The position numbers were made by a program, and so were the translations under genes. The notes under the pieces are model-generated. The model saw nothing but the letters and a program-made list of their open reading frames with translations. It was not told the DNA's origin and did not search any database. Positions 1 through 64,000 of a stretch of DNA of 64,000 nt are shown one piece after another. Origin of the DNA: Granulosicoccus sp. (GTDB taxonomy: Bacteria; Pseudomonadota; Gammaproteobacteria; Granulosicoccales; Granulosicoccaceae). The stretch lies in contig JALZUD010000050.1 of NCBI GenBank assembly GCA_023301725.1, positions 1-64,000 of the forward strand, given 5' to 3'. Each line of letters starts with the position of its first letter. Positions within the stretch are counted from its first letter, which is position 1.

Positions 1-196
1 CGCGCGCCGGTGTACACAAAGGGCTAGGGGAATAGGTATTACAGAAATTGACGCTACGCGCATGCAATGCCTTCAAATTAGGTGCATGCAAAAACGAGGC
101 TGGCCCATCATCCCAAAAAGTGCCTGTGAGCTGATCCACCATCAGGATCAGAAAATTAGGTCGTTTATTTTGTGCCAAAGATGCGATCCCCTGCAT
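1..196 (-). CDS. Sulfatase (choline-sulfatase/alkaline phosphatase superfamily), N-terminal fragment running off the left edge
   Basis: Minus-strand translation from 196: [65 protein letters not shown]. It has the N-terminal NFLxxMVDQL motif and the C-x-P-x-R sulfatase (formylglycine) signature. Start is ATG at 196 or TTG at 178, overlapping the 3' end of upp. Absent from the ORF track because it is truncated. Confidence 0.8.
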
Positions 197-824
197 CACC
201 CAGACCGGGAACGATATACCCGTGATCGTTGAGTTCTTGATCCACAGATGCCGTCACAATAGGCACATCGGGATGCGCCTTGTTAAAGGCGGCGATACCT
301 TCAGGGGCTGCTAGTAAACACACAAATCGCATATCTTTTGCACCGCCCTGCTTCAAACGAGTTACAGCAGAGATAGCCGAGTTGGCAGTAGCCAGCATGG
401 GATCTACGACAATAATTAAACGGCTCTCCATTTGACTGGGAACCTTGTAGTAATACTCAATTGCTTCGAGCGTGTCGGGATCTCGATACAAACCAACATG
501 CCCCACTCGCGCCGAAGGAATAACATCAAGCATGCCATCCAGCATGCCGTTGCCAGCACGCAAGATGGAAATAAACGCAAGCTTCTGCCCTTCTAGAACT
601 GGTGCGTTCATAGCACACACCGGTGTTTCAATAGACTCCATAGTGAGTGGCAAATCCTTGGTGACCTCATAGCAGAGCAACCAGGATATCTCTCGAAGCA
701 GAGCACGAAATGCGCATGAGGATTGCTCCTTACGTCGCATCAGCGTGAGCTTGTGCTGCACTAGCGGGTGAGCAATTAACGTGGCTTTCAAACCTTTATT
801 TATCAAATCATGTTCAGTCAACAT
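165..824 (-). CDS. upp: Uracil phosphoribosyltransferase
   Basis: [30 protein letters not shown]...[12 protein letters not shown]...[12 protein letters not shown]...[20 protein letters not shown]. The ORF-track start at 1001 is an over-extension into ettA; start at 824 gives the family-typical N-terminus. Confidence 0.95.
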
Positions 825-843
825 CGTGTGAATATCTCCTAGG

Positions 844-2511
844 TTAACTCGCCAATTTTTTGTAGCGCACGCGCTTCGGCTGAGCTGCAGCATCGCCAAG
901 TCGCTCTCGTCGATCAGCTTCATATTCTGTGTAGTTGCCAGCGAAAAAATTAATCTCACTAGGATCCTCGTACGACAGAATATGAGTAGCCACCCGATCA
1001 AGAAACCAACGATCGTGCGAAATCACTATGGCACTACCCGCAAAATCCAGTAATGCCTCTTCCAGTGCTCGCAACGTCTCCACATCCAAATCGTTCGACG
1101 GCTCATCCAGTAGCAACACGTTAGCGCCCTGCTTTAGCGTTAGCGCTAAATGCAATCGACCACGCTCACCGCCTGACAGATCTTTGACGAATTTTTGCTG
1201 ATCACTCCCCTTGAAGTTAAAGCGCCCTACGTACTGCCGTGCTGGCATCTCATAATTATTGATGCTAATGATGTCACTGCCTTCAGCGAGCACATCAAAC
1301 ACCGTCTTATCCCCATCAAGATCATCACGACTTTGATCCACATACGCTAATTTGACAGTCTCACCTATATCGATAGTGCCGCCATCCGGCGCTTCACGCC
1401 CCATCAGCATCCGGAACAACGTGGACTTACCTGCACCGTTTCCACCAATCACTCCAACAATAGCGCCCTTGGGCATACTGAAAGACAGATCCTCAATAAG
1501 CACCCGATCCCCATAGCTCTTAGTCACATTCACAAAATCAATGACCTTATCCCCAAGACGCTCGCCTGGCGGAATATAGATTTCATTAGTCTCCGAGCGC
1601 TTTTGAAATTCCTGCGACTGCATCTCTTCAAAGCGCTGCAAACGCGCCTTGGACTTCGACTGACGCCCCTTGGCACCCTGCCGTACCCACTCAAGCTCAG
1701 CCTTCATTGCCTTGGCGTGTGAAGACTCCTGCTTGGATTCCTGATCCAGACGCGCTGACTTCTGATCCAGCCACCCAGAGTAGTTACCTTCATAAGGAAT
1801 ACCCGAGCCGCGATCCAGTTCCAGAATCCATCCAGCGACGTTATCCAGAAAATACCTATCGTGCGTAATGGCTACAACTGTGCCTTTAAAATCGTGCAAA
1901 AAATGCTCTAGCCAAGCCACTGAATCAGCGTCTAGATGGTTAGTAGGCTCATCTAGCAACAACATGTCAGGGCCAGATAGCAGCAAGCGACATAATGCTA
2001 CCCGACGTTTCTCACCACCTGATAAATGTGCAACGTTCTCATCCCAGGGTGGTAGCCTCAAAGCATCAGCCGCAATATCCATCTGCATCTGTAAGTTATG
2101 TGCATCAGAGGCCTCAATAACCGCCTCTAGCCTCGCCTGCTCAGCCGCCAGTGCATCAAAATCAGCATCAGGCTCGGCATATGCAGCATAAACCTCATCA
2201 AGCCGCGTCTGAGCTTCCTTAATCTCGTTCACAGCCTCCTCAACCACTTCCTTCACCGTTTTGGCGTCATCTAGCTGCGGCTCCTGTTCAAGGTAACCCA
2301 CCTTGATACCCGCCATAGGCCGTGCTTCACCTTCAATTTCCTCATCCAACCCCGCCATTATTTTAAGCAGAGTCGATTTACCCGACCCATTGAGTCCTAA
2401 AACGCCAATCTTAGCGCCCGGAAAAAAGGACAGAGAAATGTTTTTGAGAATCTGTCGCTTGGGCGGCACGATCTTGCCAACCCGATTCATGGTATAGACG
2501 TACTGAGCCAT
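844..2511 (-). CDS. ettA: Energy-dependent translational throttle protein EttA (ABC-F ATPase)
   Basis: [54 protein letters not shown]; two ABC domains with LSGGE signatures. Confidence 0.95.
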
Positions 2512-2663
2512 TACTTATCCGCTTAGCCAAAAACCGTTAGTGTATACGGTTGCGCCACAAAACGAGACACCTTCGCACTGGCCCGAATGCTGCTGCATAG
2601 CGAACTTGCGGCTTCAGCACTACACTAAGAATCTATTAAGTATCAACCAAAGCGAACTTCACT

Positions 2664-3896
2664 ATGTTTCAGTCCTTCTTTCCACGACCAAAGGTATTCT
2701 TCCTCTCGGCGGTCGCATGGTTCTTTGTCACCTTAGGCATCTGGTACGGCTTTGCTGATGGACTCGCCGCACAATTAAGCTTCATGCGTGAAGCCTTGCC
2801 AACTATCGAAGGGCAGCGCCCGCCCTTTCTAACTCCAGACAAAGTTTGGATTTATCAATATATCGTCTTCGTGACCGCGATGTTTTGTGTTTTCTGGTTC
2901 TTCATTGATCGTAACCGTTGGTATGCTTGGGCTGTCTGCGGTTCGGCGATCATTCTGTTGGTCACCTACTTTCAGGTGCAGGTGGGTGTTTGGTTTAACC
3001 AAATTTACGGTGAACTTTTTGACCTTGTACAGGTGTCGTTAACCGAACCGGGAACCGTGGAAGCCTCACAGTTCTACTCCAAGATGACGACTATTGTTGT
3101 GGTTCTGATTCCGAACATCCTCACACTGGTCTTTTTCAGCTTTTATGTCTCTCACTATGTCTTCAGGTGGCGCACGGCGATGAACGACTACTACATGTCG
3201 CATTGGTCCAAATTACGCACTATCGAGGGCGCTGCACAGCGAGTGCAGGAAGACACTATGCGCTTTGCCAGTATCGTTGAGGGTTTGGGCTCTGCATTCG
3301 TCAGCTCAATTATGACGCTGATTGCTTTCTTGCCACTGTTGTGGACTTTATCTGCACAAGTTACCGAACTACCCATCATCGGCGCCGTGAACGGCTCGCT
3401 TGTATTCCTAGCGCTTGTCTCATCCATATTTGGCACCGTGCTTCTGGCCGCTGTGGGGTATCGCTTGCCCGGGCTGGAGTTCAACAACCAGAAAGTAGAG
3501 GCGGCCTATCGAAAAGAACTTGTCTATGGCGAAGATAGTGAAGAACATTGCTCACCACCTACAATCAAAGAGCTATTTGGTGGCGTACGCAAAAACTATT
3601 TCAAGCTGTATTTCAATTACCTGTATTTCAATATTTTTCGCTATGCCTACCTTCAAGGTGCGAGCCTCATACCTTTAATCGCGCTGGTACCCACATTCGT
3701 GGCGGGCACTATCACGTTCGGGGTTTATCAGCAAATTCGTATGGCGTTTGATCGGGTAGAAAACTCATTTCAATTCTTGGTAAATTCATGGACTACCATC
3801 GTCGAATTGATATCGATCTTTAAACGTTTACAGGCGTTTGAAGCACGCATTGATGTTAAAACGCTCGACGCAGCGCAGCCGGCGCTGGAAATTTAA
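2664..3896 (+). CDS. sbmA: SbmA/BacA-family peptide transporter
   Basis: MFQSFFPRPKVFFLSAVAWFFVTLGIWYGFADGL... multi-TM; matches the remembered SbmA/BacA pattern (RWRTAMNDYYMSHWSKLRTIEGAAQRVQEDTMRFA). Confidence 0.88.
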   Translation: MFQSFFPRPKVFFLSAVAWFFVTLGIWYGFADGLAAQLSFMREALPTIEGQRPPFLTPDKVWIYQYIVFVTAMFCVFWFFIDRNRWYAWAVCGSAIILLVTYFQVQVGVWFNQIYGELFDLVQVSLTEPGTVEASQFYSKMTTIVVVLIPNILTLVFFSFYVSHYVFRWRTAMNDYYMSHWSKLRTIEGAAQRVQEDTMRFASIVEGLGSAFVSSIMTLIAFLPLLWTLSAQVTELPIIGAVNGSLVFLALVSSIFGTVLLAAVGYRLPGLEFNNQKVEAAYRKELVYGEDSEEHCSPPTIKELFGGVRKNYFKLYFNYLYFNIFRYAYLQGASLIPLIALVPTFVAGTITFGVYQQIRMAFDRVENSFQFLVNSWTTIVELISIFKRLQAFEARIDVKTLDAAQPALEI

Positions 3897-3971
3897 AAAG
3901 GCAATATTAGCTGTCACAGTGACAGGGTGTTTGATCCTCTCCCACCACCGTGACAGTTAACTTAGTATTTG

Positions 3972-5489
3972 TCACCCCACCACCCCAGAATTCCTAACTG
4001 ACTCACGCGTCTGACTAGCCAGTGCAAACAACGCCAGATCGTAGTCCATGGAATCACCGCCCCATGCCCAAGGCTCACTCGGCGTGGCAGGCAGTTTTTT
4101 ACCAACGCCTGCCTTCAAATATTCAATCACGCTGCCATCAGGGCGTTTGAACAACAACTCACCATCGGCCAAACGCTCCACCGAGTACTGCCCTTCATGC
4201 AGCAGTGTGTGATGGTGATGACACACCTTGACGAGATTCCATAACGAGGTATCTCCATCGTTTGCCCAATGCTGAATATGGTGGGCATCCAGATGCTTGT
4301 GACAATCACAACCTGGGAAAACGCAGCAACTATCTCTGATATCCAGAGCACGCTTAATTGCGGTGGGAATAGCACGGCTGCTACGACCAATACTCAACGG
4401 CTCGCCTTTATTGGTAAGGGCGGTAACCACCTTGCAACTACAACTTAGTCTGCGCGCCGTTTCTACTGGAATGCCCACCTGATGATCAATATAACAATCA
4501 GGGCTTCCATCGTTCTTTTCAAATACCTGCTTTGCCAATACATTGCTATCCACATGCACGACGACTTGATAGCGATCATCTGTGCATGACGCCACCTTAG
4601 AGTCTTTTAGCAATGCTTCGGCCATTAACACCAAGGCGTCTGCTCGGCGTCTTGTTTGCTGTTTATTGTTAAGCCTGCATTTTTCGTCTTTGCTTAATTG
4701 ATCACTGGCATTGTGCAATGAATCAGGAACATAAGCCTCTGCTGACTGCTCAGCCGACTGCTCTGGCACACTAGCGTCAGTACGCTCTAAGGCATGGCTA
4801 ACACTGTCTATTGACGGCTCGGCCTGCTTAATAGAATCCACTGCCGCGTCCATGGCCTTGATCACCAATGCACCTTGCTCAGCACTCAGGCGAGCGCGAA
4901 TAATCAGACACCCGTGCTCATCCCAGAAATGCGAAAGCTGCCGGTAGTCCTTGTTGTGCATAGCGCCTTGGCTCTCGGCGTCGAATCGCTCTTCATCTGA
5001 TAAATCAGCTTGATTGATGTTCTCATCCAAACCGAACATCGGTTGCTGATATTCAACCATTGGTTGTCCAGCACCATCAAACTGCTGGCGATAGAGCCGT
5101 ACCGTCTTGTCCAGTTGGCTCGCGGTTCCGTGCCTTGCGTAATATAATAGGCAATCCTCATTGTGCACACTACCCACCCTGGTGATGGCTCGCGCTTTAG
5201 AATAGCTAAGCTCACCACTGGCAAATGCCTTACTGACATTAGGCAAGTGCGCTAACGCATGACCCACCCTAACCTTCTCGCGGGCAGCCACTAGAGAAAT
5301 ACCGCACTTCCAGTTTAACCAGTGAGCACATGAGCGTACGCCCTCATCTCCCCAACCCCGTCGCCTATCGAACTCGGCAACCATGACTAACTGTTTGTAG
5401 GTTGCTGCATTAAGATCCGCACACAAGCCGGTGATAGAGGCTTCTAACTCAGGAGTGGGAATATCGGTAAAATCAGACAAGGCTTCCAT
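3972..5489 (-). CDS. DUF222/13E12-repeat HNH endonuclease domain protein
   Basis: N-terminal DUF222-like region (WLNWKCGISLVAAREKVRVGHALAHLPNVSKAFASGELSYSKARAITRV) and C-terminal HNH (CVFPGCDCHKHLDAHHIQHWANDGDTSLWNLVKVCHHHHTLLHEGQYSVE). Confidence 0.88.
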   Translation of the reverse strand: MEALSDFTDIPTPELEASITGLCADLNAATYKQLVMVAEFDRRRGWGDEGVRSCAHWLNWKCGISLVAAREKVRVGHALAHLPNVSKAFASGELSYSKARAITRVGSVHNEDCLLYYARHGTASQLDKTVRLYRQQFDGAGQPMVEYQQPMFGLDENINQADLSDEERFDAESQGAMHNKDYRQLSHFWDEHGCLIIRARLSAEQGALVIKAMDAAVDSIKQAEPSIDSVSHALERTDASVPEQSAEQSAEAYVPDSLHNASDQLSKDEKCRLNNKQQTRRRADALVLMAEALLKDSKVASCTDDRYQVVVHVDSNVLAKQVFEKNDGSPDCYIDHQVGIPVETARRLSCSCKVVTALTNKGEPLSIGRSSRAIPTAIKRALDIRDSCCVFPGCDCHKHLDAHHIQHWANDGDTSLWNLVKVCHHHHTLLHEGQYSVERLADGELLFKRPDGSVIEYLKAGVGKKLPATPSEPWAWGGDSMDYDLALFALASQTRESVRNSGVVG

Positions 5490-5638
5490 GCTGCGCGCTC
5501 ATTTACTGGTTACTACATAATGCTTGAGGCGGATTTAATAGTCAAGAAAGAATAGGTTTACTACTGTTTTTCTTTACAGCTTTTTATATACAGTTAAATT
5601 ATATTTGTAGATTGTAAAAAACTAACAGGCGCAGTTCA

Positions 5639-6008
5639 TCACAAAATAGAGCCGCAATACACTCCTGCGGGAGCGTCTATCAGTGTTAGTAAGCTCAATG
5701 CGTTAGAGAGCGTACGCTCGAAGGGCAGAACCAAATCAGGCAATACAGTACTGACATTGAATTTGGCTCTCTTACGTGACACCATTGTCCGAAATTTCAG
5801 CAGATTACTATCGCCGTAAAGTACCTCTTCGCAGAAAGAATCGTACTCTTCCATATCCCGCACCGTCACAATAAGAACGAAATCACATTCCCCGGTAACG
5901 CGGTAGCATTGTTTCACCGCCAGCCTGAGAGTCGTCTTTAGTCATGGTGACTTCAATGACGATGTGCAGACACGGGCCAAGCATTGCAGGGTCGAGCAGC
6001 GCGTTGAT
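5639..6008 (-). pseudogene. Remnant of an Lrp/AsnC-family regulator (ligand-binding domain only, frameshifted)
   Basis: Frame 1 reads NALLDPAMLGPCLHIVIEVTMTKDD and frame 2 reads KQCYRVTGECDFVLIVTVRDMEEYDSFCEEVLYGDSNLLKFRTMVSRKRAKF. These are consecutive parts of the Lrp/AsnC C-terminal domain split between frames. The N-terminal HTH is not recognisable. Confidence 0.75.
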
Positions 6009-6057
6009 GACATCAGCCGTAGTTGGCATTACGGCACTCGCTACGCTGAATTTCTGG

Positions 6058-7038
6058 TCAAGTCGTATCAGCCGCGATCTCTTTAAATATCCAATCACGA
6101 AAAGCCATCACCTTGGGCGTTGAACGATGTCGCTCCGGATACACTAGAAAGTAGCGGAAGGCTGTTTCTTCAAATACGGCCGGCGGAAATAGACGAACCA
6201 GTTGACCGTTTTCCAGTTCTCTTGCAACCACAGCTTGACTGACGAGAGCCACGCCCTGTCCAGCCATTGCAGCCTGCACAAGCATGCTGTCATTACCCAG
6301 CCGAGGGCCAGGTTCGGGATCAACATCAGTTGCACCAGCCGCTTGCAGCCACATGCGCCAGTTTGGTGCTGAACCAGATTCGTCAGTCCAAGTGGAATGC
6401 AATAAGGTGTACTCCGCTAAGTCATTTGGGCAGCTTAACGAAGTCCCTTTATTGAGTAGTGAGGGACTGCAAACTGGAAACGCATTGGCGGCTAACATGC
6501 CCTCTACGATGTGTGGGTGATAGCCACCCAGACCATAACGAATAGCGACATCAATGCCGTCGTTGGTAAAGTTTGCCAAGCTCTCTTTTGCGTCAATTCG
6601 GATATCAAATTCCGGATGAGCTAGGCGCAATCGCTCAAGTCTTGGCACCAACCAGCTTGCACCAATCGAAGGTGCCACGCTGACAGTTAAATAGTCCAGC
6701 TCTTGGGCCAAGTGCATGGCGTCTACGCCAGCTTGTATTCGATCAAATCCATCTGAAAGATGTGGCAAGGCCGCTCTACCCGCCTCGGTCAACTCAAGTG
6801 CGCGTACACGACGATGAAATAAGGCTATCTCCAGTTGCTGCTCAAGCGAGCGAACCTGCTGGCTGATGGCAGCGGGTGTCACATGAAGTTCTTCAGCCGC
6901 TTTGCTGAAGCTGAGGTGCCGTGCAGACACTTCAAAGGCGCGTAAGCCATTTAGCGCAGGTACATTGCTCAACAAGCGATGGCTCGTCGAGGGCTGCATG
7001 AGCATAGAGATCGCCTTAACAAGTGGCCTCCCCTTCAA
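6058..7038 (-). CDS. LysR-family transcriptional regulator (GcvA-like)
   Basis: LNGLRAFEVSARHLSFSKAAEELHVTPAAISQQVRSLEQQLEIALFHRRVRALELTEAGRAALP winged HTH followed by substrate-binding domain. True start may be an internal Met. Confidence 0.92.
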   Translation of the reverse strand: MKGRPLVKAISMLMQPSTSHRLLSNVPALNGLRAFEVSARHLSFSKAAEELHVTPAAISQQVRSLEQQLEIALFHRRVRALELTEAGRAALPHLSDGFDRIQAGVDAMHLAQELDYLTVSVAPSIGASWLVPRLERLRLAHPEFDIRIDAKESLANFTNDGIDVAIRYGLGGYHPHIVEGMLAANAFPVCSPSLLNKGTSLSCPNDLAEYTLLHSTWTDESGSAPNWRMWLQAAGATDVDPEPGPRLGNDSMLVQAAMAGQGVALVSQAVVARELENGQLVRLFPPAVFEETAFRYFLVYPERHRSTPKVMAFRDWIFKEIAADTT

Positions 7039-7553
7039 ACAGCCTTCAACCCATCAACATACACATCAATTTTATTGACATAACTTTTTACGCCACCAGC
7101 CATCACCGCTAGGGCTGCTTCGCCTAAAGGCTTAATCACTTTTGCAGGTGAGCCAAGCACCAATGAGCCATCAGGAATCTGCATGTTTTCTGTCACTAAT
7201 GCATTGGCACCTATCAGGCAGTTTTTACCAATCACGGCATTGTTGAGGATAACGGCGTTCATGCCGATCAGGCTGCCATCGCCGATGGTGCAACCATGTA
7301 ACATCACCTTGTGGCCGATGGTGACATTTTTGCCGATATTCAAAGGCACTCCCGGATCTACATGCAATACGGCGCCATCCTGAATATTGCTGGCGTCACC
7401 AATGACAATGGCTTCGTTGTCTGCACGCAGCACTGCGTTGAACCAGATACTAACATCACGACCCGTTACTACTTGTCCAATAACGGATGCGTCAGGAGCA
7501 ACAAAACAGTGCTCGCCTATCTGCGGCGTGTGTATACCTAATGCGTAAATCAT
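7035..7553 (-). CDS. Gamma-class carbonic anhydrase-like left-handed beta-helix protein (YrdA/CaiE type)
   Basis: GDVSIWFNAVLRAD..I.IGDASNIQDGAVLHVDPGVPLNIGKNVTIGHKVMLHGCTIGDGSLIGMNAVILNNAVIGKNCLIGANALV hexapeptide repeats. Confidence 0.92.
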   Translation of the reverse strand: MIYALGIHTPQIGEHCFVAPDASVIGQVVTGRDVSIWFNAVLRADNEAIVIGDASNIQDGAVLHVDPGVPLNIGKNVTIGHKVMLHGCTIGDGSLIGMNAVILNNAVIGKNCLIGANALVTENMQIPDGSLVLGSPAKVIKPLGEAALAVMAGGVKSYVNKIDVYVDGLKAV

Positions 7554-7684
7554 TTATAGCTCCCTAGAGTGTTTTCACTTCGAGCCCAATGCTAATCTAA
7601 ATGTGAGCGGCCACGCAAATTGCAGCATCTCCCTTCAGCTCAAACGTCAATGCCCGATAGGGTCTTTAAGTTCGGCTATAGAAG

Positions 7685-8203
7685 ATGAGAATGAGCCATT
7701 CCGACACAATAGATTTAAACACCGCCCAGAACAGCCCTGCGCAACCAGAGCGAAAACGCCGAGCTGCAAATGCCGTCTGGCAGCCGTTTCTCCAATTCAA
7801 GCTTCTTATGTATATGCTGGGATCAACTGCGTTTATCGCGGCGTTGCTAGCTGGCTTCTTGTACTTCGCCTTCAGCGATCTGTTGAGTGTGGTGATCGAC
7901 AAAACTGACTCCACTAGCTACTACGGCGAGATGATCAACATACAATTAGTACATATGTTTCGCTACTGCGGTGCGCTAGTGGTGCTCTACATCCTATTGC
8001 TGGCCTCGGTGTGCGTGGCCTATACCCATCGCTTGATCGGGCCCTTACGTCCATTTGTAAAACACGTGGAACAGCTCACTGCAGGAAACTATTCAAGCCG
8101 AGTAGCACTGCGTAAAGGTGATCTGGAAATGTACAACGAGTACGCCGAAAAGCTTAACGATTTGGCCAGGAAACTCAATGCTGAAGAGGCTTTGAAGTTA
8201 TAA
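7685..8203 (+). CDS. Small membrane protein with HAMP-like domain
   Basis: Two TM segments followed by HRLIGPLRPFVKHVEQLTAGNYSSRVALRKGDLEMYNEYAEKLNDLARKL (HAMP-like). No kinase or MCP output domain. Confidence 0.75.
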   Translation: MRMSHSDTIDLNTAQNSPAQPERKRRAANAVWQPFLQFKLLMYMLGSTAFIAALLAGFLYFAFSDLLSVVIDKTDSTSYYGEMINIQLVHMFRYCGALVVLYILLLASVCVAYTHRLIGPLRPFVKHVEQLTAGNYSSRVALRKGDLEMYNEYAEKLNDLARKLNAEEALKL

Positions 8204-8204
8204 G

Positions 8205-8579
8205 CTAGTTCAACAAGATGTTGAGAGACATTTCTGTGTGCTCTGCATTGCCTTGATCAATCCAGAACGACACCATCCGTACCTGTAGCTCTTCGTTGGC
8301 ATTGAACACTGCACGCAACCTCACCAGATACGCCTCCACGTCGACGGAATTGTCTACAGCCTCTTCCATAGAGGCTATCGCTACCAGCGCCATGGCTGAG
8401 CTGTCTTCAATATTGAGCTGGCCACTTTCAAGATGCTGGCACATAGCGTCAAGTTTACTGGAGTCGGCCAGCTCGAATTCCCAACTGTATTCATCACCTG
8501 AGGCTGGCAGAGCAAGCAATTCATTGACCTTGAGTTGCGCTTCAGGCGTAGCTGTATAGAACGGTGTCTCCTTATTCAT
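8205..8579 (-). CDS. Hypothetical protein (124 aa)
   Basis: Complete ORF between convergent HAMP-like gene and DMT transporter, acidic soluble protein, no recognised domain. Confidence 0.6.
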   Translation of the reverse strand: MNKETPFYTATPEAQLKVNELLALPASGDEYSWEFELADSSKLDAMCQHLESGQLNIEDSSAMALVAIASMEEAVDNSVDVEAYLVRLRAVFNANEELQVRMVSFWIDQGNAEHTEMSLNILLN

Positions 8580-8616
8580 TCAGTCTGTCTCGATGAGCAT
8601 TTCTCAGATACCCTTT

Positions 8617-9531
8617 TCAATGGTTTAACTGCCCACGACCCACCGGGTCGCTAGCTAGCCTTTGTTTTTGTCGCCGCTCACGGTATACCGTATACACCGC
8701 TGCCATTATGATAATTCCCGCCCCTATCCATGTGCTGGTAGAAGGCATTTCGTTGAACAAGAACCAGCCAAACAGGGTGGCGTAAAGTAGTCGTACGTAA
8801 TCCAATGAAGCTAGTAGTGAGGCCTCACCATAGCTGAAAGCCAGAATGTTCGCCTTCTGTGCAAAATACGACACAACGCCAATGGCAACCAGCAATGCCC
8901 ATTGCGCAGGCGTAGGAGGTATCCACTGCAGGTACGCCGGAATTGCCATAACAATACCAACCCCAACAGCTTGATAAGCAAGAATAGTGCTAGGTGAATC
9001 AATTCGAGTCAGTTTACGGATAACCACCATCACCATTCCAGCGCTAGCGGCACCCACAATAGCCATTAGCCCATAAATGGAAAATCCGTCTGTGCCAGGA
9101 CGCACCATAACCATTACACCGACAAAACCGAGGAATACGGCAGACCAGCGATAAATTCCTACTTGCTCTTTGAGTAACAGAACAGCAAATACGGTGACAA
9201 AGAAGCTCTTGGCAAAGGCAATGGCGGTGGCATCGGCCAATGGCATGTTGATGACGGCTGTGAATCCAGTCGTCATCGCAACAAGCGCAAGAGCTATTCG
9301 GACGAATTGCAAACCGAGACTGCCAGTTTTAAAAGCATCCGGGGAATGTGTGAGGAAAAACGGCAATAGCATGATGGTCATGCCCAGCTGACGGACAAAT
9401 AGAATCTGGGAAACAGGTAGATCTTTCCCGATCAATTTGATCATCGCTACCATAGTGGCAAAACCAAAAGCTGCCAACATCAGGATAGAGGCACCTTTTA
9501 CATTATCAACGGCTCTTTCTTGGGCTTGCAA
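8617..9531 (-). CDS. EamA-family drug/metabolite transporter
   Basis: Ten-TM pattern with duplicated EamA domains (LKEQVGIYRWSAVFLGFVGVMVMVRPG). Confidence 0.9.
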   Translation of the reverse strand: MQAQERAVDNVKGASILMLAAFGFATMVAMIKLIGKDLPVSQILFVRQLGMTIMLLPFFLTHSPDAFKTGSLGLQFVRIALALVAMTTGFTAVINMPLADATAIAFAKSFFVTVFAVLLLKEQVGIYRWSAVFLGFVGVMVMVRPGTDGFSIYGLMAIVGAASAGMVMVVIRKLTRIDSPSTILAYQAVGVGIVMAIPAYLQWIPPTPAQWALLVAIGVVSYFAQKANILAFSYGEASLLASLDYVRLLYATLFGWFLFNEMPSTSTWIGAGIIIMAAVYTVYRERRQKQRLASDPVGRGQLNH

Positions 9532-9584
9532 AACACTTTACGTCGGGTGTAAGGGTAGGTAAAGCTTACAGGATCGGCAGTCAG

Positions 9585-10214
9585 TTAACCCGCTTTACGA
9601 AAGGTCAAGTTCCAGCGAAATGCACCAAAACGTGGGTGCGTTGCCGCCTTGAGTTTGCGTACGCCGTGATAATGTCGGCGCGCGGGACCGCCAAACACAA
9701 CAACATCGCCATCAGATAAATCAACCGGTATTGATTTGCCGCGCTTCTCCGGGCCGATCACATAGAAACGCGCATCAATGCCCAGCGATACCGACACGAT
9801 AGGTTGCGAAAAATCAGATTCATCTTTGTCTTGATGCGCGCCCATTTGTGTGCCTGGCCGATACTGGTTGATCAAGCAGGCATCAGGTTGAAAATGGCCA
9901 AATCCGGCCTGTTCAGCGGCATCAGTTGCTAGTTGTAAAAAAGCATCAGGGATTGCTGGCCATGGCGCTCCGTTGAGCGGGTCGCAGGTCTCGTATCGAT
10001 AGCCTGATCGATCTGACACCCAACCCAGATTTCCACAGTTGCTGGTGTGTACTGACATCATGAATCCGCGGCTGGTTTGCATTTGCCGCAGCGGTGAGGA
10101 TTCTAGTACTTGCTGTAATGGTTTTTGGAGCGTCTCGCTGTCTGCAAACTCTGGCAAGAGGACCATACCGGCGCAAATGTTGATTGCTTGCTCTGGGAAT
10201 AAATCCATGGGCAA
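9585..10214 (-). CDS. alkB: AlkB-like Fe(II)/2-oxoglutarate-dependent dioxygenase (DNA repair)
   Basis: NQYRPGTQMGAHQDKDESDF (HxD), VVVFGGPARRHYHGV, RFGAFRWNLTFR. Confidence 0.92.
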   Translation of the reverse strand: MPMDLFPEQAINICAGMVLLPEFADSETLQKPLQQVLESSPLRQMQTSRGFMMSVHTSNCGNLGWVSDRSGYRYETCDPLNGAPWPAIPDAFLQLATDAAEQAGFGHFQPDACLINQYRPGTQMGAHQDKDESDFSQPIVSVSLGIDARFYVIGPEKRGKSIPVDLSDGDVVVFGGPARRHYHGVRKLKAATHPRFGAFRWNLTFRKAG

Positions 10215-10216
10215 CG

Positions 10217-12472
10217 CTAACTATCTCGAACAGAAACCAAAGCGTCAACTGCGACACATTCATCAGCGGTGCAGATCAAGGGATTAACTTCCAGTTCAAC
10301 CAAGCGATCGCCTAACTGTAGGGCGGCTAGCTGGAATGATTCCAGGACGTCTAGAAGGTGCTCCAGGTTGACTTTGTCTCGTCCACGAAAACCTTCTAGC
10401 AATGGTGCGCAACGTAGTCGTTTTACTCGCCGGAGCATCTCATCTCGGCTGGCAGGAATCAGACAATACTGAGAATCTTGAAGTACCTCTGTGTGCATTC
10501 CTCCAGCACTTATTGTCATTAGCAATCCGTGTACGGGGTCGTGTATGACACTGACCAGTAGCTCGGCTATGCCACCTTGCAGTTGCTCTTCAACCAGACA
10601 TCCACCATCGCAGTTGATTCGCCTTATTGCGCGCTCAAGTTCACGGCGATTGTTTATGTTCAGTTCGATACCATTGGCTTCGCTCTTGTGCGCCAACCCT
10701 AAGCCTTTGGCAACGACGGGATAGTTTAACGTCGGCGATGCTTTGTCCAGCGCCTTACTGAATTTCAAAGATGAACGAAGATCGGCGAAGGAGAGTCTGA
10801 TACCAAACGGTACTTGTATTCCAAAACGTTGCAACCAACGTTTTGCCGTGCCTTCGTCTAGCATGCGTGGCGCTTGCGGATCGTCTTGAGCACAGTGAAC
10901 CAAACCCCATGCTTGTTGACTGGCTCGCCTTGCACTGGGTTTGTCGCTACTGGTGCCTTTACCCTGCCCTTCCAACAGCGACAATACTGCAGCTTTTGCT
11001 GTAACTGTGTGCTTATCGGGCAGCCAGACGGGGGGTGACAGAGGTGTTTGTGCAGCCCAGCCGAGCCAGGCGGCGTGCTGCAAGGCAAGTAAGCCATCAC
11101 GTATGCCGGCCAGTGGCACCACTCCAGCCGCAAAGAGTTCTTTGGCGACAATTTCTGGCATATTTTCTGGCAACGTGGCAAGCACCGCAGTAACTCCCTG
11201 CCAGTTTTTCGTAGCCTCGACAAACGTATCAGCAACCGCCTTCCATGATTCGGAATCGCAACGATCTTGCCGCGGAAAATCAAGGACAAGCATGGCAATG
11301 TCGGCGATTGATTCAAACTGATCATTGGCCGAAATTCGATCCCCATCGGGAGGGGTTTGGATTTGCAGCATAGCGTTGATCATTGATCGGACCGCAGCGG
11401 CATCATCCCAGATGTCGGTGTGATAATCCAACGGGTTGGATACTCGAAGCTCGGCGCCCAGCACCGCGTTGAGATCGGTTTTCTGCTTAGCGTTTAATGC
11501 AGGAAACTCCAACCCTGCTGCCATTGCCGCATCCCCAATAATGGCAGCCTCACCACCCGAGCAACTCATTGAAAGCAATCGATACCCACCAACCGGGCGC
11601 CGAATACTCAGCACCTTGAGTGTTTCAATAAATTCTCCCAAGCCGTGTACACGCACCATATTCAGTCGCTCAATAAACTGACTAGCCGCAGCATCGTTTC
11701 CTGACAAGGAACGAGTGTGCGACAGCAATGCTGCACGTGACACAGGGCTGACGCCCGTTTTTAGAATAACAATGTGCTTGCCCAGTTCTCGCGCACGCAA
11801 CGACAATGCCTCAAATGCCCGAATATCTGAAAAGCCTTCGATATGGAGGCCCAAGGCGGTGACTCGATCATCCTCGATGACAGCCGTGGCTAGCTCAGCG
11901 TGTGTAGTTTGCGCCTGATTGCCCACGGTCATCACATAGGCGATAGGCAGCCCACGCTGCTGCATGGTGAGGTTAATGGCAATGTTCGATGATTGCGTGA
12001 CAATCGCTACACCGTGTTTTTGTCGACCTCCGCCATGCTGATCCGGCCACAACGCAACCCCGTCCAAGTAATTGATGAAGCCATAACAATTAGGGCCCAC
12101 CAATGGCATTGAACCAGCAGCCTCCAGCAGGCGCTGCTGTCTAGGTTCACCACTTGAATCACGGCTTGCAATTTCACTGAATCCGGCAGCAAAACAGATG
12201 GCGCCGCCTGCACCTCGAGCACTGAGTGCACGCGCTATCTCGATGGTGGTTTCATTGTTGACACCAATGAAACTGGCATCAGGCGCTCCCGGCAGCTCAT
12301 CCACGCTGTTGAAGCAATCGAATCCCTCAATGGAGTTCTTACTAGGATGAACCGGCCAGATATCACCGGTGTAACCCAGCTTACGGCACTGTTTGATAAC
12401 CGCCTCAGCCCAATGACCACCAAAAACAGCAATGCTTTTCGGCGCAAGCAGCCGTTCGAATCGATTTTTCAC
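10217..12472 (-). CDS. ADP-forming acyl-CoA synthetase / acetate-CoA ligase family (CoA-binding plus ATP-grasp)
   Basis: LLAPKSIAVFGG...VGPNCYGFINY...LLSMSCSGGEAAIIGD...YPVVAKGLGLAHKSEANGIELNI...CLVEEQLQGGIAELLVSVIHDPVHGLLMTISAGG. Confidence 0.9.
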   Translation of the reverse strand: MKNRFERLLAPKSIAVFGGHWAEAVIKQCRKLGYTGDIWPVHPSKNSIEGFDCFNSVDELPGAPDASFIGVNNETTIEIARALSARGAGGAICFAAGFSEIASRDSSGEPRQQRLLEAAGSMPLVGPNCYGFINYLDGVALWPDQHGGGRQKHGVAIVTQSSNIAINLTMQQRGLPIAYVMTVGNQAQTTHAELATAVIEDDRVTALGLHIEGFSDIRAFEALSLRARELGKHIVILKTGVSPVSRAALLSHTRSLSGNDAAASQFIERLNMVRVHGLGEFIETLKVLSIRRPVGGYRLLSMSCSGGEAAIIGDAAMAAGLEFPALNAKQKTDLNAVLGAELRVSNPLDYHTDIWDDAAAVRSMINAMLQIQTPPDGDRISANDQFESIADIAMLVLDFPRQDRCDSESWKAVADTFVEATKNWQGVTAVLATLPENMPEIVAKELFAAGVVPLAGIRDGLLALQHAAWLGWAAQTPLSPPVWLPDKHTVTAKAAVLSLLEGQGKGTSSDKPSARRASQQAWGLVHCAQDDPQAPRMLDEGTAKRWLQRFGIQVPFGIRLSFADLRSSLKFSKALDKASPTLNYPVVAKGLGLAHKSEANGIELNINNRRELERAIRRINCDGGCLVEEQLQGGIAELLVSVIHDPVHGLLMTISAGGMHTEVLQDSQYCLIPASRDEMLRRVKRLRCAPLLEGFRGRDKVNLEHLLDVLESFQLAALQLGDRLVELEVNPLICTADECVAVDALVSVRDS

Positions 12473-12544
12473 ATTGCGCGTTAGCTTTAGATGGGCGATG
12501 TTTTACCAGATAAGCCCCAGCATAACGCAAGCTAGCCTTCACGG

Positions 12545-14188
12545 TTAAGGAAGATACTGCCTGCCATCAATCCACACTTGATCTACTGTGATTGCACGCA
12601 CATTCTGGCTGGCGAGCGGGCTATCCGAAAGTACGACGATGTCAGCCAGTTTGCCGATCTCGAGCGAACCACGATCACTTTCCAAGTGATTTTGCCAGGC
12701 AGCATCTATGGTCATCGCCCGAAGTGCCCGAAGGCGACTCACTCGTTCCTCTGCGCCTAGCAGATAGCCGCTGGAGGTCATTCGTTCGCTGGCGCTCCAC
12801 AGCATTTGCATGGGGTCTATCGGGGTCACCGGCGCATCGGCGTGAATACTGTAGCGCACGCCTAGCTGGTCTGCACTGGCCAAGGGACTGATTTTCGATG
12901 CTCGCTCCTCACCCAAAACCACTGATCGGTACCAATCTCCCCAGTAAAATGTGTGGGTTGGGAAAAAAGACACGCTGATCTCCATAGACGCTGCGGCCTC
13001 CAACTGGGAGCGGCCGATGGTTTGCGCATGCACGATGATATGTCGTGCATCTGATCTGGGGGAAACAGCTTGAGCGTCGGATATGCCGTCAATAATGTGC
13101 TGGATAGCAGCGTCACCATTGCCATGGATCGCCAGTTGCATTCCCGCAACATGGTAGTCAAGAATGAGTTTGTGCAGCTCATCTTGGGGTAGATAGTCAA
13201 GCCCTTGATAACCCGCTTCGAGCTTGTCGTCAGGCAGATAAGGGCTGGATAGCGATGCGGTACGTCCTTGTGGACTGCCATCTGCTATTAATTTTACAGC
13301 GCCAATGGCGATGCGACTCCGATCGCTTGCTGGCCAATCGATAACCTTAGCCACACCTTCGTTATCGAGTTTGTCGTGTGCTGGCCATACCAATACTCGC
13401 TGCGGCAGCAGGGCTGTTCTTGCCGCCAGCCTCAACAAGCGATACATGCTTTTGCCCGCATAGCCATCTTGTACAGTTGTTACGCCGGCGTTGAGGTAAT
13501 CATTGCGCGCGTTCCATAAGCTACGCGGTTGTTGCCAGAAAGGGACCTCTTGTAGCAACCGATCAACACTTGCAGCGTGTTGTTCCTGAAGTAGACCACT
13601 ATTCGGGGCATCTCCCTTGTAGTCCAGTGCCAGTAAAGCTTTGCTGTTAGCAACCCCCATATGCCCTGATCGATGCCGGAGGTAGACAGCATGCTCAGGT
13701 GCGGCCCTGTCAAGTTCAAGCCGTGTTGGGTGGCGCTGTTCTTGTAATCCGGCATCATCATAATTGAATGCGATTATCCATCGAGCGGAGGATTGTTGTA
13801 ATGCCTGAAGCGACACTACCTCGAGCAATTCGTCAATAGTGGCGATAGTGCCAAAGGGTGGTGAGGCAACATCAATTCCCAGCGATGAAAGTCCTTGGGC
13901 GGCGAAATGACCGTGAGCATCTATGAAACCTGGCAGTGCCGTTTTGCCTTCTAGATTGTGGTGGCGAGCGCCTAGAGCTTGCATCCTGGCTTTCACATGC
14001 TCGTACGAGCCTATAGCCTGAATGACACCTTTATGAATGCCGAGCGAGTCAGCGACAGTGTCGTTGCCATCCATAGTGAGAAATTCACCATTAAATAGGA
14101 TAACTGGTCGATGTTTGTAGTTCTGATAGCCCGCCATCAACAGTGAAGACAGAATCAGTAACACTAAAATGTAAAAAATTATCCGCAC
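12545..14188 (-). CDS. Membrane-anchored amidohydrolase (YtcJ-like, metal-dependent)
   Basis: N-terminal TM helix then GKTALPGFIDAHGHF, LIADGSPQGRTA, HGNGDAAIQHIIDG, IVHAQTI, GKLADIVVLSDSPL. Confidence 0.9.
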   Translation of the reverse strand: MRIIFYILVLLILSSLLMAGYQNYKHRPVILFNGEFLTMDGNDTVADSLGIHKGVIQAIGSYEHVKARMQALGARHHNLEGKTALPGFIDAHGHFAAQGLSSLGIDVASPPFGTIATIDELLEVVSLQALQQSSARWIIAFNYDDAGLQEQRHPTRLELDRAAPEHAVYLRHRSGHMGVANSKALLALDYKGDAPNSGLLQEQHAASVDRLLQEVPFWQQPRSLWNARNDYLNAGVTTVQDGYAGKSMYRLLRLAARTALLPQRVLVWPAHDKLDNEGVAKVIDWPASDRSRIAIGAVKLIADGSPQGRTASLSSPYLPDDKLEAGYQGLDYLPQDELHKLILDYHVAGMQLAIHGNGDAAIQHIIDGISDAQAVSPRSDARHIIVHAQTIGRSQLEAAASMEISVSFFPTHTFYWGDWYRSVVLGEERASKISPLASADQLGVRYSIHADAPVTPIDPMQMLWSASERMTSSGYLLGAEERVSRLRALRAMTIDAAWQNHLESDRGSLEIGKLADIVVLSDSPLASQNVRAITVDQVWIDGRQYLP

Positions 14189-14265
14189 AGTCTGTATTCA
14201 GGTTCTATTGTAGTGGCATGACGAGGAAGCTCTCGTATACTGGGTCATTGCTTGTTGAGGAATAC

Positions 14266-14901
14266 ATGATGAGAGCCAAAAGTCAGAAGCGCCGTAAATT
14301 CTATGCGCTGATTGCCTGCCTAACTGCCTGTTTGGTGATGAGTCTATCTGCCTGGGGCCAGGGAGACAACACAGCGCTGGACACTTCGCCGCCTGTCATA
14401 GAACTGGAAACGCTTGATAACGTGGTTGCCGACCAATCACAGGTTTTCACCGTTCAAATTGCAGAAGATGTTGAACTTCAAGATGCCACTTTTTACTTTC
14501 GCCGAGCTGGCCAGCAGCCTTTCACAGCAACGCCGATGAGAGCGATAGGTGCTAGCGGATTTTATAGTGCGACGCTGCGTACAGACCCCAATGATCTGCG
14601 TGCCATCGAATACTATATTCAAGCTCGAGACACCTCCGGAAATCGTACCGTGAGTGGCTTCGCTTTTGACCCGTACGTGCGTAAGCTATCGGCGACAAGT
14701 GTAGCGCAAGAACAAGCGACAGCGGAACAGGGTCCGCAATCTACTGCTGAACAATCTTTGCAAGCCACATCGACGCCTTTCTATAAAAAACGTTGGGTAC
14801 AGATTGCCTTTGGGATTGTTGCCGCTGGGGTAATTGCCAGCTCGCTGAACAGCGATGGCAGTGACACACGTATTGCCCCCGTTAACTTTACATTGGAGTA
14901 A
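14266..14901 (+). CDS. Hypothetical exported protein with Ig-like/beta domain and C-terminal TM
   Basis: MMRAKSQKRRKFYALIACLTACLVMSLSAWG signal; DTSPPVIELETLDNVVADQSQVFTVQIAEDVELQDATFYFR; C-terminal TM WVQIAFGIVAAGVIASSL. The ORF-track start at 14143 overlaps the upstream divergent gene and is unlikely. Confidence 0.7.
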   Translation: MMRAKSQKRRKFYALIACLTACLVMSLSAWGQGDNTALDTSPPVIELETLDNVVADQSQVFTVQIAEDVELQDATFYFRRAGQQPFTATPMRAIGASGFYSATLRTDPNDLRAIEYYIQARDTSGNRTVSGFAFDPYVRKLSATSVAQEQATAEQGPQSTAEQSLQATSTPFYKKRWVQIAFGIVAAGVIASSLNSDGSDTRIAPVNFTLE

Positions 14902-14904
14902 AGC

Positions 14905-15396
14905 ATGAAACCCTTACTGTCTTTAAGTGTGGTCTTGGCAGGAGCTCTGCTGGGCGCCTGCTCCAGTGACGATACCACCACTTTTCTGGACGTCCAGAAC
15001 GATGCCATTAATCTGACATTGCCCGAACTGCTGATTGATGCCAGCGATGATGGCCTGTTTGACGATTCGCTCAGGCCTGTAGTCACACTCTCAAACGGCG
15101 TGACAGTTAGCATCAATCAAGGTGTTGGAAACCAATTTTCTGGCAGTGTCAATTTGCCAGCCAATGCCTCGTATGAAGTCACCGTCACATGGGTTGAAAC
15201 CTTCCAGCAACTCACCTTCCCGCTGGCCAGTCGCATCGCAACGATAGAGGTGGCAGCAGACGGCACCGCTGTAGAGGTGCAGAATGGTTTGGATACGTCC
15301 TACCTGTTCGACTTCGATTTTGATGGAGACGGACTTTCCAATTTTGATGAACGCACTGACAACGACCCTGACACAGACCCCCTAAGGTTTGATTGA
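14905..15396 (+). CDS. Lipoprotein with C-terminal Ca-binding-like acidic motif
   Basis: Lipobox LLGACSSD; C-terminus DFDFDGDGLSNFDERTDNDPDTDPLRFD resembles thrombospondin-type-3/EF-hand-like repeats. Confidence 0.75.
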   Translation: MKPLLSLSVVLAGALLGACSSDDTTTFLDVQNDAINLTLPELLIDASDDGLFDDSLRPVVTLSNGVTVSINQGVGNQFSGSVNLPANASYEVTVTWVETFQQLTFPLASRIATIEVAADGTAVEVQNGLDTSYLFDFDFDGDGLSNFDERTDNDPDTDPLRFD

Positions 15397-15406
15397 AGCC
15401 GAATAC

Positions 15407-17164
15407 CTAATCAGAACTTGCTATCAGCATGGATTTGATCGATCGCAGATTTTGACTCTCGGCTAGCAACACTGGATTTATTCCGTTACTGTCAGTGATC
15501 CGCGTGTTAGCTCCCGCTCTAATTAACGATCGAACCAGGCGTTGTTGTCCACGTTGTACAGCTGCAAATAATGCAGTTCGGCCCAACAAGTCCTGAGCGT
15601 TCAAATCTGCGCCCTTGGCGACCATCTGTAACGCCAAATGTTCGTAGCCTTTTTTCGTTGCCTCGATAACAGGGTATGAACCATTATTGGATTGATGATT
15701 AACATCCGCACCGGCATCAACAAGATATTTTGCCACTACAGGCTGCTCCATTGCGATTGCCATAGCCAGAGGACTACGACGCTCCTCATCGACAAAGTTA
15801 ATATCGGCATCGGCGGCTATCAGCTGCCCAACAAGCTTCAACAATGATTCTTGCGGTGCTTCCAAAATAGCGTTAAGTATGATGCTTTTATCTAATTTAC
15901 CCTCGAGATTCTGGTGACGCACCAATTCTCTTAGCACCGCGTAACAGCCAGAACTCACTGCGACATCGATGGGGATTTTTCCTGCGTAAGGCAAGGTTAC
16001 GTCAAGGTCGCTGTGCTCTTCCAGAATTTTAGTCACAGCCTTTGTATCGCATTCTTGTATCTGAGCTGCAAAATGCGCTTGAGTGGCAATCTGGAAACTT
16101 GGCTTGCTTTCTAGGTGCTCTCTTAGTGCCAAAGCACACGCAGGCGGGCGTATGAATTCAACCAACCGTTTTTCGTCAATCATTTCCGGAGAGCCTAATT
16201 CACCCTCATTGGACAGCATGGAACTGAGCCGCTGCACATGACAGCTTTCGATGGCTCCCATATATTCAACATATAGACGCTGCAAACGAGTGTTCTCAGC
16301 TTCTTCATCAACAGCCGCTTCTAATGCAATTGAAGTAACACCTGAAAAGTGTGGATTGAAGCGCGCTGACACCATTAGGACAAACTGCTGACCACCGAGT
16401 CGTTGGTCAGTTATCACGGCATGATCGACAGCACTAAGACCACGATAATCTGTTTGGGTCACCGATGCTCCCTCACTGAGTAACAGCGAGACTATCTCGG
16501 GATGATTGCTGGTAATGGCGACCATCAATGGGGTACGGCGCTCGGAACTGATAGCTGAATTATCAACATCAGCACCACCTGCTATCAGTTGGCCAACGAT
16601 CTCCGTGTTACCCATTTTGGCAGCTAGCATCAAAGGGGTATTGCCTTGAACAATCGTGTTGGGGCTAACACTGCCAGCCAACAGCGATTGCACCTGTGCC
16701 ACATCTTTATTGGCAATCGCATTCATCAACTTGCTTGCGTCAGTCGCAGGTTGATGCGCGCAAGAGGGTTGCAGTTTTGCAAGCACCAAGGGATTAATGG
16801 AGTCACTGGTACAGGTCCAGTTGAGAAGCCCGCTCACCCGACTCACCGATGGCGTGTACGTCATCGCTTGCTCGCCCCGTCTGTCGTTAAAATCTACCTG
16901 CAGCACGCCCCCTCTGTTAACCGTTATTCGCTTGACGCTGACGCCAAAAAGGCTCTTTGGCGGTGGTAGTCCCACGCTTTTGTTATCGCTTGGCATGATG
17001 CCTTCACGAACGAAGTGGTCGGCCACACGCAGTTTCACGTGTGTAGACAAGGTGAAGCCCTCTGACAGCATCGCAGCCTTGACCAATAGCCCGCGCGTAT
17101 GCCAGCTGTTATAGCCACCTATCGCAGCACCTATCATGGCAAGTAATATGATCAGCAGTTTCAC
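15407..17164 (-). CDS. Type IV pilin-like domain fused to ankyrin repeats, single N-terminal TM
   Basis: GTG start at 17164 preceded by GAGAG. N-terminus VKLLIILLAMIGAAIGGYNSWHTRGLLVKAAMLSEGF...VREGIMPSDNKSVGL...VKRITVNRGGVLQVDF...LLNWTCTS...LQPSC is colinear with PilA. Multiple ankyrin repeats follow (NTPLMLAAKMGNTEIVGQLIAGGADVD; RSPLAMAIAMEQPVVAKYLVDAGADVNHQ; RTALFAAVQRGQQRLVRSLIRAGANTR). The ORF track extends upstream to 17260. Confidence 0.82.
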   Translation of the reverse strand: MKLLIILLAMIGAAIGGYNSWHTRGLLVKAAMLSEGFTLSTHVKLRVADHFVREGIMPSDNKSVGLPPPKSLFGVSVKRITVNRGGVLQVDFNDRRGEQAMTYTPSVSRVSGLLNWTCTSDSINPLVLAKLQPSCAHQPATDASKLMNAIANKDVAQVQSLLAGSVSPNTIVQGNTPLMLAAKMGNTEIVGQLIAGGADVDNSAISSERRTPLMVAITSNHPEIVSLLLSEGASVTQTDYRGLSAVDHAVITDQRLGGQQFVLMVSARFNPHFSGVTSIALEAAVDEEAENTRLQRLYVEYMGAIESCHVQRLSSMLSNEGELGSPEMIDEKRLVEFIRPPACALALREHLESKPSFQIATQAHFAAQIQECDTKAVTKILEEHSDLDVTLPYAGKIPIDVAVSSGCYAVLRELVRHQNLEGKLDKSIILNAILEAPQESLLKLVGQLIAADADINFVDEERRSPLAMAIAMEQPVVAKYLVDAGADVNHQSNNGSYPVIEATKKGYEHLALQMVAKGADLNAQDLLGRTALFAAVQRGQQRLVRSLIRAGANTRITDSNGINPVLLAESQNLRSIKSMLIASSD

Positions 17165-17294
17165 GCAACTCTCGACAAAATCATGACACGGGCACAAACC
17201 CTCAGGGTATCTATTGCGTATCGACAGAAGAAGCCCCACCCTTAGGACTATGGTCAACAAATTGCAGAATTTTCAGGAGCGAATTTAAACAATC

Positions 17295-20222
17295 ATGAAT
17301 ATGCCCGTCAGCCACCCAGCATTCGTTCACGTCCGCAGCGAACATATTCAATCATTGGACATTGAGCTTCACGAGTACCGCCATAGTGTCACCGGCACCT
17401 CTCATATTCACTTAGCCGCTAATAACCCAGAGAACGTATTCCTCGTCGGTTTACGCACAGTGCCCACGGATTCCACCGGAGTGGCTCATATCCTCGAACA
17501 CACCGTTCTGTGTGGTAGTGAGAAGTACCCGGTCCGTGACCCATTTTTCATGATGATCAGACGCTCACTGAATACATTCATGAACGCATTTACCTCAAGC
17601 GACTGGACCGCCTACCCTTTCGCCAGCCAGAACGAAAAAGATTTTTTCAACTTGCTGGATGTCTACCTAGACGCTGTATTTTTCTCCAGGCTGCACGAAC
17701 TTGATTTTGCTCAGGAAGGCCATCGTGTCGAGTTTGAGACGGCAGACGATCCGTCTAGCGATTTGGTTTTCAAGGGAGTGGTGTTTAATGAAATGAAGGG
17801 GGCCATGAGCGCACCAACCAGTGCTCTTTGGCAAACCCTAAGCAAGCATCTGTTTCAAAACAGCACGTATCACTTTAATAGCGGTGGTGATCCTGAAGAT
17901 ATCCCTGATCTGAGCTACCAGCAGCTAAAGGACTTCTACGACACTCATTATCACCCATCCAATGCCGTTTTCATGACCTACGGCAATCTTGCGCCAGATG
18001 TGTTGCAAGCGCGCTTTGAAGATCAGGTACTAAATCGATTCACGAAGCTTGACCGATCAATAAGTGTCGAGCCTGCAAAGCGCTACCATTCACCGGTTCG
18101 CGTGCAGGAGCATTATTCAACACGAGAGGCTGACACCACAAACAAAACGCATATTGTCACAGGCTGGCTACTTGGCGAAAGCATCAATCTGGACGAACGT
18201 TTGCGAGCAAACCTGCTCTCCAGTGTTTTGCTCTCCAACAGTGCGTCCCCACTCATGAAAGCACTCGAGCAAAGTGACCTCGGAAATTCTCCTTCTCCTA
18301 TGTGTGGTGTTGAAGATAGCAACAGAGAAATGGTTTTCGTTTGTGGCTTGGATGGCTCTAATCCCGAACACACAGTGGCTGGAGAGAAACTCATTCTCGA
18401 CACTCTTGAAGCTGTTGCCAGCAATGGTGTTCCACAGGAGGAAGTTGACGCGATGCTTCATCAGCTTGAAATGAGCCAACGCGAAATCAGAGGCGACGGC
18501 ATGCCATTTGGTCTGCAACTTGTACTCAGTGGTTTATCTACAGCGATGCATCGAGGTGACACACTGGCCTCTATTGATCTGGACCCTGCCCTACAGAGAC
18601 TGCGTGAAGATGCGCAAGACCGTGATTTCATTCCTAATCTGATACGCACTCTGCTGCTTGATAATCCACATCGCGTCACGCTGACTCTTGCACCGGATAC
18701 GCAGATTAGCGAGCGACGAGATATTGCCGAGAAAGCACGACTGGCAATGATGAAATCAACCCTCAATGAATCACAGGCAAAAGAAATTGTTGATCACGCT
18801 CAGGCTCTTGCGATGCGACAAACACAGGAAGACGATCCAGAAATTCTTCCCAAAGTGACGCTTGCCGATGTGCCCGCTGATATGCATATTCCCGAAAGCA
18901 CATCGGGCTTGATTAACGACGCGCCGGCCACTTTGTATGCACAAGGCACTAACGGTCTGGTGTACCAACATGTCATTGTTGAGCTACCTGACATGGAGAA
19001 AGAGTTGCAGCAGTTGCTGCCGATGTACACCAATTTTATTGGCGAGTTAGGTTCTGGTGGGCGTGACTACCTGGAGACACAGTCGCTGCAAGCAGCGGCG
19101 ACTGGAGGCGTAGGTGCGTACACGTTGCAACGTGGAGCTATTGACGATGTGCAATCTGTATCAGGATTTCTTGTTGTTTCTGGAAAAGCCTTACTACGCA
19201 ACACGGATACTTTGTCCCAGTTGATGCTCGATACGCTATCCGACGTCCGCTTTGACGAGGTGTCCCGTATCCGCGAGCTTATCGCACAGGTGCGCGCTAG
19301 TCGTGAACAGCGTATTACTGGGAGCGGCCATGTGTTGGCTATGCTCGCCGCTTGTAGTGGTATGAGCCCGACCGCTCGCTTATCGCACGAACTGAACGGA
19401 CTCGCTGGCATAAAGTCGCTTAAGGCGCTGGACGACTCATTAGATGACAAGCAAGTGCTGAAAGAACTTGCTGAAAAGTTTTCTGCCATTCACGACATCC
19501 TGAAAACTGCGCCTAGACAATTTATGGTGGTGGCGGAGCAAGATAATCTGGAGCAGTGTAAGAGTAGTCTGTCGGTCAAGTTTGGCGCCGCACCTGTTGT
19601 GCAATCGATGAAGGCGTTCTCTCCAGAGCCTGTACGCGAGCAGGCTCGACAAATCTGGACAACCAGCACCGATGTTAACTTCAGTGCTCGGGCGTATCCG
19701 ACAGTGCCAAGTTCTCATGACGATACGGCTGCTTTGACCGTCCTAGGTTCGTTTTTGAGAAACGGCTTCCTGCATCGGGCGATTCGAGAAACCGGGGGTG
19801 CCTACGGAGGCGGAGCCTCGCATGATTCAGACACAGCTTCATTCCGTTTTTATAGCTATCGTGATCCGCGCTTGAGTGAGACGTTGTCAGACTTCGACGC
19901 TTCAATTGAGTGGCTGAAAGAGACAAAGCACAATGAACGCGAGCTTGAGGAAGCTGTTTTGAGCGTCGTAAGCTCAATCGATAAGCCTGGCTCACCAGCG
20001 GGTGAAGCTCGTAGCTCCTTTCAAGCTGAGCTGTTTGACAGGACTCGGGAAAAACGACGTGCGTTCCGTCAAAGAATATTGAATGTCAGTCTTGAAGACT
20101 TGAAACGGGTGGGAAACACATACTTTGATCCGGATCATGCAAGCACCGGAGTTGTTACCAATGAAACAACTGCCAACGAGCAAAGTATCAAATCGTTGGG
20201 CTTGAATCTACACAGTTTGTAA
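17295..20222 (+). CDS. M16C family zinc metalloprotease (presequence protease PreP-like)
   Basis: HILEHTVLCGSEKYPVRDPFFMMIRRSLNTFMNAFTSSDWTAYPFASQN (inverted zinc motif HxxEH), 975 aa. Confidence 0.93.
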   Translation: MNMPVSHPAFVHVRSEHIQSLDIELHEYRHSVTGTSHIHLAANNPENVFLVGLRTVPTDSTGVAHILEHTVLCGSEKYPVRDPFFMMIRRSLNTFMNAFTSSDWTAYPFASQNEKDFFNLLDVYLDAVFFSRLHELDFAQEGHRVEFETADDPSSDLVFKGVVFNEMKGAMSAPTSALWQTLSKHLFQNSTYHFNSGGDPEDIPDLSYQQLKDFYDTHYHPSNAVFMTYGNLAPDVLQARFEDQVLNRFTKLDRSISVEPAKRYHSPVRVQEHYSTREADTTNKTHIVTGWLLGESINLDERLRANLLSSVLLSNSASPLMKALEQSDLGNSPSPMCGVEDSNREMVFVCGLDGSNPEHTVAGEKLILDTLEAVASNGVPQEEVDAMLHQLEMSQREIRGDGMPFGLQLVLSGLSTAMHRGDTLASIDLDPALQRLREDAQDRDFIPNLIRTLLLDNPHRVTLTLAPDTQISERRDIAEKARLAMMKSTLNESQAKEIVDHAQALAMRQTQEDDPEILPKVTLADVPADMHIPESTSGLINDAPATLYAQGTNGLVYQHVIVELPDMEKELQQLLPMYTNFIGELGSGGRDYLETQSLQAAATGGVGAYTLQRGAIDDVQSVSGFLVVSGKALLRNTDTLSQLMLDTLSDVRFDEVSRIRELIAQVRASREQRITGSGHVLAMLAACSGMSPTARLSHELNGLAGIKSLKALDDSLDDKQVLKELAEKFSAIHDILKTAPRQFMVVAEQDNLEQCKSSLSVKFGAAPVVQSMKAFSPEPVREQARQIWTTSTDVNFSARAYPTVPSSHDDTAALTVLGSFLRNGFLHRAIRETGGAYGGGASHDSDTASFRFYSYRDPRLSETLSDFDASIEWLKETKHNERELEEAVLSVVSSIDKPGSPAGEARSSFQAELFDRTREKRRAFRQRILNVSLEDLKRVGNTYFDPDHASTGVVTNETTANEQSIKSLGLNLHSL

Positions 20223-20229
20223 CCGAGAA

Positions 20230-20251
20230 GCCCTGGCCCAAAGGTCAGGGC
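20230..20251. terminator. Candidate bidirectional terminator hairpin between PreP-like gene and csrA
   Basis: gccctggcc-caaa-ggtcagggc, 9-pair stem (one G-T), followed on the + strand by atttcgtctt; lies between convergent genes. Confidence 0.5.
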
Positions 20252-20259
20252 ATTTCGTC

Positions 20260-20478
20260 TTATGAATCTACTTCAGTTTTTTCATCAACGGCAGCCTCGG
20301 CCTCAGCCTCTGGTTCACCGTCTTGAATACGTTGGTAGATCTCTTCTCTGTGAACACTAACATCAGGCGGCGCGTTTATTCCGATGCGCACCTGCTTACC
20401 CTTGACACTGAGAATGGTGATGGTTACCTCATCTCCTATCACAATTGATTCGTCAGTCCTTCTGCTCAGAATCAACAT
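20260..20478 (-). CDS. csrA: Carbon storage regulator CsrA
   Basis: [52 protein letters not shown] with an acidic C-terminal tail. Confidence 0.97.
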
Positions 20479-20519
20479 TTAAATACCCCCTAGTAAAACT
20501 TACGACGTTGAAAAGCGAG

Positions 20520-20535
20520 AGCACTTCCTAGTGCT
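20520..20535 (-). promoter_or_regulatory. Candidate CsrA-binding hairpin in the csrA leader
   Basis: Minus strand AGCACT-AGGA-AGTGCT: 6-bp stem with AGGA loop, ending 41 nt upstream of the csrA ATG. A second purine-rich stretch, AGGGGG, is at the ribosome-binding position. Confidence 0.45.
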
Positions 20536-20861
20536 AACACTTGGTATTTCGGCGATCTAAAAATGAGTACAAACACCATCGTGGTGCGTGTGTTCATTCA
20601 GATGATCACCTATAACCTGAATAGTATGCAGCAAAAAACACTGCGGATCACCCAGTAGTTTTGTCAGTTGCGACAACAAGCTAACTTTTGATTCATTTTT
20701 TTTCGTCAACAAAAACAACGCATTACGATAACAATGTGAGCTGGTTAACGAATAATAAGAAAACAATGGTACACATCCACGATATTGCTACAGTTTTCAA
20801 CGCGACGAACGCTATTTGCTGAAGTTAAACCCACTTTAGTTAAATTATTCAGTCACATATC

Positions 20862-21314
20862 ATGAAAACTACTGCAACAAAAAAATCAGTTACACGTAAA
20901 AAACCCACTAGTGCAACTGTTAGCACTACTGGAAAAAAGTCATCTGCTGGAAAGGCCAGCGTTAAGACTAAGCGCGCAACCTCTCCAGCAAAAACATCCA
21001 AATCTGCTACAGCTAAAAAAGCCGCTCCTGCCAAACCGGCTCGTAAAGCACCTGCAGCTAAAAAAGCCGCTCCTGCCAAACCGGCTCGTAAAGCACCTGC
21101 AGCTAAAAAAGCCGCTCCTGCCAAACCAGCTCGTAAAGCACCTGCAGCTAAAAAAGCCGCTCCTGCTAAGCCGGCCCGAAAAGCACCTGCTGCTAAAAAA
21201 GCCGCTCCTGCTAAGCCTGCTCGTAAAGCGTCTACAGCTAAGAAACCTGCAGTTGCGAAAAAGAAATCTGTTACAAAAAAACCTGCGATTAAACGCACTC
21301 GCAAGGCTAGCTAA
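20862..21314 (+). CDS. Histone H1-like Lys/Ala/Pro-rich basic protein
   Basis: 150 aa with tandem AKKAAPAKPARKAPA repeats, similar in composition to H1-like/AlgP-type bacterial proteins. Confidence 0.8.
   Translation: MKTTATKKSVTRKKPTSATVSTTGKKSSAGKASVKTKRATSPAKTSKSATAKKAAPAKPARKAPAAKKAAPAKPARKAPAAKKAAPAKPARKAPAAKKAAPAKPARKAPAAKKAAPAKPARKASTAKKPAVAKKKSVTKKPAIKRTRKAS
21012..21236 (+). repeat. Five tandem copies of a 45-bp coding repeat (15 aa AKKAAPAKPARKAPA)
   Basis: Units start at 21012, 21057, 21102, 21147 and 21192; unit gctaaaaaagccgctcctgccaaaccggctcgtaaagcacctgca, with divergence rising towards the 3' units. Confidence 0.92.
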
Positions 21315-21325
21315 ACCGGACGTGA

Positions 21326-21362
21326 GAATCGGCAAGGTGAAATACTGAATCCTTGCCGATTC
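21326..21362. terminator. 12-bp perfect inverted repeat between convergent genes, candidate terminator
   Basis: gaatcggcaagg - tgaaatactgaat - ccttgccgattc; 13-nt loop; right arm overlaps the stop codon of the minus-strand helicase. No clear T-tract. Confidence 0.55.
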
Positions 21363-23739
21363 ATGTCCAAAACTTTGTTAAACATCCTACAAGATCCGGC
21401 AAATTCTTCGGCCTTCTCAGGTTCCACGTATCTGGGAACAATCGTGTGTATCGAGATTCACTAAAACGCGAATCGACTAGCAACACAAATCCTTTATCGT
21501 CATCATCGCGAATGACTCGACCAGCCGTTTGCAATACTCGTGTAAATGCTGGGTAGACGTATGCCATGTCAAAACCGTCACGCCCCAAGCGGCGATGCTC
21601 CTCCGAGATGAGTTCTGTTTGATCTGTCTTTGCGGGCAATCCAGTACCCACAATGATGACACCAATCAGAAGATCCCCTTTGTAATCTATTCCTTCTCCA
21701 AACACTCCTCCTGCTATTGCAAAACCAACTCTATGACCGCTCTGCTCCATAGACTTAAGTAACCCCTGTTGCTCAAACTTGCTCTGCTCGCGTGTCTGGC
21801 TCCATGTATCGCAATCAGGATAGGTGGCCACGTATAGCTGGTGCACCTTTTCGAGGTAACTGTAGGAGGGTAAAAAAACTAAATAGTTCCCAACTTTGAG
21901 TTCTGTACTTTTTTTAATCAGTAGGATGAGGTCGAGTACAGATGCGTCTCGCCGGCGATATCGGGTATCTACCCAATTAACTAGACAATGCACGCAGTTT
22001 TCGACAGCGAAAGGTGATGCCAGTTGCTGGCAAGCTACCTTTTCATCAAAGCCTAGCGAATCACGGTAAAACCAGGTCGGTCGCAACGTTGCTGAAAATG
22101 CAACAGATGCCTTGAACTGAGCATAAGCACTGGCCAGTTCATCCGAGGCATCGAGGCAAAACAGACAAATTTCTATTTGCATCGTTGCCTTGACAATGCA
22201 ACGGTGCTTGTCAGAAAACAGATCACTGACTACTGCATAGCGAAGTAAATCACGCCATAGCTTTTGCGAGCAATCACCCAGAAGCTCAGGGCTAGGTTGC
22301 GACATGGTGACGCTAAATTGTTCGAGAACCGCAACAACAGTTTTTGCAAGTCCTTTCGGCTGCTCAAGTGATACATGCGAGCCTGATTCACAAGTTTTAG
22401 AGACTATTAGCAACTTGCGCGACAGCTTGGAGATTTCACGCTCTAGCAACGTATGGTTCTGTTTGCACTCCTTGGCAGCTCTAATGCATTGGTCACGCGT
22501 CAACGTTGCAGAATACATACTCCGAGCTCGTTCAACCAGATTATGCGCCTCGTCAATCAGTACCACTGTATTTTTCCCTGTGTTGGCAAAATGCGCCAGT
22601 CGGACAAGGGGGTCGAACACATAATTGAAATCTGCTATTACAACATGCACCCATGGCAATAACTGACGACTTAGCTCATAGGGACACAGTTGATGAGCCC
22701 ACGCAATATCATCCAAAACAACGTTGTCAATAACACCCAGTTGTATGAGTTCATTACGTGCCGCTGGAAGACGATCATAAAAACCTAAAGTCATTGGACA
22801 CCTGCCAGCCTCATCTAGCTCACAGCGGCCATTACGGCAAAAACAGGCGGTGTCCTTGGCACGTAGCTGCAAGACTGTGGAATCGAGACCACAATCACGC
22901 ATTGTAAGCATGGCTTTTTCAGCACTAAGCCGTCCCGCAACCTTTGCGGTGAGATAGACAATTTGCCAAACGTCGCTATTGCCATCGTTATTGCCTGCGG
23001 CAGCGCCCATTGCCATTGACTTTATAGCCGGATACAACGAACTCATGGTTTTACCTACACCCGTCGGCGCCTCACACAGTAGCGCCCTGGCGTCGCGGCT
23101 AGCACGATACACCGCAGCAGCCATATCATGTTGGCCATCACGAAAGCTTTGGAACGGAAAATTCAGAGTGCCAGCAGTCTCAACCAAGCTACCGCGCAAA
23201 CGTTGTATTTGCTTCATCCACAATGCGTAGCTGGCCAATGATTGCAGTGCATGCTGCTCTAGCTCGGATATAGAGACACGGCGAATTTCACTGTATTCAG
23301 AGTTATCGCGAATGTTAAAATGGATAAGTTCCAACACAAGTTCATGCATCCTTTCAGGCATATCGTCTAGCTGTTGCCAGTAGAGATAACCATAGAAATA
23401 CAACTGGGCCCATTGCACTGTTTTTTTTGATGTCGGCACCTTATCTGCGGGTACTAGTGTTGTCTTAATTTCTGCCAACAACTGCGCGGCTTCGTTAACA
23501 AGATCGATACGACCAGACAATAGAAATTGGCAATCCTCTATAACGTACGTATTGCTTACCGTGAGTTCAGAGATCCAGCAATCATGGCGTGTCGATGTGT
23601 CTTTGCGGCTCTTTTGAACTCGCTTATGCGCTCTTATTCCATCCTTGGCTGTTGGCCCTGCGGTACCTTCCGGGAGTAGATCGCCCGCCCTGCAAACAAA
23701 CTCCGCAAGCTGGGTAACTGACAGCTTTATGTTCAGCAT
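21361..23739 (-). CDS. XPD/Rad3/DinG-family ATP-dependent DNA helicase with Fe-S cysteines
   Basis: Walker A LLCEAPTGVGKTMSSLYPAIKS; Cys set DTACFCRNGRCELDEAGRCPMTLGFYDRL...HQLCPYELSRQ; DEAH box VVLIDEAHNLVERARSMYS; QTAGRVIRDDDDKG. Start set at MLNIKLSVTQLAEFVCRAGDLLP, overlapping the stop of the upstream gene. Confidence 0.9.
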   Translation of the reverse strand: MLNIKLSVTQLAEFVCRAGDLLPEGTAGPTAKDGIRAHKRVQKSRKDTSTRHDCWISELTVSNTYVIEDCQFLLSGRIDLVNEAAQLLAEIKTTLVPADKVPTSKKTVQWAQLYFYGYLYWQQLDDMPERMHELVLELIHFNIRDNSEYSEIRRVSISELEQHALQSLASYALWMKQIQRLRGSLVETAGTLNFPFQSFRDGQHDMAAAVYRASRDARALLCEAPTGVGKTMSSLYPAIKSMAMGAAAGNNDGNSDVWQIVYLTAKVAGRLSAEKAMLTMRDCGLDSTVLQLRAKDTACFCRNGRCELDEAGRCPMTLGFYDRLPAARNELIQLGVIDNVVLDDIAWAHQLCPYELSRQLLPWVHVVIADFNYVFDPLVRLAHFANTGKNTVVLIDEAHNLVERARSMYSATLTRDQCIRAAKECKQNHTLLEREISKLSRKLLIVSKTCESGSHVSLEQPKGLAKTVVAVLEQFSVTMSQPSPELLGDCSQKLWRDLLRYAVVSDLFSDKHRCIVKATMQIEICLFCLDASDELASAYAQFKASVAFSATLRPTWFYRDSLGFDEKVACQQLASPFAVENCVHCLVNWVDTRYRRRDASVLDLILLIKKSTELKVGNYLVFLPSYSYLEKVHQLYVATYPDCDTWSQTREQSKFEQQGLLKSMEQSGHRVGFAIAGGVFGEGIDYKGDLLIGVIIVGTGLPAKTDQTELISEEHRRLGRDGFDMAYVYPAFTRVLQTAGRVIRDDDDKGFVLLVDSRFSESRYTRLFPDTWNLRRPKNLPDLVGCLTKFWT

Positions 23740-25400
23740 GTAGCTGCTATTGCACGATAACTGATATGCACCACGCGACACGCTATTGCGTGTTGAGCGA
23801 AGTATTTCATCCACCGACGCTGGTTTTCTTGCAGAGTATCGCCCGGCCCTTTAATTTCGATAAATTCATAACCTCCTGAATTGGGAAAATACACAAGATC
23901 AGGAAAGCCGTTTGTATTGTCTCGAGTACTCAGCAAAATTCGATCGAACATGGCCTGCCAGTGTGATAGGGGAATCCGCTCTAAAGCTAGCTCCAACAGC
24001 TCAACTGTTAAACCCTGCCAGCGTACCAAGGGATTCTGCTTTCCATAATGCTGATTGAACGAACACTCAATACGTGATCGAAATTTTTGTAGACAACTAA
24101 GCTCCTTGAACCGCTCCTCGAAAAGCGCTTGGCGTTGTTCGTAAAATTCAGGCTGATAAAAATCAGCAGGTGCGCGCTGAAATGGATTGAAAAAAGCTCC
24201 TGGCACTGGATGGAACACGATATCCCAGATGAACAACCCGAGAACACCGTTGACCAGAGTATTTTCAGTATTGAAGCACTCTCCATTTACCGCAAAAAAC
24301 AGCCGTGCTTGCTCCTCAACACGAATGCCTTGATGTGCCAGCACAAGCTTGGTGGTAACCGGCTTGAAAACGGTCGGCTTTTTGAAGGGTATCCCCAGCG
24401 TTTTTTTACACTGTATGCTTAAACGTTGTCCTACCAGCAACTCAGCTTCATTGTAAGCGTTGGTCACGATAGACTGCGCAATTTTATGAGCTTGATCCCA
24501 GGACGACTCTTTTATTAACCTACGGATTCGTCGTTCACGGGCGGGCGGTGTTGTACAAGCCTCGTACAACAACATAGCGTTCTCATAGTGCCCTAGTCGT
24601 TCTAACTGACGAGCAATAGTAATACGTAGTCTGTCTGTACGACGTAGCAGAGTTCTATCACCACTGATGGGATCGGGCACGGTAAGGCTGAAATTGTAAA
24701 GCTCATTTGCACACTGCTGGCTTACGGTTTCATAAACGGCTTGGCATTCAAAATATCGCCAATGCGCATCAATTTGCGCACGTGAGGTAAAGGCTCTAGC
24801 CGAGGGTTCAATGGAGTAGTCCGCGTAAGTTAAAGTGCCTAGTTGGCTGACAATAAATTCGCTACTATCTTGATAAAGATTGCCGAAAAAACACAACTGC
24901 ATCAGCATCCAGTGAGCATGGCCATCTACACAGATCCAGTGATCCTGGCTCTGCAGCAACTGAGTAAAGCGAGCCTTTATGCTCTCATCACTGTCTTCAA
25001 TATATTGCACCAACTTTGGTCGCGATAATGAGCGTAGCTCATTCAGATCCAACAGTTTTAACAGCTCAGGTTTGGTAAATGCAGCGAGTAGTGGTGCCAA
25101 ACTGATCGGTGGCTCACAACAGACCAAACCATGTTTACTTAGCTCAGCCGCTGCCAGTTGCAGATCCTCAATATCAGAGTAATCTAGGCGGCTTACACGG
25201 AATATTGATCCCTTGCGGCCTAGAAGTCGAATATATAAGCGTTGGGCCGGTTCTTGTGACGAACCGATGGCTCGGTACCACAGCTTTTCCTCGTTTGTTA
25301 GTAAGTCACTGTAAAGGCTGGTAACGTGACTGACGAGGGTGTGAAAATTGTTCACGTAGTAGTCGTCTTGCAACGTTGATTTGTCAGACTCTGCACTCAT
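23733..25400 (-). CDS. FAN1-like VRR-NUC domain nuclease
   Basis: C-terminal NGFPDLVYFPNSGGYEFIEIKGPGDTLQENQRRWMKYFAQHAIACRVVHI (PD-(D/E)xK VRR-NUC); N-terminal region resembles FAN1 winged-helix/SAP parts (SLAPLLAAFTKPELLKLLDLNELRSLSRPKLVQYI). Confidence 0.88.
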   Translation of the reverse strand: MSAESDKSTLQDDYYVNNFHTLVSHVTSLYSDLLTNEEKLWYRAIGSSQEPAQRLYIRLLGRKGSIFRVSRLDYSDIEDLQLAAAELSKHGLVCCEPPISLAPLLAAFTKPELLKLLDLNELRSLSRPKLVQYIEDSDESIKARFTQLLQSQDHWICVDGHAHWMLMQLCFFGNLYQDSSEFIVSQLGTLTYADYSIEPSARAFTSRAQIDAHWRYFECQAVYETVSQQCANELYNFSLTVPDPISGDRTLLRRTDRLRITIARQLERLGHYENAMLLYEACTTPPARERRIRRLIKESSWDQAHKIAQSIVTNAYNEAELLVGQRLSIQCKKTLGIPFKKPTVFKPVTTKLVLAHQGIRVEEQARLFFAVNGECFNTENTLVNGVLGLFIWDIVFHPVPGAFFNPFQRAPADFYQPEFYEQRQALFEERFKELSCLQKFRSRIECSFNQHYGKQNPLVRWQGLTVELLELALERIPLSHWQAMFDRILLSTRDNTNGFPDLVYFPNSGGYEFIEIKGPGDTLQENQRRWMKYFAQHAIACRVVHISYRAIAATC

Positions 25401-25435
25401 CAGGTTAACCGGCTATAAACTCGAGACCACACTGC

Positions 25436-26014
25436 ATGATTAATTCACGTCGCCAACTTGTAAAACTTGCCTTGGCAGGCACTGTAGTGGGTGTAACCGC
25501 AGCTACAGCATCGCGTAAAATCCTAGCTGATAATGATGCCTGTAATAGCTTGCTGAGTCACGCATTTCGTCCACTCATGGGATCTCAGCACGCAGCTTTA
25601 TGCGACAAATACGCGAACAAAGTGCTGCTGATAGTCAATACAGCCAGCAAATGCGGATTCACTCCCCAGTTTGAGCAACTAGAAACTCTAAATCAACGCT
25701 ACTCCGAGAAGGGTTTTCAAGTTCTGGGATTCCCGTCTGGTGATTTTCGGCAAGAACTGGAAACAGAGGAGCAAGTTGCTCACTTCTGCGAACTAAACTA
25801 TGGCGTGACGTTTCCGATGTTCGAAAAAATCCATGTAACCGGCGACCGGGCTCACCCGTTTTATCAACAACTCGCGCAAGCAACTGGCAGCTACCCGAAT
25901 TGGAACTTTAACAAATATCTGATTAGCAGGAACGGCGATGCAATCAAGTACTACGGTTCTGGTACCGAGCCCTTGAGCCGTGAGCTTGTTAGTGACATAG
26001 AAGCTATACTTTAG
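25436..26014 (+). CDS. Glutathione peroxidase-like protein with twin-arginine-type signal
   Basis: MINSRRQLVKLALAGTVVG signal; VNTASKCGFTPQFEQLETLNQRY; YPNWNFNKYLI. Confidence 0.9.
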   Translation: MINSRRQLVKLALAGTVVGVTAATASRKILADNDACNSLLSHAFRPLMGSQHAALCDKYANKVLLIVNTASKCGFTPQFEQLETLNQRYSEKGFQVLGFPSGDFRQELETEEQVAHFCELNYGVTFPMFEKIHVTGDRAHPFYQQLAQATGSYPNWNFNKYLISRNGDAIKYYGSGTEPLSRELVSDIEAIL

Positions 26015-26021
26015 AAAAAGG

Positions 26022-26519
26022 TTGCCTATGTCTGCAGATTCTCATTCGATTCCTACCCCAGCACTATTTCTTGGCTTAGGTGGCCTATTACCGTTCATCA
26101 GCACGGCCGTTCTCCTCTGGGTTTCAGTGCCGCTTGATGTTCTCCCACCATGGTTAGTTAGAGAACGCAGCGTGCAGGAGCTCGCAACGGCGGCTTTGAG
26201 TGCTTATGGAGCCGTTATTCTCAGTTTTTTAGGCGGTGTTCGCTGGGGTAACATCCTATTCGACCAAGAGAGACTGACTCGCTGGACGCCTCTTGCACTG
26301 AGCGTTATACCGAGCTTGATTGCTTGGGTATCTTTGCTGCTTGATGCAATTGCGATGCTCATATTGCTAGCCGTGGCGTTTTGCCTGCAACTCATCGTAG
26401 ACACGTTGGCAACTTATCGGGGGGAATTACCGCATTGGTTTCTGCGATTGCGAAGAATACTTACGGCAGGTGCTGTCATTAGTCTGCAAGTTGGGCTGCT
26501 AGGGCTTAGCGTAACCTAA
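26022..26519 (+). CDS. DUF3429-like multi-TM protein
   Basis: AYGAVILSFLGGVRWGNILF with several TM segments, typical of DUF3429. Confidence 0.8.
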   Translation: MPMSADSHSIPTPALFLGLGGLLPFISTAVLLWVSVPLDVLPPWLVRERSVQELATAALSAYGAVILSFLGGVRWGNILFDQERLTRWTPLALSVIPSLIAWVSLLLDAIAMLILLAVAFCLQLIVDTLATYRGELPHWFLRLRRILTAGAVISLQVGLLGLSVT

Positions 26520-27113
26520 TCGCGCTAATGATCTTGCCGAGTGGTATTCGTCCAAACCACTAATAGCAACCGCATTGGCAGCATTCAGATCGAGTTGCCC
26601 ATCGTCACCTATGAGTGCATCCTCGATGTGCAACTCCACGATTTCGCCAACCACAAGTACAGTATCGTTGACAGCCAATGTTTGTGTTTCAACCAACTTC
26701 AATCCGGTTTTTACAGGACTTTGCGCCACATACGGCGCCTTACATGTGTCCGAATATTCTTCGTCTAGCCCTATCGCTGTGAACTCTGACTGCTCTCGAG
26801 GGTAGCGCGCTGAGCTCTGATGAGCTTGTTGATAGATATCACGAGTCACCATATTCAACGTGTATTCGCCTTGTTCAATAATATTTTCGAGAGAATGTCT
26901 GGGCACCGAATGGGGGCGGAACAATACGCCAACCAGCGGGGGGTTTGCACCGATGTGGAATACCGAAGTCATCAGTGCCAGATTGGACTGCCCTTGGGCA
27001 TTAACAGTACCTAAAAGGTTGGCACTTTTGTAACCCGCTAGACTATTAATCAGATTAGCCCGATTGCGCTTCTCTATTTGATCAATGGCAGCTCGGTCGA
27101 AACATGTGCTCAT
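26499..27113 (-). CDS. Flavin reductase-like domain protein (FMN-binding)
   Basis: ANLLGTVNAQGQSNLALMTSVFHIGANPPLVGVLFRP...EYTLNMV; convergent 3' overlap with the DUF3429 gene. Confidence 0.88.
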   Translation of the reverse strand: MSTCFDRAAIDQIEKRNRANLINSLAGYKSANLLGTVNAQGQSNLALMTSVFHIGANPPLVGVLFRPHSVPRHSLENIIEQGEYTLNMVTRDIYQQAHQSSARYPREQSEFTAIGLDEEYSDTCKAPYVAQSPVKTGLKLVETQTLAVNDTVLVVGEIVELHIEDALIGDDGQLDLNAANAVAISGLDEYHSARSLARLGYAKP

Positions 27114-27134
27114 GAACTCATTTACTCGCAGGCG

Positions 27135-28214
27135 TTAGAGATAAGCGATATGCTTTTCATATTCATCATACGCGCGTTTCCATGCGCCTTGATCCAGATG
27201 CTTTATGTTTAACAACGTAGGCAGCAGTTGCTGTGAAAAATCTTCACTGCTCTCTCGAGGCAACAGAGAAGGTAGATGATCTATTGCGATCAAATCAAGC
27301 GATGGATTTTCCGAGCTGGACTGCATGATGGTGTGAGATGGCTTATCCATCGACGTGCATTGCGAATAGATGGGCAATGGGTTGTGCTTGCCAAAAGGAT
27401 CACAGCTGACATCACTAATAACTTGTAATTTACGTTGTGGCTGCTGCAAATGCTCGATGGAAGTGAACGATGGCAACGCGCTATTGATAAAAACACAATT
27501 GACCAAAATATCGTGCTCTCTCACCGCATCGAACGGCCCTCCTTCAGCAGTTTCCGTTTGGTCCCAACGAGTTACTGACAGCTCACAACGTTCAAATAAT
27601 TCAACAGCGCCAGAGCCGCATCGGCCCAGTGCGCCAATGACCAAGTTGTCAGGCTTGTGCGCAACAGTTGCCAACGATGTTTTTACGGTACTCAGGAGCG
27701 CCTCTTTAGTGGGCCACGACGACAATTCGGGCAGAGTCAGTTTGTTTTGCTTGTCGCACCACGCGATAACAGCGACTGCGGCTCCGACAAAACCTGCCCA
27801 GTAGCCAAAGGCGGCAACACGTTTTTGTTGATCGTCGGTCAGGTATTCAAGGTCATAGAGCGCGCCGCCAGCTTGAACAAACTGCGAGAGCACTTCTCGC
27901 CAACCTTGTTGCTCTTTAAACACATGCGCAAAGTGCACATGGCGGCGATTAAACGGGCCGTCATGAGGCTCAAGCTCTTTGAGTCCAAGAATAATGGCGT
28001 CACTTGGCGCAGTGTGCCAAGCACCCGCATCAACCAATTGGCAGCCAATGGTGCCGTATTCGTTGTTATTAAAGATACGCTGCTCACAACGTTCAACAAC
28101 CACCTCGTAACCGCAAGCCAGAAGCTGGGCTGCCGAGTGAGGTGTAAGCAGGGTACGTCGCTCAAATGCTTTGGTTTCTGCACGCAACCACAGCAGTGGC
28201 AATTTAGTGTTCAA
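27135..28214 (-). CDS. Saccharopine dehydrogenase (LYS1-like)
   Basis: LWLRAETKAFERRTLLTPHSAAQLLACGYEVVVERCEQRIF...ILGLKELEP...HVHFAHVFKEQQGW...ALYDLEYLTDDQ...VIGALGRCGSGAVELF. Confidence 0.88.
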   Translation of the reverse strand: MNTKLPLLWLRAETKAFERRTLLTPHSAAQLLACGYEVVVERCEQRIFNNNEYGTIGCQLVDAGAWHTAPSDAIILGLKELEPHDGPFNRRHVHFAHVFKEQQGWREVLSQFVQAGGALYDLEYLTDDQQKRVAAFGYWAGFVGAAVAVIAWCDKQNKLTLPELSSWPTKEALLSTVKTSLATVAHKPDNLVIGALGRCGSGAVELFERCELSVTRWDQTETAEGGPFDAVREHDILVNCVFINSALPSFTSIEHLQQPQRKLQVISDVSCDPFGKHNPLPIYSQCTSMDKPSHTIMQSSSENPSLDLIAIDHLPSLLPRESSEDFSQQLLPTLLNIKHLDQGAWKRAYDEYEKHIAYL

Positions 28215-28229
28215 AGACCAGCAGTAGGG

Positions 28230-29330
28230 TTATTGAAACGGATAAGTAATACTGAGCGCACCAAAGGTATCTCGGCTTGAGGAGATTGTCGTTCTGGGGC
28301 TTGCTGAGGTAAGTTGAAAAACATACGACAAATTCTTTCCTTTCCAGACTACACCTGTGGATACCTGGTCTTGAACGTGATCCAAGGGGACAGAATGGCT
28401 ATCAGTAAATGTGTTGCCATCGATCAAAACATCATTGGCCACGTAGCCGATACGCGCGCCAAGATAAACATAGAAGTCGCGCCTATTAGCCGTTGCCAGA
28501 GAGTTTACCTGCCGATCAGATTGCAATGAGAACGTGGAGTGCGAGTATTCCATATTGGATCCCCAGCGGATCGCCATGCCCAAATTGAGATCAGACATGA
28601 TGGTACCAGCACCCGCCAAACCCAAGCCCAGCACATCAAAACCACGCCGCTCACCGTAATTTGTAAACAGTTTTTTTACACGCAATGCTTCTACCCGAAA
28701 GACTAGCTCGTTTTCCAGTTGGTTGTCCCAACCTCTAGGCTCATCAGCACCGATAATTTTATGCACCGTTTTTTGTGATTGTTCACCGAGCGTTACTGGC
28801 CCGATGGCCCCAATCCACACTGACAACTGATCCGATGTGTTTTTGTCCCATGAGGACAGCGTGCTTTGCAAAGCTAGAAATCCCGCATAAGGAACGTCGT
28901 CTTCCTGCAGCTCTGAAACGGTTATCTCCTCTGGTGTTTGCATTCGCTGAAAAAACATATGTGCCACATTGCGCACCTTGCCAGGAGTAGTTTGAATGTA
29001 CGTGTTCTTTGTGAGAAAGTTGAGATAACCAAACAGATTTTCATCGTTAAACTCAAGGAACGGCCCTTTGGTATAGGTCAGGCCAACGCCGTTGGTATAG
29101 CCCGCATCATCACCGACGAACAGGTCATTCTGTAAGGTGAATGTGAGAAAACTCTGGGGCTTAACGTTAGCAATATTCCACTCTAACGAACTTGGATCTG
29201 CTGATGGGCTGGATTGTGCCCATGCACCGTGGATGCCAGCAAGCATTGTCAAACTCAGACAGGCACAGGCGATGAATCGCCGCCTATAGCGATAGTCACA
29301 ACGGTTGCACAGAGGTGCTTGACTTGTCAT
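28230..29330 (-). CDS. LpxR/DUF2219-family outer membrane protein (lipid A deacylase-like)
   Basis: FLTFTLQNDLFVGDDAGYTNGVGLTYTKGPF; VWIGAIGPVTLGEQSQKTVHKIIGADEPRGWDNQLENE; signal peptide. Confidence 0.85.
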   Translation of the reverse strand: MTSQAPLCNRCDYRYRRRFIACACLSLTMLAGIHGAWAQSSPSADPSSLEWNIANVKPQSFLTFTLQNDLFVGDDAGYTNGVGLTYTKGPFLEFNDENLFGYLNFLTKNTYIQTTPGKVRNVAHMFFQRMQTPEEITVSELQEDDVPYAGFLALQSTLSSWDKNTSDQLSVWIGAIGPVTLGEQSQKTVHKIIGADEPRGWDNQLENELVFRVEALRVKKLFTNYGERRGFDVLGLGLAGAGTIMSDLNLGMAIRWGSNMEYSHSTFSLQSDRQVNSLATANRRDFYVYLGARIGYVANDVLIDGNTFTDSHSVPLDHVQDQVSTGVVWKGKNLSYVFQLTSASPRTTISSSRDTFGALSITYPFQ

Positions 29331-29434
29331 ATTACTCTCAAAAACTCTATCGCCACACGCTGCTGCGACACACTTCGGCGAGTATAGCTCAGCCCTTTGT
29401 CAAGGCAAGCTTAACTAACAGTTTCGCTAGGGTA

Positions 29435-31702
29435 CTATGACCTAGCGTTGCTGGTATGAATGCGAATGCACGAATCATTCAGTTGCTCAGCATGTGCTTT
29501 TGATTCAACACGACCCACAAGAGCGGCGCTGATATACCCAGCCTCTGACAAGGCCTCAAGACAGACCTTAGAAGCATCCAAAGGAACCACAGCGACCAAG
29601 CCACCACTGGTTTGCGGATCAAACAATAAATCTAGAGTGGCCGCTGTCAATCCATCATCAGCCGTGTCTGCAACATCTAGCTGTGGCAACGCAGACCTGT
29701 TTGGCTCCCAAAGAGAGCTACGAATACCCAGCAGAGACAATGCAAGTGCGCCGTCGAACATGGGTATTTGAGTAAGATCAAGCTGTGCCTCTAGCTCAAT
29801 TGCATCGAGAATTTTTTGCAAATGTCCTAGCAATCCAAAGCCTGTAACGTCTGTCATAACGGTACACCCATGCTGTCGTAGGATGTTGGCAGCTGACCGA
29901 TTGCTCTGCAACATGCTATTGATTACTGCATTAACATTGACGCCGTGAGCAAAGCCTTGCATCAAACCCGCGAAAACCGTGCCAACCCCAATAGCCTTAG
30001 TTAGTATGATGGCATCACCTGCAGCAACGCTATGTCCAGTCTCTACAACAGAACTGTCTGTATCCATAGTTGCATTAATGCACAACCCTACCGCCATATC
30101 TGCCCCTTGTGTCGTATGCCCTCCAATCAATGCACACGATTCTTCATCAAGAGCACTCAACACACCCTGCATTGTCAGGCGTAAATCGCGTTCGACAATG
30201 GCATCTGCAGATTCTGGCAAGGTTATGAGGACTTGCGCTGAATGTACAGTGGCATCGAGTGTGAATACATCGCTCATAGCATGCAACGCAGCAATCCGGC
30301 CCAATATATAGGGATCATCAACAATAGCGTTTATTTGATCCACTGATTGCACCAGTCGCGATGTAGGTAAATCAACAATGGCGGTATCACCGGCAGCCGA
30401 ATATGAAGAACGATTATCAGGTAGTGCCTCTGGCAGCAGCTCCTCCAGCACTTGTTCCAAAATATTACCCCCTACTTTTGCACCACAACCTCTACACCTG
30501 ACAGACGTTGTACTGCTTGCCAAGGCGTTGGGCAATTTGTTCAAGGATTCGTTCATGGCAAGCTTTGGAAGGTCAACAAACTGGTTCATGAATTTCTGAT
30601 CAATATGATTCTTCCATCGCCAAACCCAATTACCCTGCACGACAGCTGGCCCACGATTAGCTATGCCATGCTGAGGCCCTGTTGCCATCAAGCTTAAAAA
30701 ATCAGACTGTGGGACGTAGGGCTTTAAAGGAGTATCGAGCAAATAGCGTCGCAAGTTTTCAAACAACACTGGTGCCTGGCGAACAGCAAAAACACCTGCT
30801 TTAGCATTCGGCGTTTTCACTTGGGTGCCGATATCGCCAGTCGCAAAAACAAAGTCGTGAGAGGTGCTTTGCAGATGAGCGTTGGTCGCAACAAAGCCCC
30901 TCTTATCGACATCCAGACCAGCGGCGTTTGGCCAATCTGGACCAGTAGCCGCGGTACACCAGATAATTTCATCTAAGACAGCTTCACGGCCATCGGCAGC
31001 AATCAGTCTTCCTTGATCTACCTTGACCACATCGAAACCACGAACAATTTCAATGTTTGCATCGCGAGCCGCTTGTTCAGCCAGCTCGCCAACGTTGGCT
31101 GGTCGCCCGCCTATACTGTCGTTTCCTCGAATAAACCAATAACAACGGGCAGTGGTAGATTGCAAACGATGGCGTATGGCGGTAATCAATTCAAAACCTC
31201 CCGCGCCTGATCCTACTACTCCAATTGACACAGGCTTAGCCGATGAATGATCTTCGGCCCTTTGTAGGCGAAGTTGTAGTTGTTCCCAACGCGCATTGAA
31301 GCCGCTCACAGGTTTCACGGGCGTCACATGCTCTGCACAGCCTGGCACGGACAAATCAGGTGTTGAACCTGTATCAAGCGACAGCACATCAAAGCCCAAA
31401 GGTGGCCTGTCGTCGAACTGCACCTCTTTAGCGTTTAAGTCAATTCCAACAATAGTGTTTTCAATGAAACGAATACCCGCCCATTGGCACAGTTTTAATA
31501 AGTCGATATGAATTTGATCGAAACTATAATGCCCGGCAATTAATCCAGGCAGCATACCTGAGTAAGGTGTTTGCCGCGAAGTGGACACTAATGTGAGCCG
31601 CACGCCAGGCAATGGGCGCATAGCCCAGCGTCTCAGTACTAGAGCGTGGCTATGGCCACCACCGACAAAGCAGATATCTCTAACAATAGGCGTACTGTTC
31701 AA
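29435..31702 (-). CDS. selD: Selenide, water dikinase with N-terminal NDH-like FAD/NAD oxidoreductase domain (fusion)
   Basis: N-terminus DICFVGGGHSHALVLRRWAMRPLPGVRLTLVS...YSGMLPGLIAGHY; C-terminus VRCRGCGAKVGGNILEQVLEELLP...DDPYILGRIAALHAMSDVFTLDA...DVTGFGLLGHL...FDPQTSGGLVA. Confidence 0.93.
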   Translation of the reverse strand: MNSTPIVRDICFVGGGHSHALVLRRWAMRPLPGVRLTLVSTSRQTPYSGMLPGLIAGHYSFDQIHIDLLKLCQWAGIRFIENTIVGIDLNAKEVQFDDRPPLGFDVLSLDTGSTPDLSVPGCAEHVTPVKPVSGFNARWEQLQLRLQRAEDHSSAKPVSIGVVGSGAGGFELITAIRHRLQSTTARCYWFIRGNDSIGGRPANVGELAEQAARDANIEIVRGFDVVKVDQGRLIAADGREAVLDEIIWCTAATGPDWPNAAGLDVDKRGFVATNAHLQSTSHDFVFATGDIGTQVKTPNAKAGVFAVRQAPVLFENLRRYLLDTPLKPYVPQSDFLSLMATGPQHGIANRGPAVVQGNWVWRWKNHIDQKFMNQFVDLPKLAMNESLNKLPNALASSTTSVRCRGCGAKVGGNILEQVLEELLPEALPDNRSSYSAAGDTAIVDLPTSRLVQSVDQINAIVDDPYILGRIAALHAMSDVFTLDATVHSAQVLITLPESADAIVERDLRLTMQGVLSALDEESCALIGGHTTQGADMAVGLCINATMDTDSSVVETGHSVAAGDAIILTKAIGVGTVFAGLMQGFAHGVNVNAVINSMLQSNRSAANILRQHGCTVMTDVTGFGLLGHLQKILDAIELEAQLDLTQIPMFDGALALSLLGIRSSLWEPNRSALPQLDVADTADDGLTAATLDLLFDPQTSGGLVAVVPLDASKVCLEALSEAGYISAALVGRVESKAHAEQLNDSCIRIHTSNARS

Positions 31703-32823
31703 TGATGCTTTTCCAATATTTGTTCAGCGGTACCTGTAAAAACCACACGATCCAGCTTTTGGTTCAATTGATAATCGTACATGGGGTCGTAGTAGTCGCT
31801 AAGCAGCTTTTCAATGAACCCACTGTAGCCTTCGGTATTGTTGTTCAAACGGTGTTCTTTGAGGGCGTCGTCTAGTAGCCCAAGTGCTTGATGATAATTT
31901 TCACCACCAAAACGTCTTTGAATACGCGCTAGACTGCCTCGGTGATGCTCAGCATAAGCTTCAAAACCTTCATCAGGCCCTAATTGAACCTGATATTGCT
32001 CTAGTAGATCGGTGACATAGTCACCAAAGCAATTGTTTACACGCTGCGACATATCGCATTCAAGACTGTAGATGGGTGCAGTGGCCATAGCGTTTCGCAA
32101 TGTATCTGGCAAGCACACTCGGCCTATTAAACGAGCTTCATCTTCTAGAAAAACACGCGTATTACCTTGCTCTTCCAAGCGCATAAGCTCTATAGCTGCG
32201 GCATTTTCAAAATCTATATTGCTGGGTTGCTCAACAGGCAGTGAACCAAAACTTGATCCCCTATGTCTAGCTAGACCTTCTAGATCTACAGTGGAAGCTA
32301 GTTGATTGAGGAGCAATGTCTTTCCATTACCAGTACGGCCACCAATTAACACAAACGACATGGCAGAACAAAGGCGTTCCATTTCATGAATAAGGTACGT
32401 GCGCATGGCTTTGTAGCCACCTTCAATCAGAGTAATTTCCACCCCAACCTCTTTCAGCCAGTGTTGCACAATGCGCGAACGTAAACCACCACGAAAACAA
32501 TACAAGTGCGCACCCGCATTAGTATGAATAAAACGTTGCCATTGCTCAACACGCGCAGCTTGAATGTGCTCTGGTACGAGTTCAGCACCTAAGGCGATGG
32601 CATTGTCTTGACCCTGCTCTTTGTAGCGAAGACCAACGAGATGTCGCTCTTCATCACTCATTAACGGCAAATTCACTGCATGCGGAAAGGCACCTTTGGC
32701 AAATTCGACCGGAGCGCGCACATCAAGTAACGGGATGCCCGACAAAAACAAGGCTCGAAAATCATTGAGCACCTTGTTAGGTTTTTGCGGTATTCCAGCT
32801 ATGCGTTCGTCAAGTTTTGACAC
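31699..32823 (-). CDS. mnmH: tRNA 2-selenouridine synthase
   Basis: Rhodanese motif LYCFRGGLRSRIVQHWL and P-loop LIGGRTGNGKTLLLNQL; start of selD overlaps its stop by 4 nt. Confidence 0.93.
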   Translation of the reverse strand: MSKLDERIAGIPQKPNKVLNDFRALFLSGIPLLDVRAPVEFAKGAFPHAVNLPLMSDEERHLVGLRYKEQGQDNAIALGAELVPEHIQAARVEQWQRFIHTNAGAHLYCFRGGLRSRIVQHWLKEVGVEITLIEGGYKAMRTYLIHEMERLCSAMSFVLIGGRTGNGKTLLLNQLASTVDLEGLARHRGSSFGSLPVEQPSNIDFENAAAIELMRLEEQGNTRVFLEDEARLIGRVCLPDTLRNAMATAPIYSLECDMSQRVNNCFGDYVTDLLEQYQVQLGPDEGFEAYAEHHRGSLARIQRRFGGENYHQALGLLDDALKEHRLNNNTEGYSGFIEKLLSDYYDPMYDYQLNQKLDRVVFTGTAEQILEKHH

Positions 32824-32838
32824 AGGAACTGGGCCTAC

Positions 32839-34179
<1,341 letters not shown>

Positions 34180-34224
34180 CTATAGGCTTTTGTAAGCCCA
34201 CTAGTTTACCCTAGCGCACAGGTT

Positions 34225-35196
34225 TTATCGCTCTTTGACGAAAGGAGTACCTACGGCTTTAGGTGCGGTAGCCAGCCCGATAAAGCCTGCCAGCAGAACA
34301 ACAGTTAAGACGTAAGGTAATGCCTGAATCGCCTGTACCGGCACTTCTCCGATCACTGGCAGCTCAACGCCCTGTAACCGGATGGCGACAGCATCCAGAA
34401 AACCGAACATTAAACACGCGAGCATGGCAGGTACAGGGCGCCATTTACCAAAAATCAGAGCCGCCAATGCAATATAGCCTTGTCCAGCGGTCATTTCACG
34501 CACAAACGAGGCATTTTGAGCCGTTGACAGGTAGGCTCCGGCGATACCTGACAGCGCACCGCAGATGGCGACTGCACTGTAGCGTAAACCGCTAACAGAC
34601 AAGCCACCGGTATCTACAGCAAGTGGATTTTCACCCACGGCCCTTAACCGCAAACCGAACCGCGTGCGATAAACCACCAGCCATGTCAGTAGAACCACCA
34701 ACCAGGCCATGTAGACAAGGATGTTGTGGCCACTGATCACATCCGCATAGAGCTGCCCTAGGAAAGGCACATCAGCTAGCGTTTTGGTGAAAGGTAGTTC
34801 AATCGGTGAAAACCGAGCGTCGCCGCTTAATGAAGGCGTTTGCCCACCTTGCCTGAACCAGGCTATGCCCAACACCACGGTTAGCCCTGAGGCCAAAATA
34901 TTAATGGCCAAACCACTAACCACCTGATTACCACGATGTGTAATGCAGGCAAAGCCATGAACCATTGCTAGCACAACACCAACGGCCATTGCACACAGCA
35001 GCGCCAGCCACGCACTGCCCGTTACTGCCGCGACAGATCCTGCGGCAAAAGCTGCCGCCAGCATCTTGCCTTCAAGGCTGATATCGACAATACCCGAGCG
35101 TTCAGAAAACAAGCCCGCCATGGCAGCCAGAATTAACGGCGTGGAAACTCTCAGTGTGGCGTCCAGTATGCCGAACAAGCTTGTCAGCATTTCCAT
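34225..35196 (-). CDS. Nucleoside-type ABC transporter permease
   Basis: TPLILAAMAGLFSERSGIVDISLEGKMLAAAFAA..., BMP-associated permease family. Confidence 0.92.
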   Translation of the reverse strand: MEMLTSLFGILDATLRVSTPLILAAMAGLFSERSGIVDISLEGKMLAAAFAAGSVAAVTGSAWLALLCAMAVGVVLAMVHGFACITHRGNQVVSGLAINILASGLTVVLGIAWFRQGGQTPSLSGDARFSPIELPFTKTLADVPFLGQLYADVISGHNILVYMAWLVVLLTWLVVYRTRFGLRLRAVGENPLAVDTGGLSVSGLRYSAVAICGALSGIAGAYLSTAQNASFVREMTAGQGYIALAALIFGKWRPVPAMLACLMFGFLDAVAIRLQGVELPVIGEVPVQAIQALPYVLTVVLLAGFIGLATAPKAVGTPFVKER

Positions 35197-36323
35197 CAGA
35201 CAGGCTCCACATCGTCGACAGATGTAAACTTAAGATAAACGTGAACCACCCATGGGCGAAGCATTAGCGCAAGAGCTCCAGAAAACAGAATAATCAGGCC
35301 TTGAATTGCCACTACCATCTCGCGCGTGATTTTCGGAATCTCAAACGCAAGCTCGGCTCCTCCCTGATAGAGAATCCCGAACAACAAGCTGGCCACGATA
35401 ATACCCACAGGATGGTTACGCCCCATGAGAGACACGGCGATTCCGGTGAATCCATACCCTGCGGTAAAGTTAAGCAGTAGGCGGTGATGAACACCCATGA
35501 TCTCGTTCACAGCAACAAAACCTGCAAGCGCACCGGACAAGCACATGGCGCTTATAATGATGGTTTTGGGTTGAATGCCTGCGTAGCGAGCAGCAGACTT
35601 ACTGTAACCGGATGTGCGTAACTCATAACCCCATCGTGTGCGCCAGATGTAGATCCAGACGAACAAGCAACAGACTAACGCAAAAAATAATGAAACATTC
35701 AAAGGCGAGCGCGATACTTCAAAGCCGAACCTTGCCAGAAATTCGTGCATAAAAGGCAACCAGGCAGCTTCGTCAAACAAACGTGATTCTGGCGACATCT
35801 GGCCAGGTTTAATGAGTACATTCACTAACAGGTACACCATAATGGAGGCTGCTATGAAGTTGAACATGATGGTCGTAATAACGATGTGGCTGCCTCTGTG
35901 GGCTTGCAGCCACGCTGGTATAAAAGCCCACGCAGCACCAAACACACCGGCTGCAGCTATGCCCAGAGGGATAAGTAGCAGCGTTGGCAAATAGCTATCT
36001 AATGTCAGAAAGACAACGCCTACTCCCAAGCCCCCCATGTACGCCTGCCCCTCACCGCCAATATTAAAAAGATTGGCATGAAAGGCGACCGCAACCGCCA
36101 GGCCTGTGAAAATAAAGTTGGTGGTGTAATACAAGGTGTAGCCAATGGCTTCATCGTAGCCAAAAGCACCATTAATCATAATGCCTACAGCTTCAATCGG
36201 ATTTACGCCGATCGCCAGCATGATAAACCCCGCACAAACCAGCGCCAACAGAATATTCAATATCGGGATAACGCCAATTTCAAGCCAGCCCGGCAGCGCA
36301 ATATTGCTGGTGTTTATACTCAC
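35196..36323 (-). CDS. Nucleoside-type ABC transporter permease
   Basis: NIGGEGQAYMGGLGVG...MNFIAASIMVYLL...GFTGIAVSLMGRNHPVGIIVASLLFGIL. Confidence 0.92.
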   Translation of the reverse strand: MSINTSNIALPGWLEIGVIPILNILLALVCAGFIMLAIGVNPIEAVGIMINGAFGYDEAIGYTLYYTTNFIFTGLAVAVAFHANLFNIGGEGQAYMGGLGVGVVFLTLDSYLPTLLLIPLGIAAAGVFGAAWAFIPAWLQAHRGSHIVITTIMFNFIAASIMVYLLVNVLIKPGQMSPESRLFDEAAWLPFMHEFLARFGFEVSRSPLNVSLFFALVCCLFVWIYIWRTRWGYELRTSGYSKSAARYAGIQPKTIIISAMCLSGALAGFVAVNEIMGVHHRLLLNFTAGYGFTGIAVSLMGRNHPVGIIVASLLFGILYQGGAELAFEIPKITREMVVAIQGLIILFSGALALMLRPWVVHVYLKFTSVDDVEPV

Positions 36324-37915
36324 GCCGCTGCGTCCTTGTGGGCGTTGGCCATCATTAAACCCAATTGCGTTTTGTTGGCATCGGTGCCTGCCACTTCCGC
36401 CACGATAGCGCCTTCAAACATAACGATAATACGATCTGCCAACGCCATGATTTCGTCTAACTCGACTGACACGAGCAATACAGCACAGCCAATATCACGC
36501 ATGTCGGCAATTTTTTCGTGAATGAGCTCAATGGCGCCAATATCGACACCTCGCGTGGGCTGCCCTACTAACAATACTTCAGGTGACTTATCCAGCTCAC
36601 GCGCCAAGATCAGTTTTTGCTGATTGCCACCTGAAAAAGATGCCGACTTCAGATGTGGATTGCCAGGGCGAACATCCAGGCCATGCATCAATTGCACGCA
36701 GACATTTTTGATGATATCCAAGCGCAAGAGGCCACGCAGATTAAATTTGGCAGATCGCTGGTAGCCAAGTACTGAAGATTCCGCAGCGGTGAAGGCTTTA
36801 ACAATACCTAGCTTCAACCGGTCTTCAGGTACATGTTGAACGCCTAGCTCTCGCATCTGTGATGGGTTGACTGGATGATCAGCACTCACATTCTGCCCGT
36901 TGATAACAAAGGAGCCGCTTGTGAGTTCAGTGATTCCTGACAATACTTCAAGCAACATGCTTTGCCCATTGCCCGCCACACCGGCCACACCCACGATCTC
37001 GCCTCGCCTGACATTGAACGACAATCCGTTGATTCGTTTTTTTCCCTGCTTGTCGACAACGCCCAGATTACTAACCTCGATGCCTAAGGGTGTGTCCTTT
37101 GGCAACGGGCTTGTACGATGGTAATTGCGAGTTTCCAACTTGCGGCCAACCATGAGTTCTGCCAGCTCCGACATGCTGGTATCCCGCGTGTTTAGATGGT
37201 CGATCATTTCGCCCTGTCGCAACACCGACACCGTATCAGTGATATCCATGATCTCACGCAGCTTATGCGTAATCAGGATGATAGTGACACCTTGCCCGCG
37301 AAGCGCGTCGAGCACACGAAATAACTGGTCGGCCTCTTGTGGCGTTAAAACACCCGTTGGCTCATCAAGAATCAGAATTTGTGCACGCCGATATAGGGCC
37401 TTGAGAATTTCAGTACGCTGTTGCTCACCCACAGGTAGCGAAGATACCAGCGCATCCAGATTAACCGAGAGTTGGTAATCATCGGCCAGTTGTTGTAATT
37501 TGTCGCGCGCATCATTAGCGCTGCGCGAGAGTAGTGCATGAGTTTCAGCACCTAGCATGATGTTTTCCAGCACGCTGAAGGTCTCTACCAACATGAAATG
37601 CTGATGCACCATGCCAATACCTGCGGCAATGGCGTCTCGCGAACTGTTGATGTCAACGGGCTCGCCGTTGATGTGAATAGTGCCACTGTCGGCTTGGTAG
37701 AAGCCGTACAGAATGCTCATGAGTGTGGACTTACCTGCGCCGTTTTCGCCCACAATGCCGTGGATCGTGCCTCGCGCCACCCGCAGATCTATGTTGTGAT
37801 TAGCTTTTACGGCACCAAAGCGTTTAGAGATACCTTTGAGCTCGATGGCGTAGTCTGCAACGTCAGACGGGGCCAACTGTGCGGCCCCGTCTTGATCACT
37901 ATCGTTATGCGTCAT
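36320..37915 (-). CDS. Nucleoside-type ABC transporter ATP-binding protein (double ABC domain)
   Basis: [55 protein letters not shown]; second domain LLVGQPTRGVDIGAIELIHEKI. Start placed at MTHNDSDQDG, 37915. Confidence 0.93.
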   Translation of the reverse strand: MTHNDSDQDGAAQLAPSDVADYAIELKGISKRFGAVKANHNIDLRVARGTIHGIVGENGAGKSTLMSILYGFYQADSGTIHINGEPVDINSSRDAIAAGIGMVHQHFMLVETFSVLENIMLGAETHALLSRSANDARDKLQQLADDYQLSVNLDALVSSLPVGEQQRTEILKALYRRAQILILDEPTGVLTPQEADQLFRVLDALRGQGVTIILITHKLREIMDITDTVSVLRQGEMIDHLNTRDTSMSELAELMVGRKLETRNYHRTSPLPKDTPLGIEVSNLGVVDKQGKKRINGLSFNVRRGEIVGVAGVAGNGQSMLLEVLSGITELTSGSFVINGQNVSADHPVNPSQMRELGVQHVPEDRLKLGIVKAFTAAESSVLGYQRSAKFNLRGLLRLDIIKNVCVQLMHGLDVRPGNPHLKSASFSGGNQQKLILARELDKSPEVLLVGQPTRGVDIGAIELIHEKIADMRDIGCAVLLVSVELDEIMALADRIIVMFEGAIVAEVAGTDANKTQLGLMMANAHKDAAA

Positions 37916-37934
37916 AGTCGCCGATAGAGCTATG

Positions 37935-38966
37935 CTAGTAAGTGCAGCTGTTATCCGACATGTAGTCGTGTACAACGATGTCACCGGAAATAATTTCAGC
38001 AGAAGCAACTTCAACAGCTGCCTTCATAACTTCGTCAATCAACGCTTCGTTGTGCTCATCTAGCGCCCAACCTACACCATCTTCGGCTAGACCGAGTACC
38101 TTGAGGCCTGGCTCCCATGTACCTTTCTGGGCATCTTGAAACGCGTTGTACGCTGCAACATCAACTCGCTTGAGCATGGATGTGAGCATGGAACCCGGAT
38201 GCAGGTAGTTCTGGTTTGAGTCAACACCGATAGCCAGATTTCCAGCGTCTACAGCAGCCTGATAAACCCCAACACCTGTCCCGCCAGCAGCGGCATAGAT
38301 CACATCAACATCTCGATCGAATTGACCTTTGGCAAGCTCACTGCCACGACCCGGATCGTTCCAGGCTGAAGGTGTTGTGCCTGTCATGTTTTGAATGACG
38401 TTAACCTCAACATTTGCATGCTTGGCACCCTGCTCATATCCGCACGCAAAACGGCGAATGAGTGGAATATCCATACCACCAACGAACCCGACTGCACCCG
38501 TTTCTGACGCCATAGCGGCCAAAACACCTACTAGAAATGAACCTTCCTGCTCTTTAAATACAACAGACTGCACGTTGGGAAGATCAACAACGCCATCGAT
38601 GAGCGTGAAGCTGACATCAGGAAACTCTTTTGCCACTGTTTCCATAGGTCCGGCCTGGGCGAAGCCCACCCCAAGGATAGGGTTTGCACCACGCTGCGCC
38701 ATCCGGCGAAGGGCTTGCTCACGCTGCGTTTCGTTGGTGACTTCGAATTCACGATACTCAATACCAGTTTCGGCTTTGAAGCGTTCGACACCCTCAGCTA
38801 CCCCTTGGTTGAATGATTTGTCGAACTTGCCACCCATGTCGAAAACGACCGCAGGTGATACATCCGCAGCCATTGCCGCAGAACTTAACAGCATGCCGGC
38901 GAGACCCGCCAGGCATCCGCCTACACTGGAATTTGTACGCGAGATTGTCATTTTCAATGCCCTCAT
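37935..38966 (-). CDS. BMP-family periplasmic nucleoside-binding protein
   Basis: VSPAVVFDMGGKFDKSFNQGVAEGVERFKAETGIEYRE...GFVGGMDIPLIRRFACGYEQGAK; signal peptide. Start placed at MRALKMTISRTNSS. Confidence 0.92.
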   Translation of the reverse strand: MRALKMTISRTNSSVGGCLAGLAGMLLSSAAMAADVSPAVVFDMGGKFDKSFNQGVAEGVERFKAETGIEYREFEVTNETQREQALRRMAQRGANPILGVGFAQAGPMETVAKEFPDVSFTLIDGVVDLPNVQSVVFKEQEGSFLVGVLAAMASETGAVGFVGGMDIPLIRRFACGYEQGAKHANVEVNVIQNMTGTTPSAWNDPGRGSELAKGQFDRDVDVIYAAAGGTGVGVYQAAVDAGNLAIGVDSNQNYLHPGSMLTSMLKRVDVAAYNAFQDAQKGTWEPGLKVLGLAEDGVGWALDEHNEALIDEVMKAAVEVASAEIISGDIVVHDYMSDNSCTY

Positions 38967-39050
38967 AGAGTGGTTAAACGTCTTGCGCGTGGGCACAAGA
39001 GATATCGTTTTCGAGTGTATCACGAACATTTTTGCGATCCAATTGAGAAA

Positions 39051-39362
39051 CTACTCAGCTTCGGTCGCAGCATCAGCAGCCAGCAACAATTTACCTAGCT
39101 CCACAAAGCTGTCTTTGTAGTAGTACGGCGAGGTTTGATCGGGACTTTGCGTATTTTCTTCGTTGACACCGTAGTCAAGTCCTTTTTCGCTGAGTACTTT
39201 GTATTTTTTTATAACACCCGGCCGAGTAGAGCTTTCTCGAGTAGCCTCTTCCAGCAAACCGATCTTGAGCATCAGCTTGTTAGCTTTGACTGCCGATAAT
39301 TCAACACCATGCTCTTTCAGCAATTTGGTTAAAGATTCAACATCATTGCCTTTCATCATCAC
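39051..39362 (-). CDS. Small protein resembling a phage antirepressor C-terminal DNA-binding domain
   Basis: LTKLLKEHGVELSAVKANKLMLKIGLLEEATRESSTRPGVIKKYKVLSEKGLDYGVNE; by eye resembles ANT/KilA-C type domains. Confidence 0.6.
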   Translation of the reverse strand: MMMKGNDVESLTKLLKEHGVELSAVKANKLMLKIGLLEEATRESSTRPGVIKKYKVLSEKGLDYGVNEENTQSPDQTSPYYYKDSFVELGKLLLAADAATEAE

Positions 39363-39433
39363 ACCTCAATTTGCTACTGGTAACTCCTGCCCCACAGTGT
39401 AGCGCCAAACAGACGGGCAACACCTTGTTGTGA

Positions 39434-41137
39434 TTATCGACGTGCCAGTTTTGCCAACCTCGCCTGCTCTTCCAGTGCCTGATCACGGTATTGCTCAGCC
39501 ACCGCCTGCGCGTCGAGCGGGTTCATTCCCACAAGTTCTAGCACATCCTCTCCCATGAGCAAAGCTGTCTCAAAGGTTTCACCATAGGCCCGATCTGCAC
39601 CGCCGCGAAGCAGCCGGTGCTCGCCGTCAGTATCAACAGCTCGCGACAACACCTTTAAATGTGCGTATTCTCGGTGCGCCTCTCGTACCATAGCAACAGC
39701 TGCCTCTGAGTCGTCAATAGCAACTACAAGCACTGAAGCCCGTTTTGCACCAGCTGCAACTAGTAAATCAGGCCTCAGAGCGTTGCCGTAAAAGCCTACG
39801 AATCCAGCCTGGCGCAACTGGGTAAAACGATCAGGGTTATGGTCAATAACAACGACGCGGAAGCCGTTGTCCTTTAGTAGCTGAGCGACCACTTTGCCCA
39901 CTCGACCAAAACCCGCAACAATGACTTGCGAATCCGCCACATCTGCAGTGCCAAGCCCAGTATCACTTTGCAAACGCGCCGGCAGACTATCGCGCCTGGC
40001 CGCATTAAAAAGCAGCAGCGGTGTGGTCAGCATCGACAGGGCGATGACCAAGACTAATTGTGCAGCCAGCTTCTCTGGAAGAGCCTGATAACTCACTGCC
40101 AAAGCAATAACGACGAAGGCAAGCTCTCCACTTTGCGCCAGCACTGTCGCTAGCCAGATGCGCTGCTGGCGTGGCACTGATGCATAGCGAACAATATTGC
40201 GAATGATCCAGGCCTTGGCGAACACTAACAATGCAACCAGAGCGAAAGTCTCAAGTGGCTTCCTGATGAACGTTGCAAAATCGATTTGCATGCCGGTTGA
40301 GATAAAAAACATGCCCACCAGCAAACCCGTAAATGGAGACGTGGCAATACGTATGGCCGAACCATATTCGGAACGTGCAAGCAGTAAACCACTAAGCATG
40401 GCACCTAGCTCTAGTGGTAGAGACAATGCATCAACAATCAGCAGCAAACCAATAACCAGAAGCACAGCGAAAGCAGCAAACACTTCATCCAGACCGATAC
40501 TCACCACATAACGAAAGGCTTGCTGCAACAGCAAGTGAGCAGCGACACCAAGCACAATAGTGAACACAGCTCCTTTAAAAACGGTCAGCAAACCATCGCC
40601 TTGGCTCGCTTGTGTATCAAAGCCGAATAATGGCAAGAAGACTATTATGGGTAGCAGCAGCATTGACTGAGCCAGCAGCAACTGAAGCCCGCTTTCGGTC
40701 ACTGCAGAGCCGGTTGGGTAACGCTCATCAAAGGTATGCCTGGCCACTGCATCAGAAGATATTGACAGTGCAAGTCCGGCCACTAGCGCGTGGTACCAGG
40801 GGTGACCTATTAGTACAGCAACCAGCGTTATCACAAGAGCAGTCAAACCAAATTGCAATAAACCAAGAGGGAGGAGCTCCCCTGCAAGTCGCTTTAATCG
40901 ATCTGGTGTTGCCTGCAAACCCACTAAAAACAGCAACAATACGGTGGACACGCGAGCAAACAATTCTATTGTGGTTACGTCGCGTATTAACGCTAAACCC
41001 CAAGGACCTATCAAGATACCCGCTAGCAAGTAACCAAACACAGGCCCAAGGCCCAGTCGCCGAGCACTGGGAACAACCAACAGGCCTGCTAGCAAATAGA
41101 TAAATATATTGAGTAGCAGGCCATTCGTGTCAGCCAT
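39434..41137 (-). CDS. Kef-type monovalent cation:proton antiporter with RCK/TrkA-N domain
   Basis: LAGLLVVPSARRLGLGPVFGYLLAGILIGPWGL; DSQVIVAGFGRVGKVVAQLLKDNGFRVVVIDHN. Confidence 0.92.
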   Translation of the reverse strand: MADTNGLLLNIFIYLLAGLLVVPSARRLGLGPVFGYLLAGILIGPWGLALIRDVTTIELFARVSTVLLLFLVGLQATPDRLKRLAGELLPLGLLQFGLTALVITLVAVLIGHPWYHALVAGLALSISSDAVARHTFDERYPTGSAVTESGLQLLLAQSMLLLPIIVFLPLFGFDTQASQGDGLLTVFKGAVFTIVLGVAAHLLLQQAFRYVVSIGLDEVFAAFAVLLVIGLLLIVDALSLPLELGAMLSGLLLARSEYGSAIRIATSPFTGLLVGMFFISTGMQIDFATFIRKPLETFALVALLVFAKAWIIRNIVRYASVPRQQRIWLATVLAQSGELAFVVIALAVSYQALPEKLAAQLVLVIALSMLTTPLLLFNAARRDSLPARLQSDTGLGTADVADSQVIVAGFGRVGKVVAQLLKDNGFRVVVIDHNPDRFTQLRQAGFVGFYGNALRPDLLVAAGAKRASVLVVAIDDSEAAVAMVREAHREYAHLKVLSRAVDTDGEHRLLRGGADRAYGETFETALLMGEDVLELVGMNPLDAQAVAEQYRDQALEEQARLAKLARR

Positions 41138-41867
41138 TTTTGCTCGTTTTTTCGCTGACTCTGTTCTCGCAGCGTTGCGTCCAACCACGCATAAAACCAT
41201 CGAGCCACGCGGTGATCTCTGGTTCGTAGCGATGTGCATCAGCCATCATCTTCACACGTTCAGGCTCCGTAAGGACACCGGTGCTACGTGTCTTGTTTCG
41301 CTCATGCCAAATGGCTAATACTTCGCTATTAACCTCAGGGTGAAACTGCAAGCCGATCACCTTTTCGTTGAGTTCATAAGCCTGGTTAGGGAAGTGATCG
41401 CTGGTGGCTATACGGCGTGTGCCTGACGGCAACTCAAACCCTTCGGAGTGCCATTGCATTACAGTGAGTGGTTCACTCAAAAATTCACTAGCCTCGGCTA
41501 CCGGATCAACCCGACAAAAACCGACTTCACGTATGTCGTGATCATGGGGACGCACTGTGGCACCTAAGGCGCGAGCAAGAATTTGCGCACCAAGACAAAT
41601 GCCTAGAAACGCTGTGTCATGTTCAAGACACTGTTCGACGAAGCAGAGTTCTCGTCGTATCCAGTCTTGCTCACCACAATCATTGGCACTGTTGGCACCG
41701 CCAAATATAACAACCCCTGCATATGAACGAGGATCGGGAAATTGATCCTCATCGGCTGGATAGCACCAATCCACCACTTTATCGTTGCTGTGCATCCACC
41801 GCGTGCAGCGATCAACATTCCAGTTGGGTGAATGTTTTACAAACAGATAGCGCTTCTGTGCTGGCAT
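41130..41867 (-). CDS. Class I glutamine amidotransferase
   Basis: GVVIFGGANSAND...FLGICLGAQILARALGATV...GLQFHPEVNSEVL (Cys-His-Glu triad motifs). Confidence 0.92.
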   Translation of the reverse strand: MPAQKRYLFVKHSPNWNVDRCTRWMHSNDKVVDWCYPADEDQFPDPRSYAGVVIFGGANSANDCGEQDWIRRELCFVEQCLEHDTAFLGICLGAQILARALGATVRPHDHDIREVGFCRVDPVAEASEFLSEPLTVMQWHSEGFELPSGTRRIATSDHFPNQAYELNEKVIGLQFHPEVNSEVLAIWHERNKTRSTGVLTEPERVKMMADAHRYEPEITAWLDGFMRGWTQRCENRVSEKTSKNG

Positions 41868-43324
41868 CAGAATAAGGTCACCGTTAAGGTAAATGCTGAT
41901 GACAGGGCAAAGGCGCCGGATGGGTCAGTGGCTCTGACACGCAGGCCACTAAACACACCTCTCTCACGCGCCACACCGCTAATAACACCGGTGGCAGCGT
42001 TTATAGTCACACCTATCGGCAACACGGACGAACCATTGATGCTGTAACTAAGCGTTTGAGTATCGTTAAACAACGGCCTTATTGGCACCATGGACTGGTT
42101 CAGGCTGATGCTTTGACTAGCTACCGATCCTAGGACAAATTCCGGTGTTGCATTGGTTGGAGGCACCAGTGGCGCAGGTGCAACTTCAAGGCTAAGCGTG
42201 ACTTGGGTGGTCAGCAAACCATCACTGGCGAGGATCACAAGCACGTAACTTCCCACATCTGCAGCAGTGGGCGTACCCGACAACACACCCGCCGTACTCA
42301 ATGACAAACCAGTGCCTACAGCAAGTGGCGATGTGGCCGACAACGAAAATGTCACAGGGCCGGCTTCAGGATCCACAAAGTTTGGTGCAAGATCGCTTCT
42401 GAACGCTACACCTTCTGTCGCCATTAGAGGCGCGAGTGGAGCATCCAGTGAAGGGGGGCGATTGACCGCAACTATTCGAATGGTGGCCGTGGCCGTAACT
42501 TCGAACGCCCCATCAGTTAACACATAATCAAACGAATCAGAGCGATCAACTGGCTCCGGGTTGGGACTTGAATGGTAAGTGAAACCTCCATCGCTAGCTA
42601 GTATGAAATTCTCGTCGAACTGTGGAGCTCTTGCCGGCTCGGTGTTAATGGTCAGGGGCTGGTTTGTTACGTCAGTATCATCTTCATCGTTGGTCAGAAG
42701 GTTATCAATGGATGAGGCATCAATAATGAGAGTATCTCCCTCTACGACGGTGAACGTATCGTCCAGAGCCGTTGGTGCTTCATTAATAGCGATCAGGCAA
42801 AAATCATACGCAGTTACCGTGCTACCGCCATTAGCGTCTGTCACGCTCAGTTCGTAAACTACACCAACGTCCGCATCCAGCGCCGGCACGGCAAACAAAA
42901 ATTCCACAAGATCAGAACCATCAGGGGATACGGCTTCAAAATTGAATCCACAGTCGTCGGCAGTTTTACACGACTGCTCCAGCGTGTCTGCTGCAAAATC
43001 GGAGTTGAACCCTTCAAGACCTTCACACGCAGCAAGATTGCCCTGCTCAATTGGCTCTTCAGACCACTCGAAGCTAAGATCGGCACCAAGCGTCTGTCTG
43101 GCCACCGTAATGTTGGCCTCACTTTGCTCATTGATAGAGCTTGCTCCAACTACGGGCTGATCTTCAACAAAGATCTCTGTAGTGGTGGTGGACCCAATTG
43201 AGGCTGTGGCCGATGAAGAGCCACCTGCCGAATCAACCCAATCGCAGGAGGCTAGCAGCAACAACGGTGCAAGCAGTAGAAGGTTTGAGAACAACGATTG
43301 AAGTTTAGCGCGCATGATGATCAA
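41867..43324 (-). CDS. Lipoprotein with cadherin/Ig-like (He_PIG type) domains
   Basis: Lipobox LLLASCDW; NEAPTALDDTFTVVEGDTLIID...LLTNDEDD; NRPPSLDAPLAPLMATEG...LSLSTAGVLSGTPTAADVGSYVLVILASDG. Confidence 0.85.
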   Translation of the reverse strand: MIIMRAKLQSLFSNLLLLAPLLLLASCDWVDSAGGSSSATASIGSTTTTEIFVEDQPVVGASSINEQSEANITVARQTLGADLSFEWSEEPIEQGNLAACEGLEGFNSDFAADTLEQSCKTADDCGFNFEAVSPDGSDLVEFLFAVPALDADVGVVYELSVTDANGGSTVTAYDFCLIAINEAPTALDDTFTVVEGDTLIIDASSIDNLLTNDEDDTDVTNQPLTINTEPARAPQFDENFILASDGGFTYHSSPNPEPVDRSDSFDYVLTDGAFEVTATATIRIVAVNRPPSLDAPLAPLMATEGVAFRSDLAPNFVDPEAGPVTFSLSATSPLAVGTGLSLSTAGVLSGTPTAADVGSYVLVILASDGLLTTQVTLSLEVAPAPLVPPTNATPEFVLGSVASQSISLNQSMVPIRPLFNDTQTLSYSINGSSVLPIGVTINAATGVISGVARERGVFSGLRVRATDPSGAFALSSAFTLTVTLF

Positions 43325-44336
43325 TTATGGTCGACAGAAAATGTTCTCTTACTCGCGGTGCATCCACCCCCATGCAAGCATGAGTGACGGGCCTGTTACG
43401 CCAATGCGGCGAAGGATAGGCATAGCCTTTACGATCAAGAGCAAATTGGCCAGCCCCGATGCCATCAGGCACTACACGAGCTGGCCCTGAAACTGTTTCG
43501 AAAGCATCCGGAATTAAGACATAGGCAACGGCGGCAGCATCGTGCATCGCGCATTGAGGCTCAGCGCCTGAATCTGAGGCCGCTTTTGCAGCACCACTAC
43601 GAGTATAAAAATCTACATAGAAACGACTGGACTCCCAGATCAATTTGCCTGTTAGCCCGGCACTTTCTCCCAAACGCGCTAAGTGGCTGTCTCCGAGCAT
43701 GATTTGATGAGTGACATCAAGCCCCACGACAGTGAGCGGCCAATCGGCAGCCATCAGAGCATCGGCAGCGTGCGGATCATTGTAAAAATTCGCCTCGGCC
43801 AATGGCGATACATTGCCAGGCTCGTCCACCGCACCACCCATGACGACCAATGCGGCAACCAGCTCCGGGAGCTTAGGCTCACGCCTGTAAGCTTCAGCAA
43901 TGTTGGCTAGCGGCCCGATAGCGACCAGCGTAATTTCGCCAGGATTAGCGCGCACGCTGGCTATAATAAAATCAGGGGCATCAAGCGATTCAACTGTTGT
44001 GTGCTTGGCACGGGCATTTAAGCTAATGGCACCGATTGCAGGCGCACCAGGGCGGCTGCCCGGGTAGACATTGCCGATACCGTCATCACCGTGTACAAAT
44101 TCGGCATGCGGCAACGGTGTTTGCACACTCGGCGTGGCTTCACCTTGCGCAACCGCTACATCGGTAGCACCAAGGGTTTCGAGAATAAACTGGGCATTGC
44201 GTGTTGCTAAATCGACGTTGACATTGCCGTATACCGTGGTCAATGCTAGCAATTCAATCTCCGGGTGGGCGAACGCATAGGCTATGGCCATTGCATCATC
44301 CACTCCGGGATCGGTATCAATAATCATTTTGTGCAT
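43305..44336 (-). CDS. Inosine/uridine-preferring nucleoside hydrolase family
   Basis: MIIDTDPGVDDAMAIAYAFAHPEIELLALTTVYGNVNVDLATRNAQFILE. Confidence 0.95.
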   Translation of the reverse strand: MHKMIIDTDPGVDDAMAIAYAFAHPEIELLALTTVYGNVNVDLATRNAQFILETLGATDVAVAQGEATPSVQTPLPHAEFVHGDDGIGNVYPGSRPGAPAIGAISLNARAKHTTVESLDAPDFIIASVRANPGEITLVAIGPLANIAEAYRREPKLPELVAALVVMGGAVDEPGNVSPLAEANFYNDPHAADALMAADWPLTVVGLDVTHQIMLGDSHLARLGESAGLTGKLIWESSRFYVDFYTRSGAAKAASDSGAEPQCAMHDAAAVAYVLIPDAFETVSGPARVVPDGIGAGQFALDRKGYAYPSPHWRNRPVTHACMGVDAPRVREHFLSTIIDHHAR

Positions 44337-44450
44337 AATATTTTTGGTGTCGGGGAGTTGAAAACCTGCATTCGAACCCCCGTAGCACGGTTGAGGGCCG
44401 CATACAGAGTGTAGCAGCGAGTGCGATGTAAGCCTGTATAATCTGGCATT

Positions 44451-44729
44451 ATGAATACCGATCCTAGACTGAATATAGCCTCCCCCTGCCGCGGAATTTG
44501 CAAGATCGATGAAGACTCGCAGCTGTGCCTGGGCTGTCAGCGCAATATTGACGAGATTTCGCGCTGGCGAAAAATGGACGACGACCAGAAACTTGCAGTG
44601 CTAAGCGACTGCCTTACCCGCTCCCTTAACTCAGAGGCTCAGCAGATACCCAGCAGCGCAGGCAACTCTGCCAAGGACGACAGCATGGCTGCCGGACTGC
44701 CCGGCAACGCCTCTGAAGGTTGCGAATAG
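44451..44729 (+). CDS. DUF1289 Cys-rich protein
   Basis: IASPCRGICKIDEDSQLCLGCQRNIDEISRWRKMDDDQKLAVLSDC. Confidence 0.9.
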   Translation: MNTDPRLNIASPCRGICKIDEDSQLCLGCQRNIDEISRWRKMDDDQKLAVLSDCLTRSLNSEAQQIPSSAGNSAKDDSMAAGLPGNASEGCE

Positions 44730-45340
44730 CGGTTCACCCAAGCCACGTTGAAGCCAAAATGTGCAGCGCCCGCAGCATCCCACGCATTTGATGACATAAA
44801 GGCAATTTCTGCGGCCGCCACATCTAGCTCATCTACCGCCAACTGATACACGGTAGAGTCGGGCTTATAGATGCCGACACTCTCCACCGACAATTGCTTG
44901 TCAATGTACTTTGCAATGTCAGCATTACTTACCGCAGCGTCGATCATTTTTGGCGTGCCGTTGCTGAGAATGGCAGTTTTCATACCTGCACTTTTTAGTA
45001 CCTTCAGTACGGAGGCAACTTCAGCGAACGCATCAAGCTTCAGATAGGCGTCCATCAAAGGTTGGTGCAAGGATGCGGAATCCAGTTTTAACTCACGCAA
45101 GCTCACATGCAAGGCATTAGAGGTGAGTGTCCAGAAGTCCTGATGATCACTCATCAAACTATGCAACCACGTGTATTCGAGTTGTCGTGTGCGCCAGGTA
45201 GAAGATAATTGGGCGTGTTGTGGCCCTACGGCTTTAGCCAGTGCACCCACAGCAGAGTGAACATCGAATAGCGTACCGTATGCGTCAAACACACACGCAC
45301 CGATATTTTCAAACGCTGCCGTATCTGTTGACTTGCTCAT
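44639..45340 (-). CDS. Haloacid dehalogenase type II
   Basis: ACVFDAYGTLFDVHSAV...TAILSNGTPKMIDAAVSNADI...GIYKPDSTVYQLAVDEL...AFMSSNAWDAAGAAHFGFNVAWVNR. Confidence 0.93.
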   Translation of the reverse strand: MSKSTDTAAFENIGACVFDAYGTLFDVHSAVGALAKAVGPQHAQLSSTWRTRQLEYTWLHSLMSDHQDFWTLTSNALHVSLRELKLDSASLHQPLMDAYLKLDAFAEVASVLKVLKSAGMKTAILSNGTPKMIDAAVSNADIAKYIDKQLSVESVGIYKPDSTVYQLAVDELDVAAAEIAFMSSNAWDAAGAAHFGFNVAWVNRYSQPSEALPGSPAAMLSSLAELPALLGIC

Positions 45341-45831
45341 GATCGATGGGTTCCGTGGTCTGGTGGCGGAATGGAATATGTGGCAGTGGCGTGGGCAACA
45401 GGCTGCAACTCATTGGATAGCTCGCTGTACAAAACAACTTCACCCACTGCCAGGCGCTTACCTAATTTTAGCAAGCTAGCTTTCGCGAGAATATCGCAAG
45501 GTTCGGGCTTGCGCAGAAAGTTAATAGACAACTGCGTGGTCACAGCCAGCTCAACTGCACCTATACGCGACAGAACCACAGCGTACACTGCCGCATCGGC
45601 AAGCCCCATCATAATAGGGCCTGCAATCGTGCCACCAGGCCGAAGAAAGCGTTCGCTGTAAACGGCACGCAACACAACATGATCAGATTCGAAGGCATCC
45701 ACCTGAATCCCCATTAGCTGTGCGAACGGCAAACGTTCTTCTAAAAGGGAAGTAAACCCAGCCGCATCAAGCAGTAGAGAACTTTGCGCAGCTTGCGTGT
45801 TTTCGGTAGAACTCTTTTCAGTGGAATTCAT
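45337..45831 (-). CDS. PaaI-like hotdog thioesterase
   Basis: RFLRPGGTIAGPIMMGLADAAVYAVVLSRIGAVELAVTTQLSINFLRKPEPCDILAKASLLKLGKRLAVGEV. Confidence 0.88.
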   Translation of the reverse strand: MNSTEKSSTENTQAAQSSLLLDAAGFTSLLEERLPFAQLMGIQVDAFESDHVVLRAVYSERFLRPGGTIAGPIMMGLADAAVYAVVLSRIGAVELAVTTQLSINFLRKPEPCDILAKASLLKLGKRLAVGEVVLYSELSNELQPVAHATATYSIPPPDHGTHRS

Positions 45832-45907
45832 TGAAGCTTCCGGGAACTGGTGTATTCCAATTGTCCGGATCAGTATAACGCTCTATGTGGCGCCATGCCT
45901 CCTGGTA

Positions 45908-48100
45908 CTAGCCATCTGATGCGTATTTCAAGTCGGGGATACGGAATTCTGCAATCCATTCCCGAAATACATTGGCCTCCATCGGCTTACCAAATAAATA
46001 GCCCTGGCCTTCATTACACTTTAAGTTTCTCAACACCGCGAACTGCTCTTCAGTTTCAACACCCTCTGCTACCACCGACAAATTCATATGATGACTCAGC
46101 GTGATGATGGCAGATACGATCGCTACATCTCCAGCATCAGTGTGCAGGTTTTCTACAAAACTTTTGTCGATTTTGAGTTTATCAACAGGTAGATTTTTCA
46201 GATAACTCAGCGAAGAAAAGCCTGTCCCGAAATCGTCTATAGACACTTGCACACCAAGCTCTTTCATATCTTGCAACAATCGACAGCTTTCCTCAAACTC
46301 GTGCATCAAAAGGCTTTCTGTAATTTCGATCTCCAGATACCTGGGATCAAGCTCGCTAACCGTCAATGCGTCTTGAATATCTTTTGTCATATCACCACGC
46401 TTGAACTGAACTGACGAGCAATTTACCGCAATGGTAAGCGGCGTCATACCTTCATCAACCCACCCCTTCATTTGTTTCGCAGCGGTACACATAACCCAAC
46501 GTCCTAACGGAAGTATGAGCCCAGTCTCTTCTGCCAGTGGAATAAAGTCGTCCGGTTTAATCCAGCCACTTTGTGCATGCTTCCATCGAACCAAGGCCTC
46601 TACGCCAATAACAGAGCCCGTTGCAAAACAGATTTTTGGCTGATACACAATAGTTAAATCTTCATCTTCTATTGCCTGCCTAAGCTCCTTTTCTATGGAA
46701 AATCGTGCAAGTGCTTTTTCGTGAATATCACGAGAATAGAATTGATATCCATTGCGACCAGACTCTTTTGCGTGATACATGGCAACGTCAGCGCTTTTCA
46801 TCAACGACTCACTGTTATCTCCATCACTGGGGTACACGCTAATACCAATGGTTGTTGTAACCGACACATCATGGCCGTTGATATCGTACATTTCACTAAT
46901 CTTATGTCCGATTCTTTCTGCCACTCTTGCGGCATCCTCCGGACGAGCAATTTGACCAAGTAGTACAACAAATTCATCACCACCCAGACGGGCAACCGTA
47001 TGCTGAGATCCTAGTTCCTCGGCGCGTAGCGCACTGGCGCTTATGATGTCAGCCTCTCGTATAACACTGGTTAGCCTTGTTGACACTTGCTTGAGCAGTT
47101 CATCACCCGCATCGTGGCCCAGTGTATCGTTGACTTGTTTAAAGTGATCAAGATCAAGAAACAGCAACGCAAATTTTGTGTCGTTACGCGAGGCAAGTTG
47201 AAGTGTGTAATGCAGCTGCTGATTAAGTTGTGCGCGGTTTGGCAGCCCGGTTACCAGATCATAATAAGCAAGATCATGTATTTGCTTTTCGGATTTAGTG
47301 CGCTCAGTGATATCCTGAATAGTACCTAAAACAAAGGTTTTTCCACCAGTATTCATCGTATTGGGCTCAGCTTCAAGCCTTATTCTTCTAAGACTATCAT
47401 CAACCTCTGCACGCACTGAAAATTCTATATTGAAGGGATCTTGCAGCTCAATAGCGTCTTCAGCCAAGAGGCGTAAATTATGCCTATCACTCTCTTCAAT
47501 ACACTCAAGAAATTGCTGCCAACTCTGTATACGACCACTATCTTGCAAGCCTAAAACGCTACAAAATTCTACAGAGCACGTCATAAGATGGGTCTTCAAA
47601 TCCCATTCCCAGTTGCCCACTCTGGCAATACGTTGCGCATTGCCAAGCTTCGCCTCACTTGAACGCAGTACATCGGCACTAAATTTTGCTCGCATCAAGT
47701 ATCGAATGCGGTGCGGCAGAGCAATAAAATTGACTGGCTTAGTTAAGAAATCAGTTGCACCTAGGTCATAGGCTCGAGAAATAGACGTCAGGTCATCAAG
47801 CTCCGTGATGACCAGAATGGGCACATGCTCGTTCAGCGATCTGATGGCTTCAATGGAATCAAAACCATCCATATCGAGAGTAGTTGTATTGGTGATTAAG
47901 AGATCAGGCTCTTGCGATTTGAAAACTTCCACAGCTTCCAATACATTTGTCGCGAATAGCATACGAAATCCTGCACGCACCAGTACCTCTTCAGCCATCG
48001 CCGGGCTAAGAGCATCATCGTCCACATATAAAACTGTCAAACAACCAGCATGTGTACTTGGCAAATCCATCTCCATTTCCTGTGATGTGGCTTTAGACAT
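45908..48100 (-). CDS. REC-PAS-GGDEF-EAL protein (c-di-GMP signalling)
   Basis: REC VLYVDDDALSPAM...DLLITNTTTLDMDGF...LTKPV; GGDEF VARLGGDEFVVLL; EAL VIGVEALVRW, SIDDFGTGFSSLSYLKNLPVDKLKIDKSFV. Confidence 0.95.
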   Translation of the reverse strand: MSKATSQEMEMDLPSTHAGCLTVLYVDDDALSPAMAEEVLVRAGFRMLFATNVLEAVEVFKSQEPDLLITNTTTLDMDGFDSIEAIRSLNEHVPILVITELDDLTSISRAYDLGATDFLTKPVNFIALPHRIRYLMRAKFSADVLRSSEAKLGNAQRIARVGNWEWDLKTHLMTCSVEFCSVLGLQDSGRIQSWQQFLECIEESDRHNLRLLAEDAIELQDPFNIEFSVRAEVDDSLRRIRLEAEPNTMNTGGKTFVLGTIQDITERTKSEKQIHDLAYYDLVTGLPNRAQLNQQLHYTLQLASRNDTKFALLFLDLDHFKQVNDTLGHDAGDELLKQVSTRLTSVIREADIISASALRAEELGSQHTVARLGGDEFVVLLGQIARPEDAARVAERIGHKISEMYDINGHDVSVTTTIGISVYPSDGDNSESLMKSADVAMYHAKESGRNGYQFYSRDIHEKALARFSIEKELRQAIEDEDLTIVYQPKICFATGSVIGVEALVRWKHAQSGWIKPDDFIPLAEETGLILPLGRWVMCTAAKQMKGWVDEGMTPLTIAVNCSSVQFKRGDMTKDIQDALTVSELDPRYLEIEITESLLMHEFEESCRLLQDMKELGVQVSIDDFGTGFSSLSYLKNLPVDKLKIDKSFVENLHTDAGDVAIVSAIITLSHHMNLSVVAEGVETEEQFAVLRNLKCNEGQGYLFGKPMEANVFREWIAEFRIPDLKYASDG

Positions 48101-48101
48101 C

Positions 48102-48482
48102 TCAGGCGGCCTTTTCCATGTGTCTGTCTAGATCAATACAGTAGTTGCTAAACAAGTCATTCAGTTTTGTAGCCAGATTCGCGCAAAAATCAGCGTTTTC
48201 ATCACGAGCTGCATACTCAATTTCAGCGCAAAGATCTACCAATAGTGTGGCACCTACATGAGCACTGTTTGACTTCAATGTGTGCGCTGCAAACCGCACA
48301 GTTTTCAAATCATTTTCATTCAATGCCTGTTCAATAGTGAACACTGAATTGGGCCAATCAGTTTTGAATATGCCAATGGCTCGTGCCACAAGATCAGGCA
48401 TACCTGCACGCTGAAGATCAGCCAAGGCTTGCAATGCTTGTGGATCAAGGTTGCGCATCATTGCCTCCCTTGCTGATACCAC
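48102..48482 (-). CDS. Stand-alone Hpt (histidine phosphotransfer) domain protein
   Basis: VRFAAHTLKSNSAHVGATLLVDLCAEIEYAARD matches the Hpt phospho-His motif. Confidence 0.92.
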   Translation of the reverse strand: MVSAREAMMRNLDPQALQALADLQRAGMPDLVARAIGIFKTDWPNSVFTIEQALNENDLKTVRFAAHTLKSNSAHVGATLLVDLCAEIEYAARDENADFCANLATKLNDLFSNYCIDLDRHMEKAA

Positions 48483-48900
48483 CTTGCCCCTTATACGTGG
48501 AAATGTGATGCCAAGTGCCTAGTCCACTACTATTGAGCCGTACCTGATCACGTCCAAACTGCGCGTATTGCTCGGTCAGCTCCTCCTTCAACGAATTGAG
48601 CTTCAGAGTTGCCACGACACTGCTTTGCACAACGCAGGCTTTAACGACTGGGCTGGCTTGCTCAGCAGTGTGAAAGGCTTGTATCGCTGTCGTTTCATGA
48701 ACCCACAGATACAGAGCGGCACTCATGATGAGTGCCGTAAAGGCTGCGAATAGCTGTGCGGATGGCAGGGCAAGGTAACCCCACATCAGGAGCAAATATA
48801 TGCCTGCAGCCATCAACAATCGCAATAGGGGCGAACTGCTCAAAGTCAACAATCTCGAACGAAGTGGTCTCAGAGATATTATCGACGCCGCGCCCCACAA
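48445..48900 (-). CDS. Small membrane protein of unknown function upstream of the Hpt gene
   Basis: Two TM stretches (LLRLLMAAGIYLLLMWGYLALP; LFAAFTALIMSAALYLWV); ORF overlaps the Hpt ORF by 38 nt. Start codon uncertain. Confidence 0.6.
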   Translation of the reverse strand: MWGAASIISLRPLRSRLLTLSSSPLLRLLMAAGIYLLLMWGYLALPSAQLFAAFTALIMSAALYLWVHETTAIQAFHTAEQASPVVKACVVQSSVVATLKLNSLKEELTEQYAQFGRDQVRLNSSGLGTWHHISTYKGQGGISKGGNDAQP

Positions 48901-48939
48901 CTTGACCCAACAGGTATTCCTCCAGCCTGCAATATAGTG

Positions 48940-50166
48940 TCAAATTAGATGCTGTTCTCGCCATTGCTGAATCTGCGTTGATTCGGCATCTAGCCAGCTT
49001 TGTAATATCTGCTCTGTATGCTCACCCAATTCTGGTCCCGGCGTTTCATCGCGCACAGGGCTGTTCTCGAACTTTGGATGCATAGCAGGCACCACACGCG
49101 TCTCATCAGCTACCTTGACTTGTTCAAAAACTCCGCGAGCCTGAAACTGCGGATCGCTGGCTATATCAGCAATGGAGTTAACTGGACCCGCAGGCACATC
49201 TGCACCATCAAGTAATTCAAGAGCCTCTGCCAGATCAATACTGTTACACCAACGCTCCAGAGCATCGTCAATTAATGATTCATGTTGCACACGCCCTGGG
49301 TTGCTCGCCAGTCGCACATCGTTTTCAAGATCACTGCGACCTACAACGTTCATCAGTCGCTTGAAGATCGAATCGCCGTTGCCTCCGATAACAATAAATC
49401 TACCATCTCGACAACGATAGGTATTGGTGGGCACGATTCCGGTCACAGTGGACCCGGACGGCTCACGCACTACACCTGAACCTGAGTACTCCGGTAGCAC
49501 ACCTTCCATCATGTTGAAAACCGACTCCATGATAGAAACATCGATGCATTGGCCCTTCATCGCGCCTTGAGTGTCGCGTAACCGTCCAACTAGGGAGAGC
49601 AAGACTCCCATGGCTGCATGCATCCCTGCCAGAGAATCGCCTAAGCTTAGATTCATTCGTACCGGCTTTTCGTCAGGATGGCCATTGAGGTGACGTAAGC
49701 CAGCCATGGCCTCGCAGGCTGATGCGAAGCCCGGTTTGCCAGCGTATGGCCCACTTTGACCATAACCAGAAACACGAGCGTAGATTAGTTGAGGATGCTC
49801 ATGCTTAAATTGCTCAGGGCCTAAATCCCAGCTTTCCATTCTGCCGGGCCGGAAATTCTCGAGCACAACGTCGCATTTAAGTATGAGCTTTTTAGCAATC
49901 TCACAGCCCTTGGGCTTTGAGAGATTAAGCGTGACTGATTTCTTCCCCCGTGCAATGCTCTGCCACCAGAACGATGTACCTTGCTCATCGAGTAGTCGCC
50001 AAGTCCGAAGGGGGTCTCCGCGCCCCGGAGCTTCGATCTTTACCACTTCAGCCCCGTAAGCCGCTAGTATCTGCCCCGCGAAAGGACCCGCGATAAGCTG
50101 CCCCATTTCCAACACGCGAATCCCTGCCAGAGGCAGGGGATTCACGGTTGACGACGGGATTTGCAA
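48940..50166 (-). CDS. CaiB/BaiF family CoA transferase
   Basis: LAGIRVLEMGQLIAGPFAGQILAAYGAEVVKIEAPGRGDPLRTW...LNLSKPKGCEIAKKLI...VLENFRPGRMESWDLG. Confidence 0.95.
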   Translation of the reverse strand: MQIPSSTVNPLPLAGIRVLEMGQLIAGPFAGQILAAYGAEVVKIEAPGRGDPLRTWRLLDEQGTSFWWQSIARGKKSVTLNLSKPKGCEIAKKLILKCDVVLENFRPGRMESWDLGPEQFKHEHPQLIYARVSGYGQSGPYAGKPGFASACEAMAGLRHLNGHPDEKPVRMNLSLGDSLAGMHAAMGVLLSLVGRLRDTQGAMKGQCIDVSIMESVFNMMEGVLPEYSGSGVVREPSGSTVTGIVPTNTYRCRDGRFIVIGGNGDSIFKRLMNVVGRSDLENDVRLASNPGRVQHESLIDDALERWCNSIDLAEALELLDGADVPAGPVNSIADIASDPQFQARGVFEQVKVADETRVVPAMHPKFENSPVRDETPGPELGEHTEQILQSWLDAESTQIQQWREQHLI

Positions 50167-50176
50167 ACTACCCGTA

Positions 50177-52882
50177 CTATGGACCGAAGCTAGCGGTGCC
50201 CTGATAGGCTTCCCGCTGATACACCCTTAGATAATCAATATCGAATTCAAGCGGAAAATTATCAGGATTGGTTACATCCGGAGTGGGCGCCCAAGCACTG
50301 CCCGCAACCAGATAGGTAACAACACTCATGGGTTGTCTGGACACCATAGGGCCAGTTAAACGTTGTATCTCTTTACCATCAATGTACCAAATCACAAGCT
50401 GAGGCTCCCACAACACACCAAATGTGTGAAAGTCATCGCTGTACAATTCGCCAGTCGGATTTTCAAATGACATGGTGGGGGCAGATCGTGTTAGCCCTGT
50501 ACTGACATCATCAAAATGATAAGTCTGGAAAGCGTCTTCGTCGCCGAATGGATTTTCACCGAGATATTCGAGAATATCGATTTCAGGAGCATGTAGATTT
50601 ACGCCACTGCCCGGAAACCTATGGAACAGGAAGAAACTCGATAACGCCCCGAAAGAAGCACTGGGTTTCATTCTTCCTTCTACGTATCCGTACAGAAAAC
50701 CAAACCTATCTTGCGTAGACAACGCACCAGAGAGAAACAGGCATCGCTCGTTACCTGTCGGATCGATGGCATCACATACCGGCGGCAAGTTCTCTTCCAA
50801 TTCGGGAGGCGTCGGAATTGCGTTTATTGTCAGGTTGTCGCCATCAAAGGAGAAAGGATCGTAGCCGAACTCAGGGTCTCTCTGTGTGTTCACAAAGTAC
50901 TGTTGCTCGCCATTGATGATGAATGAGTCACCAAATGTTAGCTCGGTTTGCCACTTAGTGGGATCGATAGACGTGCCCTCAAACTCATCATTGAATATCA
51001 AGTCGAATTCATCAAGGAAGAATCGTGTTTCGGACAGATCATTGTTCTGTGCAAAACGATCGTCAGGCATTTTGAAAAAATCATCGAAGATCGGCACTGG
51101 AGCGTTCTCAAGCAGATGGTAGGTAATGCTCAGCGGTGCGGATCTTGGCGACTCCTGCCCTTCGCCGTCGAATGCTGATACCTGATAAGTGTACGTTTCG
51201 CCAGGCACAGGTTGATTGTCCCGACAGTTGTGCACTCGTGTATCGAAGCGAGTGAAGTTACAGTCAATAAACGACGTAGTGCTCCAGTATTTGTCTAACT
51301 CTGCCTGGGCGCCGCCATTGATGTCGGTTAGATCAGGCGACACAACATAGACAACCCCGTCGCTGCGGTAGATGTTGTATGACGCTACGGCTACATCATC
51401 GTTTGCAGGTGCCCAGCTGAATTCTGCCCAGTTATTAGCAACAAGGTCGAATCGTAGATTCTTTGGTGTTGTGGGTGGACCACCAGGTGTCGGCACCTCG
51501 GGATCGATTTCCAACAGTGAGCCAAATGGATCATTCGCGTTGGGGCTGGGGAAACGATTAGAGGGATCAAGCACAGGCACCATTTCGCCTGAGTCGTCGA
51601 GGGGCGGGAGCTCTGTTGGAGCTTGCGGCTCTTCCGGTGCAACTGGTGTTTGCGGCTCCTCTGGTGCATCCGGGGTTTGCGGCTCTTCCGGTGCATCCGG
51701 GGTTTGCGGCTCTTCCGGTGTAGCTGGGGTTTCAGGTTCGGCAGGTGCTTCAGGTTCTGTAGGTGCCACCGGCGTGCCGGTCCGCCGTTGCGACACAGTC
51801 TCGGAACGCACACTGAAGTTTCGAGCCTCGTCGAAGGCAACGACCGAGTATGAATGATTCGAGTCCGGATCTACACCAATATCGACAAAGGAAGTTCTAC
51901 TTGTGGTGAGCAGATACTCGCCGTCTCTATCAACATTGTAACCAACCACACCCACGTTATCGGCGGACGCCTGCCAAGTGAAAATATTAGCAGTGCCAGA
52001 AACCGCGAGAGCCAAACCTGTTGGAGCGTCAGGCCTAGTGGTGTCTGGCTGATCGTCGTCAGAATCGGGAATCGCTGGAGTGTCTGGAGCGACAGGCTCG
52101 ATTTCCACAGGATTTGGCACAGTTGAACCTGTATCAGGTTGATCGCCAACACGAACGCTAAGCACTTCGGCCTCAGATTGTGAACTGTAGTTGCGGGCTT
52201 CGTCAAAAGCTACTAACGAGTAGTTGTTTACACGTGTGGATGAAGGATTGGCATCTGTATATCGGGTAGTGAAGACGGTATCGAGGTAGTTTCCATCTCT
52301 GTAGACGTTGTAGCCAATGGTACCAACGTTGTCTGAAGCCACGTTCCAGCTGAACGACAAAGCATTACTTTGAGCAGAGATCAGAGCTAGGCCATTCGGA
52401 TTTGAAGGGCGCTGCGTATCGGGTCCAGTGTTGCTACCGCCGCCGCTATTGCCTGAATCAGTATCGTCTGATTCATCTGGCACGACGTCTACCGATGCCG
52501 CCAGTACCAGCACCTCAGAACGTTCTGAATAGCTGCGCGATTCACCATCATTAGGCACATCAAACGCTGTGATGTAAAATTCATTGTTAATTTGTGTGTC
52601 AACTGCACCAGAAAAGCGTGTGTCGAAGACAGTCCTTAAGTACTGGTCGTTGACATATACATTGTACCCAGCAACCTCGTTGTCGTCGGTTGAGGCCGCC
52701 CACTGCAAACTAACTTGGTTGTTGCTAGCAGAACCAGAGGGTGTGCCCGGCATGCTAGGGCGATCTGCTAGTGCGGCTGAGCTCAATGCAAGCAATCCGA
52801 AAAGAGTTGTGCTGGCTAGCACGGTTTGCCTGAAACGCTTGCTCTGCAAGGTTGTGGATCGAACGAAAAATGGCCTATCCAT
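50177..52882 (-). CDS. Secreted glycoside hydrolase family 16 protein with fibronectin type III domains
   Basis: Signal peptide; several FN3-like repeats (DNVGTIGYNVYRDGNYLDTVFTTRYTD); GH16 catalytic motif APEIDILEYLG; C-terminal FDIDYLRVYQ. Confidence 0.92.
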   Translation of the reverse strand: MDRPFFVRSTTLQSKRFRQTVLASTTLFGLLALSSAALADRPSMPGTPSGSASNNQVSLQWAASTDDNEVAGYNVYVNDQYLRTVFDTRFSGAVDTQINNEFYITAFDVPNDGESRSYSERSEVLVLAASVDVVPDESDDTDSGNSGGGSNTGPDTQRPSNPNGLALISAQSNALSFSWNVASDNVGTIGYNVYRDGNYLDTVFTTRYTDANPSSTRVNNYSLVAFDEARNYSSQSEAEVLSVRVGDQPDTGSTVPNPVEIEPVAPDTPAIPDSDDDQPDTTRPDAPTGLALAVSGTANIFTWQASADNVGVVGYNVDRDGEYLLTTSRTSFVDIGVDPDSNHSYSVVAFDEARNFSVRSETVSQRRTGTPVAPTEPEAPAEPETPATPEEPQTPDAPEEPQTPDAPEEPQTPVAPEEPQAPTELPPLDDSGEMVPVLDPSNRFPSPNANDPFGSLLEIDPEVPTPGGPPTTPKNLRFDLVANNWAEFSWAPANDDVAVASYNIYRSDGVVYVVSPDLTDINGGAQAELDKYWSTTSFIDCNFTRFDTRVHNCRDNQPVPGETYTYQVSAFDGEGQESPRSAPLSITYHLLENAPVPIFDDFFKMPDDRFAQNNDLSETRFFLDEFDLIFNDEFEGTSIDPTKWQTELTFGDSFIINGEQQYFVNTQRDPEFGYDPFSFDGDNLTINAIPTPPELEENLPPVCDAIDPTGNERCLFLSGALSTQDRFGFLYGYVEGRMKPSASFGALSSFFLFHRFPGSGVNLHAPEIDILEYLGENPFGDEDAFQTYHFDDVSTGLTRSAPTMSFENPTGELYSDDFHTFGVLWEPQLVIWYIDGKEIQRLTGPMVSRQPMSVVTYLVAGSAWAPTPDVTNPDNFPLEFDIDYLRVYQREAYQGTASFGP
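51627..51734 (-). repeat. Four tandem 27-bp coding repeats (9-aa PDAPEEPQT-type linker)
   Basis: Units at 51627, 51654, 51681 and 51708 on the + strand, e.g. ggctcttccggtgcatccggggtttgc; encode the Pro/Glu linker between FN3 domains. Confidence 0.88.
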
Positions 52883-53134
52883 AGGATTTAAGCACCTAAT
52901 TAAAGTTAGTCAGTGAATTGTTGTGACGAGCTTCAAAATACAAACATGGTGCCCATGACGTTTCGGCAATTGTATACAACAAGCTCGTTAAGGTCTGTTA
53001 CCAAGGCAAAAATCTACCGTCTAAATTACCTGTGAAAACATGCGTTTTTGTGCTTGTATTGTTCTAAATCCTTGATTCCTAGCACCACTTTGAGCAGTCT
53101 ACATTCTTAATCAATAGAGCTTTCTTGTCAGTTT

Positions 53135-54238
53135 CTAGCTTAATGTGTAACGACTTTTCACCAGACGGTCTAGCCACTTCACCAGAACACCATCAATGGT
53201 TTGTTGAACGCCAATTGAAAATCTGTCCATAAAGCTTCTCTTCTCTTCATAAGAGAGCAGCAGAACCTCTCGAAGTTCACACGCACCTACTAAATATTGA
53301 TCACTGGTTGATAGCTCATCGGCTAAGTACAGGTCGAGTGCATCCTGTCCGGACCATATTTCCCCGGTGGCAACTTGCTCTATATCCAGCTTTGGGCGAC
53401 GTTCACTAACATAGCGCTTGAACTGCCCGTGGATCTTCTCAATATCTTCAATGAACTTTGAGCGTCCCTCATCGGTGTTCTCTCCAAATACCGTTAGCGT
53501 GCGTTTGTACTTACCCGCCGTCAACATTTCGAAATCAATATTTAGCTCTTTTAGCAAGCGATGTACGTTTGGTATTTGCGCAACCACACCAATCGAACCA
53601 AGCACAGCGAAAGGTGCAACCACAAGCTTGTCTGCAACACAGGCCATCATATAACCGCCGCTTGCAGCTACCTTGTCAACACACACAGTAAGAGGTATTT
53701 TTTTATCGCGAATACGATCCAGTTGAGAGGCTGCCAAACCATAAGAGGTGACCATGCCACCACCACTTTCCAAGCGTATTAACACCTCATCATCAGGTGT
53801 CGCGGTAGTCAGCAGAGCGGTGATTTCACGTCTTAGTTTTTCAACTTCAGAAGCACGGATATCGCCATCGAAGTCGAGCACATACAGTCGAGATTTTTTA
53901 TTCTCATCTGCAATGGTTTCACCACTACCACGTTGTTTTTTTGCCTTTTTAGCTGCAACCTTCGCCGCCTTCTTCTCTTCTTTGCGTTTCGCTTTTTGTA
54001 CTTTTTCTTCTGCCGCTTGTTCTACCTCATCGAGCAAGGAAAACGATAGTGCTTCTTTCAGATCTTCAAGCTGCTCGTTGTATTTCTTGATCCGAATGCT
54101 GCCTTGCTTGTCACCGCCTGGATCTGCCTTGGAGCGAGACGCAGCTGCAAAAACAAAAAATGCTATCAGAGCCACGGTTATGATTACCGTTAGCGCCTTA
54201 AGAAAAAACAGGCCATAGTCGAGAAAAAATTCAGTCAC
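53135..54238 (-). CDS. sohB: SohB-like S49 family protease
   Basis: VLDFDGDIRASEVEKLRREITALLTTATPDDEVLIRLESGGGMVTSYGLAASQLDRIRDKKIPLTVCVDKVAASGGYMMACVADKLVVAPFAVLGSIGVVAQ. Confidence 0.95.
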   Translation of the reverse strand: MTEFFLDYGLFFLKALTVIITVALIAFFVFAAASRSKADPGGDKQGSIRIKKYNEQLEDLKEALSFSLLDEVEQAAEEKVQKAKRKEEKKAAKVAAKKAKKQRGSGETIADENKKSRLYVLDFDGDIRASEVEKLRREITALLTTATPDDEVLIRLESGGGMVTSYGLAASQLDRIRDKKIPLTVCVDKVAASGGYMMACVADKLVVAPFAVLGSIGVVAQIPNVHRLLKELNIDFEMLTAGKYKRTLTVFGENTDEGRSKFIEDIEKIHGQFKRYVSERRPKLDIEQVATGEIWSGQDALDLYLADELSTSDQYLVGACELREVLLLSYEEKRSFMDRFSIGVQQTIDGVLVKWLDRLVKSRYTLS

Positions 54239-54307
54239 AAGTAAACCTCTATCTATTATCGGATACGCAATTAAACGTTTATAAGACCAATCAATGTATG
54301 AAGCCAG

Positions 54308-56710
54308 CTATTGTTTATAAATAAACCAACATTGGTGAATACGTGGGTTACGCGTAAAGTCACGATCGATTGACCAACGACTTCGATCTTCCACACGAAT
54401 ACCGCGCACTGTGTCGTTAACCAACTCCTCATCAATTTTGAAACGACGGTAGTTGTTTGAAAATATCAGCAAAGCACCCGGAGCCATAACAGCCAAGCAG
54501 GCATCAACGGCCTTCACATGATCGCGCTGCACATTCCAGTCTTCCTCGTGATCAGTCGAGTTTGAAAACGTCGGTGGATCAAGCAATACCAGATCAAAAA
54601 GCGCGTTAGCAGATAAGCCTACACTTGCACCTGCAAGCCAGGTAAAGACATCTTGCCTGACCACTTCGTGCAATTGAGCGGCCGCATTATTGCTATCCAG
54701 ATTGCGTTTTGCCCACTGACAATAGCGATTAGATGAATCAACGGATACGCTGCTATGCGCTCCACCACAAGCGGCAGCAACTGTCGCTGTAGCAGTGTAG
54801 GCAAAAAGATTAAGAAAACGCTTGCCCGAAGCTTGTTGATGTATATAACGACGCACTGGGCGATGATCCAGAAACAGGCCAATGTCCAGATAATCCGTCA
54901 GATTCAGCTCAAGCTTGGCATCATGCTCAGTTACGTACACGACACTGGATGAAGCGGCTGCTAACCTGCGGTACTGGTCATCACCCGATTTCACTGAACG
55001 CACTTTAAGATGAATATTTTCTGCAGGGATATTTAATGCTTCAGGTAATGCTGCGACCAATGCATCTAATCGCGCTTCTGCCATCGCAAGGTTCACTGTG
55101 GCAGGCGCTTGGTATTCCTGCACAACGCAATGCGTGGCGTCTGTGTTGATGATATCCACCGCTACCGCAAATTCAGGCAAATCAGCATCGTACAAACGAT
55201 AGGCACTAATTTTATTTTGCTTCAACCAGCCTTTGAGGTTGCGCTGATTTTTGCGGATGCGGTTGATAAACGGAAGTACATCAACATCGAGCTCATTCGC
55301 ATCAGGAGCGCGAATTGGCAAACTCTCGCTAGGTTCGTGTTTTGCCCGGTACAACACCGCTTGCGGGTGCTCGCTGCTATCTTCGCTGTCGCCTGAAACT
55401 AACGCTGCTGGAGCGGCTTCAACGGGCTCTTCTTTTGACGCATCTATTGAAGATTCTGATGAAGCCTCTGACACCACGTCTTTGGACTTCACGCGAGCAG
55501 CCGGTATCTGACCCTGCAAAAGTACACAATCTATCCCACCGTTACGAGTGGACAACAAAGTTGATAGCGGCAATCTTGCACGCGCATAAGGGGCCGCACT
55601 TGCGGTAAATAAGGAGCACATCCAGCCACCAAAGTACCGACTTAAATCGCCACCAAGTGTCTTGTAGAAATGTGCATCAGCAGCAAGTCGCTCACCATAG
55701 GGCGGATTAGTTATCACATGCCCTTCACCTGCAGCGTATGCTGATGCAGGTGGTGGGTTGTCAAGTGGCTGACAGTACACCTCTACGCAATCGTCGACTC
55801 CCGCAGCCGTCAGATTTGCCCGGCAGGCGTCAATTGCTTCTCCGTCCTGATCACTGCCTGCCATGTGGATCTGCGACAGCGTAATGGCGTCATTAGCATC
55901 CGCCAGTAGTTGCTGCCATGCAATGTCATCGTGCTGCTTCCAGCCAAGAAATCCAAAGTACTCGCGCGTGAGCCCGGGCGCTCTGTTCGTGGCGATTAAG
56001 GCCGCCTCTATCAGCAAAGTGCCTGAGCCACACAAAGGATCGTAAAGAGAGCTACCTTCTTCGACCGCCTCTGGCCAACCACTAGCCAACAGAATGGCAG
56101 CAGCCAGATTTTCTTTCAGCGGCGCCAACCCACCAGAGCCTCTGTAGCCTCGACGATGCAAGCTGCTGCCCGACAAATCTATAGCAATGCGGGCTTGATC
56201 TCTGAACAGATACACGTTGATTCTCACATCAGGCGTGTTGCGCTCCACATCGGGTCGCCGGTCGTACTTGTCCCGAAATTGGTCAACGACAGCATCTTTG
56301 ACTTTCAGCGCACCGTACTGTGAATGCGTAATGACAGAGTTGGCTGTAAAAAAGTCCACGGCCAGTGAGCCGTCAACTGACATATGCTCGGACCAGTCGA
56401 TCTCCTGCACTCGTTCGTAGAGAGCCTCAGGCGAGGCGGCAGGTCCTTTGTGGATGGGCAGCAATACGCGATTGGCAAGGCGAGACCAGAGACAGGCTCT
56501 GTAGCCTTCTGCCAGAGTTCCGAAGAAGCGAACCCCCGCCCCGGCTGTTTGCACTTGAGAGAAGTCCAAGGCCTTGAATTCGCTCGCCAGTAGGTCAGCG
56601 AGACCGCCACCACAGGTGGCATAAAACTCAAGGTGCTCTTGGGCACTATCTTTGGCACTATCTTTGGCACTATCTTTGGCACCAAAGGCCTGGGTGTTGG
56701 AGCTTGACAA
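54308..56710 (-). CDS. rlmL: Bifunctional 23S rRNA methyltransferase RlmKL
   Basis: EFYATCGGGLADLLASEF; LYDPLCGSGTLLIEAALIATNRAPGLTREYFGF; ITNPPYGERL; C-terminal domain RFLNLFAYTATATVAAACGGAHSSVSVDSS, LVLLDPPTFSNS. Confidence 0.95.
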   Translation of the reverse strand: MSSSNTQAFGAKDSAKDSAKDSAQEHLEFYATCGGGLADLLASEFKALDFSQVQTAGAGVRFFGTLAEGYRACLWSRLANRVLLPIHKGPAASPEALYERVQEIDWSEHMSVDGSLAVDFFTANSVITHSQYGALKVKDAVVDQFRDKYDRRPDVERNTPDVRINVYLFRDQARIAIDLSGSSLHRRGYRGSGGLAPLKENLAAAILLASGWPEAVEEGSSLYDPLCGSGTLLIEAALIATNRAPGLTREYFGFLGWKQHDDIAWQQLLADANDAITLSQIHMAGSDQDGEAIDACRANLTAAGVDDCVEVYCQPLDNPPPASAYAAGEGHVITNPPYGERLAADAHFYKTLGGDLSRYFGGWMCSLFTASAAPYARARLPLSTLLSTRNGGIDCVLLQGQIPAARVKSKDVVSEASSESSIDASKEEPVEAAPAALVSGDSEDSSEHPQAVLYRAKHEPSESLPIRAPDANELDVDVLPFINRIRKNQRNLKGWLKQNKISAYRLYDADLPEFAVAVDIINTDATHCVVQEYQAPATVNLAMAEARLDALVAALPEALNIPAENIHLKVRSVKSGDDQYRRLAAASSSVVYVTEHDAKLELNLTDYLDIGLFLDHRPVRRYIHQQASGKRFLNLFAYTATATVAAACGGAHSSVSVDSSNRYCQWAKRNLDSNNAAAQLHEVVRQDVFTWLAGASVGLSANALFDLVLLDPPTFSNSTDHEEDWNVQRDHVKAVDACLAVMAPGALLIFSNNYRRFKIDEELVNDTVRGIRVEDRSRWSIDRDFTRNPRIHQCWFIYKQ
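56642..56677 (-). repeat. Three tandem 12-bp repeats encoding AKDS at the RlmKL N-terminus
   Basis: ggcactatcttt x3 on the + strand; protein MSSSNTQAFGAKDSAKDSAKDSAQEH. Confidence 0.9.
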
Positions 56711-56848
56711 AAATGTGCCTCAAAGCGCGGCCAATAAACTGTTTGGCAACGACCGGTGGTTTGCGATCAAATCCTGAATAGGGATAGTATACGGGCAAGA
56801 AGGTTCGTCGCTTTCACAATCGACACGTTTACTGAGCAAGTTATAGAT

Positions 56849-58261
56849 ATGAAACTGACAAGTTTTGGTGCGGCCGAGGAAGTGACAGGCTCCTGTCACC
56901 TCATCGAGCTTGATGGCTCAAAAGTGTTGTTCGACTGCGGACTAATTCAAGGCCGCCGGAAAGAAGCACTGCGAAATCACGATCCGTTCCCATTCAATCC
57001 TGCCGAGCTGGACGCGGTTGTTTTGAGTCATGCCCACATTGACCACTGCGGGCGATTGCCTGTTTTGATCAAACAGGGCTTCAAAGGAAAGATTTTCACT
57101 CATGCTGCCACCTGCGATCTAGTGATGATCCTGCTCAAGGATTCAGCGTACCTGAACGCCCGCGATGTGGAATACCGCAACAAGAAGCGTAAACGGGCAG
57201 GCAAGAAGCTACTAGAGCCTCTGTACGATCAAACAGATGTGGAAACCACGCTGGACAGACTAGAGCCCATCCCGTATGAGAAACCCACTAGGGTAGCTCC
57301 AGGATTCTCAATAAGGCTGTGCGACGCTGGCCACATTATGGGATCGTCGATGGTTGAAATCACGCTTACAGAGCGGGACGAGACACGAGTTGTGGTTTTC
57401 AGTGGCGATCTGGGCCACCGTGGCTCCCCGATCTTGCGAGATTTTACGTACCTGAAAAAAGCGGACCTGCTGCTCATGGAGAGCACTTACGGAAACAGGC
57501 TACACCGCGACTGGTCTGAAACCCTGCAGGAAGTCAGCGAAATTGCTAGCGCCTTAAGTAGTGCGCGCGGCAATATTCTCATTCCTGCATTTTCAGTGGG
57601 TCGCAGCCAAATGATTCTCTACACCATGGCGCGCTATTTTAAGGAGTGGGATTTAGGCCGCTGGAAAATTTTTCTCGACAGCCCAATGGCCATTCGCGCA
57701 AGCGAGGTGTACCTCAACCACGTCGCCTTGTATGATGAGGAAGCTGCAGATTTTTACCGACAAAATGGTCCGTTGCTGTCCATGCCTAATCTGTCGTTCT
57801 CCCAGACCGTGGACGAGTCACGCGCCATCAATCAGATGCCCTCTGGCGCTATCGTCATCGCGGGCAGTGGCATGTGCACAGGTGGTAGAATAATGCATCA
57901 TTTAAAACACAACCTTTGGCGTCCAGACGCCCACGTCATTATTGCCGGCTATCAATCTCCCGGCTCTCTGGGCCGAAGACTAGTGGATGGCAAAGACACA
58001 GTGCGCGTCTGGGGCGAAACGATAAAAGTGAGAGCGAAAATCCACACAATTGGCGGCTTATCGGCACATGCTGACCAACAAGGATTGGTCGACTGGTATG
58101 GACATTTCGACAACGCACCCCCAGCACTGCTTGTGCACAGAGAAAAACCCGCCATGGACGCCCTCGCTGGCAGACTGAGTGATGAATTTGGCGCACGAGT
58201 GCATAGCGCCAAGCCAGGCAAATCAACCGATTTACTGGCGCTTGAGAAATTTGGACATTAG
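56849..58261 (+). CDS. MBL-fold/beta-CASP RNA-metabolising nuclease
   Basis: MKLTSFGAAEEVTGSCHLIELDGSKVLFDCGLIQG; SHAHIDHCGRLPVL; ESTYGNRLH; IPAFSVGRSQ; GSGMCTGGRIMHHL; GGLSAHADQ. Confidence 0.94.
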   Translation: MKLTSFGAAEEVTGSCHLIELDGSKVLFDCGLIQGRRKEALRNHDPFPFNPAELDAVVLSHAHIDHCGRLPVLIKQGFKGKIFTHAATCDLVMILLKDSAYLNARDVEYRNKKRKRAGKKLLEPLYDQTDVETTLDRLEPIPYEKPTRVAPGFSIRLCDAGHIMGSSMVEITLTERDETRVVVFSGDLGHRGSPILRDFTYLKKADLLLMESTYGNRLHRDWSETLQEVSEIASALSSARGNILIPAFSVGRSQMILYTMARYFKEWDLGRWKIFLDSPMAIRASEVYLNHVALYDEEAADFYRQNGPLLSMPNLSFSQTVDESRAINQMPSGAIVIAGSGMCTGGRIMHHLKHNLWRPDAHVIIAGYQSPGSLGRRLVDGKDTVRVWGETIKVRAKIHTIGGLSAHADQQGLVDWYGHFDNAPPALLVHREKPAMDALAGRLSDEFGARVHSAKPGKSTDLLALEKFGH

Positions 58262-58317
58262 CAGAAAATCAGTTTCAGCACCTAATGCAGATCACTACGA
58301 ATAATGAGTAAAACACA

Positions 58318-59979
58318 ATGAGTACAGAAGAAGCACGAGAGTCGATGGAGTTTGATGTTGTCATTGTTGGTGCTGGACCCGCTGGTCTTGCAACAGCCTG
58401 CAAGCTCATGCAAATCGCTCAAGAATTGGAACAAGAGATCAGTGTTGTGGTTCTGGAGAAGGGCTCAGAGGTTGGTGCGCACATTCTCTCCGGTGCTGTT
58501 ATTGAGCCTCGCGCTCTGGACGAGCTGTTTCCTGACTGGAAAGAGGACGGTGCGCCATTAACAACGGCCGTGACGCGCGACGACATCATGTTTTTTACAA
58601 GCGCGACCAAGTCCGTGAAAATACCCGCTTTTCTATCACCTAAAACCATGCACAACCACGGTAACTACGTGGCCAGTTTAGGTAACCTGACGCGCTGGCT
58701 GGGCGAGAAAGCGGAAAGCTTAGGTGTTGAAATTTTTCCAGGGTTTGCAGCTGCCGAAATTTTGTTCCATGAGGATGGCCGTGTACGCGGTGTCGCAACG
58801 GGTGATATGGGACTGGACATCAACGGTGAGCCAAAAGATAGCCATGAACGTGGCATGGAGTTGCACGCCAAGTACACTATTTTTTCTGAAGGTTGTCGTG
58901 GGCATCTTGGCAAACAGCTTATTTCGCAATTCAAGCTCGATGCAGGCAAGTCACCGCAACACTACGGCATTGGTATCAAAGAGTTGTGGCAGATAGATCC
59001 TAGCAAGCACGAGCCCGGCGTTGTAGTTCACGGCGCAGGTTGGCCTTTGTCAGAGACAAAAACCACCGGTGGCGCCTTCATGTACCACCTAGAAAACAAC
59101 CAGGTGGTTGTTGGCCTTATCATTGACCTCAATTACTCCAACCCTCATTTGAGTACCTTTGATGAGTTTCAGCGATTCAAGCAGCATCCTGTTATCAAGG
59201 ATGTTTTAACAGGCGGAGAGCGAGTGAGCTACGGCGCTCGCGCCATTGTTAAGGGCGGCTTAAATTCCCTGCCCAAGATGAGCATGCCGGGCGCTTTGCT
59301 CGTGGGCTGCGATGCAGGCACACTGAATTTCGCCAAAATAAAAGGTACGCACACTGCTATGAAGTCTGGCATGGTGGCCGCTGAAACTATTGCTGCCGCT
59401 TTAGCTAAGGGCGATGAAGGACGCGAGCTTACCGAATACAACGATGCATTTCTGCAAAGCTGGGCAGGAGCAGAACTAACAAGTTCAAAAAATTGGGGGC
59501 CAGCCTTGCATAAATTTGGTATGTACCTTGGTGGTGCATATAACTACATTGATCAGAATTTTTTCAACGGCAAGTTGCCATTTAACTTTAAAGATGACAT
59601 AGCAGATCACGACACCCTGTTGCCTGCCAAAGATTGCACAAAGCCCGACTACCCCAGACCTGATGGCAAAATTAGTTTTGACAAACCTACCTCTGTATTT
59701 TTGTCGAACACAAATCATGAAGACAACCAACCAGTACATCTGCAGTTAATAGATACTGAAGTTCCCATGCAGATCAATTTGCCAAAATACGATGAACCTG
59801 CTCAACGCTATTGCCCGGTTGGTGTGTATGAGGTTGTGATTGAAGCTGACGTGCCGCACTTGCAAATCAATTCACAAAACTGCATTCATTGTAAAACCTG
59901 CGACATAAAAGATCCAAGCCAGAATATTAACTGGGTGGTGCCTGAAGGTGGCGGTGGCCCTAACTACCCGAACATGTAG
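58318..59979 (+). CDS. Electron transfer flavoprotein-ubiquinone oxidoreductase
   Basis: FDVVIVGAGPAGLATACKL; C-terminal 4Fe-4S region RYCPVGVYEVV...QNCIHCKTCDIKDPSQNINWVVPEGGGGPNYPNM. Confidence 0.95.
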   Translation: MSTEEARESMEFDVVIVGAGPAGLATACKLMQIAQELEQEISVVVLEKGSEVGAHILSGAVIEPRALDELFPDWKEDGAPLTTAVTRDDIMFFTSATKSVKIPAFLSPKTMHNHGNYVASLGNLTRWLGEKAESLGVEIFPGFAAAEILFHEDGRVRGVATGDMGLDINGEPKDSHERGMELHAKYTIFSEGCRGHLGKQLISQFKLDAGKSPQHYGIGIKELWQIDPSKHEPGVVVHGAGWPLSETKTTGGAFMYHLENNQVVVGLIIDLNYSNPHLSTFDEFQRFKQHPVIKDVLTGGERVSYGARAIVKGGLNSLPKMSMPGALLVGCDAGTLNFAKIKGTHTAMKSGMVAAETIAAALAKGDEGRELTEYNDAFLQSWAGAELTSSKNWGPALHKFGMYLGGAYNYIDQNFFNGKLPFNFKDDIADHDTLLPAKDCTKPDYPRPDGKISFDKPTSVFLSNTNHEDNQPVHLQLIDTEVPMQINLPKYDEPAQRYCPVGVYEVVIEADVPHLQINSQNCIHCKTCDIKDPSQNINWVVPEGGGGPNYPNM

Positions 59980-59989
59980 ACCGTACTCT

Positions 59990-61069
59990 ATGAATATTCT
60001 CAACAATCCTCATCGTGGTGTTGGCCTAATATCGCTGGGCGTGCAAAAGGCATCTAAAGTATCAGGGAATGTAAACGCCGTGCGCAGCTTGTTACAAGCC
60101 TGCCCAGTGGCTTTTGCCTCTCCCTTGGTAGATTGCTACTCCTTGGCAAAGAGCTTAAACATAAATTCACTGCACATCAAAGATGAGCGTGAACGCATGG
60201 GCTTAGGTAGCTTTAAATCACTAGGGGCGACCTACGCTATTGCCAAGGCGGCTGTTGCTGCCAACGGCGGCCAGATAGGTGAACCTGAGCAAATGGCTGA
60301 TGCTCTTTCAGGCAAGGTGTATGTCACCGCTAGCGCTGGAAATCACGGAATATCAACAGCCGCTGGTGCTCGAATATTCGGCGCCAAAGCCATTATCTAT
60401 CTTGCTGAGACGGTGCCTTCAGGGTTTGCAGAAAAACTGACACGCTTCGGTGCTGAAGTTGTCATTGAAGGCAACAACTACGAAGCTAGTCATGAAGCTG
60501 CGGTAGCACTGTGCGAGACGCAGGGACACACGCTCATTGCAGACTCAACCTGGGAGGGCTATTCAGGTGGTCGTGACATCATGGAAGGCTACTTGGCGAT
60601 GCCTGAAGAAGCCTCAGTGCAAATTCCACAAGCACCCACACATATTTTTCTTCAAGCGGGCGTGGGTGGTTTGGCAGCTGCTGCAGCTAGACACGCAAGA
60701 GATCACTGGGGTGATGATCCCGTCATTTGCGTTGTCGAACCTAGTGCAGCCCCTGCCCTATTTGCTGGTATTGAAGCGGGCGGCGTTGTCCATGCAGCAG
60801 GCCCTGTATCCAACATGGGCCGACTAGATTGTAAAGAGGCCTCTTTGCTAGCGCTGGATTGTCTGGCCAAAGAAGCTGATGCGTTCATGACGATAGATGA
60901 CGAGTTTGTTGCACAAGCTATTACTCAGTTAGAAGCAGAGTCGCTGGAAACATCGCCATCAGGGGGTGCTGGATTTGCGGGACTTGTAGCGGCCGTGCAG
61001 GATGGGGTGCTGGGCATCAATGATCAGAGTCGTGTGCTTATTTACTTGTCTGAGGGGCCGTCTGACTAA
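59990..61069 (+). CDS. PLP-dependent lyase, diaminopropionate ammonia-lyase-like
   Basis: LHIKDERERMGLGSFKSLGATYAIAKA; VYVTASAGNHGISTAAGARIFGAKAIIYL; FLQAGVGGLAAAAARHA. Start set at MNILNNPHRG. Confidence 0.88.
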   Translation: MNILNNPHRGVGLISLGVQKASKVSGNVNAVRSLLQACPVAFASPLVDCYSLAKSLNINSLHIKDERERMGLGSFKSLGATYAIAKAAVAANGGQIGEPEQMADALSGKVYVTASAGNHGISTAAGARIFGAKAIIYLAETVPSGFAEKLTRFGAEVVIEGNNYEASHEAAVALCETQGHTLIADSTWEGYSGGRDIMEGYLAMPEEASVQIPQAPTHIFLQAGVGGLAAAAARHARDHWGDDPVICVVEPSAAPALFAGIEAGGVVHAAGPVSNMGRLDCKEASLLALDCLAKEADAFMTIDDEFVAQAITQLEAESLETSPSGGAGFAGLVAAVQDGVLGINDQSRVLIYLSEGPSD

Positions 61070-61947
61070 TTTTCGGCTTGCGTTGCTATCGAATTTTGCT
61101 GTTCACGGTAGAGAAAATACAAACCACTGATCACCACTACAGCGCCGCCCCATAAGGTATGGCTGCTGGGTGCGTGAGACCAAAGCATGTAGTCAAAAAA
61201 TATAGCCCAAAGCAGCGCTGTATATTCAATGGGCGCCAACACCGATGCTTCACGACTGCCAAAGGCTTGGGTAATAGCTAGGTGCCCTAGTAGTGCCAAC
61301 ATCGCCACACCAAAAATTAGAACCCATAATTTAAGCGTGAGCGGTTGCCATACAAGGGGCAAAGCACAGAGTGCAACTATGCCAAGTCCGGCATTAAAAT
61401 AGAAAACCAGACTAGTTGTTGATTCAGTTTTCGCCATGATTTTGCCAGAGACAAACAAAACGGCGTAACTGAGGCTGCCAACAAGTGCCAGTACATACCC
61501 TACGGAAAACTCGTCCAAGCCTGGGTTAATCGCAATAGCCACGCCCACGTAACCCGCCAAAATCGCAAACCAACGATGCATGCCAAAGCGTTCCTTAAGT
61601 ACTAGCACTGATGCAATCGCAATAAACAGTGTTCCAGTAAAAAAGACCACGGTGGCATCCGCCAGCGGTAGATACGCAAGCGATCCAAAAAAACCACCAA
61701 CAGCTGTCAACCCCACCATGCCACGCAAGATATGCGCACCAAGACGTTTGGTGCGCAGCTTGCTCAATTTCTTTTGAAACCCAAGAGTACCTAGCAATAC
61801 AGTCGTGATAATGAAGCTACGAATCGCAAGAATGGTTACTGTGTGAACCTTATTCTCAATCAGTATCTTGGCCAATACATCCATACAGGATAGAGCAAAG
61901 ATAGCCAGCGCCATCAACCACATGCCACGTACAGTTGATGGGGTCAA
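61066..61947 (-). CDS. EamA-family drug/metabolite transporter
   Basis: Ten-TM EamA duplication; LVLKERFGMHRWFAILAGYVGVAIAINPG. Confidence 0.9.
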   Translation of the reverse strand: MTPSTVRGMWLMALAIFALSCMDVLAKILIENKVHTVTILAIRSFIITTVLLGTLGFQKKLSKLRTKRLGAHILRGMVGLTAVGGFFGSLAYLPLADATVVFFTGTLFIAIASVLVLKERFGMHRWFAILAGYVGVAIAINPGLDEFSVGYVLALVGSLSYAVLFVSGKIMAKTESTTSLVFYFNAGLGIVALCALPLVWQPLTLKLWVLIFGVAMLALLGHLAITQAFGSREASVLAPIEYTALLWAIFFDYMLWSHAPSSHTLWGGAVVVISGLYFLYREQQNSIATQAEN

Positions 61948-61962
61948 TTAGTGCTAAACCGT

Positions 61963-63291
61963 TTAGTCAGCACCAGAAGAATCAGTAGCTGGTGGCTTCT
62001 TCGGGCTGGCCGCACGACGCGGCTTCGGCTTGTCTGCAGCATCAGCTTTTGGCTTAGGTGATTCCGTTTTCTCAGCTTTCGGCTTAGCCGCAACTTTGGA
62101 TGCCGTTTTCTTGGCTACCTTTTTCTTGGCTTTAGGCTTGGCATCTGCGGATGAATTTTCGCTAGCAGCAGCCTGCGTTGCAACTTTAGGTACAGCCTCA
62201 CTCGCTTCAGGTCGCTTTCTCGGCGCACGTGGTTTTCTTGCTACAGGCTCTTTTACTCGATCTGCAGATGCAGGAGCTGTATTGGCAGCAGGTGCAGGTG
62301 CTGAATTTACGACTGGAGCCGCAGCCTGCTGCACCAGTCTCTCAGGCGCTCGTTGCGACTGATCCACAGACGTTGAAGTTTGCGTTGCAGGAGCTTGTGA
62401 TTGGTCTGGGTTGGTGCTTGGATTAGCACCCTGGTTGTTATTCGGGTTGTTATTCGGGTTGTCTGAATCGGGCCGGTTCTGATTCCTGTTTCGGTTATTT
62501 CTGTTGTTTCGGTTCTGACCGCGATTTTGATTGCGGTTGTTTCTGTTCTGCTTGTTGCCCTCGCCTTGACCCTGACCTTGATTGCGACGCTGATTAGGGT
62601 TTTGATTGGGATTCTGGTTAGGGTTTTGGGCGTTGGCTTGCGCACCGCCTTGCTGACGGTTGTTGCGCTGTTGGTTGTTGCCAGCGTTTCGACCCTGCCG
62701 AGGTTGAGCATTACCCGATCTGGATCGACCTTGAGCATTGCCACCGCGCTCGTTTCTCTGGTTGGTTCGACCTCTGCCTCGCGGGTTATTAGTACGTGCA
62801 CCCATCACCAAGCTACCCACTTGATAGGGATCTTCCATGCCAATCAGGTTACTGTCGGAGGGAAAGCGATTATTGACGTTACAACGATCACGATTACCAA
62901 AGTTGTCGTCCTCGTTCTCAACAAAGGCTGGCTGTTCGGGTAAAGCGCGATTACCGATGTTGTCCATTGCCTCGGTGATTTCGCGAGGCGGACGCAATGC
63001 TCGGTTGCCTTTCTCTATACGGTTGCCGGCGTTATCATCATCACGGCCGCGGCCGCGGTTATTACTATTGCGGCCACCTTTACGTTTGTTATTCCGGTTG
63101 CGATTGTTTGTTCCGCCTCCGGCAGCACCTTGCGCGCCAGATCTTTGGCTGTTGTTGGGATTGTTCCGACCCCGACCGCGTCTGGGGGCAGTACGTGACC
63201 CGCCTTCGCTGTTGTTGTCATTGCGACCGCCACCTGCATCAGCCGAACCACCGGAGCTTGCTCCAGAATCTTGAGAATCGCTGCTTGTCAT
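61963..63291 (-). CDS. Intrinsically disordered Asn/Arg/Gly/Gln-rich protein with basic Lys/Ala/Pro tail
   Basis: 442 aa: N-terminal RGRG/NNR tracts, central less repetitive segment (PPREITEAMDNIGNRALPEQPAFVENEDDNFGNRDRCNVNNRFPSDSNLIGMEDPYQVGSLVMGA), NPNQ repeats, C-terminal KAKKKVAKKTASKVAAKPKAEK. Confidence 0.75.
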   Translation of the reverse strand: MTSSDSQDSGASSGGSADAGGGRNDNNSEGGSRTAPRRGRGRNNPNNSQRSGAQGAAGGGTNNRNRNNKRKGGRNSNNRGRGRDDDNAGNRIEKGNRALRPPREITEAMDNIGNRALPEQPAFVENEDDNFGNRDRCNVNNRFPSDSNLIGMEDPYQVGSLVMGARTNNPRGRGRTNQRNERGGNAQGRSRSGNAQPRQGRNAGNNQQRNNRQQGGAQANAQNPNQNPNQNPNQRRNQGQGQGEGNKQNRNNRNQNRGQNRNNRNNRNRNQNRPDSDNPNNNPNNNQGANPSTNPDQSQAPATQTSTSVDQSQRAPERLVQQAAAPVVNSAPAPAANTAPASADRVKEPVARKPRAPRKRPEASEAVPKVATQAAASENSSADAKPKAKKKVAKKTASKVAAKPKAEKTESPKPKADAADKPKPRRAASPKKPPATDSSGAD

Positions 63292-63885
63292 ACTACTAAC
63301 ATCATAATGGTTACCTTACTGTCGTAACGATCGGTCGTCATACAGATTCGAGCCTCACAGCCTGTCAAGGGCTGCATACTAATGAGATCATCGTTTTGAT
63401 GACCGGACCCACGAGGCACACAGATCAATGGGCCAATCTTGCTATCGACTCCAGTTAGTGCTTTCGGATAGTGCTTTGGAATCGTACCCAAGAATACCAC
63501 TTGAGAATAGTATCTAAAAAAGGCCGTATTTGGGCAAGCAGTTAGGGTTGTGCTCATGAACCCGACTAGTCGGGTGCTGAATTTGGGAACGATACGTAGT
63601 GTTACCACCAAATCCGAGCGCTGCCCCTTATTATGCACTACATTACTCGACTGTGCCTTTTGCTCAGATCTGTGCCAAACGTTCTGGATCTTTTACCACA
63701 TCGACAACACAGCTACGACATCGGTTGCAACACAAGATAGTGTAAATTGTATGTCTATATACTTGCGTAAACTTTGTTGCCCCTAGTGCCACGTTTCTTC
63801 AGTCTGGCATCTCAAAGCATCAGGTTTCTCAGCCGTCCTTTTTAAGGCTTGACTAGTCAAGTCGATAATCTCTCGTGATATACCA

Positions 63886-64000
63886 TTGAAAACTGAATCT
63901 CTAAGCGGCTGGCAGCACGAATGGCTGGGTAACATACGAGCCGATATTCTGGCAGGCCTAGTAGTAGCGCTGGCACTCATACCAGAAGCCATCGCATTCT
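63886..64000 (+). CDS. SulP-family anion transporter, N-terminal fragment running off the right edge
   Basis: Translation from TTG at 63886: (M)[37 protein letters not shown], the conserved SulP/STAS transporter N-terminus. In-frame stop at 63850. Absent from the ORF track. Confidence 0.85.

Follow-up and report, generated by a model that had tools for sequence, protein, structure and literature searches.

A leaderless type IVa pilin domain fused to ankyrin repeats in Granulosicoccus

The window analysed here is a 64,000-nucleotide stretch of Granulosicoccus DNA, one of whose genes encodes an N-terminal type IVa pilin domain with ankyrin repeats behind it. The pilin-ankyrin fusion is real and conserved, and the domain combination is apparently undescribed. 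Most Granulosicoccus genomes carry the gene, and so does one genome out of three from a sister genus. A search for homologues of the same architecture had been suggested in the initial annotation; the set assembled here comprises the window protein and 22 others, 33-86% identical to it, and the Pilin and Ank families were both matched in all 23. On our preferred reading, which we hold to be probable, the product is an inner-membrane-anchored, assembly-incompetent pilin-fold protein that offers a periplasmic ankyrin scaffold to a partner. Features of the gene and its neighbours are listed in Table 1; our re-analysis returned the reading frame, strand and start codon called at first.

Table 1. 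Features of the pilin-ankyrin gene and its two neighbours, in window coordinates
Feature	Position	Strand	Remarks
Pilin-ankyrin gene, 585 aa	15407..17164	-	GTG start 17162-17164, stop 15407-15409; coding 15410-17164
N-terminal hydrophobic helix, residues 1-24	17093..17164	-	Residue 5 is Ile, not Glu; no leader peptide
Pilin domain, residues 1-137	16754..17164	-	PF00114 core at residues 32-130
Cys118, pilin-type C-terminal disulfide (putative)	16811..16813	-	23/23 homologues
Cys135, pilin-type C-terminal disulfide (putative)	16760..16762	-	23/23 homologues
Ankyrin block A, residues 146-252	16409..16729	-	Missing from G026 and sister-genus G003
Conserved non-repeat segment TDxRLGGxxxxLMVxARxNPxFxG, residues 253-275	16340..16408	-	
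Divergent middle segment, degenerate ankyrin-like repeats, residues 295-425	15890..16282	-	Cys308, Cys343, Cys372, Cys407
Ankyrin block B, residues 426-585	15410..15889	-	
Divergent neighbour, M16C/PreP-type peptidase	17295..20222	+	Adjoins the pilin-ankyrin gene wherever the Granulosicoccaceae contig extends far enough
Convergent neighbour, lipoprotein with TSP3-like end	14905..15396	+	

The pilin domain and its missing leader

Pfam-A matched the Pilin family PF00114 to the core of the domain with 36.4 bits (E 1.1e-8 for the 585-aa protein; curated cut-off, 22 bits). A whole-genome search found PF00114 at three sites, namely this gene and a pair of ordinary prepilin genes side by side on contig C13, which adjoin pilB in a normal pilin-pilin-PilB cluster. 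When a profile built from the N-terminal domains of all 23 proteins was searched against PDB sequences, the matches included Neisseria PilE (5kua) at E 1.4e-11 and further type IVa pilins with E values as high as 3e-6; below E 1e-5 all were type IVa pilins, and no non-pilin was matched below E 0.3. AlphaFold modelling from five homologous sequences gives a long helix, four strands and C-terminal elements in the pilin order, at a pLDDT of only 54 for the pilin domain modelled alone and 32-48 for that part in the full-length model. The first Foldseek match of the low-confidence model (pLDDT 54) was the pilin PpdD, a weak one at E 0.054, so that predicted structure contributes little to the assignment.

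Residue register gives a further line of evidence. We aligned mature pilins of other genomes and the genome's own two pilins to the family profile, and in 62 of 62 alignments residue 35 of the family coincided with residue 35 of the mature pilin, the best alignment showing zero net gap between the start codon, taken as mature residue 1, and E35. The start codon therefore stands at the position of the prepilin-peptidase cut, and translation yields a protein of mature length from the outset. Pfam, the PDB profile search and this register agree on a type IVa pilin domain at the N-terminus, as initially proposed, although the motif register given then was six residues off. The C-terminal cysteine pair recognised at the same time is present in every homologue (Cys118 and Cys135 here). 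The long N-terminal alpha1 helix with its hydrophobic first half, the head sequence and the C-terminal disulfide cysteines are thus all found.

What type IVa pilins such as PilE have, and this protein lacks, is the leader, the GFTxxE site and Glu5; conversely, it carries about 450 extra residues of ankyrin sequence on a helix of common length. The prepilin leader and prepilin-peptidase site are absent from all 23 homologues, none of which contains GFTxxE, bearing out the earlier statement that the site is missing. Position 5 is Ile, Leu or Val in all 23 and never Glu, and the length of the N-terminal helix is constant throughout. Nearly all homologues start with GTG and the remainder with TTG, never with ATG, and no clear Shine-Dalgarno was found upstream of the start codon in the 23; such starts may reflect deliberately low expression. 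The frame upstream of the GTG or TTG is not conserved between homologues. A hidden leader read from an upstream start was considered and rejected, since the upstream frames are lineage-specific and some hit a stop within about 8 codons. Measured against modular pilins, the extra non-T4P domain is present and the N-terminal signal motif IPR012902 is absent. The accepted definition of a type IV pilin excludes the protein, which may nonetheless act together with pilins.

Ankyrin repeats, cysteines and cell location

From residue 146 to near the C-terminus Pfam-A reports Ank_2 at 132 bits together with other Ank models, and the tandem repeats exceed curated cut-offs. The long ankyrin array first described as following the pilin domain does begin at residue 146, but it is not continuous, being interrupted by the divergent middle (about 295-425). 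The highest mean pairwise identity of any segment, 77%, belongs to the non-repeat stretch at residues 253-275. The ankyrin part is modular: G026 and G003 are without block A, and G022 and G033 are without the middle segment. Models of Dot/Icm effectors also hit the ankyrin region and were rejected, their score of 80 against a cut-off of 600 amounting to generic ankyrin similarity. It is reasonable to regard the ankyrins as a binding scaffold.

Downstream of the helix there are six Cys columns, every one conserved, with no stray cysteine in the 23 proteins; 21 of these have exactly six cysteines there and the other two (G022 and G033) exactly two. The neighbouring M16 peptidase of the same genomes has 24 Cys columns, of which 3 are conserved. 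Six conserved columns without strays point to folding in an oxidising compartment with paired cysteines. AlphaFold secondary structure places Cys308, Cys343, Cys372 and Cys407 in or close to the turns of four consecutive repeat-like units. All four are gone, together with the segment, from G022 and G033, and this joint loss suggests two further disulfides. Equivalent turn positions of neighbouring ankyrin repeats are usually about 10 Å apart, so how the middle-segment cysteines would pair is not obvious. Disulfides are likely in both the pilin and the ankyrin domains.

Among the four sequences scanned, no segment other than the N-terminal helix is hydrophobic enough for a membrane span. The initial annotation had placed both domains in the periplasm, a very probable location for which the cysteine pattern and the single hydrophobic helix, a putative signal anchor, give strong though indirect support. 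Several other ankyrin proteins of the family (L036-L040) seem to start with signal peptides; judged by sequence, periplasmic ankyrins seem common in these genomes.

Constraint, distribution and proposed role

Compared with its nearest homologue, the whole gene has a dN/dS of 0.062. Taken part by part, the ratio is lowest in the pilin domain (0.023), reaches 0.056 and 0.048 in ankyrin blocks A and B, and is highest in the middle segment (0.129). The gene is old and under selection, and its pilin part is the most constrained in this comparison. Profile searches of 369 gammaproteobacterial genomes and 399 genomes of the phylum (overlapping sets) found two more pilin-ankyrin proteins beyond the family, in two other gammaproteobacterial lineages (G061 and G244). 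The G061 protein, 572 aa from its likely start, can be aligned to the family end to end and has the pilin cysteine pair only. That of G244, 846 aa from its likely start, has a longer anchor and an additional C-terminal part, and the GFTxxE site was found in neither. In a tree of the pilin domain the G061 protein (L118) joins the family with support 88/84, L120 takes no settled place, and a single clade of all pilin-ankyrin proteins is not rejected (AU 0.63), the alignment being too short to decide between one origin and several.

In the mechanism we propose, a type IVa pilin domain that has lost its leader and prepilin-peptidase site, and the ankyrins behind it, would both be periplasmic parts of an inner-membrane protein. 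The N-terminal Met-Lys and hydrophobic helix would form an uncleaved signal anchor, N-in and C-out; the pilin head would close the usual disulfide Cys118-Cys135, and the four cysteines of the middle ankyrin-like segment would probably form two more. Topology, disulfides, non-assembly and a binding role are inferred here; the domains, the missing leader, the register, the cysteine pattern, the conservation and the distribution are observed, and this anatomy is well supported. Without leader, cleavage site and Glu5, polymerisation as an ordinary pilus subunit would not be expected, although tip subunits among the minor pilins can lack Glu5 (PMC10191384), so that its absence alone does not exclude assembly. 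The fixed stalk, in keeping with the fixed membrane protein proposed in the initial annotation, would hold the ankyrin scaffold toward a putative periplasmic or membrane partner. The pilin head, being so strongly constrained, seems to have a partner as well, possibly one of the components of the type IV pilus machine in the same cell.

The same constraint could be expected of a processing-independent minor pilin, made at mature length, that would need no prepilin peptidase to join or cap the type IV pilus and would carry its ankyrins at the tip. Acting as tip subunit, cap or regulator, it would link the pilus machine to a periplasmic or surface ankyrin scaffold. The coincidence of start codon and mature residue 1 in 62/62 alignments, the fixed helix length in 23 homologues and the T4P genes of the genome all fit such a role. 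So do the dispensability of Glu5 in tip-capping minor pilins (PMC10191384) and the wide occurrence of modular pilins with large C-terminal modules (PMC8179133). We consider this, the main rival reading, unlikely all the same, because every modular pilin in the latter survey has a class III signal peptide motif, the gene has no linkage to the pilin-pilB cluster, and Lys2 puts a charge into the helix core. Moreover, Granulosicoccus G029 has pilB and a pilin without the pilin-ankyrin gene, and anchor lengths differ in the two other lineages (G061, G244).

Alternatively, the pilin part could be a leftover anchor, with function residing in the ankyrin array alone, as in the ankyrin proteins of these genomes that appear to bear signal peptides. 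The several apparent signal peptides among ankyrin proteins of the family and the recurrence of pilin heads in non-pilus proteins, for example with an M48 peptidase, agree with this. A leftover would hardly show a lower dN/dS (0.023) than the ankyrin sequence it anchors (0.048-0.129), or be retained where ankyrin blocks are lost, and this explanation too appears improbable.

Neighbourhood and relation to known systems

In Granulosicoccaceae the pilin-ankyrin gene sits between the M16C/PreP-type peptidase and a CBM9/TSP3 lipoprotein with a membrane partner gene. The lipoprotein is 163 aa long here and in L004, and 415-607 aa in most homologues, with CBM9 in the three scanned; its CBM9 part seems to have been lost in the window's lineage. 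In G004 and G005 the lipoprotein gene directly adjoins that of the peptidase, leaving an empty site; either these genomes lost the pilin-ankyrin gene or it was acquired elsewhere in the family. The peptidase occurs without a pilin-ankyrin gene in sister genera and, in G061 and G244, away from it. Granulosicoccus G029, G036, G037 and G039 have neither gene, likely through loss as a block in one clade. Given the empty sites and the peptidases without pilin-ankyrin gene, synteny is weak evidence of joint function. A functional unit with the adjacent peptidase or the CBM9 lipoprotein would account for the adjacency in all sufficiently long Granulosicoccaceae loci and for the joint absence from those four genomes, but it is highly improbable in view of the sister-genus peptidases, the G004/G005 adjacency, the separate sites in G061 and G244, and a peptidase with no obvious signal peptide whose stray cysteines suggest the cytosol. 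Farther along the window, at 20862-21314, lies a 150-aa Lys/Ala/Pro-rich, histone-H1-like protein with AAKKAAPAKPARKAP repeats.

The anchored scaffold that we favour resembles modular pilins such as S. sanguinis PilB/PilC (PMC8179133), which likewise graft a C-terminal binding module onto a pilin module; those are subunits of the pilus and bear a class III signal peptide, whereas the present protein is without the signal. The survey in that paper, which found modular pilins to be widespread, admitted only proteins with IPR012902, the class III signal peptide motif, and would not capture leaderless cases; the paper's main text does not mention ankyrin. The initial annotation had put this domain combination down as not known to be described, and our literature search likewise found no pilin-ankyrin fusion; searches on leaderless pilin-domain proteins and on Granulosicoccus pilins returned nothing useful. 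A comparable working principle is offered by Bdellovibrio Bd3460, a periplasmic ankyrin protein that binds and inhibits two endopeptidases (PMC4686830). It too is an exported bacterial ankyrin scaffold, its partners being the enzymes it blocks; unlike the pilin-ankyrin protein it is small, has an ordinary signal peptide and lacks a pilin domain.

The pilin head is also a module without the usual N-terminal prepilin leader in M48 peptidase-pilin, zinc-ribbon-like-pilin and DUF2628-pilin proteins, where it is C-terminal; in the pilin-ankyrin protein it is N-terminal and bears the ankyrins. In other genomes of the phylum, L119, L122 and L146 combine an M48 peptidase with a C-terminal pilin (L146 judged by eye). 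In L145 a long low-complexity protein ends in a pilin head, and L147 has a C-terminal pilin head behind an N-terminal stretch resembling DUF4124. C-terminal pilin heads in M48 peptidases, a zinc-ribbon-like protein and others imply that pilin heads are reused outside pili.

Since the leader peptide is how pilins are recognised, surveys of modular pilins miss leaderless ones. The present family points to a broader set of non-pilus pilin heads, and tells us that a leaderless pilin body can persist at precisely the mature length while under strong selection. Here that body is joined to a scaffold that most work has treated as a cytoplasmic module or as part of injected effectors, and the family allows a direct test of the idea that pilins may function independently of prepilin peptidase.
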